A stretch of 43,952 nt of DNA, taken from a virus. Shown here piece by piece: positions 1-43,952 of the stretch. The notes beneath the pieces were generated by a model that was not told the origin of the DNA, did no database searches, and saw only the letters and a list, made by a program, of their open reading frames with translations. The DNA lies in the IMG/VR virus record IMGVR_UViG_3300045738_001838, positions 1-43,952 of that record; one strand, 5' to 3'. Numbering within the stretch: position 1 is the stretch's first letter; every line of letters begins with the position of its first letter. A program made the translations under genes and the position numbers.

Positions 1-82
1 CAATAGGATAATATTTCTCAAAGATAAATGGTTTATCTATCTTTAGCCCGCTATTAAGCGCGTATGTTTCGAGAAAATGCAT
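1..82 (-). CDS. Partial CDS, N-terminus only, runs off left edge
   Basis: An open frame begins with ATG at 82-80 and stays open to the window edge (27 codons). The ATG overlaps the TAA of the upstream glycosyltransferase gene as TAATG, typical coupling in this genome. The translation starts MHFLETYALN and continues with a plausible coding composition. Position in a surface-glycan operon suggests another sugar enzyme, but that is inference from context only; the visible part is too short to assign a family. Confidence 0.6.
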   Translation of the reverse strand, partial: MHFLETYALNSGLKIDKPFIFEKYYPI

Positions 83-1800
83 TAGTATGTTAAATCCTTA
101 TAAGCTATTTTATCTTTACCGTTGTGAGTAAATGTAATAATCTTTTGCGTATTAATATATGGAATAAAAGCTATTTCAAAAAATCCATCATAATTACCGC
201 GGCCTTCTAGCCAAAATATATTATCCATTTGGGGAGAATATTCGATTACTTTATAGACATGTGGGTTTCCGTCAAGTATGGAAAAGTATTCTTTTTTTGT
301 AGCAACATATAAATTATACTCGGGATATAATTCTTTTATAGATCTAAATAACCCCGTAGAATTAAACACATCTCTCTCGTATTGGGGAATAACATATACA
401 ATCCTGCTTCCTTTATCGTCGTCAGAAAGAATGTCTGAAATTTTAGGCATACTTTTCTCGTTTTCCAGAGGAAATTCGTAATCTGTAAGCGGAGCAGAGT
501 CTATAAAGTTTTGTATAAATTTGCACAAAGCATCAGAAGAATAATTATTAAGTGTCCATTCCCTCGCCTTCTTACCCATTTCTTCTATTTCGTGCCCGCT
601 CATAGAATAAACTTTTTGAATCATTTTAGAGATTGAACTTGGTAATGTAGAGGCTTTTCTGAATTCGGTTTCATGCTCTCTGTATTCTGTCCAATCTAGA
701 GGAAGGGAATGGGCTTCATCTACACACATCTCTTCTCCACAGCTATAGTTTGTCACCAGAGTTATCAGTTCTGTGAGCTTTGCTTCTTGAATGGGTATTT
801 CTTGACCACCAGAAGTAAACGGGTGGCAGTAGACATCCATCAAATTATAAATTTCATTTAATTGTTCTTCCGATACTCCGTGGTCTGGTTCAGGGGTGAA
901 GCATGATTTATTAGCGTGACAATGTTCGCAGGGAATACCTTCTCCTGAAAAGTTCTTGACGCTATAGTTTTTGCAATTTTTGCATACATATGTACATATT
1001 ATGTCAGTAATATCTACGTTGGTTTCTGCCGCGAGTTTATTTATGTCCCACCCGTCAGCGTATCCCGTGTGTAGAAGTAGCTTGGTTTCTTTGCTGGGGC
1101 TATATTTTTTTTTCCATTCAGCGTAACCTTGCAATAGGTTAGGTACTGATTTTCTAAGTTGATTTCTAAAAACAAACCCTATAATAAATGTATCTTCACT
1201 AATTTTATTTTTATCTCTTAAAATTAATTTATCATGCTTTGGCATTTTATAAAAAAAACTATCTTCAATCGGACCATGAACAGTTTTAACGTGCGCATGC
1301 CCTAACCGATGCAATTCTTTGGTTGCGAATTCAGACCAAACCCAAAAATTTTCACATTTTTCTGCGGATTTAATAGCCAAGGGAAGAATGGGTAATGAGT
1401 CTAGGGGCGTCCATACGGCAGAGGTGATTTTGCTGTACCAAGGTTTTTCTATAGCATGAGTAAGGCCCCATATGTCTTGTATCCCTATATACAGATCGGG
1501 TTTTTCTTCATGTATAACTTTGTTCAGATTGTATTCGCCATAAAAAGCTTTTTGTGAGCCCTCTCTGTCTTTATTAACTTCATCTATTTCAAGGGGTGTA
1601 TTGGGAATTGTTCCTATTGACTTCCATGGGGTTTTTTGTAAATCGGGAGAGCGCTGCCTTTTCCCGCAGGACAAATGAACAATGTCGTACTTATCTAAGT
1701 CGTGTAAATAAGTTAAAATGGCTTTGGCGGTTCTACCAAAGCCAGTTTTAGCCAAACTAAAATCAGTTTGGAATAATATTTTTTTTCTACCAGAGATCAT
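82..1800 (-). CDS. Glycosyltransferase, GT-B/GT4-like, with inserted zinc ribbon
   Basis: This 572-residue protein begins with a GT-B style strand (KILFQTDFSLAKTGFG) and carries the late GT4 signature around residues 325-345 (HPFTSGGQEIPIQEA), so it probably moves a sugar from a nucleotide-sugar donor in the cytoplasm. Between the two halves is a CxxC...CxxC zinc ribbon (C273, C276, C291, C294), uncommon in GT4 enzymes. Residues from about 460 (RIVYVIPQYERDVF) look like a second, GT9-like Rossmann module, so this may be a two-domain enzyme. It overlaps the SSB-like gene by 14 nt and is coupled to the next gene by TAATG. Function on phage or host glycans is inferred; acceptor unknown. Confidence 0.75.
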   Translation of the reverse strand: MISGRKKILFQTDFSLAKTGFGRTAKAILTYLHDLDKYDIVHLSCGKRQRSPDLQKTPWKSIGTIPNTPLEIDEVNKDREGSQKAFYGEYNLNKVIHEEKPDLYIGIQDIWGLTHAIEKPWYSKITSAVWTPLDSLPILPLAIKSAEKCENFWVWSEFATKELHRLGHAHVKTVHGPIEDSFFYKMPKHDKLILRDKNKISEDTFIIGFVFRNQLRKSVPNLLQGYAEWKKKYSPSKETKLLLHTGYADGWDINKLAAETNVDITDIICTYVCKNCKNYSVKNFSGEGIPCEHCHANKSCFTPEPDHGVSEEQLNEIYNLMDVYCHPFTSGGQEIPIQEAKLTELITLVTNYSCGEEMCVDEAHSLPLDWTEYREHETEFRKASTLPSSISKMIQKVYSMSGHEIEEMGKKAREWTLNNYSSDALCKFIQNFIDSAPLTDYEFPLENEKSMPKISDILSDDDKGSRIVYVIPQYERDVFNSTGLFRSIKELYPEYNLYVATKKEYFSILDGNPHVYKVIEYSPQMDNIFWLEGRGNYDGFFEIAFIPYINTQKIITFTHNGKDKIAYKDLTY

Positions 1801-2362
1801 CCTCTTCGTCGCCCAATTCGCTTAATTCTTTTGATTCTTTTGTTGGCGCTGGGTCTTTTTCTTTTGTCCAGTTCTTTTCTTTAAAAGATTTTTCTATCAA
1901 AGCGTCAGTAATCCTAAAGCTATCCAAAAGAAGGTGAGAAAGGTGTTGCTGTAGAAGCTCTGCTTCTCCAAAATTAAACCCAATTAAATAACTAGATTTT
2001 TCAGTTGAATCTTCCTTGCTTTCTTTTGTAACGCTAAAAGAAAAGCCCTTCTGCTCTTGCTCGCCTTTTCTGACGTAGGGGCCAAAAGTAAATCTAACGA
2101 TTTGATTGCTTCCGTGATAACCCGTAAGCTTTTGGTTGCGTTTAATGGCGTCGATAAAAGAAGCTATTTCTAGCGCGCTAAACTTTATGTTTACTCTCTT
2201 GCTGGGGTTATCTTTATTCTTTTTGAAAGAACCAATCCTTCTTTCGCTATTCCAACTATCCTGCTTGATGAGAGTGCTAAAAAAAGCGTTGTCTTTCTTG
2301 TTCAGGTAGAACGAACAAGCCGTGCCTGTCACTTTCGGCGTCGGTTTATAGAAATGTATCAT
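1787..2362 (-). CDS. Probable single-stranded DNA-binding protein
   Basis: The 191-residue protein has a compact, strand-rich N-terminal two thirds and a Lys/Glu-rich tail ending GDEEDDLW. An acidic C-terminal tip with a terminal hydrophobic or aromatic residue is the hallmark by which SSB and T4 gp32-type proteins recruit replication partners. It lies directly downstream of the polymerase gene and has its own strong promoter (2369-2396), as expected for a protein needed in large amounts. No canonical OB-fold motif can be read by eye, so the assignment rests on tail, size and context. The ATG lies 6 nt after the -10 box, so the mRNA may be leaderless. Confidence 0.55.
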   Translation of the reverse strand: MIHFYKPTPKVTGTACSFYLNKKDNAFFSTLIKQDSWNSERRIGSFKKNKDNPSKRVNIKFSALEIASFIDAIKRNQKLTGYHGSNQIVRFTFGPYVRKGEQEQKGFSFSVTKESKEDSTEKSSYLIGFNFGEAELLQQHLSHLLLDSFRITDALIEKSFKEKNWTKEKDPAPTKESKELSELGDEEDDLW

Positions 2363-2368
2363 ACTTCT

Positions 2369-2396
2369 AGTATACGTGGTTTTTTAGGTTTGTCAA
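2369..2396 (-). promoter_or_regulatory. Sigma70-like promoter for the SSB-like gene
   Basis: On the minus strand a perfect TTGACA (2396-2391) is separated by 16 bp from TATACT (2374-2369). It overlaps the last codons of the polymerase gene. Only 6 nt (AGAAGT) separate the -10 from the ATG at 2362, so transcription would start at or next to the start codon. Confidence 0.8.
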
Positions 2397-4963
2397 TCAT
2401 TTTTTAATTCTGATAGTTTTGTGTAAATTTTGTTGGTTTGCACCGCTATTCTGTCAGCGAACACAACTTCATCCTTTTTTACTCCATTTACGATAACAAT
2501 GTTGCTTTCTTCTGGTGCTGTGCCATTGTTTTGAACGACGCATTCTTCAAGTCTACGGGAGAATATCATAACCTTCGAGCTTCCGGTCTCGTCCTCTACG
2601 AACATCCTCATGTAGTCGTTACCATTCCTAGAAGTGCCCATGTAGGGCTTCGCGTCTACTGAGCCAATAAAGGACACCCTGTCGTCGACCTCAGAGTCTT
2701 CAACCTGCCTCAAAGACATCAAATCATCTTTTTTATTTGAGAAAATATCTCTTAAATTCTTGTTATAGGTATACCCAAGTAGGTGTTTTTCGTAGTACCA
2801 ATTTGCAAACGTTTCTGAATATTTATTCTTAAAATAAATTTGTTTGTATGGCTCAGACTTTGTTTTAATAGTGTTAAGGCGTGTGTCTTTGATTAGGGGT
2901 TTGCCTTTTTCATCTTTCTTTTTAGATATTCGTTTAACAATTTCAACTAAATCATAATCATTCGGCTCCGCCAACATCATTGCTGATTTCTTTTCTTTCT
3001 TTGTTAGGATGTTCCAAAGTTGAGCCTCGTAAACAATTTTACTACGAGACATGGCAAACCCTTCAAAGGTTCCAGCTTGAATTAATGCAGATAAAATTCC
3101 AATAGTCAAGCCAGACTCCTTTGCTCCTTCAAAGACCTCAAACTTGTTTGAGTAATGGTTCTTAAAGTTTACTAGTTTTTCAATTGACCGATCTGAAATA
3201 CCCTTGATTGAAAGTAATCCAAATCTAATGTCGTCTCCCTCTGATTTAAAGTCCATGTCAGACTTAATAATGTGGGGAGGAAGAAGCTTTATGCCAAAGT
3301 AATACATTTCCCTTTGAATCTTAGAAATCTCGCTAATCGGATCTGGTTCATGGCGAGTCATTTTAAGCAAGCTTAAGAAAAACTGCTGTGGATACTTAAA
3401 CTTAAGGTAAATAGTCGTGGCAGCCAAAGCGGCGTATGAAATAGAGTGAGATTTATTAAAAGAATAATTTGCTGAATCCTCCAGAACACTCCATAGGATG
3501 TCGCCGATTTCTGGTTCAAGATTATTTTCTTTAATCTTGTCTTTGATTTTCTTTTTCCATTTGCGAACTTCTTTTACCTTTTTCTTGCCAACGATGCGCC
3601 TTAACATTTCCGCCTCGTCAAGCGTGAAGCCAATCTTGTTTGCCATTTTCATCAGTTGCTCTTGGTATAGGGCCACGCCTCCTGTTGATGTCAAAATGTC
3701 ATCAAAGAACGGGTGAATGGGGTCGTAAGTTCCATCTTCTACGTAAGCAGCGTATTGGTCAACGAAGTTAAGCGCGCCGGGACGAGCCAAAGCCAGCACC
3801 GCGCTTAGTTCTTCTAAGTCTTTAGGCTTAACCTTTTGGCAGACACGAAAATTAGTCTCCGCTTCAATCTGAAATAGTCCGTGGGGGGTTCTAAGGTGCT
3901 GTAGGTTATCGTAGATGAGTTGATCTTTTAAGTCTACGTCTGATACTTTAATGCCAACGTTTTTGCATACATCATCGACAACAGACACGGCTCGAAGACC
4001 AAGTATATCAAGTTTGACATTGAAAATTGAAATCCAGTTCATGTCGTACGAAGCAACATGGCTTTTCTTGTCGGAGGTTAGTTCGGTTGGGCAGCTATCG
4101 TTAAGCTTTTCAAACGAAAGCGAGATTGCAGACGGGTGGACGCCTTTGTTTTTTATAAGCCCTTTTAGTTTCAACGCTATGTTGTAGCACTCTTCGTTTT
4201 CGTCACACCAAATTCTGAATTCTTCTTGTTCTGCGTACGCTTCCTTGAGGTCTTTTATTTGCCCAAAAACTTTGGGGATGAGCGCGGACACCTTGTTCAT
4301 CTCTTGCTCGCTTTTGCTTGCCGTAACCTTACCGCACTCTTTAATGCACAGCTTCCCACTTAATGTATTTAGTGTGATGATTTTAGAGGTCTTGCCTACG
4401 AATTTTGTTTCTAAATACTCTATTACTCTTTGGCGGTTGTAGTAACAAATATCCAAATCAACATCCATCATTAGTGAGCCATCTAAGTAGGTGATTCCGT
4501 CTACCACGCTTTTTTTAGTTCTAATTTTAGATATAAACCTTTCAAAAAATAACCCATACTCTATTGGGTCTATCTTGGTCACACCGATAAGGTACAAAAC
4601 CAAGCTGCCCGCCGCACTGCCACGGCCAAGCCCCGTGGGTATATCATTCTCTTTGCAAAAATTAATTACATCCCAAACAAGGAGAAGATAACCTATAAAC
4701 CCAAGGTCTTTAATTGTCTTAAGTTCGTGCTCTAGCCTTTCGACGTACTCCGATCTGTCCTCGCTGTGAACGCTGCTCCATATTTTTTCTCTACCATCTT
4801 CACATAGCGCTTCTAGAAAATCCTCATTACTAATGTCCTCGCTTACGCCAAGGGCTCTTTTATATTTGATATCGATATCAAAAGAGGGAAGGCGCACCCC
4901 ATGAAGAGGTATGTCTAGCTCTTTAAATTGTGACAAAAATGTGCTCATAATTCTATCTGCCAT
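2393..4963 (-). CDS. dnaE: DNA polymerase III alpha subunit, polymerase part lacking PHP
   Basis: C-family replicative polymerase core of 856 residues. Visible motifs are GRGSAAGS at 113-120, the palm aspartates in DVDLD (D169 and D171 align with E. coli D401/D403), the third catalytic Asp in KLDILGLRA, the finger-region stretches EQLMKMANKIGFTLDEAE and FNKSHSISYAALA, and a C-terminal OB fold (FIGSVDAKPYMG...GSSKVMIFSR). Usual DnaE is about 1160 residues; the missing 270 N-terminal residues are the PHP domain, encoded separately at 6670-7437. The protein starts exactly where the post-PHP linker begins. An insertion of roughly 20 residues precedes the palm aspartates. It overlaps the exonuclease gene by 19 nt, so proofreading and polymerase are co-translated. 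Confidence 0.95.
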   Translation of the reverse strand: MADRIMSTFLSQFKELDIPLHGVRLPSFDIDIKYKRALGVSEDISNEDFLEALCEDGREKIWSSVHSEDRSEYVERLEHELKTIKDLGFIGYLLLVWDVINFCKENDIPTGLGRGSAAGSLVLYLIGVTKIDPIEYGLFFERFISKIRTKKSVVDGITYLDGSLMMDVDLDICYYNRQRVIEYLETKFVGKTSKIITLNTLSGKLCIKECGKVTASKSEQEMNKVSALIPKVFGQIKDLKEAYAEQEEFRIWCDENEECYNIALKLKGLIKNKGVHPSAISLSFEKLNDSCPTELTSDKKSHVASYDMNWISIFNVKLDILGLRAVSVVDDVCKNVGIKVSDVDLKDQLIYDNLQHLRTPHGLFQIEAETNFRVCQKVKPKDLEELSAVLALARPGALNFVDQYAAYVEDGTYDPIHPFFDDILTSTGGVALYQEQLMKMANKIGFTLDEAEMLRRIVGKKKVKEVRKWKKKIKDKIKENNLEPEIGDILWSVLEDSANYSFNKSHSISYAALAATTIYLKFKYPQQFFLSLLKMTRHEPDPISEISKIQREMYYFGIKLLPPHIIKSDMDFKSEGDDIRFGLLSIKGISDRSIEKLVNFKNHYSNKFEVFEGAKESGLTIGILSALIQAGTFEGFAMSRSKIVYEAQLWNILTKKEKKSAMMLAEPNDYDLVEIVKRISKKKDEKGKPLIKDTRLNTIKTKSEPYKQIYFKNKYSETFANWYYEKHLLGYTYNKNLRDIFSNKKDDLMSLRQVEDSEVDDRVSFIGSVDAKPYMGTSRNGNDYMRMFVEDETGSSKVMIFSRRLEECVVQNNGTAPEESNIVIVNGVKKDEVVFADRIAVQTNKIYTKLSELKND

Positions 4964-5583
4964 TTTAATTTATTCCATACTTTTAGATTTAACTCCAGAT
5001 CAACCAAGGCATCATGAAGTTTGTCGGGGTTGTGATTGATTTCGAACTCCCTACCCAGTGCGGCAAGGTTTGTCTTGATTCCCTTTCTTCTTTCGTGATA
5101 CATTTTGTACTGGTATTGCGTTAGGTCTTCGGTGTTTCTGTAATGCATGTCGCATTTTACGCCCTTTGCTATGCAGTTTGTATCAATAATTTTATTAACC
5201 AAGTGCCTGTAGTCTTTTCCCATGTAGTTATAATAATCTTTTATCAAGTAGAGGTCAAAGCCAAGGATGTTGTGTCCTACTACGTAGTCGGCGTTGTCCA
5301 GCCAGTCTTCTATAGTCGGAAAAACTTCTTCTGGGGATAGACCTTTTTCTTCTAGCGTCTTGGGGCTAAACCTCGTTATCCTTGCTGCTTCTGGGCTAAT
5401 CTCTAGTTTCGTGTCCCACTTGATGTAGTAATTTTTTTCAGCAATTTTCTTATTACCCACCGCTTTGATCATGGCTATCTGCCAAGGCAGGTTATGGCAG
5501 GAGTTAAGGCAAAGATTGAGCGTCTCGCAGTCTATAAAGACGTACTCTTTTTCTTTGTCAAATCTTAAAAAATCTTCATCCAT
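4945..5583 (-). CDS. dnaQ: DnaQ-like 3'-5' proofreading exonuclease (DEDDh)
   Basis: A 212-residue DEDDh exonuclease. Exo I is FIDCET (D18, E20), Exo II is GHNILGFDL (D110), Exo III is HDALVD (H190, D195). Length matches stand-alone epsilon-type exonucleases. It removes misincorporated 3' nucleotides and probably acts with the polymerase encoded immediately downstream with a 19-nt overlap. The cognate PHP domain has lost its metal ligands, so this protein is likely the only proofreader. Confidence 0.92.
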   Translation of the reverse strand: MDEDFLRFDKEKEYVFIDCETLNLCLNSCHNLPWQIAMIKAVGNKKIAEKNYYIKWDTKLEISPEAARITRFSPKTLEEKGLSPEEVFPTIEDWLDNADYVVGHNILGFDLYLIKDYYNYMGKDYRHLVNKIIDTNCIAKGVKCDMHYRNTEDLTQYQYKMYHERRKGIKTNLAALGREFEINHNPDKLHDALVDLELNLKVWNKLKWQIEL

Positions 5584-5586
5584 AAT

Positions 5587-5895
5587 TTAATATATTTTAG
5601 TTTTCGTAAAGGTTCCATTGTCTTCCATCACCCAAACCGTATCTCCCTCCCCGCATTGTTTGGTTGGTATCACTTCGTATTCGCCCTTTTCGTTTATAAT
5701 TCCTACTGTTTTAGTGCAGTGCCGTAAATACTCTACCTTGGTTGTTCTTATCCCCTCGTTTACCGTTCCTTCTTCTAATTTCTTTTCCGTTATTTTTTTA
5801 GCCTTGGGCTTCTTCTTGGTCTCGGCGGGTTCTTTCTTCTTTAAGCTACCCACCATGCCTACTCCTAGGTTTTTATGTTCTCCAGCGTCTTCCAT
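5587..5895 (-). CDS. Small hypothetical protein with Lys-rich linker
   Basis: A 102-residue protein with no family recognised. Residues 18-42 are a Lys/Glu/Pro/Thr-rich, probably disordered stretch; from about 50 on is a small mixed domain with two Cys (HCTKTV and KQCGEGDTVWV). It sits between ferredoxin and exonuclease genes in the replication operon, three nt before the exonuclease ATG. A role in the replisome is possible from position only. Confidence 0.7.
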   Translation of the reverse strand: MEDAGEHKNLGVGMVGSLKKKEPAETKKKPKAKKITEKKLEEGTVNEGIRTTKVEYLRHCTKTVGIINEKGEYEVIPTKQCGEGDTVWVMEDNGTFTKTKIY

Positions 5896-5915
5896 TTTAA
5901 AATATTCTTCTTAAT

Positions 5916-6146
5916 TCATCCGTCGTCTCCTATAGCGTCAACTGGGCAACCGTTCATGGCCTCGGCGCACAAAGCTTCTTCTTCCTCGTTCTCGGGCTGT
6001 TTATACACGAACGAATAGCCGCCGTCTTCATTACGTTTGTAATTGTCCGGGGCCGTCTCGCGGCACAGGTCGCAGTCAATACATTCTGTATCGCAATAAT
6101 ATTTTCCTACGACGTTATCTTCGTATTTGTCTTCCTTAAGCGCCAT
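5916..6146 (-). CDS. Single-cluster ferredoxin
   Basis: The 76-residue acidic protein has the ligand pattern of one-cluster ferredoxins: C22-x2-C25-x2-C28 and a distant GCPVDAI (C67). Two further Cys (C18, C60) stand where some [4Fe-4S] ferredoxins of this class hold a disulfide. Size (about 60-80) and acidity fit. It would be a soluble one-electron carrier. Possible partners in the window are the Fe-S-type RecB-like nuclease, the ribonucleotide reductase or the redox enzymes at 8.5-14 kb; none is proved by the sequence. It is 1 nt downstream of the preceding gene in a replication operon, an unusual location. Confidence 0.88.
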   Translation of the reverse strand: MALKEDKYEDNVVGKYYCDTECIDCDLCRETAPDNYKRNEDGGYSFVYKQPENEEEEALCAEAMNGCPVDAIGDDG

Positions 6147-6683
6147 TTAATAATGTCCTCCTTCGCAAGCCCAATCCGACGGTAAGCTATCTAAGTTGCT
6201 GCCCGAATTCAGCTTTGAGATTGGTATGTTATAGCAGTCAGCTTTAAAATAAAAATCTGTACTCGGTGGGGAGTCTGGGTCCCGCTCTCCTTCTTTGTAG
6301 AATTTTGCTTCTTTGTAAAAATCCTCTTTGCTTATTTTACCCAAGTACCACGCCGCAGAGTGATCATTTAATACGCTTACGAAAGCGTACTCATCGCATT
6401 CTTGTCTGGTATTAAAATCAGCCACGGTACAATTATAGTGTTCCTTTGGGGGAACTGTTCTCTCTTTCGTTTTAACATCCACTTTAATATTGTCCCCATA
6501 AACTACGTCATAATCGTATGTGTCTTCTATTTCTCCGCTTAAAACCCTTTTAACAACCTCTTCACCTATGTAGGCAACAACCACTCCTTCACCCCTCCTA
6601 ATTGAGTTGTTAAGTAGGGGCAAAGTCTTTGCTCTGTCTTTTACATTCAACAGGGTGTCGTTTGATATCTTAAATTTTTTCAC
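6147..6683 (-). CDS. Hypothetical protein, possible PD-(D/E)XK fold
   Basis: This 178-residue protein contains YDVVYGDNIKVDVKTKER at about 59-76. The spacing of the Asp in YDVV and the DVK triad resembles the D...(D/E)xK catalytic core of the PD-(D/E)XK nuclease superfamily, where the E/D-x-K strand follows a short hairpin. No other family feature is certain. It overlaps the PHP gene by 14 nt and lies inside the split polymerase operon. A structure-specific nuclease or a degenerate member are both possible. Confidence 0.65.
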   Translation of the reverse strand: MKKFKISNDTLLNVKDRAKTLPLLNNSIRRGEGVVVAYIGEEVVKRVLSGEIEDTYDYDVVYGDNIKVDVKTKERTVPPKEHYNCTVADFNTRQECDEYAFVSVLNDHSAAWYLGKISKEDFYKEAKFYKEGERDPDSPPSTDFYFKADCYNIPISKLNSGSNLDSLPSDWACEGGHY

Positions 6684-7437
6684 ATTTTTCCTTCCAGCTT
6701 TCTACGCAAAACTCATCACTAGTCATGTGATCAATCTCCGGTCTTTCAAGAGTGCTACGATTATTAATGCAGCGGAAAGTTAAGTATGCCTTGAAGTCTT
6801 CTTTTAGTCTATAGTAAATGCTTTGAGTTTTTTGAATCTCTGCCCCCTCCACCTTAGCTTGGTTAACCACTTTTTCTTTCACCATCTCGTCGAAGGGAAG
6901 ATTGTTGTCCTCAATAAAATATGTTAGCTTCGCAAAATTAAGTTCGGGAACACAAATGTTACTGTAAAGCGTGTTCTTAAAAAGATATGAATCATAAAAT
7001 GGTATCGCCATGGAAAGGTCTTTGTTGCTCCATTCTTTTTTTAGGTTTTTGTAGTCTATTCTTGGCTCGTAATAGAAACCGTCTCTCGCGGCAAGTGAGA
7101 AAATTCTTATTAGCCTTTTGTACCCCTCCTCATTCTTTAGGAGGATAACTATTTTGTTGTTTGTCTTTAGAGAGTCCGCATCCTTTTGGTTCATGTCGTT
7201 GCAGATAGTCAGCCTTACTCCAAAGGTTAGTTTTATGTTTAAATCTTTTGAGTTTCGGTAAGCCTGTAAAAATCCACTCATGTTGTGGTCGATAACAACA
7301 ACCTCTCTCATCTCGTTCTCTTTGCAGATATCGAAGATCGAGTCTGCTTCGTCGGGGGCAGACTCATCATTTTCAAGGGTTAAAATTGACCTACCCAAGC
7401 TATAGTGAGATTTAAAAAGAGGCAACACTCTGTCCAT
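6670..7437 (-). CDS. PHP domain of DNA polymerase III alpha as a separate protein
   Basis: The 255 residues match the N-terminal PHP domain of DnaE. Near the start LFKSHYSLGRSILT corresponds to the usual HVHSEYSLLDG; in the middle VVVIDHNMSGFLQAY corresponds to TDHGNMSG; then LTFGVRL; and the end (FRCINNRSTLERPE...DEFCVESWKEKCEKI) matches the boundary just before the polymerase palm. Both His of the first metal motif are replaced (Leu and Lys), so metal-dependent activity is unlikely and a structural role is expected. The remaining polymerase is encoded four genes downstream at 2393-4963. This is therefore one half of a split alpha subunit. Confidence 0.85.
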   Translation of the reverse strand: MDRVLPLFKSHYSLGRSILTLENDESAPDEADSIFDICKENEMREVVVIDHNMSGFLQAYRNSKDLNIKLTFGVRLTICNDMNQKDADSLKTNNKIVILLKNEEGYKRLIRIFSLAARDGFYYEPRIDYKNLKKEWSNKDLSMAIPFYDSYLFKNTLYSNICVPELNFAKLTYFIEDNNLPFDEMVKEKVVNQAKVEGAEIQKTQSIYYRLKEDFKAYLTFRCINNRSTLERPEIDHMTSDEFCVESWKEKCEKI

Positions 7438-7467
7438 AAACCAATGGTACGCTTTTTTTTTAGAATG

Positions 7468-8430
7468 TCAAACCCAATCGAAGGGATCTTCTTCATTTTC
7501 TTGCGCGTGAGCGGGGCAACCTTCGTATTTTTTCTTAACTATTTTTTGTCCAGATTTTGTGGGCTTAAGTTCTTCTTTGGTAAACGCGCCTTTAAGAATG
7601 TTGCCTTCTTTGTCTTCAAGAGAGTAATAATCATACGGCTCTAGGTAGGGGCATTTCCATCCAGATTTATCTGACCTACAAAAGAACTTAGTCTCCCATT
7701 TGTCTTTTGCGTAGTTGGTTTTCGCTTGGTCTTCTGTGAAGGAGTTAATTATTTCGTACATGAAGGCAAGGTAATGCTCGAAGCCATCAAGTTGTTCCTT
7801 GGAAAAAACTATTTGTTGCGACGGTTGTCTGGGGAACTTTAAAAATAAGAACTCTACCTCCACATTGTCTGCCGACTTGGGCCATTTTCTTTTGGCGGCG
7901 AGGGTGTACGCCATGGCTTGCACGTTAGCCGCTAGGTCTTTTTTGGAAAACTTTCTTTTGCTGGATTTATAGTCTACTATTTTTATTTTGTCTTTGTACT
8001 TAATTTTCTTATCAATGAAGCCTATTATCTCGTATTTAGGGTTCTCGTTTTTGATTGTAAAGCGGATTTCCGGCTTATCAACTACCCCTCCTTCGCCAAA
8101 AAAGTCAGCATTTAGACCTACATAAATCATGTCTAAGCACATCTCATAATTTTCTTCATTGTGGCAGCCGCCTTTCTTGAGGAGGAGTTTGGTGAGTTTT
8201 GCCACAGGTTTGCTGGCCGCAGTAAGGCCTTTTTCCATTATAAGATCAAAGTGTTTTCTATGTTTTTTGTTAAGAAGTAGCTCGAAAATAGTATGGCAAA
8301 CAGTGCCGCGACAGGCTCCGTCGTTTTGATTCTGTGGGATTTTTAGGTTGTAATTACACCAATATTTCCAAGAGCAATCTTCAAGAGTTTTAATTCTTGA
8401 TGCTGATAACATTTTTTTATCTTTAGTCAA
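7468..8430 (-). CDS. RecB/Cas4-like PD-(D/E)XK exonuclease, likely Fe-S
   Basis: 320 residues with the RecB-family layout: an N-terminal Cys (LEDCSWKYW), GTVCHTIFE (the G-x2-H helix), GFIDKK, IVDYKSSK (the D-x-K catalytic strand) and QAMAYTLA (the Q-x-x-Y motif). C-terminal Cys (FFCRSD, KCPY, GCPAH) together with the N-terminal Cys fit the four-Cys iron-sulfur clasp of Cas4/AddB/DUF2800 nucleases. It is probably a DNA end-processing nuclease in replication or recombination. The start given is TTG at 8430 with AAAGGGG upstream; an ATG 18 nt further in (8412) is an alternative. Its own promoter lies at 8452-8479. Confidence 0.85.
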   Translation of the reverse strand: MTKDKKMLSASRIKTLEDCSWKYWCNYNLKIPQNQNDGACRGTVCHTIFELLLNKKHRKHFDLIMEKGLTAASKPVAKLTKLLLKKGGCHNEENYEMCLDMIYVGLNADFFGEGGVVDKPEIRFTIKNENPKYEIIGFIDKKIKYKDKIKIVDYKSSKRKFSKKDLAANVQAMAYTLAAKRKWPKSADNVEVEFLFLKFPRQPSQQIVFSKEQLDGFEHYLAFMYEIINSFTEDQAKTNYAKDKWETKFFCRSDKSGWKCPYLEPYDYYSLEDKEGNILKGAFTKEELKPTKSGQKIVKKKYEGCPAHAQENEEDPFDWV

Positions 8431-8451
8431 TTTAAGAGAGCCCCTTTAAGA

Positions 8452-8479
8452 AGTATAAGGGTTTTTTATCTTTAAGCAA
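8452..8479 (-). promoter_or_regulatory. Sigma70-like promoter for the nuclease/polymerase operon
   Basis: Minus strand TTGCTT (8479-8474), 16-bp spacer, TATACT (8457-8452). It lies in the only gap (58 bp) between the lysine-dehydrogenase-like gene and the RecB-like gene and would drive the whole 8.4-2.4 kb operon. Here an SD (AAAGGGG) follows, so this transcript is not leaderless. Confidence 0.65.
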
Positions 8480-8488
8480 AACAAATCG

Positions 8489-9592
8489 TTATATAATTTT
8501 CAATAATTTTAAATTATTATTGAACTCATCGAAAGGAACATCTGCGTAAGAAAGGTTTACTGGATGCTGGGTGTGATAGCTCCTGTGTTCCTCTTTATCG
8601 CCTTCTAGCTTGCCCTCTGCCATGATTTTAGCTACGCTTGAGATGGAGAAGGCCGTGGCTTTTTGCATGGCTGAGAACCCGTCTGAGTCTCCCCAAATAG
8701 CCAGTTCATTTTTCCACTTTATATTCCCACCCTCTACGAAAGCTTTAATTAGGACAACGTCATCTACGCCATCTGAATTTTGACACCCTTTCTCGAAGGC
8801 CTCCCTTACGCATTCTTCGCTCTGGTTTTTCATTAAGAATCTAACTATGTCCCTGTGCCCTTCGTATCTTAGGGTTTTGTAGTAGCAATTTGTTACCCCT
8901 TTGGATTTCATGCTTTGAATTGTGTGTGAGGCTCCTCCGCTGGTATAGAAGGCTTCAAGTTTTCCAAGTGTATTGCACTCTACGGACTCTAGGCCGCTCA
9001 TTCCTTCCACCGTTTTTATTTCTCCGGCCTCTAGTATTTCACAGTCATCTTTGTATTCGTTTATGAGCCCATCTATAGACCAAGTAACAACGTAATCTAG
9101 GGGGCGGTTTACTTTTGAGTCTGGTAATCCTCCTACCATCATCCTGACTGTCGTCGCTTGTCTATGTAATTGTTTGCATCCGTGTTCTGCTAAAATATTT
9201 ACCCACCCGGGAGCCAAACCAAGATCAGTAAACACAGGCTTAGTCGCTTTCTCTTTGGCGTATTCGTTTATCCTTCGTGATACGTCAACCCTGCCGCCTA
9301 GATCGCAATAACGCGTTCCGTTGTCAATGCACCACTTGGCAACCTCTTCTGTTTGGTGGTATGGCAAACTGCTAATAAGAATGTCAGGGTGCTCAAACCT
9401 TAGTGGCCTGCGCCAAGACTTGTCTTTGTCTGTCGCATAAAACACACCCGTAGAACCTCCTACGATATGTTTTCTGAAATTTTTAACCGCGTCTTTGTTT
9501 GAGTCTATCCCTATCACCTCAAAGCCCAAGTTTTTCATGGCGTAGCATATAGCTTCCCCCATTCTTCCTATTCCTAGAACTGCTGCTTTCAT
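8489..9592 (-). CDS. Lysine 6-dehydrogenase / saccharopine dehydrogenase-like oxidoreductase
   Basis: 367 residues from the ATG at 9592 (MKAAVLGIGRMGEA). An upstream start at 9616 is possible but would overlap the small membrane gene. The first residues form an NAD(P)-binding Rossmann fold (GxGxxG). The middle has LGLAPGWVNILAE, VGGLP and LDYVVTWS, diagnostic for the saccharopine dehydrogenase/lysine dehydrogenase family, followed by YEGHRDIVRFL. LysDH oxidises the epsilon-amino group of lysine to give piperideine-6-carboxylate; saccharopine dehydrogenases and carboxynorspermidine dehydrogenases share the fold. With the aldehyde dehydrogenase at 12307-13923 it could form a two-step lysine oxidation to aminoadipate. 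Substrate is inferred, fold is well supported. Confidence 0.8.
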   Translation of the reverse strand: MKAAVLGIGRMGEAICYAMKNLGFEVIGIDSNKDAVKNFRKHIVGGSTGVFYATDKDKSWRRPLRFEHPDILISSLPYHQTEEVAKWCIDNGTRYCDLGGRVDVSRRINEYAKEKATKPVFTDLGLAPGWVNILAEHGCKQLHRQATTVRMMVGGLPDSKVNRPLDYVVTWSIDGLINEYKDDCEILEAGEIKTVEGMSGLESVECNTLGKLEAFYTSGGASHTIQSMKSKGVTNCYYKTLRYEGHRDIVRFLMKNQSEECVREAFEKGCQNSDGVDDVVLIKAFVEGGNIKWKNELAIWGDSDGFSAMQKATAFSISSVAKIMAEGKLEGDKEEHRSYHTQHPVNLSYADVPFDEFNNNLKLLKII

Positions 9593-9594
9593 TT

Positions 9595-9738
9595 TTAAAA
9601 AAATTCCAACCACCAAAGGGTTAGTATTGCTATTAGTATAGCAATCTCTACGGTGTATTGTCCATTAAAAAATAAAAAAGTTGATGACAGGATTATCGAA
9701 AACCCGATAAGCAAGTCTTTCCAGTTTTTCTTGCTCAT
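9595..9738 (-). CDS. Small single-span membrane protein
   Basis: A 47-codon frame starting MSKKNWKDLLIGFSIILS and continuing with a second hydrophobic stretch (IAILIAILTLWWLEFF). Two short hydrophobic segments (about 9-25 and 33-47) flanked by N-terminal Lys suggest a small inner-membrane protein. It lies 4 nt after the Lys-rich ORF stop and ends 2 nt before the dehydrogenase ATG, filling an otherwise empty gap in a tight operon, which supports expression. Function unknown. Confidence 0.5.
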   Translation of the reverse strand: MSKKNWKDLLIGFSIILSSTFLFFNGQYTVEIAILIAILTLWWLEFF

Positions 9739-9742
9739 TTAT

Positions 9743-9838
9743 TTACCTTTTTTTTTCTTTTTTCTTTTTTCTTTTTTCCGCTGGCGTTAGCTTGGCGGGT
9801 TTCTTTTTTTCTTTTCTTCTTTTCTCTTTGTTTGCCAT
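9743..9838 (-). CDS. Tiny Lys/Arg-rich peptide
   Basis: A 31-codon frame (MANKEKRRKEKKKPAKL...) beginning 2 nt after the stop of the preceding gene, with GAAAG upstream and the ATAATTATG context shared by neighbouring genes. About two thirds of residues are Lys, Arg or Glu. It could be a nucleic-acid or membrane-surface binding peptide; low sequence complexity means a chance ORF is also possible. Confidence 0.35.
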   Translation of the reverse strand: MANKEKRRKEKKKPAKLTPAEKRKKKKEKKR

Positions 9839-9840
9839 AA

Positions 9841-10407
9841 TTATCTTTCGGGTTTTGCGTGCATTTCTGAAGGCAACAGTTCGTGGAAGTGCCACTCCTG
9901 CTCTTGAGATTCGCTTCCTTCCCCTTCGTTTTTAAGACTGGCCCTACCGTTTTTCCCTTGGCCTTTGGTTAGTCTTCCCGCGACAGGTTGACCCCTCTTA
10001 AGCCTACCCATGATTTGTTTTTCAATTTGCTCGTGAAGCTCGCGGCTATACTTTAATCCATATAGGCGCGGTTCAATTTTGTCTTTTCTGTATCCAAAAA
10101 ATCTCGCAAGAAAACTGGACTCTTCTTCTTTTATTGACTCTAGTAAGACGTAAATCCTGCCGTTAGATTTTATGTGCTTATTTGGTTCCTTAATAATCAC
10201 CCAATGAATCACTACTTTTTCAGGTACGTCGTTTTCTAAGGCTGGCCACCCTAGGAACGAACTAATGCACGACCAAAAAACAATAGTAAACAAACAAAAG
10301 ACAGAAATGCAAGACGCCTTGAAGTACCACTTCAGCGCTGACTCTGTTAATATCCAAAAGGTAAGCCCTCCAAATACTAATAATAAAATTGGTAATGCTA
10401 TATTCAT
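9841..10407 (-). CDS. Two-span membrane protein of unknown function
   Basis: 188 residues. Two transmembrane segments are visible at about 4-22 (ALPILLLVFGGLTFWIL) and 32-52, then a soluble domain (VIHWVIIKEPNKHIKSNGRIYVLLE...) that ends in a charged Gly/Lys/Glu-rich tail. No family recognised. It overlaps the upstream ORF by ATGA and lies in the ExbD/ExbB/FKBP cluster, so it may be a further part of an envelope complex; that is inference from operon context. Confidence 0.7.
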   Translation of the reverse strand: MNIALPILLLVFGGLTFWILTESALKWYFKASCISVFCLFTIVFWSCISSFLGWPALENDVPEKVVIHWVIIKEPNKHIKSNGRIYVLLESIKEEESSFLARFFGYRKDKIEPRLYGLKYSRELHEQIEKQIMGRLKRGQPVAGRLTKGQGKNGRASLKNEGEGSESQEQEWHFHELLPSEMHAKPER

Positions 10408-10598
10408 TTATTATACTCCATTAATACAAATTCAAATTGTCCTATGTCCTCTTCCAGCATCCTTTTATCCTTGTGAGATAGTTTATTATAACTTTCTATT
10501 GTATTGTGTATTTGACCGAGCAATGATCGTATCTCTTCGTTGTACTGCTGTTCTTTTGTCCATCGGCCGCCGCCAAAAATGTCACTTTCTTTAACCAT
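10404..10598 (-). CDS. Small helical hypothetical protein
   Basis: 64 residues, predicted mostly helical and charged after residue 14 (WTKEQQYNEEIRSLL...). No family recognised. It is coupled to the downstream two-span membrane protein by an ATGA overlap and belongs to the ExbD/ExbB cluster. Expressed protein is likely given the coupling. Confidence 0.55.
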   Translation of the reverse strand: MVKESDIFGGGRWTKEQQYNEEIRSLLGQIHNTIESYNKLSHKDKRMLEEDIGQFEFVLMEYNK

Positions 10599-10630
10599 TA
10601 TTATACTCCCCCGTGTTCATGTGTCGTGTC

Positions 10631-10873
10631 CTATTCCAAAGCTGGGTCGAGGGGTTTTTGATATTCCACATTTTTGTATTTTTTAACAAGCTCTCTGGCG
10701 GCGTCGTAATCTAATCTGAGGACTTGACTCTGAACTATGTCTGTCGCGTCTTCTATCGGGATACGTACGGTTTCGCTGAATTCTGCTCCAAGTATAACCC
10801 CGTGTTCTGTTTTTTTTTCGTATGATCGGTCATATCCCACCACAACGTCGACCTCTATGTAACTTTTTCCCAT
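10631..10873 (-). CDS. Small hypothetical protein in ExbB/ExbD cluster
   Basis: 80 residues, MGKSYIEVDVVVGYDRSYE..., strand-rich N-terminus and a helix at the end (YDAARELVKKYKN). No transmembrane segment or known motif. It begins 2 nt after the ExbD-like stop with the common GGAG-AATAATTATG initiation context. Unknown function; a cytoplasmic accessory of the membrane complex is possible. Confidence 0.6.
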   Translation of the reverse strand: MGKSYIEVDVVVGYDRSYEKKTEHGVILGAEFSETVRIPIEDATDIVQSQVLRLDYDAARELVKKYKNVEYQKPLDPALE

Positions 10874-10875
10874 AA

Positions 10876-11469
10876 TTATTCTCCTAGTGGTTTAATCAAG
10901 TTCGTTGGCAGTTCGTTTATGTCAATGATTTCGCCGGCTTTATTCGTCTTAAACCTAAAGGCTATCTTTTCGTCTCCGGTAACTTCAAAGACTCTTTCTT
11001 TCACGACTACTTCTCTGAATGGTTTTATTTTAATTAACTTGATCGTGGCTTTAATAGGGTCAGCGTCTCTTTTTAAGTAAACATGTACGGTAACAATATT
11101 TTCTCCTTCTGTCACCCCTCGGAAAGAAACGACCTCTTCGTTATAATTAACAATTTTGCCCTCTTGATTGGGTAAGGTATTGTTTCTAACTTTTCCTAGC
11201 GCGTCGTGGTCTAGGCTGATTAGGCTCCCTTGTCCTCCCTCTCTGTTATTAAAACTAACGATGTGACCCGACGCTGCTTGAACATATAAATCTAAATCAT
11301 CATTGCTCTCGCCTTCCCACGTAAGTATAACTTCATACAACACGTTTGGAGGACGCATATTTACCCGCTCTTCTATTCTAAGAAGAAAAAGGATGGCGAC
11401 TAGCATCAATAAGCAACAAAAAAGCACATCGATGAATGGCCTAAATGAAAAATATTTTCTAATCCTCAT
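10876..11469 (-). CDS. ExbD/TolR-like protein fused to a periplasmic beta-sandwich domain
   Basis: 197 residues. A short cytoplasmic Arg/Lys tail precedes FRPFIDVLFCCLLMLVAIL, a single transmembrane helix that carries Asp14 in the FIDxxxxLL motif, the proton-path residue of ExbD/TolR. The rest (from about 35) should be periplasmic. Residues 47-90 (LTWEGESNDDLDLYVQ...SLDHDALG) resemble the DUF2135/YfaP-type beta sandwich, instead of the usual TolR/ExbD periplasmic domain. Its start overlaps the ExbB-like gene by 11 nt, so stoichiometric coupling is likely. Probably the force-transducing subunit of an ion-driven membrane motor. The partner pairing is well supported; the domain naming is by resemblance. 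Confidence 0.75.
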   Translation of the reverse strand: MRIRKYFSFRPFIDVLFCCLLMLVAILFLLRIEERVNMRPPNVLYEVILTWEGESNDDLDLYVQAASGHIVSFNNREGGQGSLISLDHDALGKVRNNTLPNQEGKIVNYNEEVVSFRGVTEGENIVTVHVYLKRDADPIKATIKLIKIKPFREVVVKERVFEVTGDEKIAFRFKTNKAGEIIDINELPTNLIKPLGE

Positions 11470-11944
11470 CTTCTTCTAGTTTAAATTTTAAGATCATCAA
11501 CTGCACTTGCAGCGGTAGGCTAAATACGATGCCGCAAATGGTAGTATAAAACGCCGTGTTTAATCCTATCTTAAGCCCCGACACTATGTCGCTTACTTCC
11601 GTGCCCTCGCTAAGGCTAGTCGACGTCGCTAGACACAAACCAAAAACTGTGCCCAACAGCCCAAGAGAGAAAAAGTGTTCTGCCGCGAACCAGCCTACGT
11701 CTGAGTGTCTTGATAGTTTCTTTTTTTCTTTTATTTTTTTGAGGGCGTCCCCTTTTATTTTGTCAGCCAAGAAGCATAGTCTTCCCACTGAGGCGGAGAC
11801 AATAACATATAGTGCCATAATCACAATAGTTAGATGGCTAACGTCGCTTTCGACCATTAATGAAACGGCCCCTTTTGTTTCGGCAAAAAATACGGCGGTT
11901 AAAAAGACCGAGTTAAGTAAAAACCATTTAATAAAAGTTGTCAT
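11459..11944 (-). CDS. ExbB/TolQ/MotA-like proton channel protein
   Basis: 161 residues with three hydrophobic segments (about 8-30, 42-62 and a C-terminal pair). The last part contains FSLGLLGTVFGLCLA and GLNTAFYTTICGIVFSLPLQ, the conserved two-helix core of the MotA/TolQ/ExbB family that lines the ion channel. It is shorter than ExbB (about 240) and lacks long cytoplasmic loops. It would use the proton gradient with the ExbD-like protein encoded just downstream. A TonB homologue was not seen. Start has GGAGAAATAATTATG. Confidence 0.82.
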   Translation of the reverse strand: MTTFIKWFLLNSVFLTAVFFAETKGAVSLMVESDVSHLTIVIMALYVIVSASVGRLCFLADKIKGDALKKIKEKKKLSRHSDVGWFAAEHFFSLGLLGTVFGLCLATSTSLSEGTEVSDIVSGLKIGLNTAFYTTICGIVFSLPLQVQLMILKFKLEEDED

Positions 11945-11962
11945 AATTATTTCTCCAATGAT

Positions 11963-12304
11963 TTATAGTAACTCTACTTCAAAAATCAAGGTTTGACCAG
12001 ATAGCCGATGACCATGATTACCATACGCCAAGTCAGGCGGAATCTCCAAGGTTCGCTTCTCGCCTTTTTTCATATCAGCGATAGCTTCGTCCCACCCCTT
12101 GATCACCTGTCCTACTCCGACAGTAAATTCAAACGGTACTCCTCGGGTTATAGAGCTATCAAACACACTACCATCCGTAAGGGTGCCGGTGTAATGCACC
12201 TTTGCGCTCTTGCCCGTTCCAAGCTTTTCTCCTTCTCCGGGTTTATTAACTGTGTATTTTAGCCCGCTAGGGGTTTCTGTTTTATTGTTTTCTTTATTGG
12301 CCAT
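11963..12304 (-). CDS. FKBP-type peptidyl-prolyl cis-trans isomerase
   Basis: A 113-residue single FKBP domain. Diagnostic stretches are KVHYTGTLTDGSVFDSS, PFEFTVGVGQVIKGWDEAI, MKKGEKRTLEIPPDLAYG and the last strand LIFEVELL; these include the aromatic and Asp residues that line the active pocket. There is no signal peptide, so it probably acts in the cytoplasm. It catalyses proline isomerisation and may help fold products of this operon. It lies between ALDH and the ExbB-like gene with short gaps and the shared AATAATTATG start context. FKBPs are rare in phages. Confidence 0.93.
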   Translation of the reverse strand: MANKENNKTETPSGLKYTVNKPGEGEKLGTGKSAKVHYTGTLTDGSVFDSSITRGVPFEFTVGVGQVIKGWDEAIADMKKGEKRTLEIPPDLAYGNHGHRLSGQTLIFEVELL

Positions 12305-12306
12305 AA

Positions 12307-13923
12307 TTATTTCATTCCTTGTGGAAAGGTTAGTTTGTCAGCGTGATTTACCGTCCAGCTTACTTCGTTTGTGACAGCCCTGTATGTCCTTGCTGCGCTT
12401 GGGAATCCGTTTCCGGACTTTTTAACGCCACCAAAGGCAAGGTGTGATTCAGCAGCGATAGAGCCACCGTTCCAGTAGATCATTCCTGCGTCGCATTCGT
12501 CTCGCAAGATTCGCGCTTTACGAAAATCATTCGTAAGAACACCCAAAGCAAGACCGTAATCGGTATCATTATAAATATTAATTGCATCCTCTAAAGTGTC
12601 GAAAGGAATGATAGCAACGTGTGGACCAAAAACTTCCTGCTTTAAATAAGGCACATCTCTCCATTCGGTTTTGTAAACCATAAAGGAAGAGAAGAATGCT
12701 TTGTCGCAAACATCAGTATAGCGTGGCTCAAGTAAAACCTCTGCTTCTGGGTCTGCTAAAACCATGTCGTTATACTTTTTAACTTTTTCGTACGCCTGTT
12801 TATTAATTAGGGGGCCGTAATGCATGAGTTTATCTGGCTCATAGTCGACCCAACCGGTGGAATCTGGGCCACCGGAAGTACTAATTAATTGTTTGAAGGG
12901 GTTGCCTGTCTTGAGCTTAGAGGCTTCTCTTGCAAAGTCTTTCGCGAATTGATCAACTATCGTCCTTTGTACTATCAATCTGCCAGAGGATACGCAGCGC
13001 TGCCCAGAAAGCTTGTATGCGCTTGCAAGCGTAGCTTCTCGGGCAAGCTTAGCTTCGACGTCATCAAAAACAATGCAAGCGGACTTGCTCCCCATTTCGC
13101 ATGAAGTGGTTTTGTGCCAGCTTCGGGCTGCTACCTTTCGAATACACTTGCCAACTTCGGCAGAGCCAGTAAAACAAATATGATCCACATCGTCGCGAAC
13201 CAACATGTCCCCAGTATCGCCATCACCATGAACCAAATTAACGACTCCATCAGGGAGCCCAGCTTCCTCATAAATTTCAACAGCCATTTGTGTAGACATC
13301 GGTGCATCTTCGCTAGGTTTAATTACCACCGTATTGCCTTCTACGATAGCTGGCGCAGCACACCAGTATGCTCCGATAGCTAAAGGAAAGTTAAACGGCG
13401 ATACAATTGCTATTACGCCCTTGGGCTTGCGAAGCATATAACAATCTTTGTCTTCTATTTCAGACGCTATCGCTTCTCCGTGGGGGTATCGCCCGGAACT
13501 GAACGCAAATTGAGCCATATGTAAAGCTTCATTTACTTCTGCAATTGATTCGTTATAATTTTTTCCCGTTTCTAAAGAAATAACTGTCGCCAGTTCTTCT
13601 CTGCGTCGCTCAATTATTTGAGCAACTTTATACATATAATCTGAGCGGACAAAGCGACTTACTTTCCTCCACTTGGGAAAAGTATTGCGAGCAGATTCAG
13701 TTGCCATTTCTACTTCCATGTGCCCACTTAAGGGGAACGCCCCTTGCGGTTTGCCTGTGGCCGGGTTTAGTTTGGTATACGTCTGGTGCGTGGCTTGCCA
13801 CTTACCGTTGATATAATTTCTGCCTTCGAAGTTCATGGTGTGGTATTTATTTTGCGGTGCTTTCCATAAGCTTTTTAACACTGTCTTTGCAGAACCCAAC
13901 ACCTTGTCTATTAATGAATTCAT
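12307..13923 (-). CDS. NAD(P)-dependent aldehyde dehydrogenase
   Basis: 538 residues, full-length ALDH superfamily. Catalytic residues are visible: N178 (SPFNFP), E276 (CEMGSKS), C310 (SGQRCVSS), plus IKPSEDAP and the C-terminal EVFGPHVAI and GGVKKSGNG motifs. The protein oxidises an aldehyde to an acid; with the lysine-dehydrogenase-like enzyme a natural substrate would be aminoadipate semialdehyde, but family members are hard to tell apart by eye. The chosen start has AGGAG 7 nt upstream and overlaps the VOC gene by 77 nt; Met30 (13836) would give a classical start just after the VOC stop but lacks an SD. Residues 1-29 form an extra amphipathic N-terminus. Confidence 0.92.
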   Translation of the reverse strand: MNSLIDKVLGSAKTVLKSLWKAPQNKYHTMNFEGRNYINGKWQATHQTYTKLNPATGKPQGAFPLSGHMEVEMATESARNTFPKWRKVSRFVRSDYMYKVAQIIERRREELATVISLETGKNYNESIAEVNEALHMAQFAFSSGRYPHGEAIASEIEDKDCYMLRKPKGVIAIVSPFNFPLAIGAYWCAAPAIVEGNTVVIKPSEDAPMSTQMAVEIYEEAGLPDGVVNLVHGDGDTGDMLVRDDVDHICFTGSAEVGKCIRKVAARSWHKTTSCEMGSKSACIVFDDVEAKLAREATLASAYKLSGQRCVSSGRLIVQRTIVDQFAKDFAREASKLKTGNPFKQLISTSGGPDSTGWVDYEPDKLMHYGPLINKQAYEKVKKYNDMVLADPEAEVLLEPRYTDVCDKAFFSSFMVYKTEWRDVPYLKQEVFGPHVAIIPFDTLEDAINIYNDTDYGLALGVLTNDFRKARILRDECDAGMIYWNGGSIAAESHLAFGGVKKSGNGFPSAARTYRAVTNEVSWTVNHADKLTFPQGMK

Positions 13924-14401
13924 ATATTACTCCTGTTAATTCTGACGGTTTAGTAAAAACTTGCGTTAAGTCGGGGTCTTTGCAGGTAATCGGTTTTTCT
14001 GTGTAAAATTCAGCATAGCCTTTTTCTTTCCACTCGTTCATCACTGCTTCTACATCTTCCACTTGGTAGGCCATGTGGTGAATGCCGCCAACGTTTCCTC
14101 TTTCAGCTACCCAGTCTCCGACGATGGAACCCTCGCTGCCGTCACTAATAAAAATCTCAGGGGGAGCATGATACTCCGGCTTGATGGTTCCGTGGGGGGT
14201 GCTTTGTAAAACATGATAGGCCCAAAGCATCGTATCCGGGTGCCTTATTTCTGGTGGTACTAGAGCTAGACAGTCAGCCTTGGACCCATCATCAAATTCT
14301 ATTTGAAATTCTGTACCCAGCGTGTAACCAAAAGCCTCGGTAAAAAAACCAGCAGATTTGTATCTGTTGGCCACCCTGTAGGCTATATGGTCTAATCTCA
14401 T
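13847..14401 (-). CDS. VOC-family metalloenzyme, HPPD-like
   Basis: 184 residues with two beta-alpha-beta-beta-beta modules. Putative Fe/metal ligands are H5 (LDHIAYR), H108 or H109 (GGIHHMAYQ) and E161 (VIYEFINR). The C-terminal half, QVFTKPSELTGVIYEFINR followed by GFCKDSVKKLME, resembles the end of 4-hydroxyphenylpyruvate dioxygenase, but the protein is half its length. It could be a small dioxygenase, epimerase or glyoxalase. The operon with ALDH and a lysine-dehydrogenase-like enzyme suggests one catabolic route. Substrate is unknown. Confidence 0.8.
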   Translation of the reverse strand: MRLDHIAYRVANRYKSAGFFTEAFGYTLGTEFQIEFDDGSKADCLALVPPEIRHPDTMLWAYHVLQSTPHGTIKPEYHAPPEIFISDGSEGSIVGDWVAERGNVGGIHHMAYQVEDVEAVMNEWKEKGYAEFYTEKPITCKDPDLTQVFTKPSELTGVIYEFINRQGVGFCKDSVKKLMESTAK

Positions 14402-14418
14402 GACATTTTGACTATTTT

Positions 14419-14640
14419 TTACTTATCTTTATTCTCTCTTAATAGAAGGAGGTAGTCAATGTTGTTTTTGATTTTTCTCCATTTGAGGACGTTAGCGTAG
14501 ATTTCTTCGGTCTTATATCTCCAAGCGTCGATAGCAAGTTTGCCTTCGAGATCGTGGAAGTGCTCGTTTATAAGGGCTTTATCCTCGATTAGATCGTCAA
14601 GGACTTTTTCTATTTCTTTAAGATATTTGTCTCTCTCCAC
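14419..14640 (-). CDS. Small helical hypothetical protein
   Basis: 73 residues, entirely helical and charged (MERDKYLKEIEKVLDDLIED...), likely a short coiled coil. No family recognised. It overlaps the end of the primase gene by 31 nt in another frame and precedes the VOC gene. Position suggests a small primase or replication accessory, without direct evidence. Confidence 0.6.
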   Translation of the reverse strand: MERDKYLKEIEKVLDDLIEDKALINEHFHDLEGKLAIDAWRYKTEEIYANVLKWRKIKNNIDYLLLLRENKDK

Positions 14641-15527
14641 TTTAGTATCTCTTCTCGGCTCATGTCCCCAAAGTCATTTCGAGTAGGAAAGGCAACCTGT
14701 ATTTGGTCTGGGTCAAAGTAGTTTTTAAGTTTTTTAATTGCAATCTTTACGCCTTTATTTCCTGCGCTGTTATTATCCGAGTCATCGTTAAAAGATACAA
14801 AAATTTTATTAGGATCTAATTTAATTAATAAGCTAAGGAAAGCGGGGCTTATGTTTAGACCAAAAACCACTATGGTGTTTTTAACCCCACACTCCCACAA
14901 AGAAAGCATATCTCCAACGCTTTCAATCAAGATGATTTCCTTTTTTTCTTTAAGTATTTTTTGGTTTACCTGAAGGGGGTATTTCCATTCTGAGGTTCTT
15001 CCTCTGTGTAACCACTTGGGCTTCCCCTCGGGTATGTCTTTGGTGTATCTACCTGTTACTCCTATTAATTCTTTTTTAGAATTAAAAATAGGAAAGACAT
15101 ATCTATTTGCCATGGTTCCGTTGTGAACTATTCCTCCGTTGAATAATTGCAACGTGTCTTTTGATACGCCGCGCGCTTCCCAGTAGGAGTGGTCGGGTAT
15201 AATTTTTTCAAGATAAGACTTTGGGAAGATTTTAACACCAGAGACCGTTGGTCTGTGCTCTCTTTTAATCTCCCCATTAATTTCCCACTTATCTTTAAGA
15301 ACGATTTTTGCCTCATCTATTGTCTTGAGCCCCAAGGAGAGTTGTATTAAGTGTTCGAATGAGCCACTAATCTGCTTGCTAAAATCGATGAAGTGGCCGG
15401 TATCTTTTCGCACAGATAAGACCGTATCGCTACTAGAATCCCGATACATTGGCTTCATCCGGAATTCCCTTCCGTTATCCTTGATGTTGGAATACCCGAC
15501 ATCAAGCAGGATGTTTTTAAAATCCAT
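14610..15527 (-). CDS. DNA primase, TOPRIM type, without zinc-ribbon cysteines
   Basis: 305 residues. The region at 135-160 (MANRYVFPIFNSKKELIGVTGR) and the TOPRIM core (ILIESVGDMLSL with E202; FVSFNDDSDNNSAG with D248, D249, D251) are those of DnaG/T4 gp61-type primases. The N-terminus (FRMKPMYRDSS...TGHFIDFSKQISGSFEHLIQLSLG) aligns by pattern to the CHC2 zinc-binding domain, but every zinc Cys/His is replaced. It makes RNA primers with the helicase encoded directly upstream (stop TAA and ATG adjacent). It lacks the C-terminal helicase-binding domain of full DnaG. Confidence 0.88.
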   Translation of the reverse strand: MDFKNILLDVGYSNIKDNGREFRMKPMYRDSSSDTVLSVRKDTGHFIDFSKQISGSFEHLIQLSLGLKTIDEAKIVLKDKWEINGEIKREHRPTVSGVKIFPKSYLEKIIPDHSYWEARGVSKDTLQLFNGGIVHNGTMANRYVFPIFNSKKELIGVTGRYTKDIPEGKPKWLHRGRTSEWKYPLQVNQKILKEKKEIILIESVGDMLSLWECGVKNTIVVFGLNISPAFLSLLIKLDPNKIFVSFNDDSDNNSAGNKGVKIAIKKLKNYFDPDQIQVAFPTRNDFGDMSREEILKWRETNILKK

Positions 15528-17015
15528 TTATATTACATCTCCATCTCGGTTGCTTTCGTCTTCTAGAGTATATTGCATTCTTTCTCTAGCCGCAATATCC
15601 TGAGCGCTTCCAACTTCTTCAACGTTAAAATTCATTACATTAAAATTAATAAAATTATTTTCAAATCTTACGCTGCCGTTCTCATCGATCCTTCTTACTA
15701 GATCATGGTGACCTGCGGCATCTTTGCCTTGCCACCTTGATTTTACCGTGACAAGCTTATGGGTTCCAAATTCTTCCCCGTCGTTAGCAAGTTCGTCCAC
15801 GGTTTTTCTTCTGAAGATTCCTACGTAACTAGCAAACCACTGAAGCCTGTCTGACAAGGCTATCGCTGAGCTATCATCTACGACTGCCCCACCTCGCCTG
15901 TTAAAGTTTTCCCCGCTTCTGTTCATTTGCATTGCGGTAAAAATGGCGCAGTTTAATTCTTCTGCGAGCTTCTTAAGCTTGTCAACTTTATCACCAATCG
16001 CTTGATATTCTGCCCAATTGTTGCCAACTTTTTCTCCTGTTAGCTTTATGTAGTCATAGCCAAGCACAAAGGGGTTACCGCGTCCGACGTGAATCATCGC
16101 CCATCTTCGCACGAAGGAGCATAGTTGGTCAATGTTTTTATTTCCCACTGGGTAGTGATAAAGCTCGCAGTTTTTTATTTTTTTGAAAGCATCTCGGGTT
16201 TTCTCTACTAGCTCTGGATTTTTTCTCCAATTGCCCGTCTCAAGATGCCATAAAGATACGCCGCTTAATGCTGAAGCGATTCTAAATTTTACATCTTGGG
16301 TATCCATCTCTGTGTCGAGCAACAAGGACTTAACCTTTCCGCCCTCAGAAATTTTTCGACATAAGTCCATTATGAAAGTGGATTTGCCTTGGCCGGGGCG
16401 CGCAACAACAGCGTATAAATTTCCGGGACGTAGCCCGCCATACATTCTGTTGAATTCTTTATAGGGGGTAGCAAAGCCAGACTCATCGCAGGGGTTTTCC
16501 CCCCTTTCCTCAACCATAGCTTCGATGTCGCTTAGAAGTAGTTCTGGTTCTTGTTCTGTGACTTCAATTTCTTTAAGCTCATCACCATACAGGGTGTCTA
16601 CTGTGCTTACAATTTCGTCAATTTCTTTTTCGCCGTTTTCTTTTAGATATTTTTTGATGTCATCACATTTATGATACAGGTTTCTTCTAACCGTAAGCTT
16701 GGCAAGTTCTTGAGCGGACTCCATTAAGCCCTTGACGTTTATAGATGTAAATGAAACTGATTCTAAATAATCATAAATATTAATATCATCTTTAAATGAT
16801 ATGCCAATGTTTTTTATTTTTTCAGCGATGATTACCGTGTCAACGCTTTCGTTTTTAATTATAGCGTTTCTTAAAACGCAGAACACGGTTTGATGTACTT
16901 CATTTACAAAGTCTTTTTCACTAATGTATCTTTCAATGTCTGCGAAAAATTTGGGGTTCTTGATTAATCCACCTAGCACATGTCTTTCTATCTGTATCGA
17001 ATATATTGATTCCAT
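15528..17015 (-). CDS. dnaB: Replicative DNA helicase, DnaB-like
   Basis: 495 residues. The N-terminal helical domain (MESIYSIQIERHVLGGLIKNP) is the DnaB NTD; the RecA-like core carries Walker A ARPGQGKST (205-213), LLLDTEMDTQDV (H1a), a Walker B-like VLGYDYIK, and FTAMQMNR (H3). It unwinds DNA 5'-3' as a hexamer ahead of the polymerase. The primase gene starts immediately after its stop. An SD-like AAAGG lies 12 nt before the ATG. The acidic tail (EDESNRDGDVI) is not part of standard DnaB. Confidence 0.94.
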   Translation of the reverse strand: MESIYSIQIERHVLGGLIKNPKFFADIERYISEKDFVNEVHQTVFCVLRNAIIKNESVDTVIIAEKIKNIGISFKDDINIYDYLESVSFTSINVKGLMESAQELAKLTVRRNLYHKCDDIKKYLKENGEKEIDEIVSTVDTLYGDELKEIEVTEQEPELLLSDIEAMVEERGENPCDESGFATPYKEFNRMYGGLRPGNLYAVVARPGQGKSTFIMDLCRKISEGGKVKSLLLDTEMDTQDVKFRIASALSGVSLWHLETGNWRKNPELVEKTRDAFKKIKNCELYHYPVGNKNIDQLCSFVRRWAMIHVGRGNPFVLGYDYIKLTGEKVGNNWAEYQAIGDKVDKLKKLAEELNCAIFTAMQMNRSGENFNRRGGAVVDDSSAIALSDRLQWFASYVGIFRRKTVDELANDGEEFGTHKLVTVKSRWQGKDAAGHHDLVRRIDENGSVRFENNFINFNVMNFNVEEVGSAQDIAARERMQYTLEDESNRDGDVI

Positions 17016-17097
17016 ATTTATTATTGCCTTTCATTCCGACTCTCCTTCCGCTTGTTTCTGTCTTGTTGTTCCACTTAGTGTTGTCGTTGGTTTGCAT
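16933..17097 (-). CDS. Possible leader ORF overlapping the helicase start
   Basis: A 54-codon frame (MQTNDNTKWNNKTETS...) begins 6 nt after the -10 box of the helicase promoter, the same spacing as the leaderless genes elsewhere here. Its second half overlaps the helicase N-terminus in another frame. It may be a leader peptide or simply 5' untranslated sequence; the evidence is its start position, not its product. Confidence 0.3.
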   Translation of the reverse strand: MQTNDNTKWNNKTETSGRRVGMKGNNKYGINIFDTDRKTCARWINQEPQIFRRH

Positions 17098-17103
17098 GTA
17101 CTG

Positions 17104-17131
17104 AGTATACAGGAATTTTTACCGGAGGCAA
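17104..17131 (-). promoter_or_regulatory. Sigma70-like promoter for helicase-primase operon
   Basis: Minus strand TTGCCT (17131-17126), 16-bp spacer, TATACT (17109-17104). It lies in a 124-bp non-coding gap upstream of the helicase, which otherwise holds only the leader described for 16933-17097. Confidence 0.65.
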
Positions 17132-17139
17132 TAAGAAAA

Positions 17140-17556
17140 TTAAATCTTTATTCCAAACGTGGTTTCAATGAATTCTTTGGACAGGTTTTCCATGTCACTT
17201 TCTTCTAGCTCTATTAATTTGTACCCGTTTTTTTCGAGCCATTCAGCTTTTTGGTGGTCCCTCTTGATTGAGCTAAGGTACTTTGCCCTTGAGTTTCCGT
17301 GAAAGAACTTATTAAAGGAAGAGTGCTGTGGCCCATTTACTTCAACTGCGACCTTGATTGTCGCGTTTAAAATATCTACCTTGAGCCTCGTTCCGTACAC
17401 GGGAAATTCTTCGTAAACGACATGCGCAAGCCAGTGTGGCTTGAGGAAGTCCTTCGCTCGTTTTTGCAATTTTGATCTTGATTTTTTGTTCCAGTCGATG
17501 AGGTACTTGGATACGCTTCTGTTTTGTAGTTTTCCGTTTGCGTTGTAAAGCCTCAT
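17140..17556 (-). CDS. Vsr/EDxHD-like endonuclease, possible homing nuclease
   Basis: 138 residues. The segment VVYEEFPVYGTRLKVDILNA, then VAVEVNGPQH and SSIKRDHQKAEWLEKNGYKLIEL, fits the E...D...(x)H...D layout of Vsr-related PD-(D/E)XK nucleases, a group that includes free-standing phage homing endonucleases (EDxHD type). It probably cleaves DNA; target unknown. Its ATG lies only 5 nt after the 3' CCA of the tmRNA, with no SD of its own, so expression depends on tmRNA transcript read-through. Such placement suggests insertion next to a conserved RNA gene. Confidence 0.72.
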   Translation of the reverse strand: MRLYNANGKLQNRSVSKYLIDWNKKSRSKLQKRAKDFLKPHWLAHVVYEEFPVYGTRLKVDILNATIKVAVEVNGPQHSSFNKFFHGNSRAKYLSSIKRDHQKAEWLEKNGYKLIELEESDMENLSKEFIETTFGIKI

Positions 17557-17561
17557 AAAAT

Positions 17562-17991
17562 TGGTGGAAGCGGCGGGAGTCGAACCCGCGTCTTTAAAGC
17601 CATCGGCTCAAATGTACTACAAGCTTAGTCGGTGTTAATACTCGCTTGGCGTGTCACCGACAAACGGCCTACGCGAGGTTGTAAGGGATGTATAAATTTT
17701 ATACTGGGCTCCCTTACGTGCTCCAGTTTTTTGCTCGCTATCGACGCCCTAGCTCCTTAACGAGCATCCAGAGTAGGACGGGGTAGGTTATTCTACCAGC
17801 AAGAGGGCTTCATCCTCTACAAAACCGAACTTGGCGAGAATCTCGTCAGCTTCGGCTAGTGAAAGAGCCATCTCCATGTCAACATTAGTGTTGGCATTTA
17901 TGTTTTTTTTGATAGATGTTTTTAAGAGGCCAACCATCATCCTCTGCTTGCAATTTGGCGTAAGGTTCTAAATCGAATCCAGTACGCTCCC
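17562..17991 (-). ncRNA. ssrA: tmRNA (one-piece, 430 nt, CCA encoded)
   Basis: The 5' end GGGAGCG pairs with the 3' CGCTTCC-ACCA, including the G3-U70 alanine identity pair. 5' GGGAGCGTACTGGATTCGA and the T-arm GCGGGTTCGACTCCCGC are canonical, as are GGTTGGCCTCTTAAAA upstream of the tag and GACTAAGCTTGTAGTA near the 3' end. The tag is read from GCC (17895-17893) to TAA (17790-17788): 35 codons starting ANTNVDMEMA and ending EDEALLLVE. Bacterial tags are usually 8-20 residues and end in LAA; this one is long and ends in Glu. It rescues stalled ribosomes and tags the nascent chain. A box TGTAAA sits 8 nt upstream of the 5' end (18005-18000). Confidence 0.97.
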
Positions 17992-17999
17992 ATAAATTA

Positions 18000-18005
18000 T
18001 TTACA
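18000..18005 (-). promoter_or_regulatory. Candidate -10 box (GTGTAAA) for tmRNA
   Basis: Minus strand AGTGTAAATAATTTAT precedes the tmRNA 5' G by 8 nt after TGTAAA. It matches the AGTGTAAT box found before several start codons in this window. No clear -35 is seen; the box overlaps the gap between the recA stop and the tmRNA. Confidence 0.4.
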
Positions 18006-18010
18006 CTATA

Positions 18011-19105
18011 TTACGACTTTTTAAGCACGTCTCTAAATTTAAAAAATAAAAATTTTCCTATTTCTTTGTTCTCTTCAAAGTATTTTCTAAGGTTATCTAG
18101 CCCTTGGTGCTGTTTGTCGAGGTCTAGACCCGTTTCTTCTTTGACTTCGTTAATTAATTCGTCTGATATGGTAATCCACGCCCCTTTTCTTGACGCCATG
18201 TCCCACTGGAGCATCATATCAACCACTTCGTACTCAACCCAGATGCTTTTACCATCTTTGCTGCCGTATCTAACGGGGTATCTGACTAATGTTCCTGTCT
18301 TTTCGTTGGGGGATTTTTTAAAAATAACCTTACACCAATGGCCTAATAGGTCACCTTTTCCGTTCGGCTCTGTTGAGATAATGTCTTTTAAGTGTCTCTC
18401 TTGGAATTCGATAATCCAATCGCTGAAGTGCAACAACGCATTACCTCCGGAAGCGTTGGTAACCCTTGCGTCGGTTCTTTCATATGGATTGATGGAAACC
18501 TTGCTCCTTACTTGGGATACCATGTAACATATATGACCTCGGATTGTTAACCCTAGAGCCATCTTGCGCAAGAAATCTGTGCTTAGCAATGCCCCGCCGG
18601 CCACCTTGTTCGCCTCCTCTGGCGGTTTTTCTAAATCATTTTTAGGAACAAGCGAATCCATTGAGTCTATGATGAACATATACCTATATTTCTCTGGATT
18701 GTTTTTTACTAGCTCGCGCATCAAGCTAATGACTGATTCGTATACGTTGCTTTTGTATACAAACCATTTTTCCTTGCTCGTGTCAAGCCCTGCCCGCGCA
18801 AGCATGTCGTCATGGAGCCTTCCTTCCGCCTTAACATAAACTACCATGGCTTTTTCCATTTTTTGGAAATTTTTAGCAAACGCTAACGCGCATGAAGTTT
18901 TCCCCCCTTCTGTTACGCCTGAAGCGCGTATGATTCCGGGGCCTATGCCCCCACCCATTTCTATGTCAAGCAAAAGACTTCCGCTAGACACCGTGTAGGT
19001 TCTCTCCTCTTCAAAGTTATAGTGATCCCCCTTGTTTTGTTCAAGGTAGGACTGGATTTGTTCTAGTGGGTTTACTCCTGATTCAATTTTCTTTTTTCGC
19101 GCCAT
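18011..19105 (-). CDS. recA: RecA-family recombinase
   Basis: 364 residues, close to bacterial RecA length. Walker A is GVTEGGKT (63-70), Walker B lies in YMFIIDSMDSLVP, and GHICYMVSQVRSK matches the L2-adjacent motif. The first Glu after Walker A and SSGSLLLDIEMGGGIGPG are typical. It forms filaments on ssDNA and drives strand exchange in replication-coupled recombination. The start overlaps the preceding ORF by 23 nt. Confidence 0.93.
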   Translation of the reverse strand: MARKKKIESGVNPLEQIQSYLEQNKGDHYNFEEERTYTVSSGSLLLDIEMGGGIGPGIIRASGVTEGGKTSCALAFAKNFQKMEKAMVVYVKAEGRLHDDMLARAGLDTSKEKWFVYKSNVYESVISLMRELVKNNPEKYRYMFIIDSMDSLVPKNDLEKPPEEANKVAGGALLSTDFLRKMALGLTIRGHICYMVSQVRSKVSINPYERTDARVTNASGGNALLHFSDWIIEFQERHLKDIISTEPNGKGDLLGHWCKVIFKKSPNEKTGTLVRYPVRYGSKDGKSIWVEYEVVDMMLQWDMASRKGAWITISDELINEVKEETGLDLDKQHQGLDNLRKYFEENKEIGKFLFFKFRDVLKKS

Positions 19106-19451
19106 GTTTTATGAACTCCAATAAATTTAATTTTTTATTCGGCTTCTTTTTAAAATCTTTCCCGATTTTTTCTTCTTCTAGAGTATAGCTTCTTTGCTTA
19201 AGTTTGTCTAGGTTAACCTTGGATAATTTTTGGTATTGCTTGTATTCAGATAAGTATAGCTCTTTGTTTTCTTTGGTAAGGAAATAGGTTAACGTGTTCA
19301 CTTTCTCGGCGGCGGCGGTTAGCCAAAAATTTACGTCAGGTATCATCTTGAGCATAAACTTAGCAAGCCTATACTCCTTAGGCCTAAGACAACCCGATGG
19401 GTTCTTTAGGAATCGGTGAATAATAGCCTCATATGTCTTTCTTGTGAACAC
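19083..19451 (-). CDS. Hypothetical basic helical protein upstream of recA
   Basis: 122 residues, rich in Lys and helical throughout (MFTRKTYEAIIHRFLKNPSG...). The C-terminus is strongly basic (GKDFKKKPNKKLNLLEFIKHGAKKEN), suggesting nucleic-acid contact. It overlaps recA by 23 nt, so it may be a recombination accessory. No family recognised. Confidence 0.65.
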   Translation of the reverse strand: MFTRKTYEAIIHRFLKNPSGCLRPKEYRLAKFMLKMIPDVNFWLTAAAEKVNTLTYFLTKENKELYLSEYKQYQKLSKVNLDKLKQRSYTLEEEKIGKDFKKKPNKKLNLLEFIKHGAKKEN

Positions 19452-19489
19452 TACAAGACTATTGTAGGGGATTTTTTTAGAGGATCAAG

Positions 19490-19786
19490 TTATTTGTTGC
19501 AAATCAGATCAAGCTTTTCATCAACACGGTCAAACCTATCGCTCATTCGCTCTGAAAAAATATTGAAATCGTCTTTTGAAACGAATTTTTCTGGCATCGA
19601 AAGGGCTACGTGGTGCATTCTTTCTGATATTTCTCTATAGTCATCCCTTCTTCCGTCTCTTAGGTCTTCTACTTCGTCTTTTAGCTCTTTAATCCCGGAA
19701 AAGACGATTTTTAACACCCACCCCCCCAAGAAAGTGACTATCCCAAAGACGATGTTAGCAAATAATTGAAATGATACTCCTTCCAT
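19490..19786 (-). CDS. Single-span membrane protein with coiled coil (XhlA-like layout)
   Basis: 98 residues: a transmembrane helix at about 8-30 (FANIVFGIVTFLGGWVLKIVF), then a charged helix and two heptad stretches ending RFDRVDEKLDLICNK. The layout resembles small phage lysis or holin-associated proteins of the XhlA type, though in those the span is usually C-terminal. A candidate -10 (TGTAAT, 19799-19794) is 7 nt before the ATG. Role in membrane disruption is a guess from layout. Confidence 0.6.
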   Translation of the reverse strand: MEGVSFQLFANIVFGIVTFLGGWVLKIVFSGIKELKDEVEDLRDGRRDDYREISERMHHVALSMPEKFVSKDDFNIFSERMSDRFDRVDEKLDLICNK

Positions 19787-19793
19787 ATAAGTA

Positions 19794-19799
19794 ATTACA
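19794..19799 (-). promoter_or_regulatory. Candidate -10 box GTGTAAT, 7 nt before ATG
   Basis: Minus strand CGTGTAATTACTTATATG places TGTAAT 7 nt before the start codon of the 19490-19786 gene, matching the spacing at 20774 and 41518. No good -35 is visible. Confidence 0.4.
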
Positions 19800-19834
19800 C
19801 GGATTTTAAAGAAACTATGTGTGTAAAGGTGTCT

Positions 19835-20365
19835 CTATTTTAGCACCAAAGCCCACACTGTTTCACCGAAAACAACCTTTTCGGCTTTATGAATGGGTAA
19901 GTTGTCTCTGGTGGTGATAAATGCGTTGTGTTTTCCGGGGTGAAATGTCACTTGTTTCCATTCGTGTTTGTTTTGGCCCTCCGAAAGCAAGGCAATATCA
20001 AGCTGTTTGCTGGCATCATCCTCGCATTGTTTTGCATTGTTAACGTTGTGTGTGATTATCTTTTCCTTAGATATATAGCCGTAGACAACAGCGCAATGGC
20101 GAAGTTTTGGTTCTGTATTTAACGAGGTTAAACCCCCGGCTGTGAAGCAATCTAATAGTTGTTGTTTTCTTTTTTTTACATTTTGTGATCCCGCTGGGCC
20201 GTGGATTGATGGGCCCACGCCCTTATCAACCTCAAACACTGCGTCATTTAGAACAATAAAGTTAACATTGTTTTCTAAAACGCCCCCCTTGTAAACACAG
20301 TAAATGTGGCCCTTTTGTTTGTAAAGGTTGCGCGTAACAATGCGGTAGAGATTGTTTTTATGAAT
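19835..20365 (-). CDS. Hypothetical protein, likely starting at a non-standard ATT codon
   Basis: The shortest conventional start is GTG at 20239, giving 134 residues, but it lacks an SD and would begin inside a strand-like segment. The same frame is open upstream with good coding character (IYCVYKGGVLENNVNFIVL) back to an ATT at 20365-20363 that overlaps the stop of the upstream membrane gene, giving about 176 residues and removing an unexplained 118-bp gap. I therefore extend it; the exact start is uncertain. The protein holds GPSIHGPAGSQNVKKRKQ and VHNA-like FHPGKHNAFITT. No family recognised. Confidence 0.6.
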   Translation of the reverse strand: MHKNNLYRIVTRNLYKQKGHIYCVYKGGVLENNVNFIVLNDAVFEVDKGVGPSIHGPAGSQNVKKRKQQLLDCFTAGGLTSLNTEPKLRHCAVVYGYISKEKIITHNVNNAKQCEDDASKQLDIALLSEGQNKHEWKQVTFHPGKHNAFITTRDNLPIHKAEKVVFGETVWALVLK

Positions 20366-20627
20366 GGTAATGATCCGAGTGATGCTTGTGAAGCAAAAGC
20401 ATACCCCACGATAGGAGTCCGAGCTTCAGAACGCCCATTGAGGCAAGGCATTCAAAATGTAGCATTACTGCGGCAACAATCAAAATGATTGCCTTCCAAA
20501 ATGTGTGGCAACTTAAGTGCCCCATTAACCAGTCTTTTGCGTCGATAAGTTTTGCCCAAAGGTTAAGGTTCCGAAGTTTTCCTCCGCTAGACCACCATTT
20601 GCGAAGTCTTGATAGTAAATTTTTCAT
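20358..20627 (-). CDS. Small membrane protein with His-rich tail, possible holin-like
   Basis: 89 residues. A basic, Trp-containing N-terminus (LLSRLRKWWSSGGKLRN) is followed by two adjacent hydrophobic segments (about 43-58 and 62-80) and a tail KHHSDHYHS. Size and layout would suit a small holin or membrane-associated protein; no motif proves it. It is divergently transcribed from the plus-strand membrane cassette at 20774 and shares the inverted AGTGTAAT box with it. Confidence 0.6.
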   Translation of the reverse strand: MKNLLSRLRKWWSSGGKLRNLNLWAKLIDAKDWLMGHLSCHTFWKAIILIVAAVMLHFECLASMGVLKLGLLSWGMLLLHKHHSDHYHS

Positions 20628-20773
20628 AGTTGCAGTTGATTACACTAAAGAAAAAGAATTTCATGAAATATTTGAAATATTATTAATTTTTATTTCCCAT
20701 TTAAGCCTGATAAGTGTAGCTGGTCGGCTATTCTTTAAGAAATGTTTATGATTTTAATAGTGTAATCAACTAT
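20628..20773. promoter_or_regulatory. Divergent promoter region with 14-bp inverted repeat
   Basis: This 146-bp gap carries AGTTGATTACACTA (20634-20647) and its exact reverse complement (20758-20771), so each of the two divergent genes has TAGTGTAATCAACT just before its start. TGTAAT ends 11 nt (minus gene) and 7 nt (plus gene) from the ATG. The repeats could be paired promoter boxes, paired operators, or both. The middle is AT-rich without other signals. Confidence 0.6.
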
Positions 20774-21169
20774 ATGAAGAAGCTTTGGGCTTGGGTAAGC
20801 GAGAACGCCACAAGTATTGGCGCGGTGTGGGTTGTGGCATTGGTTATGGGCGTAATTATGACCGTTCAAAACATGAAGCACACAAGCAAAGAGGTCGATC
20901 ATTTGATGGACAAAATAGAGCTAACGAAAGAAAATACTGAGCTTGCGCTATCTTCAATTGAACAGTTCGGTATGATTAATGACCTGTTGAAAACTACTTC
21001 TACGCAACGCGACCACCTAGATCGAGCAGGGGAAACCATAATCGAACAAACCATGATCCTTCAAAGGCTAGTAGATTATCTTAAGAAAATTGGGCATTGG
21101 CCCCCGAAAATAGACCCACCAAGACCGGTAGATCCAGAGTCTTTAGCGAAGGGGAGGAGTGAGGCGTGA
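20774..21169 (+). CDS. Single-span membrane protein with extracytoplasmic coiled coil
   Basis: 131 residues: transmembrane helix at about 14-34 (ATSIGAVWVVALVMGVIM), then a long helical region (residues 38-100) and a Pro-rich end (PPKIDPPRPVDPESLAK). An N-terminal anchor plus coiled coil is the layout of inner-membrane spanins (Rz-like), and a lipoprotein is encoded three genes downstream. The spanin idea is inference; an unrelated membrane protein is possible. Start has no SD and lies 7 nt after TGTAAT. Confidence 0.65.
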   Translation: MKKLWAWVSENATSIGAVWVVALVMGVIMTVQNMKHTSKEVDHLMDKIELTKENTELALSSIEQFGMINDLLKTTSTQRDHLDRAGETIIEQTMILQRLVDYLKKIGHWPPKIDPPRPVDPESLAKGRSEA

Positions 21170-21405
21170 GGATATTGGGCGAAGATAGTTATTGGTGGAA
21201 GAACGAAGAAAAAGAGTGGGCCGCGCAGGATAAATCTGGAAAATGGTGGGTGTACAAAAAAAACGAAGAGCCTATAATGCAAATCAAAGCTAAACCAAAA
21301 AGCCGGCACTCTCTAAGCTTTAGTGCGAAAGAATATATAATTATAGCTCTGGGTGCGGCGCTTGGCATTAGTCTAGCTTTAAATGTTGTAGCTTTAATAT
21401 CATGA
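21166..21405 (+). CDS. Small Trp-rich protein with C-terminal membrane anchor
   Basis: 79 residues from a GTG that overlaps the previous stop. The N-terminus is Trp- and charge-rich (EDSYWWKNEEKEWAAQDKSG); the C-terminus is hydrophobic (about 55-78, IIIALGAALGISLALNVVALI), a tail anchor. No family recognised. It overlaps neighbours on both sides by 4 nt, so translation is coupled. Confidence 0.6.
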   Translation: MRILGEDSYWWKNEEKEWAAQDKSGKWWVYKKNEEPIMQIKAKPKSRHSLSFSAKEYIIIALGAALGISLALNVVALIS

Positions 21406-21725
21406 ATAACAAAACAGAAATTGCCTTTGGCAACCACATCAAGCGACTTGAAAAAGATATCGCAGAAGCACGGACAAGAATCAACAAGTGGAATCTCGGC
21501 GAAGACGGAATGGATGCCCAACTTATCAGAGATGACCTAAAGAAGATTGCCCTTCTCCGGGAAGCTGTAGTGCCAAAGTATTCGGATTTGCCAGAAGGAA
21601 AGTATGGCAACAACTTGCCAGCAATTGAGATGTTCGAGTTCGCGGACTTGATAGATGAAACGGCCGCAGCTACGCATGATCTTTACTTAATTGATTGGGG
21701 TAAGAAGTATGGCAAGGGTCTATAA
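21402..21725 (+). CDS. Hypothetical soluble helical protein
   Basis: 107 residues, helical (KRLEKDIAEARTRINKW...), no membrane segment. Contains a conserved-looking end (ATHDLYLIDWGKKYGKGL). No family recognised. Coupled by 4-nt and 1-nt overlaps within the membrane-protein cassette. Confidence 0.6.
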   Translation: MNNKTEIAFGNHIKRLEKDIAEARTRINKWNLGEDGMDAQLIRDDLKKIALLREAVVPKYSDLPEGKYGNNLPAIEMFEFADLIDETAAATHDLYLIDWGKKYGKGL

Positions 21726-22102
21726 TGGGTTGCTTTTTTCCTCCTATATTTAAGAAAAACACTTATAAGAAAGTGAGATTCTTTTTGATTTCTGCGTTTA
21801 TATTGATTGTTGCCCTCTCGTTTTCTAGCTGTAAGGCCATTAAAACCGCCGTCAGCCTACCGCTTAAAGGAATAAGTTGGGTCGGCGAGAAAATCGCGGG
21901 CAATGAGGCTGCTGAAGCTCCAGAAAAGCCCTTAGAAGAGGTCTCAGGGGGCAGCATTGATGGCTCTGACGCTGCGCTGATCGGGAATGAAAATGTAATA
22001 AATTTTGACCCTCTTGTGTTTTGGGCTATAATATTAGTAGGTATCGCCTTAGTGGTAAGGTTGCTAATTAAGAGACATGTTACACAACATACTAAAAAAT
22101 AA
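21725..22102 (+). CDS. Lipoprotein with C-terminal transmembrane helix
   Basis: 125 residues. A basic, hydrophobic N-terminus (KKVRFFLISAFILIVALSFSSC) ends in a lipobox-like SFSSC, so Cys37 would be lipid-modified after cleavage by signal peptidase II. A Pro/Glu/Gly-rich middle follows, and a second hydrophobic span lies at about 97-116 (PLVFWAIILVGIALVVRLLIK). A lipoprotein with an extra membrane span is unusual; it could bridge both faces of the inner membrane. Function unknown. Its end overlaps the signal peptidase gene by 26 nt. Confidence 0.65.
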   Translation: MGCFFPPIFKKNTYKKVRFFLISAFILIVALSFSSCKAIKTAVSLPLKGISWVGEKIAGNEAAEAPEKPLEEVSGGSIDGSDAALIGNENVINFDPLVFWAIILVGIALVVRLLIKRHVTQHTKK

Positions 22103-22613
22103 AATTTTTAGGGTTTGTTTGGTATTGATTATCATAATATTTCCCTTCTCTTCAAAATATAGATTTGTAAGAAACATTGGCCCAAGCATGGAGCCCACTT
22201 TTAGGGGCGGAGAGTGGGTTGTTGTTGAAAGGCTTTCTTCTTTAGGAAAAAATTGGACCCCCAAGAGATTTAATAAGGTTATTATAAAAGACGACAACGA
22301 AAAATTAAGCAAAAGAATCATCGGGTTGCCCGGAGATACGATAGAAATCAGAGAAGGATTCATATACTTAAACAAAAGAAAACTACAAGACCTATTCGGG
22401 AAAGGAAAAATAAGCTTCTATCTCGTAGATGAAAATGATAACAACTTAAAATATTGGAGCGGGCCAGAAGCGGGCAAGGACGTCGTTGAGCTGGAAAATC
22501 AAAAGAAAGAAAAGGTTCCGAAAGGATTTGTGTGGGTGATCGGAGACAACAGGAAAGAGTCTTGGTATGGGTTGTTGCCGATTAAAAATATAACAGGCAA
22601 AGTATTGTATTAA
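22077..22613 (+). CDS. lepB: Signal peptidase I (S26 family)
   Basis: 178 residues with one N-terminal membrane anchor (about 10-26). The Ser nucleophile is in GPSMEPTF (S37), the general base Lys in LSKRIIGLPGD (K79), and the box E motif appears as VIGDNRKESWYG, shortened relative to the usual GDNRxxSxDSR. The enzyme cleaves signal peptides at the outer face of the inner membrane. It is shorter than E. coli LepB (324) and has only one anchor, as in Gram-positive or TraF-like forms. Exported proteins in the window (39074, 40119) are possible clients. Confidence 0.88.
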   Translation: MLHNILKNKIFRVCLVLIIIIFPFSSKYRFVRNIGPSMEPTFRGGEWVVVERLSSLGKNWTPKRFNKVIIKDDNEKLSKRIIGLPGDTIEIREGFIYLNKRKLQDLFGKGKISFYLVDENDNNLKYWSGPEAGKDVVELENQKKEKVPKGFVWVIGDNRKESWYGLLPIKNITGKVLY

Positions 22614-22618
22614 AAAGG

Positions 22619-22660
22619 AACCCCCTCCGAGAGAAAGACGTTACTCGAAGGGGGTTTTGT
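22619..22660. terminator. Bidirectional rho-independent terminator
   Basis: AACCCCCTCCGAG (22619-22631) pairs with CTCGAAGGGGGTT (22644-22656), 12 of 13 positions, with a T-rich end after it and A-rich sequence before it. It lies between the convergent signal peptidase and lipoprotein genes and would serve both strands. Confidence 0.85.
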
Positions 22661-22682
22661 GTGCTATGGTTTTATTGCGCTC

Positions 22683-22880
22683 TTATTCTTTAGTCGTAGT
22701 TGCGGTTGCTGGAGCAATCTGGGCCTTCACGAAAGGAAGGGTTACGCTTAATCCTTCTTCGCCTGCGGATGCTCCCAAGAGTTGAGTCTCGTTAGCTTTT
22801 GTGCCAAGGGATACCGTGGATGTACAACCTGACGCCGCAAAAAGCAGCGCCCCTACTGTTAGTGTTACTAGTTTTTTCAT
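22683..22880 (-). CDS. Small lipoprotein
   Basis: 65 residues. Signal peptide KKLVTLTVGALLFAASGC ends in a good lipobox (AASGC, Cys19). The mature part is short, polar and Thr/Ala-rich. It might be an outer-membrane spanin-like or immunity lipoprotein; nothing specific shows which. It follows nrdB in the same direction after 6 nt and ends at the bidirectional terminator. Confidence 0.7.
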   Translation of the reverse strand: MKKLVTLTVGALLFAASGCTSTVSLGTKANETQLLGASAGEEGLSVTLPFVKAQIAPATATTTKE

Positions 22881-22886
22881 GTTTGA

Positions 22887-23900
22887 TTAAAAATCATCTT
22901 CTAGGACTCCGGAGTTTTGGTAATCCTTCACTTTTCTTTCGAAAAAGTTAGTCATTGCTCCCGTATCGACAACTTCAGATAACCATGGAAATGGATTATG
23001 GTCGCTGTCGAAACGAAAGTCAATGTCAATCCCCTCCAGCCTTCTGTTGCCTATGTATTGCATATAATCTACAAACATCTCAGCATTTAGGCCAAGGATT
23101 CCGCGAGGAAGAACGTCGTGAGCGTATTGTACCTCAAGCTCTACCGCCTTTTTAATGTGCTCAACTGTTTCTGCCTCGAATTTCTTTGTCCACACCGATG
23201 GGTATTGTTTTTTAATTGTATTAATTAAATATGTTCCAAATTGTATATGCAAGGTTTCGTCCCTTAATGTATATCTAATTTGGTCTGATAGCCCCGGCAA
23301 TTTGTTTTGTCTACCGAGCGCAAGCAGCATTGCAAAACCGCTAAAGAAAAATGTTCCTTCGCATACAATATAATAAGTAATTAAATTTCTTAAAAATTCT
23401 CTTTTCCCTTCTACGGTTTTTATGGAGAAGTCGGCTCTATTAACGTCTGACGTTATGTTCATTAGGAAGTCATCTTTATCCTTGATAGATGGAATATTTA
23501 AATAAGCTTCGTAAACTTCAGATACCTTAAGTCCGTATGAATCACAACAAGTAACTATTGTCCAGTTGTGCAGGGACTCTTCATAGGCTTGCCTTAGTAT
23601 GTATTGGCTACATTCTGCGTCGGTTATCCATCGGTTAACAGTAAGGAGCAGGTTGTTTCCCACTAAAGATTCTGTTCCGGCGAAAAAACCAAGGCATCTT
23701 CTTACGAGTAACTTTTCGTCATCAGAAAGTTCTCCGGATTTCCATTGTTCTATATCTGTGGACATGTTTATTTCCGCTGGCGACCAATTATTAGCCACCC
23801 CTTTGAGAAATAAATCCCACGCAAATTTGTGCTTATGGGGTAAAATTTGATTTACCCCAGCAATCTCTTCTTCTAATAACATGCCGTCTTTCCTACTCAT
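22887..23900 (-). CDS. nrdB: Ribonucleotide reductase class I beta subunit, radical Tyr replaced by Ile
   Basis: 337 residues. Metal ligands are E77 (GTESLVG), E108 and H111 (YEESLH), E181 (VCEGTFFF), E215 and H218 (RDETLH). The intervals (31, 34, 104, 138, 141) equal those of the Chlamydia trachomatis R2 ligands, which also uses Glu at position one. The residue 38 after ligand one, Tyr in classical R2 and Phe in Chlamydia, is Ile115. The protein therefore cannot form the usual tyrosyl radical and probably uses a high-valent metal cofactor (class Ic-like). The C-terminus (NSGVLEDDF) is the alpha-subunit docking tail. Operon order is nrdA, two small ORFs, nrdB. Confidence 0.94.
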   Translation of the reverse strand: MSRKDGMLLEEEIAGVNQILPHKHKFAWDLFLKGVANNWSPAEINMSTDIEQWKSGELSDDEKLLVRRCLGFFAGTESLVGNNLLLTVNRWITDAECSQYILRQAYEESLHNWTIVTCCDSYGLKVSEVYEAYLNIPSIKDKDDFLMNITSDVNRADFSIKTVEGKREFLRNLITYYIVCEGTFFFSGFAMLLALGRQNKLPGLSDQIRYTLRDETLHIQFGTYLINTIKKQYPSVWTKKFEAETVEHIKKAVELEVQYAHDVLPRGILGLNAEMFVDYMQYIGNRRLEGIDIDFRFDSDHNPFPWLSEVVDTGAMTNFFERKVKDYQNSGVLEDDF

Positions 23901-24153
23901 CTTTTTCTGTGCCGTCTGGGCTCGTGGGTGGTGGGGGTGTTTCTCCGTCTTTTTGCTGAGATTGTATAGCTTTCAAGGTATGATCGGCCCATACTACGTT
24001 ATGCATGCATAGCGAGCTCAGAGCTTCTTCGCTTTCTAGAGCTATAGTCCCAGCAAGAACATACATTATAGACGCTGCGTCCTCCATGCCTTTTTCTTTA
24101 TTAAGGGCGTTGGCAAGATTTTCTATTAGCTTTAATGTTTTTTTCCTTGTCAT
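23893..24153 (-). CDS. Small hypothetical protein between nrdA and nrdB
   Basis: 86 residues, helical N-terminal part (LKLIENLANALNKEKG...) and a Pro/Asp tail. No family recognised. It overlaps nrdB by 8 nt and the preceding ORF by 1 nt, so it is translated with the ribonucleotide reductase genes. A regulatory or unrelated role cannot be told apart. Confidence 0.6.
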   Translation of the reverse strand: MTRKKTLKLIENLANALNKEKGMEDAASIMYVLAGTIALESEEALSSLCMHNVVWADHTLKAIQSQQKDGETPPPPTSPDGTEKDE

Positions 24154-24359
24154 CAGTTATTCTTTCTGATCTTGTTTATTTTTTGCTTGAGCTCAATCCA
24201 TTCGACGCCAGCCTTGGCCCAGTCTTGACAGTATCTGGCGAAATCACTCGTTACCCCTGCGTGTTTTGACTCTAGGTATACATATAAAACTATGGCAAGA
24301 TCGCTGCGCTCTTCTCGTCCAGCTTTTCTGGCTAATGTTTCTATTTGTTTGTCGGTCAT
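24153..24359 (-). CDS. Small hypothetical protein between nrdA and nrdB
   Basis: 68 residues, helical and charged (MTDKQIETLARKAGREERSD...; KQKINKIRKNN at the end). No family recognised. Coupled by a 4-nt overlap to nrdA and a 1-nt overlap to the next ORF. Confidence 0.6.
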   Translation of the reverse strand: MTDKQIETLARKAGREERSDLAIVLYVYLESKHAGVTSDFARYCQDWAKAGVEWIELKQKINKIRKNN

Positions 24360-26824
24360 TGGCAGCTTTCACATGTTCCGTCTACGTTACAAGACTGCAC
24401 AGCAGGATCAAGAGCATCAGTATTATCTGAATCACTATGATTGTCGTTACTACTAGACGTAGCTTTTTCAATTTTGCTTGCCGCACGGTTCCTTAAATAA
24501 TATGTACTCTTTAGCCCCAGCCTCTTCGCGTGAAAATAAAGGTCATTTAAGTATTTTAACGAAGTTTTATTATTAAACAAGTTTAAACTTTGCCCCATGT
24601 CTATCCATTTTTGTCTTGCTGCGCCACATTCAAGTAATTTGAACTGATCGTGGTCAAACGCGGTGCAATATCGCTCTCTTAAGTCTTCTGGTATGTCGCC
24701 ATTTAGACGCATCAGGTCACCGTCTACAGCCTTTACTGCGTCTATCATGGCTTGGTTCCATATGTTTCTTTCGCGACATTCTTTAATAAACCATTCGTTA
24801 ACTATCGTAAGATTACCACTTTTATTCTCATAAACAAACAAAACCGAGAACTCTGGCTCTATACATGGGGAGCATCCTTGTATGTAAGAAATGGTTGCCG
24901 TGGGAGCGATCGCCATGGTGTTGCTGTTCCGCATTCCGTGTTCTCTGATGTGAGAGCGAACTTCTTTCCAGTCTAGTTCTGGGCAATACTTTTTCCCTCT
25001 ATGGAGGATGGGTTTGTACTCCCCCATATATTCCATTAGGTTTTTGTAGGTGTCTACTGGTAGCGTATTTTGATCCCAGAGTGATCCTTCGTACGTGGAG
25101 TATTTGCCTTTTTCTTTTGCTAGCTTACTAGAATTTAAGATGCAATGATAAGAAATGAATTCATAAAGCTCATCGGAGAACTTAATAGCATCATCTGAAG
25201 AAAAATTTACTTTGTAAGAATGAAATACGTCTGCCCAGCCCATGCTACCGGCACCAACTGGTCGATGGGCGCTGTTGGATTTCTCAGCTTCTGCGGTGGG
25301 GTAAAAATTTAAATCAATAACATTGTCTAGCATACGCATCTGAATTGCTATTGTCTTCGATAGCTTTTTGAAGTCTAGTTTACCGTTTTGTTTTAAGTGC
25401 TCCTTTAGGTTTATAGAACTTAAGTTGCATACGGCTGTCTCGCCGACCTCAGTCTTAACCCCCTTCTTGTATTGAGAGGGTTTAGTGTGCAAGAAGATTT
25501 CGGTGCAAAGGTTGGAGCTGTGAATAACGCCCTTGTGAGAATTGGAGTAGCGCATGTTGGCGCTATCCTTAAAAGTCATCCAAGCGTGACCCGTCTCAAA
25601 TAGAGATCTTAACATCTTTTTCCATAGATCTTTGGCGTTAATCTTACGGTGGTTGGTTAGCTCTCCCTCGTCTGCTAACTTACAATATTTTTTATATCGT
25701 TTATCAAAATCATTCCCATAAGTTTCGTGCAGGTCCCTAGTATCTGATGGAGAAAAAAGATACCAGTCTTTGTTTTTTTCCACATACTCAAAAAATAAAT
25801 TAGGCAGCCAGTTAGCTGTATTCATGTCGTGGCACCTACGACGTTCTTCCCCCGTGTTCTTTTTTAGATCAAGAAAATCTTCAATGTCTAAATGCCAAGG
25901 CTCAAGATAAGCGCAGCCAGCGCCGGGGCGTTTGCCCCCTTGGTTAACCGCTACAAGAAGATCGTTATAAATTTTAAGCCAAGGAACGAGGCCGCTAGAG
26001 GTTCCGTTGGTTCCTTTTATGTGAGAGCCAGACGATCTAAAATTAGTAACATCAAACCCTAACCCGCCAGCATATTTAGATTTTCTAGCTTCTTGCCATA
26101 GCCCTTCAAAAATTCCGTCGATACTATCGTCAAAAGTATTAAGGTAACAAGAACTAAGCTGGCTATGGGTCGTGCCACTATTAAAGAGGGTAGGGGTAGA
26201 AGGGCATAGCAAAAATTTAGAAATTGTTTCATAGAATTCTATGGCTTTTTGTTCTTTATGTTTTTCGTTAAGAGCTAACCCCATCGCAACCCTCATCCAA
26301 AAAGACTGTGGGGCCTCTAGTCTTCTGCCATTAACATGAAGAAGGTACCTGTCGTGGAGAGTCTGTAGCCCGAGGTACTTAAACTTAAAGTCTCTACATA
26401 GTTTAAGGTGCTCAGAGAGCTTTTTTAAATCAAAATCTAAAAGTTTTTCAGACAATATGTCTTCTTTTACTAGGAGCTTGATGTTCTTAACGAACGATAG
26501 GCGATACTGATGTTCGAAAGCTTCTTTGTCTACGCTGCTGCCGAATACCTCTTTGTGAATATTAAAAAGTAAAAGCTTAGATGCAACAAAATTATAATTA
26601 GGCTCCTTCTCGATTTTTTGACGAGCAGAAAGGATCAGCGCTTTGTCAATTTCTTTTGTGGCAATTTTATCGTAAAGCTGTACGTGCGCGTCAAGAACGA
26701 CTTCACTAGCTGAAACATTTTCTAAATTTTCACACGCTCTTTCGGCGCATAGATTGATTTTGTTAATGTCCAGCTCTTGGAGGCGCCCGTTTCTTTTTTT
26801 AACATAAATTGCCGGATTACTCAT
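24356..26824 (-). CDS. nrdA: Ribonucleotide reductase class I alpha subunit
   Basis: 822 residues. An N-terminal ATP-cone (VKKRNGRLQELDINKI) for allosteric activity control precedes the ten-stranded barrel. Visible motifs are PSTPTLFNSGTTHSQLSSCY with the active-site Cys, GTNGTSSGLVPWLKIYND, NLCTEIFL (active-site Asn-x-Cys-x-Glu), AVCNLSSINL, and a C-terminal redox pair in CNVDGTCESCQ. It reduces ribonucleoside diphosphates to deoxy forms for phage DNA synthesis. Length (about 760-850 in the family) is complete. No SD is evident. Confidence 0.96.
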   Translation of the reverse strand: MSNPAIYVKKRNGRLQELDINKINLCAERACENLENVSASEVVLDAHVQLYDKIATKEIDKALILSARQKIEKEPNYNFVASKLLLFNIHKEVFGSSVDKEAFEHQYRLSFVKNIKLLVKEDILSEKLLDFDLKKLSEHLKLCRDFKFKYLGLQTLHDRYLLHVNGRRLEAPQSFWMRVAMGLALNEKHKEQKAIEFYETISKFLLCPSTPTLFNSGTTHSQLSSCYLNTFDDSIDGIFEGLWQEARKSKYAGGLGFDVTNFRSSGSHIKGTNGTSSGLVPWLKIYNDLLVAVNQGGKRPGAGCAYLEPWHLDIEDFLDLKKNTGEERRRCHDMNTANWLPNLFFEYVEKNKDWYLFSPSDTRDLHETYGNDFDKRYKKYCKLADEGELTNHRKINAKDLWKKMLRSLFETGHAWMTFKDSANMRYSNSHKGVIHSSNLCTEIFLHTKPSQYKKGVKTEVGETAVCNLSSINLKEHLKQNGKLDFKKLSKTIAIQMRMLDNVIDLNFYPTAEAEKSNSAHRPVGAGSMGWADVFHSYKVNFSSDDAIKFSDELYEFISYHCILNSSKLAKEKGKYSTYEGSLWDQNTLPVDTYKNLMEYMGEYKPILHRGKKYCPELDWKEVRSHIREHGMRNSNTMAIAPTATISYIQGCSPCIEPEFSVLFVYENKSGNLTIVNEWFIKECRERNIWNQAMIDAVKAVDGDLMRLNGDIPEDLRERYCTAFDHDQFKLLECGAARQKWIDMGQSLNLFNNKTSLKYLNDLYFHAKRLGLKSTYYLRNRAASKIEKATSSSNDNHSDSDNTDALDPAVQSCNVDGTCESCQ

Positions 26825-26887
26825 CGAGGGGTAGTTTTTCTTGTATGTATAATCATACAGATTTTTTTTAAAAATGAAAGGACAAAG

Positions 26888-28189
26888 TTAAATTTGCCTA
26901 CCGTTTGGCGGGACATCTTTAGGGTCGTCAGAAAGTTTAACTAAGTGGGCCCTTGTGTACGCTATCTTATGAAATTCATGATACTGATCTGGGTGGTGGT
27001 CTAGCACTCTGTTTAGCTGAAACTTAACAGGAGATCCAATAAAGTGGGAGTGAGAACGGCTAGTGTAGTACCAAAAGCTGTTACTGTTCCAAAAGCTTAC
27101 ATGGGTAGGGTCTTGAAACGCCCCTCTTCCGTCAGTGCTTGGGACGTCGATTAATGCCCACCCGTTTGGAGCTAGGCATCTGTAAATTTCTTTCATTGTG
27201 TTGATTGGATCTTTCATGTGTTCTACCGCGTCCTGCGCACGGAACACCCCAACAGATCCATCTTCAAAGGGCCAGTTAGGGTCATCTAGATCAAACACTA
27301 TGTCCTCGTCGTTCAGTTTTCTTTTGTCTATCCCCGTGAAACCTTCTGGCTTATTGTTGGCGCTACATAGATCTATTTTTTTTAGACTGTTTAGGTCTGA
27401 CCATTTACAGGCCATCTCTTGAATGTATTGATCGTGTAGTGTCTGTGTGACTTCTTGAATTTTTTTATTTTTTTCTCCATAGGCCGTGTTATCTTCGTGA
27501 AGGTAATATTTGTATAAGGGTTTATCTATTCTTTTGCAAAATCCGTTTATGTACGTTCTGCATAGAAGATCGTGATCATCGCAAATATCCATAGCTACGT
27601 CATGCCCTCCTATGGAGCGGTAAAACTCAGCCTTCCAAGCTCTAACATGATTGGGGGCATACCAGATGTAAGAAAAAGATTGCGGAGAGGGCTCAAACGT
27701 TGGTTGATACTTTACTTTTTTTTGTTCTCCGTTGGATGTAACTTCCGCCTCTGCGATCGTCCACCCCCAATGAGGGCTAAATGGTGTTTCGTAATGCTCT
27801 TCCCCGTCTTTCACCCTTACGGTAAACGCATCGGAATAAACAAAGTCTAGTAGAGCATTCGCAGAAAACGTGTCGTGAAGCTCATCCAAGCAGTTGGGTT
27901 CTAGCTCGTCATCATGGTCAAGCTCGACCAGTATTTCACCTACAGCACTGTTGCAGCATTCATTTTTGAGGTACCCAATATTCGTATTGTTTACTTGAAA
28001 AAAGTCTACGAAGCGATAGTTGATACCTGTCTTTTTGATTTTTTGTTCTAGGGAATCTTTTTGCGTAAGGGCCTGCCCGTTTAAAAGCAAGACCCACTCA
28101 AAGTCTTTGAATGATTGAGCCTTAAGGCTTTGGAGGGGGCGGTCTATGTGCCGTAAGTCATGTGAGGGTGTAAATATGGAGAATCTCAT
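26888..28189 (-). CDS. GT2 glycosyltransferase fused to a methyltransferase-like domain
   Basis: 433 residues. The N-terminal half is a GT-A/GT2 domain: FSIFTPSHDL, then VELDHDDELEP with the donor/metal-binding Asp residues at 91-94. From about residue 270 (KKIDLCSANNKPEGFTGID) follows a class I methyltransferase fold with AVEHMKDPINTMKEIYRCLAPNGWALIDVPS. The glycine motif of the methyltransferase is degenerate (LCSANNK). A single chain would add and then modify a sugar. It overlaps the FmdB-like gene by 4 nt. Target glycan unknown. Confidence 0.85.
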   Translation of the reverse strand: MRFSIFTPSHDLRHIDRPLQSLKAQSFKDFEWVLLLNGQALTQKDSLEQKIKKTGINYRFVDFFQVNNTNIGYLKNECCNSAVGEILVELDHDDELEPNCLDELHDTFSANALLDFVYSDAFTVRVKDGEEHYETPFSPHWGWTIAEAEVTSNGEQKKVKYQPTFEPSPQSFSYIWYAPNHVRAWKAEFYRSIGGHDVAMDICDDHDLLCRTYINGFCKRIDKPLYKYYLHEDNTAYGEKNKKIQEVTQTLHDQYIQEMACKWSDLNSLKKIDLCSANNKPEGFTGIDKRKLNDEDIVFDLDDPNWPFEDGSVGVFRAQDAVEHMKDPINTMKEIYRCLAPNGWALIDVPSTDGRGAFQDPTHVSFWNSNSFWYYTSRSHSHFIGSPVKFQLNRVLDHHPDQYHEFHKIAYTRAHLVKLSDDPKDVPPNGRQI

Positions 28190-28530
28190 TTGCTTTTATT
28201 GGGGTGAGGTTTGCCTGTTTTCTTTTCGTACTTTGTTACTGCCTTTTCTTTTACGGGGTCTTTCCCATGGGTCTTTTCTCTCTTAGAGTGAAGCTCTTTG
28301 GAGAGGTCCATCATGTCTCCCACGTTCATGCCCTGTTTGGCTGTTGCTCTCATAAAGTCTTCCTTGGAGTCGGGGTTTATGTTGGTTGAGTCTACTGAGG
28401 CGCATGGCACGTGAAAGACTCTTTTCCATTCAACGCCTTGGTTGTCTATGAAAATATGTTTATCCTTCATGCTTTGGATAACCTCTATGGTTTTTCCTGT
28501 GTCGGGGTTGATGTATTCGTAAATAGGCAT
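28186..28530 (-). CDS. FmdB-like small protein without zinc-binding cysteines
   Basis: 114 residues starting MPIYEYINPDTGKTIEVIQSMKD, which matches the MPIYEYxCxxCGxxFEVxQSM start of the FmdB zinc-ribbon family, but both Cys of the first knuckle are lost (NPDTG). The C-terminus is Lys-rich and disordered. FmdB-like proteins are common in large phages, function unknown. The neighbouring genes overlap by 1-4 nt. Assignment by N-terminal resemblance only. Confidence 0.65.
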   Translation of the reverse strand: MPIYEYINPDTGKTIEVIQSMKDKHIFIDNQGVEWKRVFHVPCASVDSTNINPDSKEDFMRATAKQGMNVGDMMDLSKELHSKREKTHGKDPVKEKAVTKYEKKTGKPHPNKSK

Positions 28531-29612
28531 TACATTTTTTCAAGTTCTTCTAAGAGCTTATCTGTTGTTTTTTTATAAGTAAAGTTCTTTTGTAGCACGA
28601 TGCCCTCTTCATTAACTTGAGATATTTCATGTCTTTTGATTGCCTTTTCGCACCCATCTATGAAGTCATCTTCGTTCCAGTCGAAGAAAGTTCCTTGATT
28701 AAAATAGTCTCCTTTATTAAAAAACATTCCATCGTGCGACTCAATCTCGCCACTGGGTTCGACTAAAACACTGTTAATTTCATTCGCCCATTCTTTATAT
28801 CCGTGAGCATTTAAAATAACCGCATGTTTACCAAGCGCCACAGATTGAAACTCTGGTAGGCCCCAGCCCTCACCGCCCGACATTCCGATTACGATATTGG
28901 AAGAGTTCAGGAAGTCGTTGTAATTTTTGTTCTTTGGTATGTGGGACAAGAACTGTATGTTAAAGAAGTCGCTGTCTTCTAGGCACGATTTAAAAAATTC
29001 TTTATTTTCTTCTGGGGAAAAGAAATTATTATGCAAGGCGCATTGAAGGTAGTATTTACTGTTGTTGCCGTATTTTTTAAGCCACGCTTGGATTACTTTT
29101 TTGTGATGCTTTCTTCTTTCGAACTTTCCGCACAGGTTGAAGGTGATTCTGTCGTCGTCGAAATATTTTTTATTAATTATTGTGAAATTGTTTGAATCGA
29201 ACCCAAGAGGAATCACCCCTACTTCAACATTGTGAGACTTAAATATTTCGGCGGTATAGTTATTAGAGACAAAAACCTTATTGTTCTTTGCTATGTTAAT
29301 CTCTTGAGCTGTTGGAGCGCTGGTTTCGTGAAAAGTGAAAAGCGCCTGTTTCTCGCTAAACGACTGAAGTGATCCGCTCAGGTGCCAAATTTTGAGACAA
29401 GGATTTTTTCTGCTGTGAGAAAAAGCTTTTTCTACACAACCTTTAATCCAAGTCTCAAATTCGTCAGACTTATCTTGAGAGTCCAAGGAAGCAGAACCCC
29501 CTACCGGAAATAGGGAAGGTTCTGCCCCCTCTTTATAGAGCTCTCTTAATATAGCCGTACTGACTTGCCCGAAAGAAGTTGAGTTAATCGGGACATTAAC
29601 GGCGAATTCCAT
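28530..29612 (-). CDS. Glycosyltransferase, GT4 family
   Basis: 360 residues, GT-B fold. FNLCGKFERRKHHKKVIQAW marks the hinge into the donor-binding domain and MSGGEGWGLPEFQSVALGK is the GT4 nucleotide-sugar motif (E-x7-E). The first domain is short. Likely transfers a sugar in a surface or DNA glycan pathway with the neighbouring GT2-methyltransferase. Substrate unknown. Confidence 0.88.
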   Translation of the reverse strand: MEFAVNVPINSTSFGQVSTAILRELYKEGAEPSLFPVGGSASLDSQDKSDEFETWIKGCVEKAFSHSRKNPCLKIWHLSGSLQSFSEKQALFTFHETSAPTAQEINIAKNNKVFVSNNYTAEIFKSHNVEVGVIPLGFDSNNFTIINKKYFDDDRITFNLCGKFERRKHHKKVIQAWLKKYGNNSKYYLQCALHNNFFSPEENKEFFKSCLEDSDFFNIQFLSHIPKNKNYNDFLNSSNIVIGMSGGEGWGLPEFQSVALGKHAVILNAHGYKEWANEINSVLVEPSGEIESHDGMFFNKGDYFNQGTFFDWNEDDFIDGCEKAIKRHEISQVNEEGIVLQKNFTYKKTTDKLLEELEKM

Positions 29613-29615
29613 GTG

Positions 29616-29912
29616 TTAAAGAACTTCTTCAGTCACTTGGTCTTCAAGCGGTTGGTCTTCAAGCGGTTGGTCTTCCTTCTTGTTCTCGTCAGTGGGGGTG
29701 GCGACGGTGTAGATTCGGAAATCTGGGTGATTGTCCTTTTCTTTGTAGTTATTTTTAAAGATCACGACCTTTAGGAGCTCGTCGCCCCCCATTCCGTCGT
29801 CTACTTTAATGTGTCCAGAGAAATATTTTTGCGTTGAGCTTTCTTTTTTCCACAACGCGCCAACCTCTCTCTTTTTCCAATCTGCATTTGTTTTTGTATT
29901 TGTATCACTCAT
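29616..29912 (-). CDS. DUF736-like small protein with repetitive acidic tail
   Basis: 98 residues. REVGALWKKESSTQKYFSG and VVIFKNNYKEKDNHPDFRIY match the short strand-rich DUF736-type pattern (IGALWKR...VFKN...NHPDWRIY) seen in phages and plasmids; function unknown. The end is a tandem PLEDQ repeat encoded by 15-bp units. The gene has its own promoter (29922-29949), 9 nt from the ATG. Confidence 0.65.
   Translation of the reverse strand: MSDTNTKTNADWKKREVGALWKKESSTQKYFSGHIKVDDGMGGDELLKVVIFKNNYKEKDNHPDFRIYTVATPTDENKKEDQPLEDQPLEDQVTEEVL
29641..29675 (-). repeat. 15-bp tandem repeat inside the DUF736-like gene
   Basis: TCTTCAAGCGGTTGG is present twice in tandem (29641-29655, 29656-29670) with a partial third copy, encoding repeats of LEDQP on the minus strand. 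The number of units could vary by slippage. Confidence 0.8.
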
Positions 29913-29921
29913 ATTAAGACG

Positions 29922-29949
29922 ACTTTAACACGTTTTTTTAAGTTGTCAA
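29922..29949 (-). promoter_or_regulatory. Sigma70-like promoter, near-leaderless
   Basis: Minus strand TTGACA (29949-29944), 16-bp spacer, TAAAGT (29927-29922). The ATG at 29912 is 9 nt further, too close for an SD. It overlaps the last codons of the sigma-factor gene. Confidence 0.75.
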
Positions 29950-30557
29950 ACTATATCTTGAAAATTTGTTGATTTTAATTTTTTCTTCAGGATCTCTTTG
30001 CCTCTTTGATGTAGGTTGATGGCAGTTTGGGTGCTGGTTTTTATTTTTTTTGCAATAAAGCTCCACGTGGGCTTGCCTTTTTCTGAAAAATTTTCGAAAT
30101 ATCTTAGCTCAAACACCCTGTAAATACGTTTATCCTTCAGTCCTTTTAAGATGTTAAAGATGTATTCTTTATCGTTTCTATTTTTATCTTCATCGGAGAA
30201 AAGCTCCTTAGCTTGGTTGTCTGTTATTAGTTTCAGGACGTCCTCTTCTGAGGTAACGAATTTATTGTTTGAGTTAATTAAGGTTAAGCAGTAATATTTC
30301 GTGCAATTTCCCAACCAAGTAGAAAATTTGCAATTTTTATTATACTTATAAGAAAGTATCGCTTTAAAGATGACAAAGTCCTTGTTTTCTAGAACATCAC
30401 CCCTTCTGAAACCCTTTACCGAGGCAATTGGAATATAGTTTTGGCATATTTTGTAGAAAAGTTTTTCGTGTCTTTCGCTCAGGAGCCTGTAGCTCTCATT
30501 GCATCCGTTTTTTTTAATTTTCCTTATTAATGTGTTGTCTACCGGCTGTCTTTTCAT
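29946..30557 (-). CDS. Sigma70-family-like RNA polymerase sigma factor
   Basis: 203 residues. The N-terminal part (LSERHEKLFYKICQNY...YKYNKNCKFSTWLGNCTKYYCLTLIN) fits sigma region 2, with FSTWL matching the promoter-opening stretch. The C-terminal part (KRIYRVFELRYF...WSFIAKKIKTSTQTAINLHQRGKEIL) is a region 4 helix-turn-helix. It may recognise phage middle or late promoters, possibly one of the two -10 classes in this window; that link is inference. It overlaps the dNMP kinase gene by 44 nt. Confidence 0.78.
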   Translation of the reverse strand: MKRQPVDNTLIRKIKKNGCNESYRLLSERHEKLFYKICQNYIPIASVKGFRRGDVLENKDFVIFKAILSYKYNKNCKFSTWLGNCTKYYCLTLINSNNKFVTSEEDVLKLITDNQAKELFSDEDKNRNDKEYIFNILKGLKDKRIYRVFELRYFENFSEKGKPTWSFIAKKIKTSTQTAINLHQRGKEILKKKLKSTNFQDIV

Positions 30558-31149
30558 AACAAGCGAGCCATTCTACAAAGTCATTAATGTGACTTTTAAG
30601 CTCACTTATTTGACCATTCTTAATAAACTCCCATTCGATTTGAAAGTCACTTTTTTCTTTAATTATTGGATCGTTTTTAGCTTCTTCTGAGTTGGCAGGA
30701 GCTTTGAATTTCTTTACTAACATGTTTGTGTAGGTGTCAGGCTCTTCCGACCATTGAGAAACGTGAATCAAAATTCCATTAAGCTCGTTCTTTAGCCAGC
30801 TTACCTCGTCGTGTTCATATTCGTCATAGCGTATGTCAGTGATAATCTTAAACCCATTAAACTTATCTTTAATTAAATTATCGTTAAGCCTTTCAATCCA
30901 ATATCTACCTTTTGAGGCTTGGCGTTTTAACGAGCCATGAAACACGAGGAGCGGCCTTATTATTTCCTTCTCTTCTCGAGAGCAGGCTTGGGAATCTATG
31001 CCATAGTGCATTCTGCACCACTGGTTAAGTTCTGTTTTAAGCTCATTAGCTAAGGAGTATTTTCTGCATGGCGCGTACTGGGAAAGAAGATCAAAGAACG
31101 TGTCCTTTCCTGCGCCTGCAACACCTGATATGCCGATTACTGTATTCAT
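30514..31149 (-). CDS. Deoxynucleoside monophosphate kinase (T4 gp1-like)
   Basis: 211 residues. P-loop GVAGAGKDT at 9-17 and a following YSLANELKTELNQW fit phage dNMP kinases; KIITDIRYDEYEHDEVSWL contains the conserved D-x-R-Y segment. It phosphorylates dNMPs to dNDPs, feeding the pathway with the reductase and dCMP deaminase. Upstream lies the structured intergenic region 31165-31640; an AT-rich TATACA 8 nt before the ATG might be a -10. Confidence 0.82.
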   Translation of the reverse strand: MNTVIGISGVAGAGKDTFFDLLSQYAPCRKYSLANELKTELNQWCRMHYGIDSQACSREEKEIIRPLLVFHGSLKRQASKGRYWIERLNDNLIKDKFNGFKIITDIRYDEYEHDEVSWLKNELNGILIHVSQWSEEPDTYTNMLVKKFKAPANSEEAKNDPIIKEKSDFQIEWEFIKNGQISELKSHINDFVEWLACYEKTAGRQHINKEN

Positions 31150-31164
31150 AATATCACTGTATAA

Positions 31165-31640
31165 TATATAAAAATTATTTAAACTTTAAACCTAACAATC
31201 TTCGAGTATGACTGCTTATCCTTTAAATTTTTTCTCTGGGCTGAAGAAAGCCCGAAGGGCTTTCGGATAAGAACATAGCTGTCCACTGGATAATAAATGT
31301 TACTTTTAACAAAGCCGCTTCAGTCCGTCGCGTTAACCCCTTTTAGTCTCGCTTGCTGACTCGTTAAATTATGTTGTCTTTGTTTTCTGCGGTGGGACTT
31401 TTCTTTTTGACTGCTTATCCTTTTTCCTCTTGGGAGGATGAAGTTTCTAGCTTAAGTATTACTACTTACATTAGCCTCAACTGTCGCTTTTTCCCGAAAT
31501 AACAGCAGACTTATTGGGTCTAGTTGGCTAAGGTCTTTTTACGGGCCTGTGGTCTCTTATGAGTTTATGTGAGGTTAACCCTCACAAGCTATTCACCGCT
31601 AACAAAGAACTAATACGAAGAATAATGTTTTTTTTTAAAT
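31165..31640 (-). ncRNA. Candidate structured RNA, about 475 nt, non-coding gap
   Basis: No convincing ORF is seen in this long gap. On the minus strand several perfect hairpins are seen: GUGAGG-GUUAA-CCUCAC (31585-31569), UAAGUA-GUAA-UACUUA with a GNRA loop (31468-31453), and GAAAGCCC-UUC-GGGCUUUC (31264-31246). A 16-nt direct repeat TGACTGCTTATCCTTT lies at 31209-31224 and 31408-31423; the intervening GGATAAG complement (31265-31271) could pair with either copy but not both. Strand is assumed from the flanking genes. I do not recognise a known RNA family; replication-origin DNA is an alternative. Confidence 0.5.
31209..31423. repeat. 16-bp direct repeat pair with a central complement
   Basis: TGACTGCTTATCCTTT occurs at 31209-31224 and 31408-31423 (199 bp apart). 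GGATAAG at 31265-31271 is complementary to the CTTATCC of both copies. Within a non-coding region this arrangement is unlikely by chance. Confidence 0.8.
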
Positions 31641-31649
31641 TTGCAAGAT

Positions 31650-32207
31650 TTATTTTTTCTTTTTCTTTCCGTTAGAGTTTTCTTCATCATCAGGTGGTGC
31701 TTCGGGCGCTGGTTCGATTTGATCTGAAAGCCCAGAGTTAAAAGCCTCAAGCATGGCGGGGTCGACGTAGGTGGATTCTCCAGATATAATTTGTTCTTTT
31801 TCTAAAACCTTTTGCTTGTAGAATGCCACGATATGAACAAGGTTTCTTATATCTTTCTCCTGTATGGATGAAGTTTGACAAAGGTCAGTATTATCGTCAA
31901 CCAAGTGACAAAACTCATTGATCTCATTTGCAAGAAACTTAGCAGTCCAAGGGCCAAGATCTATGCTTTGTTGAAAAGAGTCCATGTGTTTATCGAGAAT
32001 GTAATATTTTTTATCCCCATACTCCTTAGAGCAAACCAACAGCGCTTCTTCTAGCTTTTCTAGAGCTATTCTAAACGCGATAGTCACCACCTCTTCTTGA
32101 CCTAGGTCGAATATAGGAACAATTTTCTTAATATCTCTACTAATTTCAAACGAGTCTTCTTTTTCAAACCACTCGAAAAGCTGATTGGAGGCTTCCTGTA
32201 TTGTCAT
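31650..32207 (-). CDS. Hypothetical acidic protein with Lys tail
   Basis: 185 residues, helical (EASNQLFEWFEKEDSFEISRDIKK...), a Pro/Glu/Asp linker near 165 and the end NGKKKKK. No known family. First gene left of the divergent promoter region; its -10 is 9 nt before the ATG, so leaderless initiation is likely and it may be expressed early. Function unknown. Confidence 0.65.
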   Translation of the reverse strand: MTIQEASNQLFEWFEKEDSFEISRDIKKIVPIFDLGQEEVVTIAFRIALEKLEEALLVCSKEYGDKKYYILDKHMDSFQQSIDLGPWTAKFLANEINEFCHLVDDNTDLCQTSSIQEKDIRNLVHIVAFYKQKVLEKEQIISGESTYVDPAMLEAFNSGLSDQIEPAPEAPPDDEENSNGKKKKK

Positions 32208-32216
32208 AACATAGAT

Positions 32217-32245
32217 ATTATAATTTTAAAGCAAACACAGTCCAA
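32217..32245 (-). promoter_or_regulatory. Minus-strand promoter of the divergent pair
   Basis: TTGGAC (32245-32240), 17-bp spacer, TATAAT (32222-32217). The ATG at 32207 is 9 nt downstream of the -10, giving an almost absent leader. Confidence 0.65.
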
Positions 32246-32253
32246 AAAATCCC

Positions 32254-32281
32254 TTGACTTTTCAAAAAAAACATCTATTAT
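32254..32281 (+). promoter_or_regulatory. Plus-strand promoter of the divergent pair
   Basis: TTGACT (32254-32259), 16-bp spacer, TATTAT (32276-32281). It initiates the plus arm; ATG of the DNA-binding gene at 32292 is 10 nt beyond the -10. Confidence 0.78.
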
Positions 32282-32291
32282 TATGTTTAAT

Positions 32292-32552
32292 ATGACAAAC
32301 ACAGTCAAAGTTTTAAGAAGAGGTCGGCCGCCGGTAAATATATCTTGGCCAGACGTTGTTTTCACCGCCCAAGACGTCGTTGACACGACCGTAAGTAGGG
32401 TTTCTAGGGTAACAATCCACAGCAAGTTAAATAAAGCTGTTGACTCTGGTGAGCTTAACGTGGTTGGCGTGACAAAGACAGCCAACGGCAGACCTAGGGT
32501 CAGATATTGCAAAGCCGAACCTCAACAAGCAAATGCCGACGGCGGCGAATAG
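32292..32552 (+). CDS. AT-hook plus helix-turn-helix DNA-binding protein
   Basis: 86 residues from ATG 32292; an ATG at 32283 would lie inside the promoter start region. RRGRPP (9-14) is an AT-hook motif; FTAQDVVD...VSRVTIHSKLNKAVDSGELNVVG resembles a winged-helix module with a recognition helix and a wing (GRPRVRY). Being first after the divergent promoter pair, it could be a regulator of the two arms. DNA binding is inferred from motifs; target unknown. It overlaps the deaminase gene by 20 nt. Confidence 0.65.
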   Translation: MTNTVKVLRRGRPPVNISWPDVVFTAQDVVDTTVSRVSRVTIHSKLNKAVDSGELNVVGVTKTANGRPRVRYCKAEPQQANADGGE

Positions 32553-32967
32553 GGCTGGGCGGCCCACTTGGGATAAGTATGCGCTTAGCATAGCTGAAAC
32601 CGCATCCCAAAGAAGCGAAGACCCATACCAGAAGGTGGGGGCTTGCGCCCTAAACAAAGAGAAAATGGTCGTAGGGGTGGGGTACAATGGTCTGGCGTCT
32701 GGCGTATCTATGCCTTATAAAAATTTTTGGGATAACAGAGATTATCGTAGAAAATTCATGATTCACGCTGAGGCAAACTGCCTATCCCTGTGCAAAAAAG
32801 GGGAGGTTGAGCTTTTAGCCGTCACCCTTTTGCCTTGCTCTTCTTGCGCGACAATGATATCAGCATATGGTATAGAGGAGGTTTATTACAGGGATACCTA
32901 CGAAAGAGACGAGCAGGCTAAGGAAATTTTTAATTGGTATAATATAAAATTAGTTAGACTTGAATAA
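32533..32967 (+). CDS. dcd: dCMP deaminase
   Basis: 144 residues. Zinc site HAEAN (H78, E80) and PCSSC (C102, C105) of the cytidine/deoxycytidylate deaminase family, with VGVGYNGLASGV typical for dCMP deaminases. It converts dCMP to dUMP for thymidylate synthesis. Length matches phage dCMP deaminases. Overlaps the preceding DNA-binding gene by 20 nt. Confidence 0.92.
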   Translation: MPTAANRAGRPTWDKYALSIAETASQRSEDPYQKVGACALNKEKMVVGVGYNGLASGVSMPYKNFWDNRDYRRKFMIHAEANCLSLCKKGEVELLAVTLLPCSSCATMISAYGIEEVYYRDTYERDEQAKEIFNWYNIKLVRLE

Positions 32968-32984
32968 CTTTTACCCATAACATA

Positions 32985-33347
32985 ATGATAATAATGGAAG
33001 CACTAGTTTATCCCTTTTTGGTCTCAAATATACTGTTTTTTGTATACGAAACAGATTTTTTTGTGGAATACATAAAGCTGTTAAGACTAAACAAGATATT
33101 TAAGATAGACAAATACAAAGAACACCTAGAAATGGTCCAGCCGGACGATTCTTATTGGGAGTGGTTGGCGTTCGACAAACCAAGTTTTTTAACAAAATTG
33201 TTATCTTGCCCGTTTTGTACTTGTTTTTGGATGAATGTGGCAATTTATTTTTTCCATAAGGATATTGGGTTATCCATGATTACTTTATGGTTTTCTATTT
33301 TTTTATATTTAACATTAAAAATTATTATGAGAAAAACTTATGAATAA
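32985..33347 (+). CDS. Membrane protein with CPFCxxFW motif (DUF1360-like)
   Basis: 120 residues, hydrophobic segments at about 5-25, 72-90 and 94-112. LLSCPFCTCFWMNV matches the CxxCxxFW motif of DUF1360-type small membrane proteins, unknown function. Start could also be Met4 (32994). It overlaps the next gene by 8 nt. Confidence 0.65.
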   Translation: MIIMEALVYPFLVSNILFFVYETDFFVEYIKLLRLNKIFKIDKYKEHLEMVQPDDSYWEWLAFDKPSFLTKLLSCPFCTCFWMNVAIYFFHKDIGLSMITLWFSIFLYLTLKIIMRKTYE

Positions 33348-33789
33348 TGGATATATATTTAGGGGCTATATAAATTTTATGATGTTTTGTAGAGTAAACA
33401 TCGATAAACTTTTTTTAAGCTCTGACCCTGCGGACATGGAGGTTTTAAAAAATCAAGTAAATGTATTCTTAAAATCAGCACAGAGCATTAGCGGGGGATG
33501 CCCGTGCAACAAAAACAAACGAAGGCAAACCGCTCACAAAGCGTATAAGGACACGGTTGAGATGTTGTCGGGAAACGAAGAAATGAGCCGCAGAATTACT
33601 GACCTCCTCAACGGGGCAGAAGAAGTCTTGTTTTTATTTGGGCGAGATGACGGAAACCCACAACCGAAAGAAGAATCTTCTTTCGCAACAATCCACAAAC
33701 CAACTACCAACCCAGCCGCAACCCCTTCTGTTCCGTTGCCCGCCACGGAGACAAGCGGTAGACAACCTCCTGCACCACCCGGCGAATAG
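33340..33789 (+). CDS. Hypothetical protein with Pro/Thr-rich tail
   Basis: 149 residues. The middle has GGCPCNKNKRRQTAHKAYKD, a Cys-Pro-Cys followed by basic residues; from about 108 on the chain is Pro/Thr/Ala-rich and probably disordered. No family recognised. It precedes the zincin gene by 11 nt. Confidence 0.6.
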   Translation: MNNGYIFRGYINFMMFCRVNIDKLFLSSDPADMEVLKNQVNVFLKSAQSISGGCPCNKNKRRQTAHKAYKDTVEMLSGNEEMSRRITDLLNGAEEVLFLFGRDDGNPQPKEESSFATIHKPTTNPAATPSVPLPATETSGRQPPAPPGE

Positions 33790-33800
33790 AAGAAACCCTT

Positions 33801-34181
33801 ATGCCTAAAAAAAAACAACAACATTGTTTCAAGTTTAGAAACAGTCAAGGCATCAGATATGAAATTCATTTTAGGAAACCCAACACAGCGCACTACGGAA
33901 AAGCGGATGGCATTTGTTACGACCCCGAGGAAGATGATCCTAGAATTTATATTAACCCATACTTAACCCCAAAGTCAGAACTTAATACCATAGTCCATGA
34001 ACTATGCCACGCTTTCTTCTGGGATAAATCAGAAAAAGAAGTTTATAAATTTGGCAACACTGTTGCAGCCTTCTTATATCGCCAAGGATGGAGAAAGAAC
34101 AAGGAACTAACCAATAATGAACCGCCACCTCCAAGAAAAAAAAGAAAAAGAGCTCCTAAAAAAAGAAAACTTACTAAATAA
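33801..34181 (+). CDS. SprT-like zinc metalloprotease domain protein
   Basis: 126 residues. HELCH (66-70) is the zincin HExxH; downstream Glu residues could supply the third ligand. RIYINPYLTPKSELNTIVHEL resembles SprT/WLM proteases. The tail (EPPPPRKKRKRAPKKRK...) is strongly basic, suggesting nucleic-acid association. Part of this tail is encoded where the SET-domain gene already begins in another frame (65-nt overlap). Substrate unknown. Confidence 0.8.
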   Translation: MPKKKQQHCFKFRNSQGIRYEIHFRKPNTAHYGKADGICYDPEEDDPRIYINPYLTPKSELNTIVHELCHAFFWDKSEKEVYKFGNTVAAFLYRQGWRKNKELTNNEPPPPRKKRKRAPKKRKLTK

Positions 34182-34641
34182 CATCAGAAATGAAACCTTC
34201 TGTAAGCTTGGGGTCTCAGATATTTCCGGAATAGGAGTTATAGCCATAAAAGATATCCCAAAAAGAACGGAGATATTTAACTGCTGCAACAACGATGGCC
34301 TAGGAATGCCTATAGAAATTAAGGAGAGCGATCTTGAAGACGTAGATGAGCCTGTTTTAAAATACGCAAAAAATTTTTTAGTACAAAGCGCGCCAAATAC
34401 TTACCCCTTCCCCTTTATGGGCCTCAATTCTATAAATATTATTTTTTATTTGAATCATTCAGATAACCCCAACACAGAATTCTCTTTTTCTAGTGGGCTA
34501 GATGATTTCGTATCATTTGTTACCAGCGAAGAGGTTAAAAAAGGGGAAGAACTTACGCAAGATTATAACAATCTTTCAAATAATAAAGAAGAACTCATAA
34601 AGCAGTTCCCTTTCCTACGTCAACAAAAAGTAAAATTATAA
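34117..34641 (+). CDS. SET-domain protein, probable lysine methyltransferase
   Basis: 174 residues. SGIGVIAIKDIPKRTEIF at 37-54, then FYLNHSDNPNTEF (NHS, 113-115) and VTSEEVKKGEELTQDY (Tyr150), the cofactor and catalytic motifs of SET domains. No pre-SET or post-SET Cys cluster. It would methylate a protein Lys with SAM; bacterial and phage SET proteins have few known targets. The N-terminal 30 residues are Lys/Glu-rich. Overlap with SprT-like gene is 65 nt. Confidence 0.85.
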   Translation: MNRHLQEKKEKELLKKENLLNNIRNETFCKLGVSDISGIGVIAIKDIPKRTEIFNCCNNDGLGMPIEIKESDLEDVDEPVLKYAKNFLVQSAPNTYPFPFMGLNSINIIFYLNHSDNPNTEFSFSSGLDDFVSFVTSEEVKKGEELTQDYNNLSNNKEELIKQFPFLRQQKVKL

Positions 34642-34774
34642 TATATCCTCCTTGGTTAGTTGTCTCATCTTAAGACCTGTTTTTAACATCTACTTTTCTA
34701 TTTAATATTACACCAGTAACTAAAGGTATTGTAATAAAACTGAAAAATGAGACACTACACTTATTTAATAGTAA
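34642..34774. other. Non-coding gap before tRNA cluster with inverted repeat
   Basis: No gene seen. TGTCTCAT (34662-34669) and ATGAGACA (34747-34754) form a perfect 8-bp inverted repeat about 77 nt apart. A reversed GTGTAAT box (ATTACAC) is near 34710. No terminator after the SET gene was evident. Confidence 0.4.
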
Positions 34775-34802
34775 TTGACTAATAAAAAAAACCTTCTATA
34801 CT
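34775..34802 (+). promoter_or_regulatory. Sigma70-like promoter for tRNA cluster
   Basis: TTGACT (34775-34780), 16-bp spacer, TATACT (34797-34802). It is 16 nt before tRNA-Gly. Confidence 0.8.
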
Positions 34803-34818
34803 TTAGGCAGCGTAATGC

Positions 34819-34892
34819 GCGGGTGTCGTATAATGGTATTACTCCAGCCTTCCAAGCTGATAACGTGAGTTCGATTCTCACCACCCGCTCCA
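34819..34892 (+). tRNA. tRNA-Gly (TCC)
   Basis: Acceptor GCGGGTG pairs with CACCCGC; T-arm GTGAG-TTCGATT-CTCAC; anticodon TCC in loop CTTCCAA; CCA encoded. First tRNA of the cluster. Confidence 0.95.
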
Positions 34893-34897
34893 TTTCG

Positions 34898-34974
34898 CGG
34901 GGCGTAGCGCAGTCTGGTAGCGCGCTTGCTTTGGGAGCAAGATGTCGCAGGTTCGAATCCTGCCGCCCCGACCA
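34898..34974 (+). tRNA. tRNA-Pro (TGG)
   Basis: Acceptor CGGGGCG with CGCCCCG, discriminator A, CCA encoded; anticodon TGG in loop TTTGGGA; T-arm GCAGG-TTCGAAT-CCTGC. Confidence 0.95.
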
Positions 34975-34990
34975 AAAATAAAAAAGCTAC

Positions 34991-35034
34991 TTTTAAAACG
35001 AGCAGAAAAACCGTTCCATGGGTGGACGATATAT
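34991..35034 (+). repeat. 44-nt repeated element, copy A
   Basis: Pattern TTTTAAAACG-N4-GAAAAACC-N8-GGTGGACGATATAT, shared exactly with copy B at 37907-37950 while N4 and N8 differ. Flanks form a small stem: GCT before and AGC inside N4 here. Located 16 nt after tRNA-Pro and 11 nt before a promoter. Confidence 0.75.
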
Positions 35035-35045
35035 CAAGTTCAGTC

Positions 35046-35073
35046 TTGACTTATTTAAAAAAAGATGTATCAT
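35046..35073 (+). promoter_or_regulatory. Sigma70-like promoter, leaderless
   Basis: TTGACT (35046-35051), 16-bp spacer, TATCAT (35068-35073), then 6 nt to ATG 35080. Confidence 0.75.
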
Positions 35074-35079
35074 GAGAGC

Positions 35080-35247
35080 ATGACGGAGAAAGATAAATGG
35101 GAAGACAGGCTAGAAGCCCCCAAAGACAACTACGAAAGGTGGATTGACAAGCACAACCACAAGCTTGAGTTTATTAGAACCATCGGAAGCATAATTGCGG
35201 CCATCACGGGAGTTTTGGTATTTTTAAAGGTTTTTAAGATCATTTAA
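35080..35247 (+). CDS. Small tail-anchored membrane protein
   Basis: 55 residues from ATG 35080; the upstream ATG at 35065 overlaps the -10 region and is rejected. Charged N-terminal half (MTEKDKWEDRLEAPKDNYER), then a hydrophobic segment at about 34-52 (TIGSIIAAITGVLVFLKVF). Possibly a coiled-coil membrane protein like the XhlA type. It ends just before tRNA-Arg. Confidence 0.65.
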   Translation: MTEKDKWEDRLEAPKDNYERWIDKHNHKLEFIRTIGSIIAAITGVLVFLKVFKII

Positions 35248-35249
35248 AC

Positions 35250-35326
35250 GCTTCCGTAGCTCAATTGGATAGAGCATCAGTCTTCTAAACTGAGGGTTCT
35301 GGGTTCGAGTCCCAGCGGGAGTACCA
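35250..35326 (+). tRNA. tRNA-Arg (TCT)
   Basis: Acceptor GCTTCCG with CGGGAGT (two wobble pairs), anticodon TCT in loop CTTCTAA, T-arm CTGGG-TTCGAGT-CCCAG, CCA encoded. Confidence 0.95.
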
Positions 35327-35338
35327 TTAAAATAGTTA

Positions 35339-35366
35339 TTGACACCCATAAAATACATGTTAATCT
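35339..35366 (+). promoter_or_regulatory. Sigma70-like promoter
   Basis: TTGACA (35339-35344), 16-bp spacer, TAATCT (35361-35366); ATG at 35378 is 11 nt beyond. Confidence 0.7.
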
Positions 35367-35377
35367 AAAGATTCATT

Positions 35378-35656
35378 ATGAGTAAAACAAATCAAAACCA
35401 GTGCGAAACAGACCAAAATCAGTGCGAAACAACTCAAAGCAAATACACACAAGTTAAGACAGGGTATGCCCGCGCGGCAGTTCTTCTTCTGGCGGCAAAC
35501 TTCTGCCTAACAGGATACGTTTTGACAGGTATGATGAAAATCCAAGGCGAGCAAGCAGACAGCTCACAGTCTCCACGCCCCCCTTCTAAGGCGGCGGGAA
35601 CTAGCTCGCCCACCTCAACGGAGGTTCCTCAAACGCTTGAGAAAGAAGATAATTAA
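35378..35656 (+). CDS. Small single-span membrane protein with QNQCET repeat
   Basis: 92 residues. The N-terminus has a duplicated NQCET motif (QNQCETDQNQCETTQ) from a 21-bp direct repeat; a transmembrane helix lies at about 32-52 (AAVLLLAANFCLTGYVLTG); the rest is a Pro/Ser/Thr-rich tail. No signal-peptide cleavage site is obvious. Unknown function. Ends before a strong terminator. Confidence 0.6.
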   Translation: MSKTNQNQCETDQNQCETTQSKYTQVKTGYARAAVLLLAANFCLTGYVLTGMMKIQGEQADSSQSPRPPSKAAGTSSPTSTEVPQTLEKEDN

Positions 35657-35689
35657 TTCACCGTTTGATAATCATCGGTGATCTCCAGA

Positions 35690-35746
35690 CCCCCACTTAA
35701 TCCTTGGTCTTTGTATTTCAGCCATTGTATTAGGTGGGGGTTTTTT
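35690..35746 (+). terminator. Rho-independent terminator
   Basis: 12-bp stem CCCCCACTTAAT (35690-35701) with ATTAGGTGGGGG (35729-35740), one G-T pair, 27-nt loop, then TTTTTT. tRNA-Val starts immediately after the T-tract. Confidence 0.85.
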
Positions 35747-35823
35747 ACGAGCGTAGCTCAGCTGGTTAGAGCGCCACGTTTACACCGTGGATGTCGGGGG
35801 TTCGAATCCCTCCGCTCGTACCA
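35747..35823 (+). tRNA. tRNA-Val (TAC)
   Basis: Acceptor ACGAGCG with CGCTCGT, anticodon TAC in loop TTTACAC, T-arm CGGGGG-TTCGAAT-CCCTC type pairing, CCA encoded. It starts directly after a terminator T-tract, so read-through or an unseen promoter is required. Confidence 0.94.
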
Positions 35824-35828
35824 TATTT

Positions 35829-35902
35829 GCTCCGGTAACTCAACTGGTTAGAGTGCGTGCCTTATAAGCGCGTGGTTGCGAGTTCGAGCCTCGCTCGGAG
35901 CA
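35829..35902 (+). tRNA. tRNA-Ile (TAT), CCA not encoded
   Basis: Acceptor GCTCCGG with TCGGAGC, anticodon TAT in loop CTTATAA, T-arm GCGAG-TTCGAGC-CTCGC. The 3' end reads ACTA rather than ACCA, so CCA must be added. A UAU anticodon reads ATA codons directly, avoiding lysidine modification. Confidence 0.9.
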
Positions 35903-35904
35903 CT

Positions 35905-35946
35905 AAAAAAAGTTGCAGCAGAGGTTCATAGGAACATGCTGCAACT
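35905..35946 (-). terminator. Rho-independent terminator for the HAD/SpeD-like operon
   Basis: Perfect 10-bp stem AGTTGCAGCA (35911-35920) with TGCTGCAACT (35937-35946). On the minus strand it is followed by TTTTTT (35910-35905). Confidence 0.85.
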
Positions 35947-35984
35947 TATAGGTCGTCCTCCACCCCTTTCATCCCCTTGAAAAA

Positions 35985-36401
35985 TTACATTTCTTCTATT
36001 CTTTTTGCCTTGTCGTCGATTACTAAATCGTAAGGAGGCTTTACGTATTTTCCCTTGGTTCCGGTAGATAAGTCGTGAAACTTACACCCCCATGATTCTA
36101 ATTGTTTCCAAGTAAAGTCATAATAACATGAGCCTTCTTTTTTAGATTTTTCGGAACCGCCTCTAGCGGTCCAATAAACCACGTGCCAATCTTCATCGTA
36201 TAGTTTATTTATTTTTGCAATGTTTTTTTTGTTTGGCTCAGCCAAGTCGTATCGTCGTTTCCCCGAGTAGAAACAAATTGTTTCGTCGATGTCGACGAGG
36301 ACCACTCTCTTTACTCCTTTCGGAGCGAGCTTGTCTGACTCGTGAAATTTTAATTCTTCAGCCCATTCTTCGTATACGTTTGCTTCAGGATGCCCGTTCA
36401 T
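35985..36401 (-). CDS. HAD-superfamily phosphatase
   Basis: 138 residues. Nucleophile motif VDIDET (D37, D39), VVYWTARGG (motif II Thr/Ser), and VIDDKAKRI (motif IV). Resembles the small phage HAD phosphatases (polynucleotide phosphatase or nucleotidase). A good SD (GAGGGG) precedes the ATG, which overlaps the small membrane ORF by ATGA. Substrate unknown. Confidence 0.85.
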   Translation of the reverse strand: MNGHPEANVYEEWAEELKFHESDKLAPKGVKRVVLVDIDETICFYSGKRRYDLAEPNKKNIAKINKLYDEDWHVVYWTARGGSEKSKKEGSCYYDFTWKQLESWGCKFHDLSTGTKGKYVKPPYDLVIDDKAKRIEEM

Positions 36402-36511
36402 TTTTTATCCCCTCTTTTTACGTTTTTTATTTTGTTAAGACAACCGCCCAGCATTCCGAGGCACAGAAACGTTGTTATTCCAGCTAATATTAAGAGTATA
36501 AGTTCTATCAT
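36398..36511 (-). CDS. Tiny single-span membrane protein
   Basis: A 37-codon frame MIELILLILAGITTFLCLG... with one hydrophobic helix and a basic tail (NKIKNVKRGDKK). It overlaps the SpeD-like stop as TAATG and the HAD start as ATGA, so it is almost certainly translated. Function unknown. Confidence 0.6.
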   Translation of the reverse strand: MIELILLILAGITTFLCLGMLGGCLNKIKNVKRGDKK

Positions 36512-36915
36512 TATTCTTTCCAAGTTAATTTAATTAAGTTGTCTTTGAAAAATTCTTCTGTATAATTTATTGCATCCATAGGGTCAAAGCTCCTACATGT
36601 ATAAATATCAATAGAAAAGAACTTCGGAGTTCTCTTGTCCCACGCGTAAATGTGCATGCCGGACTCCTTCCAGTGAGTATAAGCGCACCACCCATAATCA
36701 GGGTCATGATTACATATTGGAGATGTCACTGCTGTCATAGCTAATACCTTAGTTATTTCATGGCAATAACGAGTCATGTCTTCTGGCAGAAACACGCCGC
36801 GTAACGTTCCCTCTATGATTAATCGCTGTCTGCAGATATCTGGAGCCAAATCTACCCATTTCGGCCCTTGATCCTTAACGCGGTCTACCTCTCCAGATTT
36901 ACAGCTAAAGTCCAT
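36511..36915 (-). CDS. speD: S-adenosylmethionine decarboxylase-like protein (SpeD family)
   Basis: 134 residues. YTHWKESGMHIYAWDK and FFSIDIYTCRSFDPMDA align with the ESHISIHTWPE and VDVFTCG segments of bacterial SpeD. The self-cleaving Glu-Ser (E84-S85) and the active-site Cys (C107) are kept; the His that follows in SIHTWPE is replaced by Tyr, with a His two residues earlier. The enzyme would make a pyruvoyl cofactor and decarboxylate SAM (or another amino acid) for polyamine synthesis. Recent SpeD homologues act on arginine or ornithine, so the substrate is uncertain. Own promoter upstream. Confidence 0.72.
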   Translation of the reverse strand: MDFSCKSGEVDRVKDQGPKWVDLAPDICRQRLIIEGTLRGVFLPEDMTRYCHEITKVLAMTAVTSPICNHDPDYGWCAYTHWKESGMHIYAWDKRTPKFFSIDIYTCRSFDPMDAINYTEEFFKDNLIKLTWKE

Positions 36916-36921
36916 ATATCA

Positions 36922-36949
36922 ATTATACTGTCAGCATTAATAATCACAA
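36922..36949 (-). promoter_or_regulatory. Sigma70-like promoter, leaderless
   Basis: Minus strand TTGTGA (36949-36944), 16-bp spacer, TATAAT (36927-36922), 6 nt to ATG 36915. Confidence 0.72.
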
Positions 36950-36994
36950 ATTTTTAATTTAAATTATGCAAAAACGTGCTAAGGTTTTAGTTGT

Positions 36995-37070
36995 GCTTGA
37001 GTAGCTTTAATGGTAGAGCGCGGGTTTTGTAAACCTGAGGTTATCGGTTCGAGCCCGATCTCAAGCTCCA
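36995..37070 (+). tRNA. tRNA-Thr (TGT)
   Basis: Acceptor GCTTGAG with CTCAAGC, anticodon TGT in loop TTTGTAA, T-arm ATCGG-TTCGAGC-CCGAT, CCA encoded. Confidence 0.93.
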
Positions 37071-37072
37071 CT

Positions 37073-37148
<76 letters not shown>

Positions 37149-37158
37149 AAAAACAATT

Positions 37159-37731
37159 ATGAAATCTAAGATAAAACTAAAATGTGATGGTTGTGGGAAA
37201 TATTTCTACAAAGCACTAAAGGAATATAAAAGTCGGGCAAAGTGGGAGGCTTCTAAAGATGAGAAAAAAACCCTCTCATGGTACTGTTCCAAGGCGTGTG
37301 CGGGAAAGTGGTCACAATGGGATAACAAGTTGTCTCCATTTAAATATCCTATTTCGTGCGCAAGGGCAACCTCAAAATGTAAGGGGTATAAATTTGATTT
37401 AACGGCAGGATTTTTAGCGAGACTCTGGGACAAACAAGAAGGAAAATGTGGTTACTCTGGGCTTAAAATGGGCAAGCCCCTTACTCATTCCGAATCTAGA
37501 TGGGAAAATAAAAGATGCACACCCCTCATTGGTTCGTTAGACAGAATGGATTGTTCGGGGGGATACACGAGGGATAATGTTCATTTTATTTGCCTTTCTC
37601 TTAATTATGCAAAACGAAACTGGAGCGAAGATGTATTTAAAGCGTTCTTAAGGAAGCTTATGAACCACAAGACTAGGGGCGAAGTGGTGGAATTGGTAGA
37701 CACGACGGACTTAAAATCCGTTGGCTATTAA
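37159..37731 (+). CDS. HNH homing-type endonuclease, end overlaps tRNA-Leu
   Basis: 190 residues from ATG 37159 (10 nt after tRNA-Ala); a frame start at 37105 lies in the tRNA and is rejected. N-terminal zinc-type Cys pairs (KCDGCGKYF and WYCSKACAG), then GKCGYSGLKMG and SLDRMDCSGGYTRDNVHFICLSLNYAK, a form of the HNH motif common in group I homing nucleases (SLDRID-S-GY-x-x-NV). The last residues come from tRNA-Leu sequence and its TAA. Probably a mobile nuclease inserted in the tRNA cluster. Confidence 0.82.
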   Translation: MKSKIKLKCDGCGKYFYKALKEYKSRAKWEASKDEKKTLSWYCSKACAGKWSQWDNKLSPFKYPISCARATSKCKGYKFDLTAGFLARLWDKQEGKCGYSGLKMGKPLTHSESRWENKRCTPLIGSLDRMDCSGGYTRDNVHFICLSLNYAKRNWSEDVFKAFLRKLMNHKTRGEVVELVDTTDLKSVGY

Positions 37732-37766
37732 AAGCCGTGTGGGTTCGAGTCCCACCTTCGCTACCA
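37678..37766 (+). tRNA. tRNA-Leu (TAA)
   Basis: Acceptor GGCGAAG with CTTCGCT, anticodon TAA in loop CTTAAAA, long variable arm, T-arm GTGGG-TTCGAGT-CCCAC, CCA encoded. The HNH frame reads into its first 54 nt. Confidence 0.95.
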
Positions 37767-37768
37767 CC

Positions 37769-37843
37769 GGCCCGTTCGTCTAGCGGATAGGACGCAGCCC
37801 TTTCAAGGCTGAGAGAGGGGTTCGATTCCCCTACGGGCTACCA
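37769..37843 (+). tRNA. tRNA-Glu (TTC)
   Basis: Acceptor GGCCCGT with ACGGGCT, anticodon TTC in loop CTTTCAA, T-arm AGGGG-TTCGATT-CCCCT, CCA encoded. Two nt after tRNA-Leu. Confidence 0.95.
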
Positions 37844-37906
37844 TTTTTCTTGGTGGGTAAAATAATTTTTTATTTCCAATCGTCTAACCAATATAAAAAA
37901 ACCCGA

Positions 37907-37950
37907 TTTTAAAACGGGACGAAAAACCAAGCTATAGGTGGACGATATAT
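37907..37950 (+). repeat. 44-nt repeated element, copy B
   Basis: Same blocks and spacing as copy A (34991-35034); N4 is GGAC, N8 AAGCTATA. Upstream CCC(G) pairs with (C)GGG where copy A has GCT/AGC. An upstream ATCGTC (37879-37884) could also pair with GACGAT of the last block. The ATG of the following gene overlaps its last bases (TATATG). Confidence 0.75.
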
Positions 37951-38128
37951 GAAAAGTAAGCAAGATAAATATTTGCCTCAAAAAAAATACCTTAAAACAA
38001 AAAAAGGGGAAAAAGCCTTGAAAAAAGCAAGGGGAAAATATGACGCATCAGACCCAGAAAGAAGAAGAGCTCAAAAACGCGAATACATGAGAAGAAAAAG
38101 AGAAAAAAATCCCGACATCTGGAGATAA
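37949..38128 (+). CDS. Small basic protein following the repeated element
   Basis: 59 residues, Lys/Arg 40 percent or more: MKSKQDKYLPQKKYLKTKKG, then DASDPERRRAQKREYMRRKR. No family recognised; a DNA-binding or homing-nuclease-like accessory motif is possible. Its start overlaps element copy B, so that element is its 5' leader. Confidence 0.55.
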   Translation: MKSKQDKYLPQKKYLKTKKGEKALKKARGKYDASDPERRRAQKREYMRRKREKNPDIWR

Positions 38129-38141
38129 CGATCTTAAAAAA

Positions 38142-39029
38142 ATGAAAACAATTGGAATAGTAGGAAATACTTACGTAGGGGCGGCAACATCTCTGCTCGG
38201 GAACCATCACGCTATGAGCGAAAAAGAAACGAAGATGCTTCTTTATGATGAAGATCCTGCGTTGTGCAGTCACGAGGGCATCACAATGAGAGTTTTATCT
38301 GATGCTTGTGATTTCATTTTTATATGCATCCCTACGCCCATGTCTCCAGACGGAGGATGCTCGACATATGAAGTCAAGAAAGCTGTTTTTGAGCTTTTAG
38401 ACAGCGGATACGATTCAGAAAGGATAGTAGTTCGATCCACCGTATCTGTTGGAACCTGTAAAGATCTAGGGGTTATGTTTATGCCGGAATTTTTGACGGA
38501 AAGTAAATGGAAGGAAGATTTTATTAATCAAGGTGACTGGATTTTAGGAACTAACGATAGAGACGATTCATTAAGAGATGGGGTGTGTTCTATTTTTGAA
38601 AGAGCTTTCGATAATAACATCTTACTAAAACGTCCAAAAATACATTTTACGACCACCGAGGAGGCGGAGTTGACCAAATATGTTCGAAACTGTTTCTTTG
38701 CCACCAAGATTTCATTTTTTAATGAGATAAATAGCTTTTGTGAATTTCATAAAATAGACTATGCCCGCGTAAGAGATATGACTGTTTTGGACGACAGAAT
38801 TGCCGACAGCCATACCATGGTTCCGGGTCCGGACGGTAAAAAGGGTTTTGGTGGCCCATCTTTACCGAAAGACATGATTGCTTTTCAAAGTCAACTATCA
38901 AAAGTTTCATCTCTTTTAGGTCTTGGATGTGGACTAATAAAGTCTAGCATTTTGCGAAACAATAAAATAGACAGACCCGAAAAAGACTGGCAAAAGGACA
39001 GCTCAGAATCGTTTTTTAATAAAAAGTAA
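38142..39029 (+). CDS. UDP-glucose/GDP-mannose dehydrogenase-like, catalytic Cys replaced by Ser
   Basis: 295 residues. GIVGNTYVGAAT is the NAD-binding glycine motif; FICIPTPMSPDG, STVSVGTCKDLG and EEAELTKYVRNCFFATKISFFNE are family motifs. The active-site segment is GFGGPSLPKD: the invariant Cys of GFGGxCxPKD is Ser240. The C-terminal UDP-binding domain is missing (about 390-450 residues normally). The oxidation of a sugar to uronate would be impaired without Cys, so a changed reaction is likely. It follows the small basic gene by 13 nt and has no close partner. Confidence 0.82.
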   Translation: MKTIGIVGNTYVGAATSLLGNHHAMSEKETKMLLYDEDPALCSHEGITMRVLSDACDFIFICIPTPMSPDGGCSTYEVKKAVFELLDSGYDSERIVVRSTVSVGTCKDLGVMFMPEFLTESKWKEDFINQGDWILGTNDRDDSLRDGVCSIFERAFDNNILLKRPKIHFTTTEEAELTKYVRNCFFATKISFFNEINSFCEFHKIDYARVRDMTVLDDRIADSHTMVPGPDGKKGFGGPSLPKDMIAFQSQLSKVSSLLGLGCGLIKSSILRNNKIDRPEKDWQKDSSESFFNKK

Positions 39030-39073
39030 ATTTTTTGTAAAAAATAAAGCGCTGCTCCTAAAATAAAGCAGTT

Positions 39074-40015
39074 ATGAAAAAACTAGCAGCACTACTCTTA
39101 TTAGGTTTCACCCTTACTCTTTCTTCGTACGCTGGTGAAAAGAAACAATCTGTCGCAGAACATCTTCAAAATGTATCTGTTACGATCAGATCAGAAGGCG
39201 CATTTAGCGCGGGCGAAGGCTCGGGGGTAATCTTCACTAGGAAGGACTCTAAAGGAAATTTAGTAAACTTTATTTGGACCGCCGCCCATGTCGTAGACAA
39301 TCTTCGACTGACAAAGCGCGTTTTAGTTGATGGCACATACAAAACCGTCGTACATTTTAAAGATCCTGTCGTTATTAAGGAAATTCGTCAAAACGGCAGA
39401 ACCGTAGGCCGTCTTCAAATGGATGCGGAGGTGCTAAAATATTCCGAAAGTGAAGATGGGCACGATCTCGCATTACTTCGCGTTCGTAAGTTTAATTTTG
39501 TAACGGATAGCGTTGTATTTTACCTTGATAAAGCAATTCCGCCTTTGGGCACAGACCTCCTGCACGTTGGCTCCCTGCTAGGCCAAATGGGGGCAAATTC
39601 TATGACAGACGGAATCTATTCGCAGCACGGCAGGATTTTAAAAAATTTAAACAAGCGCATCTTTGATCAGACTACTTGTACGGCGTTTCCGGGTTCTAGT
39701 GGCGGTGGAGTGTTCTTAAAGCATGATGAAAATGCAAAATACGTAGGGATGTTGGTTCGTGGAGCGGGGGAAGGGTTTAATTTAATCGTACCTATACGCA
39801 GGATGGTCGAGTACTGCCAAGAGAACAAAATCATGTGGGCCCTAGATAAAAACGTACCAATGCCCACGGAAGCCGAGCTAAAGGAAATGCCTATTGAAAA
39901 CACTCCCAAAGAAAAAGAAGAAGAGGGGGACGCGGAAAAAGAAGCGGTCAAAAAGATGTTTCCGTTTATGCTTAGGGTGACTTACCCTAAAATAATACTA
40001 ATAAAGGAAAGGTAA
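39074..40015 (+). CDS. Secreted trypsin-like serine protease
   Basis: 313 residues. Signal peptide KKLAALLLLGFTLTLSSYA (cleavage near 20). Catalytic triad H72 (WTAAHVVD), D131 (GHDLALLRV), S209 (FPGSSGGGVF). The layout is S1C/DegP-like without a PDZ domain; the C-terminus carries an acidic Lys/Glu-rich segment (about 275-295). It would act in the periplasm or outside. A leader candidate TTGTAA-TAAAAT lies upstream; terminator at 40037. Confidence 0.9.
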   Translation: MKKLAALLLLGFTLTLSSYAGEKKQSVAEHLQNVSVTIRSEGAFSAGEGSGVIFTRKDSKGNLVNFIWTAAHVVDNLRLTKRVLVDGTYKTVVHFKDPVVIKEIRQNGRTVGRLQMDAEVLKYSESEDGHDLALLRVRKFNFVTDSVVFYLDKAIPPLGTDLLHVGSLLGQMGANSMTDGIYSQHGRILKNLNKRIFDQTTCTAFPGSSGGGVFLKHDENAKYVGMLVRGAGEGFNLIVPIRRMVEYCQENKIMWALDKNVPMPTEAELKEMPIENTPKEKEEEGDAEKEAVKKMFPFMLRVTYPKIILIKER

Positions 40016-40036
40016 CTCAGTAAACACAACAAAATT

Positions 40037-40067
40037 AAGCGTGACCCCAAGGTGTCGCGCTTTTTTT
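40037..40067 (+). terminator. Rho-independent terminator
   Basis: AAGCGTGAC (40037-40045) pairs with GTCGCGCTT (40054-40062) with loop CCCAAGGT, then TTTTT. Confidence 0.9.
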
Positions 40068-40093
40068 GTACCAATCTGGTTTTAGAGTGTAAT
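40066..40093 (+). promoter_or_regulatory. Promoter with TGTAAT -10
   Basis: TTGTAC (40066-40071), 16-bp spacer, TGTAAT (40088-40093), directly after the terminator. The gene at 40119 has an AAGGAG SD, so this one is not leaderless. Confidence 0.6.
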
Positions 40094-40118
40094 ATAACAC
40101 AAGGAGAAAGGATAAATT

Positions 40119-40478
40119 ATGAAAAAACTACTGCTGATTGTCGCCTCAACCCTCGCAATTGGCTGTCCTTCGACTAATCTTCATGCGCCTCCGCTGTCAC
40201 CGCCAACGACGCCTTGGGTCAATCCGCTGGGTAATCCGACCTATGTGGTTCACGTAAAGGGGCTGGTGTGTCCATCTTGCGCAGTTGGACTAAAAAAAGG
40301 ATTAATGAAATTGCCCTTTATTAAATCAATACACGTTAATTATAATACGGGCGTCACCTTAATATACGAAGTAGACAATCGTATTGATCATAAAGGCATC
40401 AGAAAATTTGACGAGGCTCGAATTACAAAAGCCATCAAAGACAGTGGGTATGAAGTAAGCAAATTTAAGGAGAAATAA
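40119..40478 (+). CDS. Exported HMA-domain metal-binding lipoprotein
   Basis: 119 residues. Lipobox-type signal LLLIVASTLAIGC (Cys16). A Pro-rich linker leads to a heavy-metal-associated fold from about residue 42 with GLVCPSCAVGL (metal CxxC), and the HMA end DSGYEVSKF. Resembles MerP/CopZ/Atx1-like chaperones but membrane-tethered. It may bind copper, zinc or mercury outside the cytoplasm. Its own terminator/promoter pair lies upstream, and it is followed 3 nt later by a Cys-rich protein. Confidence 0.82.
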   Translation: MKKLLLIVASTLAIGCPSTNLHAPPLSPPTTPWVNPLGNPTYVVHVKGLVCPSCAVGLKKGLMKLPFIKSIHVNYNTGVTLIYEVDNRIDHKGIRKFDEARITKAIKDSGYEVSKFKEK

Positions 40479-40481
40479 ATA

Positions 40482-40685
40482 ATGAGCACATGGAGTTCAG
40501 GAATAGGAAAATTTAAAAAGAAAGACCCAAGCCATGGATGGCTTGGCAAAAAAATTAGTAATTGGTGGTGCAATGTAGGTTTGTGCAACATGGATACCTG
40601 CACGAACAAAGAGTATCATCAGGGAAATATCCCCAATAATTGTTGCAATAAAAACTGCGGCTGTCACTCTAAAAAAGATAAATAA
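40482..40685 (+). CDS. Small Cys-rich protein
   Basis: 67 residues with seven Cys (C30, C35, C40, C54, C55, C59, C61), mostly in WWCNVGLCNMDTC and NNCCNKNCGC. Density suggests metal binding or disulfides. It lies 3 nt after the HMA lipoprotein, so metal handling is a fair inference. No family recognised. Confidence 0.6.
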   Translation: MSTWSSGIGKFKKKDPSHGWLGKKISNWWCNVGLCNMDTCTNKEYHQGNIPNNCCNKNCGCHSKKDK

Positions 40686-40705
40686 TTAACTTAGGAGAAC
40701 TCAAA

Positions 40706-41437
40706 ATGTCTGAAGAAAAAGAACAAAAAAAATCACCGGAAGAAATTCAAGCCGAACTGAAACTAAAAGAGGCCGAGACGCGCAGGACAGAAGCCGAAGC
40801 AAGAAAAACCGAAGCTGAAGCTGCTAAAGCCGAACTTGAAGCCCACAAAGCCCAAATGGACTACGACAAAGCGGTGGCAATTAGAAAAAAAGAATTGTCC
40901 ATTGACGAGGAAAATCATCTTTATAGATTTTCTGGCTCCGTCGGAGAAGCCTCGGTAAGAAAATGCATTACCAAGCTTACAGAGTGGTCTCGTCTTGACT
41001 CCAAGTGTAAAGTGGAAATAGTATTTTCATCTCCCGGGGGAAGCATCATTGATGGTTTTGAATTGTTTGATTTTATTCAAGACTTGAGATTAGCTGGCCA
41101 TCACGTAACTACAGGCTCGCTGGGCATGGCGGCATCTATGGCCGGCATTCTTCTTCAGGCTGGCGATCACCGCTGGATAGGTCACCAATGTTGGTTAATG
41201 ATTCACAGGGCTGCGTTTGGAGTAATTGGTAAGACATACGAAATAGAAGACGAAGTAAAACTCGTAAAACGTATTGAAGGAAGAATCTTAGACATATTTA
41301 CGAAAAGGTCAAAACTTACAAGACTAAAAATTAAAAGGAACTGGGATCGTAAAGATTGGTGGATTGACGCAGACGAATGCGTGACTTACGGCTTGGTGGA
41401 TGAAATTAGAGGGATGATGCCAGAATCCAAAAAATAA
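40706..41437 (+). CDS. ClpP-like serine protease with N-terminal coiled coil
   Basis: 243 residues. A Glu/Ala/Lys coiled coil with AEARKTEAEAAKAE repeats (11-65) precedes a ClpP/SDH fold: SSPGGSIIDGFE, GMAASMAG (S144), MIHRAAFG (H167) and D217 in KDWWIDADECVTYGLVDEI; the triad is complete. Phage relatives mature capsids, whereas true ClpP needs an ATPase; no ClpX is seen. Which of these it does cannot be decided. SD GGAG upstream; terminator follows. Confidence 0.9.
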   Translation: MSEEKEQKKSPEEIQAELKLKEAETRRTEAEARKTEAEAAKAELEAHKAQMDYDKAVAIRKKELSIDEENHLYRFSGSVGEASVRKCITKLTEWSRLDSKCKVEIVFSSPGGSIIDGFELFDFIQDLRLAGHHVTTGSLGMAASMAGILLQAGDHRWIGHQCWLMIHRAAFGVIGKTYEIEDEVKLVKRIEGRILDIFTKRSKLTRLKIKRNWDRKDWWIDADECVTYGLVDEIRGMMPESKK

Positions 41438-41470
41438 ACAGCGGCGACCATCGCTGACTGACCAAATAAT

Positions 41471-41498
41471 ACCCTCGTTGCGGCGGGGGTGTTTTTTT
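41471..41498 (+). terminator. Rho-independent terminator
   Basis: ACCCTCG (41471-41477) pairs with CGGGGGT (41484-41490), loop TTGCGG, then GTTTTTTT. Confidence 0.88.
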
Positions 41499-41504
41499 AA
41501 TAAG

Positions 41505-41510
41505 TGTAAT
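41505..41510 (+). promoter_or_regulatory. Candidate -10 box GTGTAAT after terminator
   Basis: AAGTGTAATCATATGCATG puts TGTAAT 7 nt before ATG 41518, immediately after the terminator; same spacing as at 20774 and 19786. Confidence 0.45.
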
Positions 41511-41517
41511 CATATGC

Positions 41518-41697
41518 ATGAAAGACTTGGAGATAAATGGAATTAGAGTCAGGGTCACCAAGTACAAAGTTACAATTTACGACGACAACGACAAAATTGG
41601 GGTAGAGCAGGCTGAGGCCATAGCCATTTACCTAAGGGACGAAGGCTTTATTAAAAAAGATGAATTTCCAATAGAAATAATCAAGACTGAAGAATAG
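41518..41697 (+). CDS. Small hypothetical protein
   Basis: 59 residues (MKDLEINGIRVRVTKYKVTI...), compact mixed alpha/beta, acidic at the end. No family. First gene after the terminator; likely leaderless. It ends two nt before TATAAATA-like sequence (41698-41705), which equals the T4 late promoter box, though chance is possible in AT-rich DNA. Confidence 0.6.
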   Translation: MKDLEINGIRVRVTKYKVTIYDDNDKIGVEQAEAIAIYLRDEGFIKKDEFPIEIIKTEE

Positions 41698-41731
41698 TAT
41701 AAATAAATATTAATAATTATTGTCAAATGAT

Positions 41732-41884
41732 ATGAGAACTAGAGATAAATGTTACGTTATTAAAGATAAAAAAACGAAAAGGCTCCAAGGCGCGTTTCCT
41801 TACACAAAAGAGGGGAAGGCCAAAGCTAAAAAATATTTAAAAAAAATCAACGGAGATAAAAACTTTGAAATACTAGAACAATGA
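41732..41884 (+). CDS. Small basic hypothetical protein
   Basis: 50 residues (MRTRDKCYVIKDKKTKRLQG...), Lys-rich, small beta-hairpin-like start. It overlaps the next start by ATGA (41881), supporting translation. TATAAATA lies 26 nt before its ATG. Function unknown. Confidence 0.6.
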   Translation: MRTRDKCYVIKDKKTKRLQGAFPYTKEGKAKAKKYLKKINGDKNFEILEQ

Positions 41885-42144
41885 ACGAAGACTTCTTAAA
41901 TAAGGTTAAACTCTCTAAAGAAAGCATAGATTGGTGGATGGATGAAAGCGTTCAAACAGCTTTTGAGGCTGAAGAAATATGGTGGCTTTATGACATGGGG
42001 GAATTAACGGAAGAAGAATTGCTTGTAAAAACTAAAGAGCTTGACGACAGGATACTCTACCTTATGGCTAAAGGAGGCTTTGAAAACAGAAACCTATTTG
42101 AAACATTTACCAAGGAAATTGAAAATGAAGAAAAGCCCAAGTAA
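41881..42144 (+). CDS. Hypothetical acidic helical protein
   Basis: 87 residues, MNEDFLNKVKLSKESIDWWM..., acidic, helical, no membrane segment. Overlaps the following gene by 20 nt. No family recognised. Confidence 0.62.
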   Translation: MNEDFLNKVKLSKESIDWWMDESVQTAFEAEEIWWLYDMGELTEEELLVKTKELDDRILYLMAKGGFENRNLFETFTKEIENEEKPK

Positions 42145-42391
42145 AAAAGTTTTCGTATCCTCTAAGTCTGACCGAGGAATATTGGTAAAAATTTTAAATC
42201 AAAGAGTTTCGTTATCCTTTTGGGGGAATGATAACCCTAAAAATATATCATTTTCGAAAGAAGAGGCTTTAGATTTTTGTGAATATATAGTAGAAGAAAC
42301 CAACGAAGCCCCATTAACCGATCAAACCATGTTCGACGACGCGTTTAGCGACATGAAAAGAATTTTACCGAAAACACACTTCACAAAATGA
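42125..42391 (+). CDS. Hypothetical protein
   Basis: 88 residues from ATG 42125 (MKKSPSKKVFVSSKSDRG); the longer frame starting 42041 would overlap far more of the previous gene and is rejected. Strand-rich start then helix EEALDFCEYIVEET. No family recognised. Confidence 0.6.
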   Translation: MKKSPSKKVFVSSKSDRGILVKILNQRVSLSFWGNDNPKNISFSKEEALDFCEYIVEETNEAPLTDQTMFDDAFSDMKRILPKTHFTK

Positions 42392-42397
42392 AAAGAC

Positions 42398-42682
42398 ATG
42401 TTAAAAGCAGAGATAGTAAACCCAACGACAAGAAAGGCTAAGATAGCCTGTTCGGTTTGCGATTTATTCTATTCTGCTAGAGATTACAAAATTCTTTACG
42501 AAAACCAAAAGCTTGCGTTTTTTAAAATTAAGTTTCCCGAAAAAAGGAAAAAAACCTATTGCCACGATTGCCTCTATAAATCTGTCGCCGAATGCATGGG
42601 TGTGCTTCCTTATATGGATCTTGAGATGATAACGATGGAATCCACAATAGTCGTTACTTTTTATAAAGAAAAAGACCCTTGA
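42398..42682 (+). CDS. Zinc-ribbon-like hypothetical protein
   Basis: 94 residues with CSVC (18-21) and CHDC (55-58), a CxxC...CxxC zinc ribbon, then a Cys at CMG. Function unknown, could bind nucleic acid or protein. Lies upstream of the sigma factor by 19 nt. Confidence 0.65.
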   Translation: MLKAEIVNPTTRKAKIACSVCDLFYSARDYKILYENQKLAFFKIKFPEKRKKTYCHDCLYKSVAECMGVLPYMDLEMITMESTIVVTFYKEKDP

Positions 42683-42701
42683 TTTCTTCTGTCGATAGCT
42701 T

Positions 42702-43307
42702 ATGATAATGACAGTGGAAAAATATAATAAATTGTCTGAGAGCTCTTTAATTAAAAAAGCGAAGATGGGCGATACAGAAGCTTTCGAAGAGCTTGTGTTC
42801 AGATCTAAGGATTATCTTACGAATTGGATCCATAGAAAAACTAAGAACGAGAACGAAACTGAAGAAATTTTACAGATTACCTATATAAAGTGTTGGAAGT
42901 ATATCAAAAGCTTCAAAGGAAAATCTGGTTTTAAAACTTGGGCCTGTTCGGTTAGTAGGAACCTTTTTATAGACATGCTTAGGAAGAAGCTGAGAAACCG
43001 AGAAACATCATTAGAAGAATCAGAGTTCGCATACAATTATTCTAGCTCAACTCCCCACGCAAGTCACGAGCTACTAAAGAATGAAGATTTAAAAATTATA
43101 TTAAACGAAGTACTTGATGATCTCCCCAAAATACATAGAGACGTTTTGTCTTGTTTCGCCATAGAGGAGCTTTCTTATCAAGAGATTTCAAAAAAACTTT
43201 GTTGCTCCGTTGGCACAGTTATGTCTAGGCTTTTTTACGCAAGAAAAAAGGCGCAAGCGCTTGTTAAAAAAAATAAAGAATTTAAACATTATGGGTATGG
43301 TAAGTAA
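42702..43307 (+). CDS. ECF-type RNA polymerase sigma factor
   Basis: 201 residues (Met3 at 42708 is an alternative start). Sigma region 2: AFEELVFRSKDYLTNWIHRKTKN, EEILQITYIKCWKYIKSFKG, FKTWACSVSRNLFIDMLRK. Sigma region 4: LDDLPKIHRDVLSCFAIEELSYQEISKKL and SVGTVMSRLFYARKK. It has no region 3, so ECF type. It would redirect host RNA polymerase, maybe to the GTGTAAT boxes or late genes; that link is untested. Overlaps the next gene by 17 nt. Confidence 0.9.
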   Translation: MIMTVEKYNKLSESSLIKKAKMGDTEAFEELVFRSKDYLTNWIHRKTKNENETEEILQITYIKCWKYIKSFKGKSGFKTWACSVSRNLFIDMLRKKLRNRETSLEESEFAYNYSSSTPHASHELLKNEDLKIILNEVLDDLPKIHRDVLSCFAIEELSYQEISKKLCCSVGTVMSRLFYARKKAQALVKKNKEFKHYGYGK

Positions 43308-43887
43308 AATAATTTGCGAAAAAATCTTGCCGATACCTTGGGAGGATTTTTCAGAAGAAGAAACAAAATTCCTCAATAAAACACAGTGGGACGAACTGGA
43401 GTTTTACACTTCTTCTTTTCTTGATTACGGCCTTGAACCAAACTTTTTTTCCACTTATACAATCACTGAAGATGGGCAGTTTTATAAAAACTTAATAAAA
43501 ATAAAAGTAGAAAAAAATAAAGAAGGCGAGGCCATCTATGACGAAGTACCCGCCGGTATAGAAAGACAGGACTTTACTGGAGAAATACACTTTAGCAGCG
43601 CCATTTTAGGCGAGGAGGATTATGATTACGATATGACATTTAGCGCTCTTTTTTACAAGGGGGAGCTTAAGGAACTTAATTTAGAGGATTGGAGCAAATT
43701 AGATAACAAAAAAAGAAAAGCAGCAATAGCTGAAATCACAAGGCAACTTAAAAAAAAGCCTACTCGGCCGAATGTGGTAGTCTATTTCATAAGTTGGACA
43801 TTAATGAAAGTTATTGGTTTGATAAAATGGATTTTATTTTGGGTTTTCAAGATAATAGTAAAAATAGAAATGTGGATTACTAAATGA
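43291..43887 (+). CDS. Hypothetical membrane-associated protein downstream of the sigma factor
   Basis: 198 residues from ATG 43291 (another Met two codons later); an upstream frame start at 43210 would lie inside the sigma gene and is rejected. Acidic soluble region, then a hydrophobic C-terminus at about 165-192 (VVVYFISWTLMKVIGLIKWI...). In ECF systems a membrane anti-sigma often follows the sigma gene; here the membrane segment is C-terminal. An anti-sigma role is possible but unproved. Confidence 0.65.
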   Translation: MGMVSKIICEKILPIPWEDFSEEETKFLNKTQWDELEFYTSSFLDYGLEPNFFSTYTITEDGQFYKNLIKIKVEKNKEGEAIYDEVPAGIERQDFTGEIHFSSAILGEEDYDYDMTFSALFYKGELKELNLEDWSKLDNKKRKAAIAEITRQLKKKPTRPNVVVYFISWTLMKVIGLIKWILFWVFKIIVKIEMWITK

Positions 43888-43952
43888 CGACCCCAAAGTT
43901 AATTGTTGCCGTACGCTCTCCCCTGCAAATGAAAAGACGCAGGGAACTTGTA
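43884..43952 (+). CDS. Partial CDS, N-terminus only, runs off right edge
   Basis: ATG at 43884 overlaps the TGA of the preceding gene (ATGA). 23 codons, MTTPKLIVAVRSPLQMKRRR..., stay open to the edge. No family can be assigned. Confidence 0.6.
   Translation, partial: MTTPKLIVAVRSPLQMKRRRELV

Follow-up and report, generated by a model that had tools for sequence, protein, structure and literature searches.

A putative gene for a large, folded non-coding RNA with twin repeats in uncultured viruses, probably phages

An ORF-free gap and the RNA it is predicted to encode

What does a virus keep in a gap of half a kilobase in which no open reading frame of at least 60 aa is found? The question is raised by positions 31150-31649 of a 44-kb IMG/VR virus record, whose whole stretch of 43,952 nt is called the window below. 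An earlier note had described this region as ORF-free, with several perfect hairpins, and had offered a large ornate phage RNA, a riboswitch-like switch or a replication origin as candidates. Our comparative analysis indicates that the gap almost certainly harbours the gene for a folded RNA of ~420 nt, encoded on the minus strand and here named type A, and the first of the three candidates is strongly supported by full-length conservation and by covariation in ten helices. The folding energy of the region is unremarkable (z = -1.3 for the plus strand and -2.0 for the minus strand), so it is conservation and covariation that set the region apart from chance.

We used the downstream kinase gene as a query, which yielded 13 loci, and added further contigs by DNA patterns. 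The gap matched at 87-98% DNA identity in all kinase-found loci reaching far enough upstream, except the distant L014. Among the relatives, conservation sets in abruptly at AGTTCTTTG (31611) and ends near 31193, which places the conserved core of the RNA gene at about 31193-31611 on the minus strand (~419 nt; RNA nt 1-419, where nt i corresponds to window position 31612-i). In near relatives the RNA is 87-92% identical over its full length, whereas seven flanking or control genes are mostly 65-84% identical: the genes adjoining the RNA gave only partial alignments, mostly at 65-76%, and among the controls dCMP deaminase stood at 69-84%, NrdA mostly at 73-83% and the tmRNA at 79%. In these comparisons type A DNA is thus more conserved than every neighbouring protein gene tested.

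Searches with covariance models and DNA patterns recovered ~16 more divergent type A lineages. A 128-nt covariance model detected homologues beside distant kinases at 35-117 bits, confirmed in whole contigs, and patterns together with a second model added L135, L136, L138, L221, L207 and L197 (= L223), as well as L109 weakly. The fold was assessed on a sequence-only alignment of 21 members with ten named helices, four of them in pseudoknots. In these helices 96.7% of the cells are paired, against 82.8% in shuffled alignments, double-sided changes occur in 32 of the 46 pairs, and the covariation score was matched by none of 500 shuffles. Control structures slid along the alignment reached 29-42% pairing and at most 11 pairs with double changes; since the helices had been picked out of a previous version of the same family alignment, part of the excess over these controls stems from that choice, while the double changes are unaffected. 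Compensatory changes beyond chance are therefore present in the homologous gaps, and the comparison shows the RNA to be under strong selection on its predicted fold.

Helix H1 (GCGGUG/CACCGC, nt 13-18/218-223, window 31389-31599, minus strand as for all helices) is 98.4% paired with double changes in 4/6 pairs. The compact core in the 5' half is a predicted double pseudoknot, in which strands 23-26 and 67-70, both upstream, pair with the H7 loop to form H2 (GCUU/AAGC, nt 23-26/123-126, 31486-31589; 100% paired, double changes 4/4) and H4 (CCCG/CGGG, nt 67-70/116-119, 31493-31545; 100% paired, 1/4). Helices H5 (nt 81-86/136-141), H6 (91-94/102-105) and H7 (107-111/127-131), at 31471-31531, are 99-100% paired, with double changes in 6/6, 4/4 and 2/5 pairs, respectively. 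Two further pseudoknots, both long-range, join the 5' half to the 3' half, namely H3 (CCAC/GUGG, nt 60-63/326-329, 31283-31552; 96.4% paired, 3/4) and H8 (AGUCC/GGACU, nt 213-217/286-290, 31322-31399; 99% paired, 3/5). H9 (nt 254-257/294-297, 31315-31358) is 91.7% paired with double changes in 3/4 pairs. Unpaired stretches such as GUAAAAAGRC are strictly conserved. The perfect hairpins of the earlier note were found on the minus strand, including one with a GUAA tetraloop (nt 146-161, 31451-31466) and one capped by C(UUCG)G in the second module (31246-31264), the latter in near relatives only. In relatives the GNRA loop reads GUAA, GCAA, GAAA or GAGA, with compensatory changes in its stem; these make sense on the minus strand only, the one strand on which the loop is kept.

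Gene order, promoters and competing explanations

Besides the RNA, the window carries genes for ribonucleotide reductase, a C-family DNA polymerase, a primase, a DnaB-like helicase, sigma factors and a head protease, together with nine tRNAs and a tmRNA. The phage tmRNA (17562-17991, minus strand; counterparts at 16002-16402 in G013 (L156) and 8732-9158 in G003 (L141)) has an unusually long tag, which in the window, read from the likely GCC resume codon, is ANTNVDMEMALSLAEADEILAKFGFVEDEALLLVE followed by a stop (35 aa), and in G013 ANDNVDMAPSVAEADEILARFGFQEAALAA followed by a stop (30 aa); the window copy was found by Rfam and missed by ARAGORN. Also on the minus strand lie an aldehyde dehydrogenase family gene (12307-13923, Pfam 398 bits), whose closest match in the phage collection is LR756511, a 595-kb uncultured phage (48% identity), and a gene for a saccharopine dehydrogenase-like protein (8489-9616). 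FKBP-type peptidyl-prolyl isomerase genes were seen in the window (11963-12304, minus strand), in L006 (2982-3509) and in L008 (2793-3509). By the head protease region, a trypsin-like protease gene (39074-40015, plus strand) is 75-85% identical across distant relatives and has no relative in the phage collection.

The position of the RNA is kept among relatives, with ORF31650 and the dCMP deaminase gene upstream and a kinase or sigma-like gene downstream. In the window the first conserved base is preceded, at a distance of 7 nt, by a promoter-like element (31619-31646, minus strand) made up of TTGCAA (31646-31641), a 16-nt spacer and TATTCT (31624-31619), which is weak (8/12 consensus matches, below the cut of a generic scan). 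In most relatives a TTG element and a -10-like element are separated by 15-18 nt, the latter lying about 6 nt ahead of the first conserved base, and the TTG element stands in register with that base in 27 of 29 relatives (mean 8.4/12, against 6.9 in shuffled sequence). L207 and the weaker homologue L109 both have TTGACA-17-TATTAT upstream and a terminator downstream of the RNA, in L207 a hairpin with a T-run. From this arrangement we infer that the RNA would be transcribed from its own sigma-70-type promoter. In the window itself no clear terminator follows the RNA, which leaves the position of its 3' end uncertain; transcription may run on into the kinase gene.

Gene order also bears on the two readings in which the RNA would be part of a neighbouring message. 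As a cis-regulatory leader, that is a riboswitch or an attenuator, it would control the deoxynucleoside monophosphate kinase gene (30514-31149, minus strand; PHROG 139 and synteny), which in the window and almost every close relative starts straight after the RNA on the same strand, no clear terminator separating the two. A leader would hold a fixed position before the gene that it regulates, but here the next gene varies between the dNMP kinase, a sigma-like gene, a tRNA and others: the kinase is absent after the RNA in L207, L197/L223 and L109, other genes intervene in L070, L058, L102, L136 and L138, and in L072 a tRNA lies directly 3' of the RNA. Moreover, direct reading revealed promoter-like sequences between the RNA and the next gene in L061, L077, L135 and L138. 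The variable next gene, the terminators of L207 and L109 and these promoter-like sequences exclude a kinase riboswitch as a general explanation, so that the riboswitch-like switch proposed in the earlier note is now very improbable as a kinase leader and the same evidence points to a stand-alone RNA. The RNA might instead be a structured 3' part of the ORF31650 mRNA, or be processed from it, and regulate ORF31650 (31650-32207, minus strand), which lies just 5' of most type A RNAs as well as of most RNAs of a second type described below, and whose predicted fold includes a domain of nucleic-acid-binding type. We consider this unlikely, given that the promoter-like element is in register with the first base of the RNA, that other genes, some of FKBP type, separate ORF31650 from the RNA in several near relatives, and that in L070, L058, L207 and L109 no ORF31650 was detected next to the RNA.

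A function at the level of DNA, such as a replication origin or a packaging site, would suit the repeats and inverted repeats of a gap situated 0.6 kb from the divergence point of transcription. However, compensatory changes over ten helices including pseudoknots act on RNA, the GNRA loop is preserved on just one of the strands, and no GC-skew turn is seen at 31 kb in the 44-kb fragment; the origin suggested in the earlier note thus finds no support, and a DNA element of any kind is extremely improbable. The RNA could also be a novel ribozyme, or take the place of a housekeeping RNA in the virus (RNase P-like or 6S-like). The compact multi-pseudoknot fold and the strictly conserved unpaired stretches would accord with this, but no Rfam match was obtained even at permissive thresholds and no known catalytic core was recognised, which makes it quite improbable. 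A resemblance to group I introns or RNase P had been considered and was dropped for want of Rfam support. Taken as a whole, the locus is probably explained by a stand-alone gene whose product is a large, structured non-coding phage RNA. The gene product would act as RNA, probably as a stable RNA or a ribonucleoprotein.

Twin repeats and the central strand

The 16-nt direct repeat TGACTGCTTATCCTTT was confirmed as exact at 31408-31423 (copy R1) and 31209-31224 (copy R2), both on the minus strand of the RNA gene; we estimate that chance would give about 4e-5 such repeat pairs per 600 nt. Each copy stands at the end of a hairpin module, of which there are two. Across 13 lineages, with near relatives reduced to one representative, the 10-nt repeat cores are 95% identical within an RNA and 59% between RNAs, a difference reached by none of 20000 shuffles. 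The lineages show 11 different repeat sequences, and within each RNA the copies agree. By this comparison the twin repeats evolve in concert.

The earlier note had also proposed that a central complement can pair with only one copy at a time. In the window a central GGATAAG (31265-31271) is indeed complementary to both copies, as part of a central region (31265-31286, minus strand) comprising strand X2 (nt 326-340) and CUUAUCC (nt 341-347). In L056, L061 and L072, CTTATCC (nt 341-347) stays fixed although the repeat changes, and thus its pairing with the repeat is not conserved. A duplex test of complementarity within lineages gave p=0.0014 for X2 with R1 and a weaker p=0.058, not significant by itself, for X2 with R2, and p=0.016 and 0.022 for X1, the analogous strand before module 1; the windows were set post hoc and the four tests are uncorrected. 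A simple listing of all repeat complements yielded no consistent internal partner, the signal coming from the X windows alone. Among nine phage contigs, repeat targets or complements elsewhere did not exceed background, so a partner in trans is unsupported, and the joint change is most simply explained by an internal partner common to both copies. Mutually exclusive pairing is hence upheld in part: the concerted copies and the complementary X2 strand agree with it, while CTTATCC as the exact partner does not hold.

A common central strand, with which each copy pairs at some stage, may be what keeps R1 and R2 alike. It is possible, if somewhat short of an even chance, that R1 and R2 replace each other on one strand, whether as alternative states of a single molecule or as a swap between molecules. 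Formation of a homo-oligomer by the RNA is rather unlikely on the present comparison.

Known RNA families and other RNAs in the same slot

We searched Rfam with cmscan, which gave no structured-RNA match to the gap, either in the window at gathering score or in 31100-31700 at E<=10, where chance matches only appeared; the divergent homologues L102, L135, L133 and L138 likewise gave only chance matches at permissive thresholds. The type A RNA is absent from Rfam 15, and no description of it was found in the literature. A blastn search of 50,697 phage records found no homologue (one search matched only an adjacent tRNA), and no cultured phage in that collection carries the RNA; LR756511 was not matched by the covariance models designated R1 and R2. 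The carriers of type A are uncultured viruses of microbes, probably bacteriophages. When the paired repeat was sought in 85k bacterial and archaeal genomes, 5 chance matches came up, none of which fitted the RNA profile; the query was solely the repeat of the near relatives, and cellular homologues that have diverged may exist.

GOLLD, ROOL and OLE, which are RNA-only homo-oligomers, are the closest in kind to type A. The earlier note had suggested a comparison with GOLLD and ROOL, and the Rfam covariance models of GOLLD, ROOL and OLE match neither the window nor the homologues tested; together with the different architecture, this sets type A apart from all three. ROOL (Rumen-Originating, Ornate, Large) is a pseudoknotted phage RNA that has no known function and often occurs close to tRNA islands (PMC12286853). 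Like ROOL, type A is large, pseudoknotted and virus-encoded, with nine tRNAs (34819-37843) at 3.2-6.2 kb and, in L072, a tRNA at its 3' side; unlike ROOL, it is shorter (~420 nt) and has another covarying architecture, twin concerted repeats and a linked, conserved winged-helix gene. GOLLD is a large ornate RNA of phages and metagenomes, also near tRNAs (PMC12286853). Type A shares its large size, viral setting and nearby tRNAs, but many GOLLD members exceed 800 nt and no correspondence of sequence or helices was seen. OLE is a large, highly conserved ornate RNA mainly of extremophilic bacteria (PMC12286853), about 600 nt long (PMC12054373); type A is likewise large and highly conserved, yet it comes from a virus record, is ~420 nt long and lacks an Rfam match.

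Many of the more distant relatives without a type A match have the same gene order and a non-coding gap after ORF31650. In 36 loci this gap holds a separate covarying RNA, type B, with double changes in 11 of 12 predicted pairs. Type B loci include L063, L073, L078-L082, L084, L092, L098, L108 and L110, with a gap of ~450 nt after the ORF31650 homologue; the sequence is unrelated to type A and, close to the 3' end, includes a strong C/G hairpin. Rfam returned only chance matches for type B, and blastn against the 50,697 phage records found no homologue. Types A and B never co-occurred: type A contigs gave no convincing match to type B, and type B contigs, when searched with covariance models R1 and R2, yielded no type A. 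Repeats that match each other are present in type B too, towards the 3' end (longest common substring 6.1 against 4.4, p=0.0002). In L107 (4604-4982) and L111 (about 4560-4967) the slot is occupied by yet another sequence type, the third, which has strong hairpins and repeats of GGGAAGU type and is unmatched by covariance models R1-R3.

The protein of ORF31650 has no Pfam match and no significant PHROG match. Its AlphaFold model (pLDDT 88.9) has a winged-helix-like N-terminal part and a helical C-terminal part, and comparison with the PDB gave generic winged-helix matches only (best Foldseek E 2e-3). The protein is a tentative candidate for the partner of the RNA, with which it would perhaps form a ribonucleoprotein. 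It is doubtful, but conceivable, that types A and B are far-diverged forms of one ancestral strand-exchange RNA with a dedicated winged-helix protein. If they are, twin repeats that change only jointly and pair with one central strand would give a switchable or domain-swapped assembly.

Large ornate phage RNAs are few, and to our knowledge none has a known function. For type A, ~16 divergent lineages define the fold ahead of any experiment, the concerted twin repeats single out the strands to mutate, and the linked winged-helix gene provides a candidate protein for testing. Furthermore, that the slot can be filled by another type of RNA suggests that an entire group of phages relies on having an RNA at this position.
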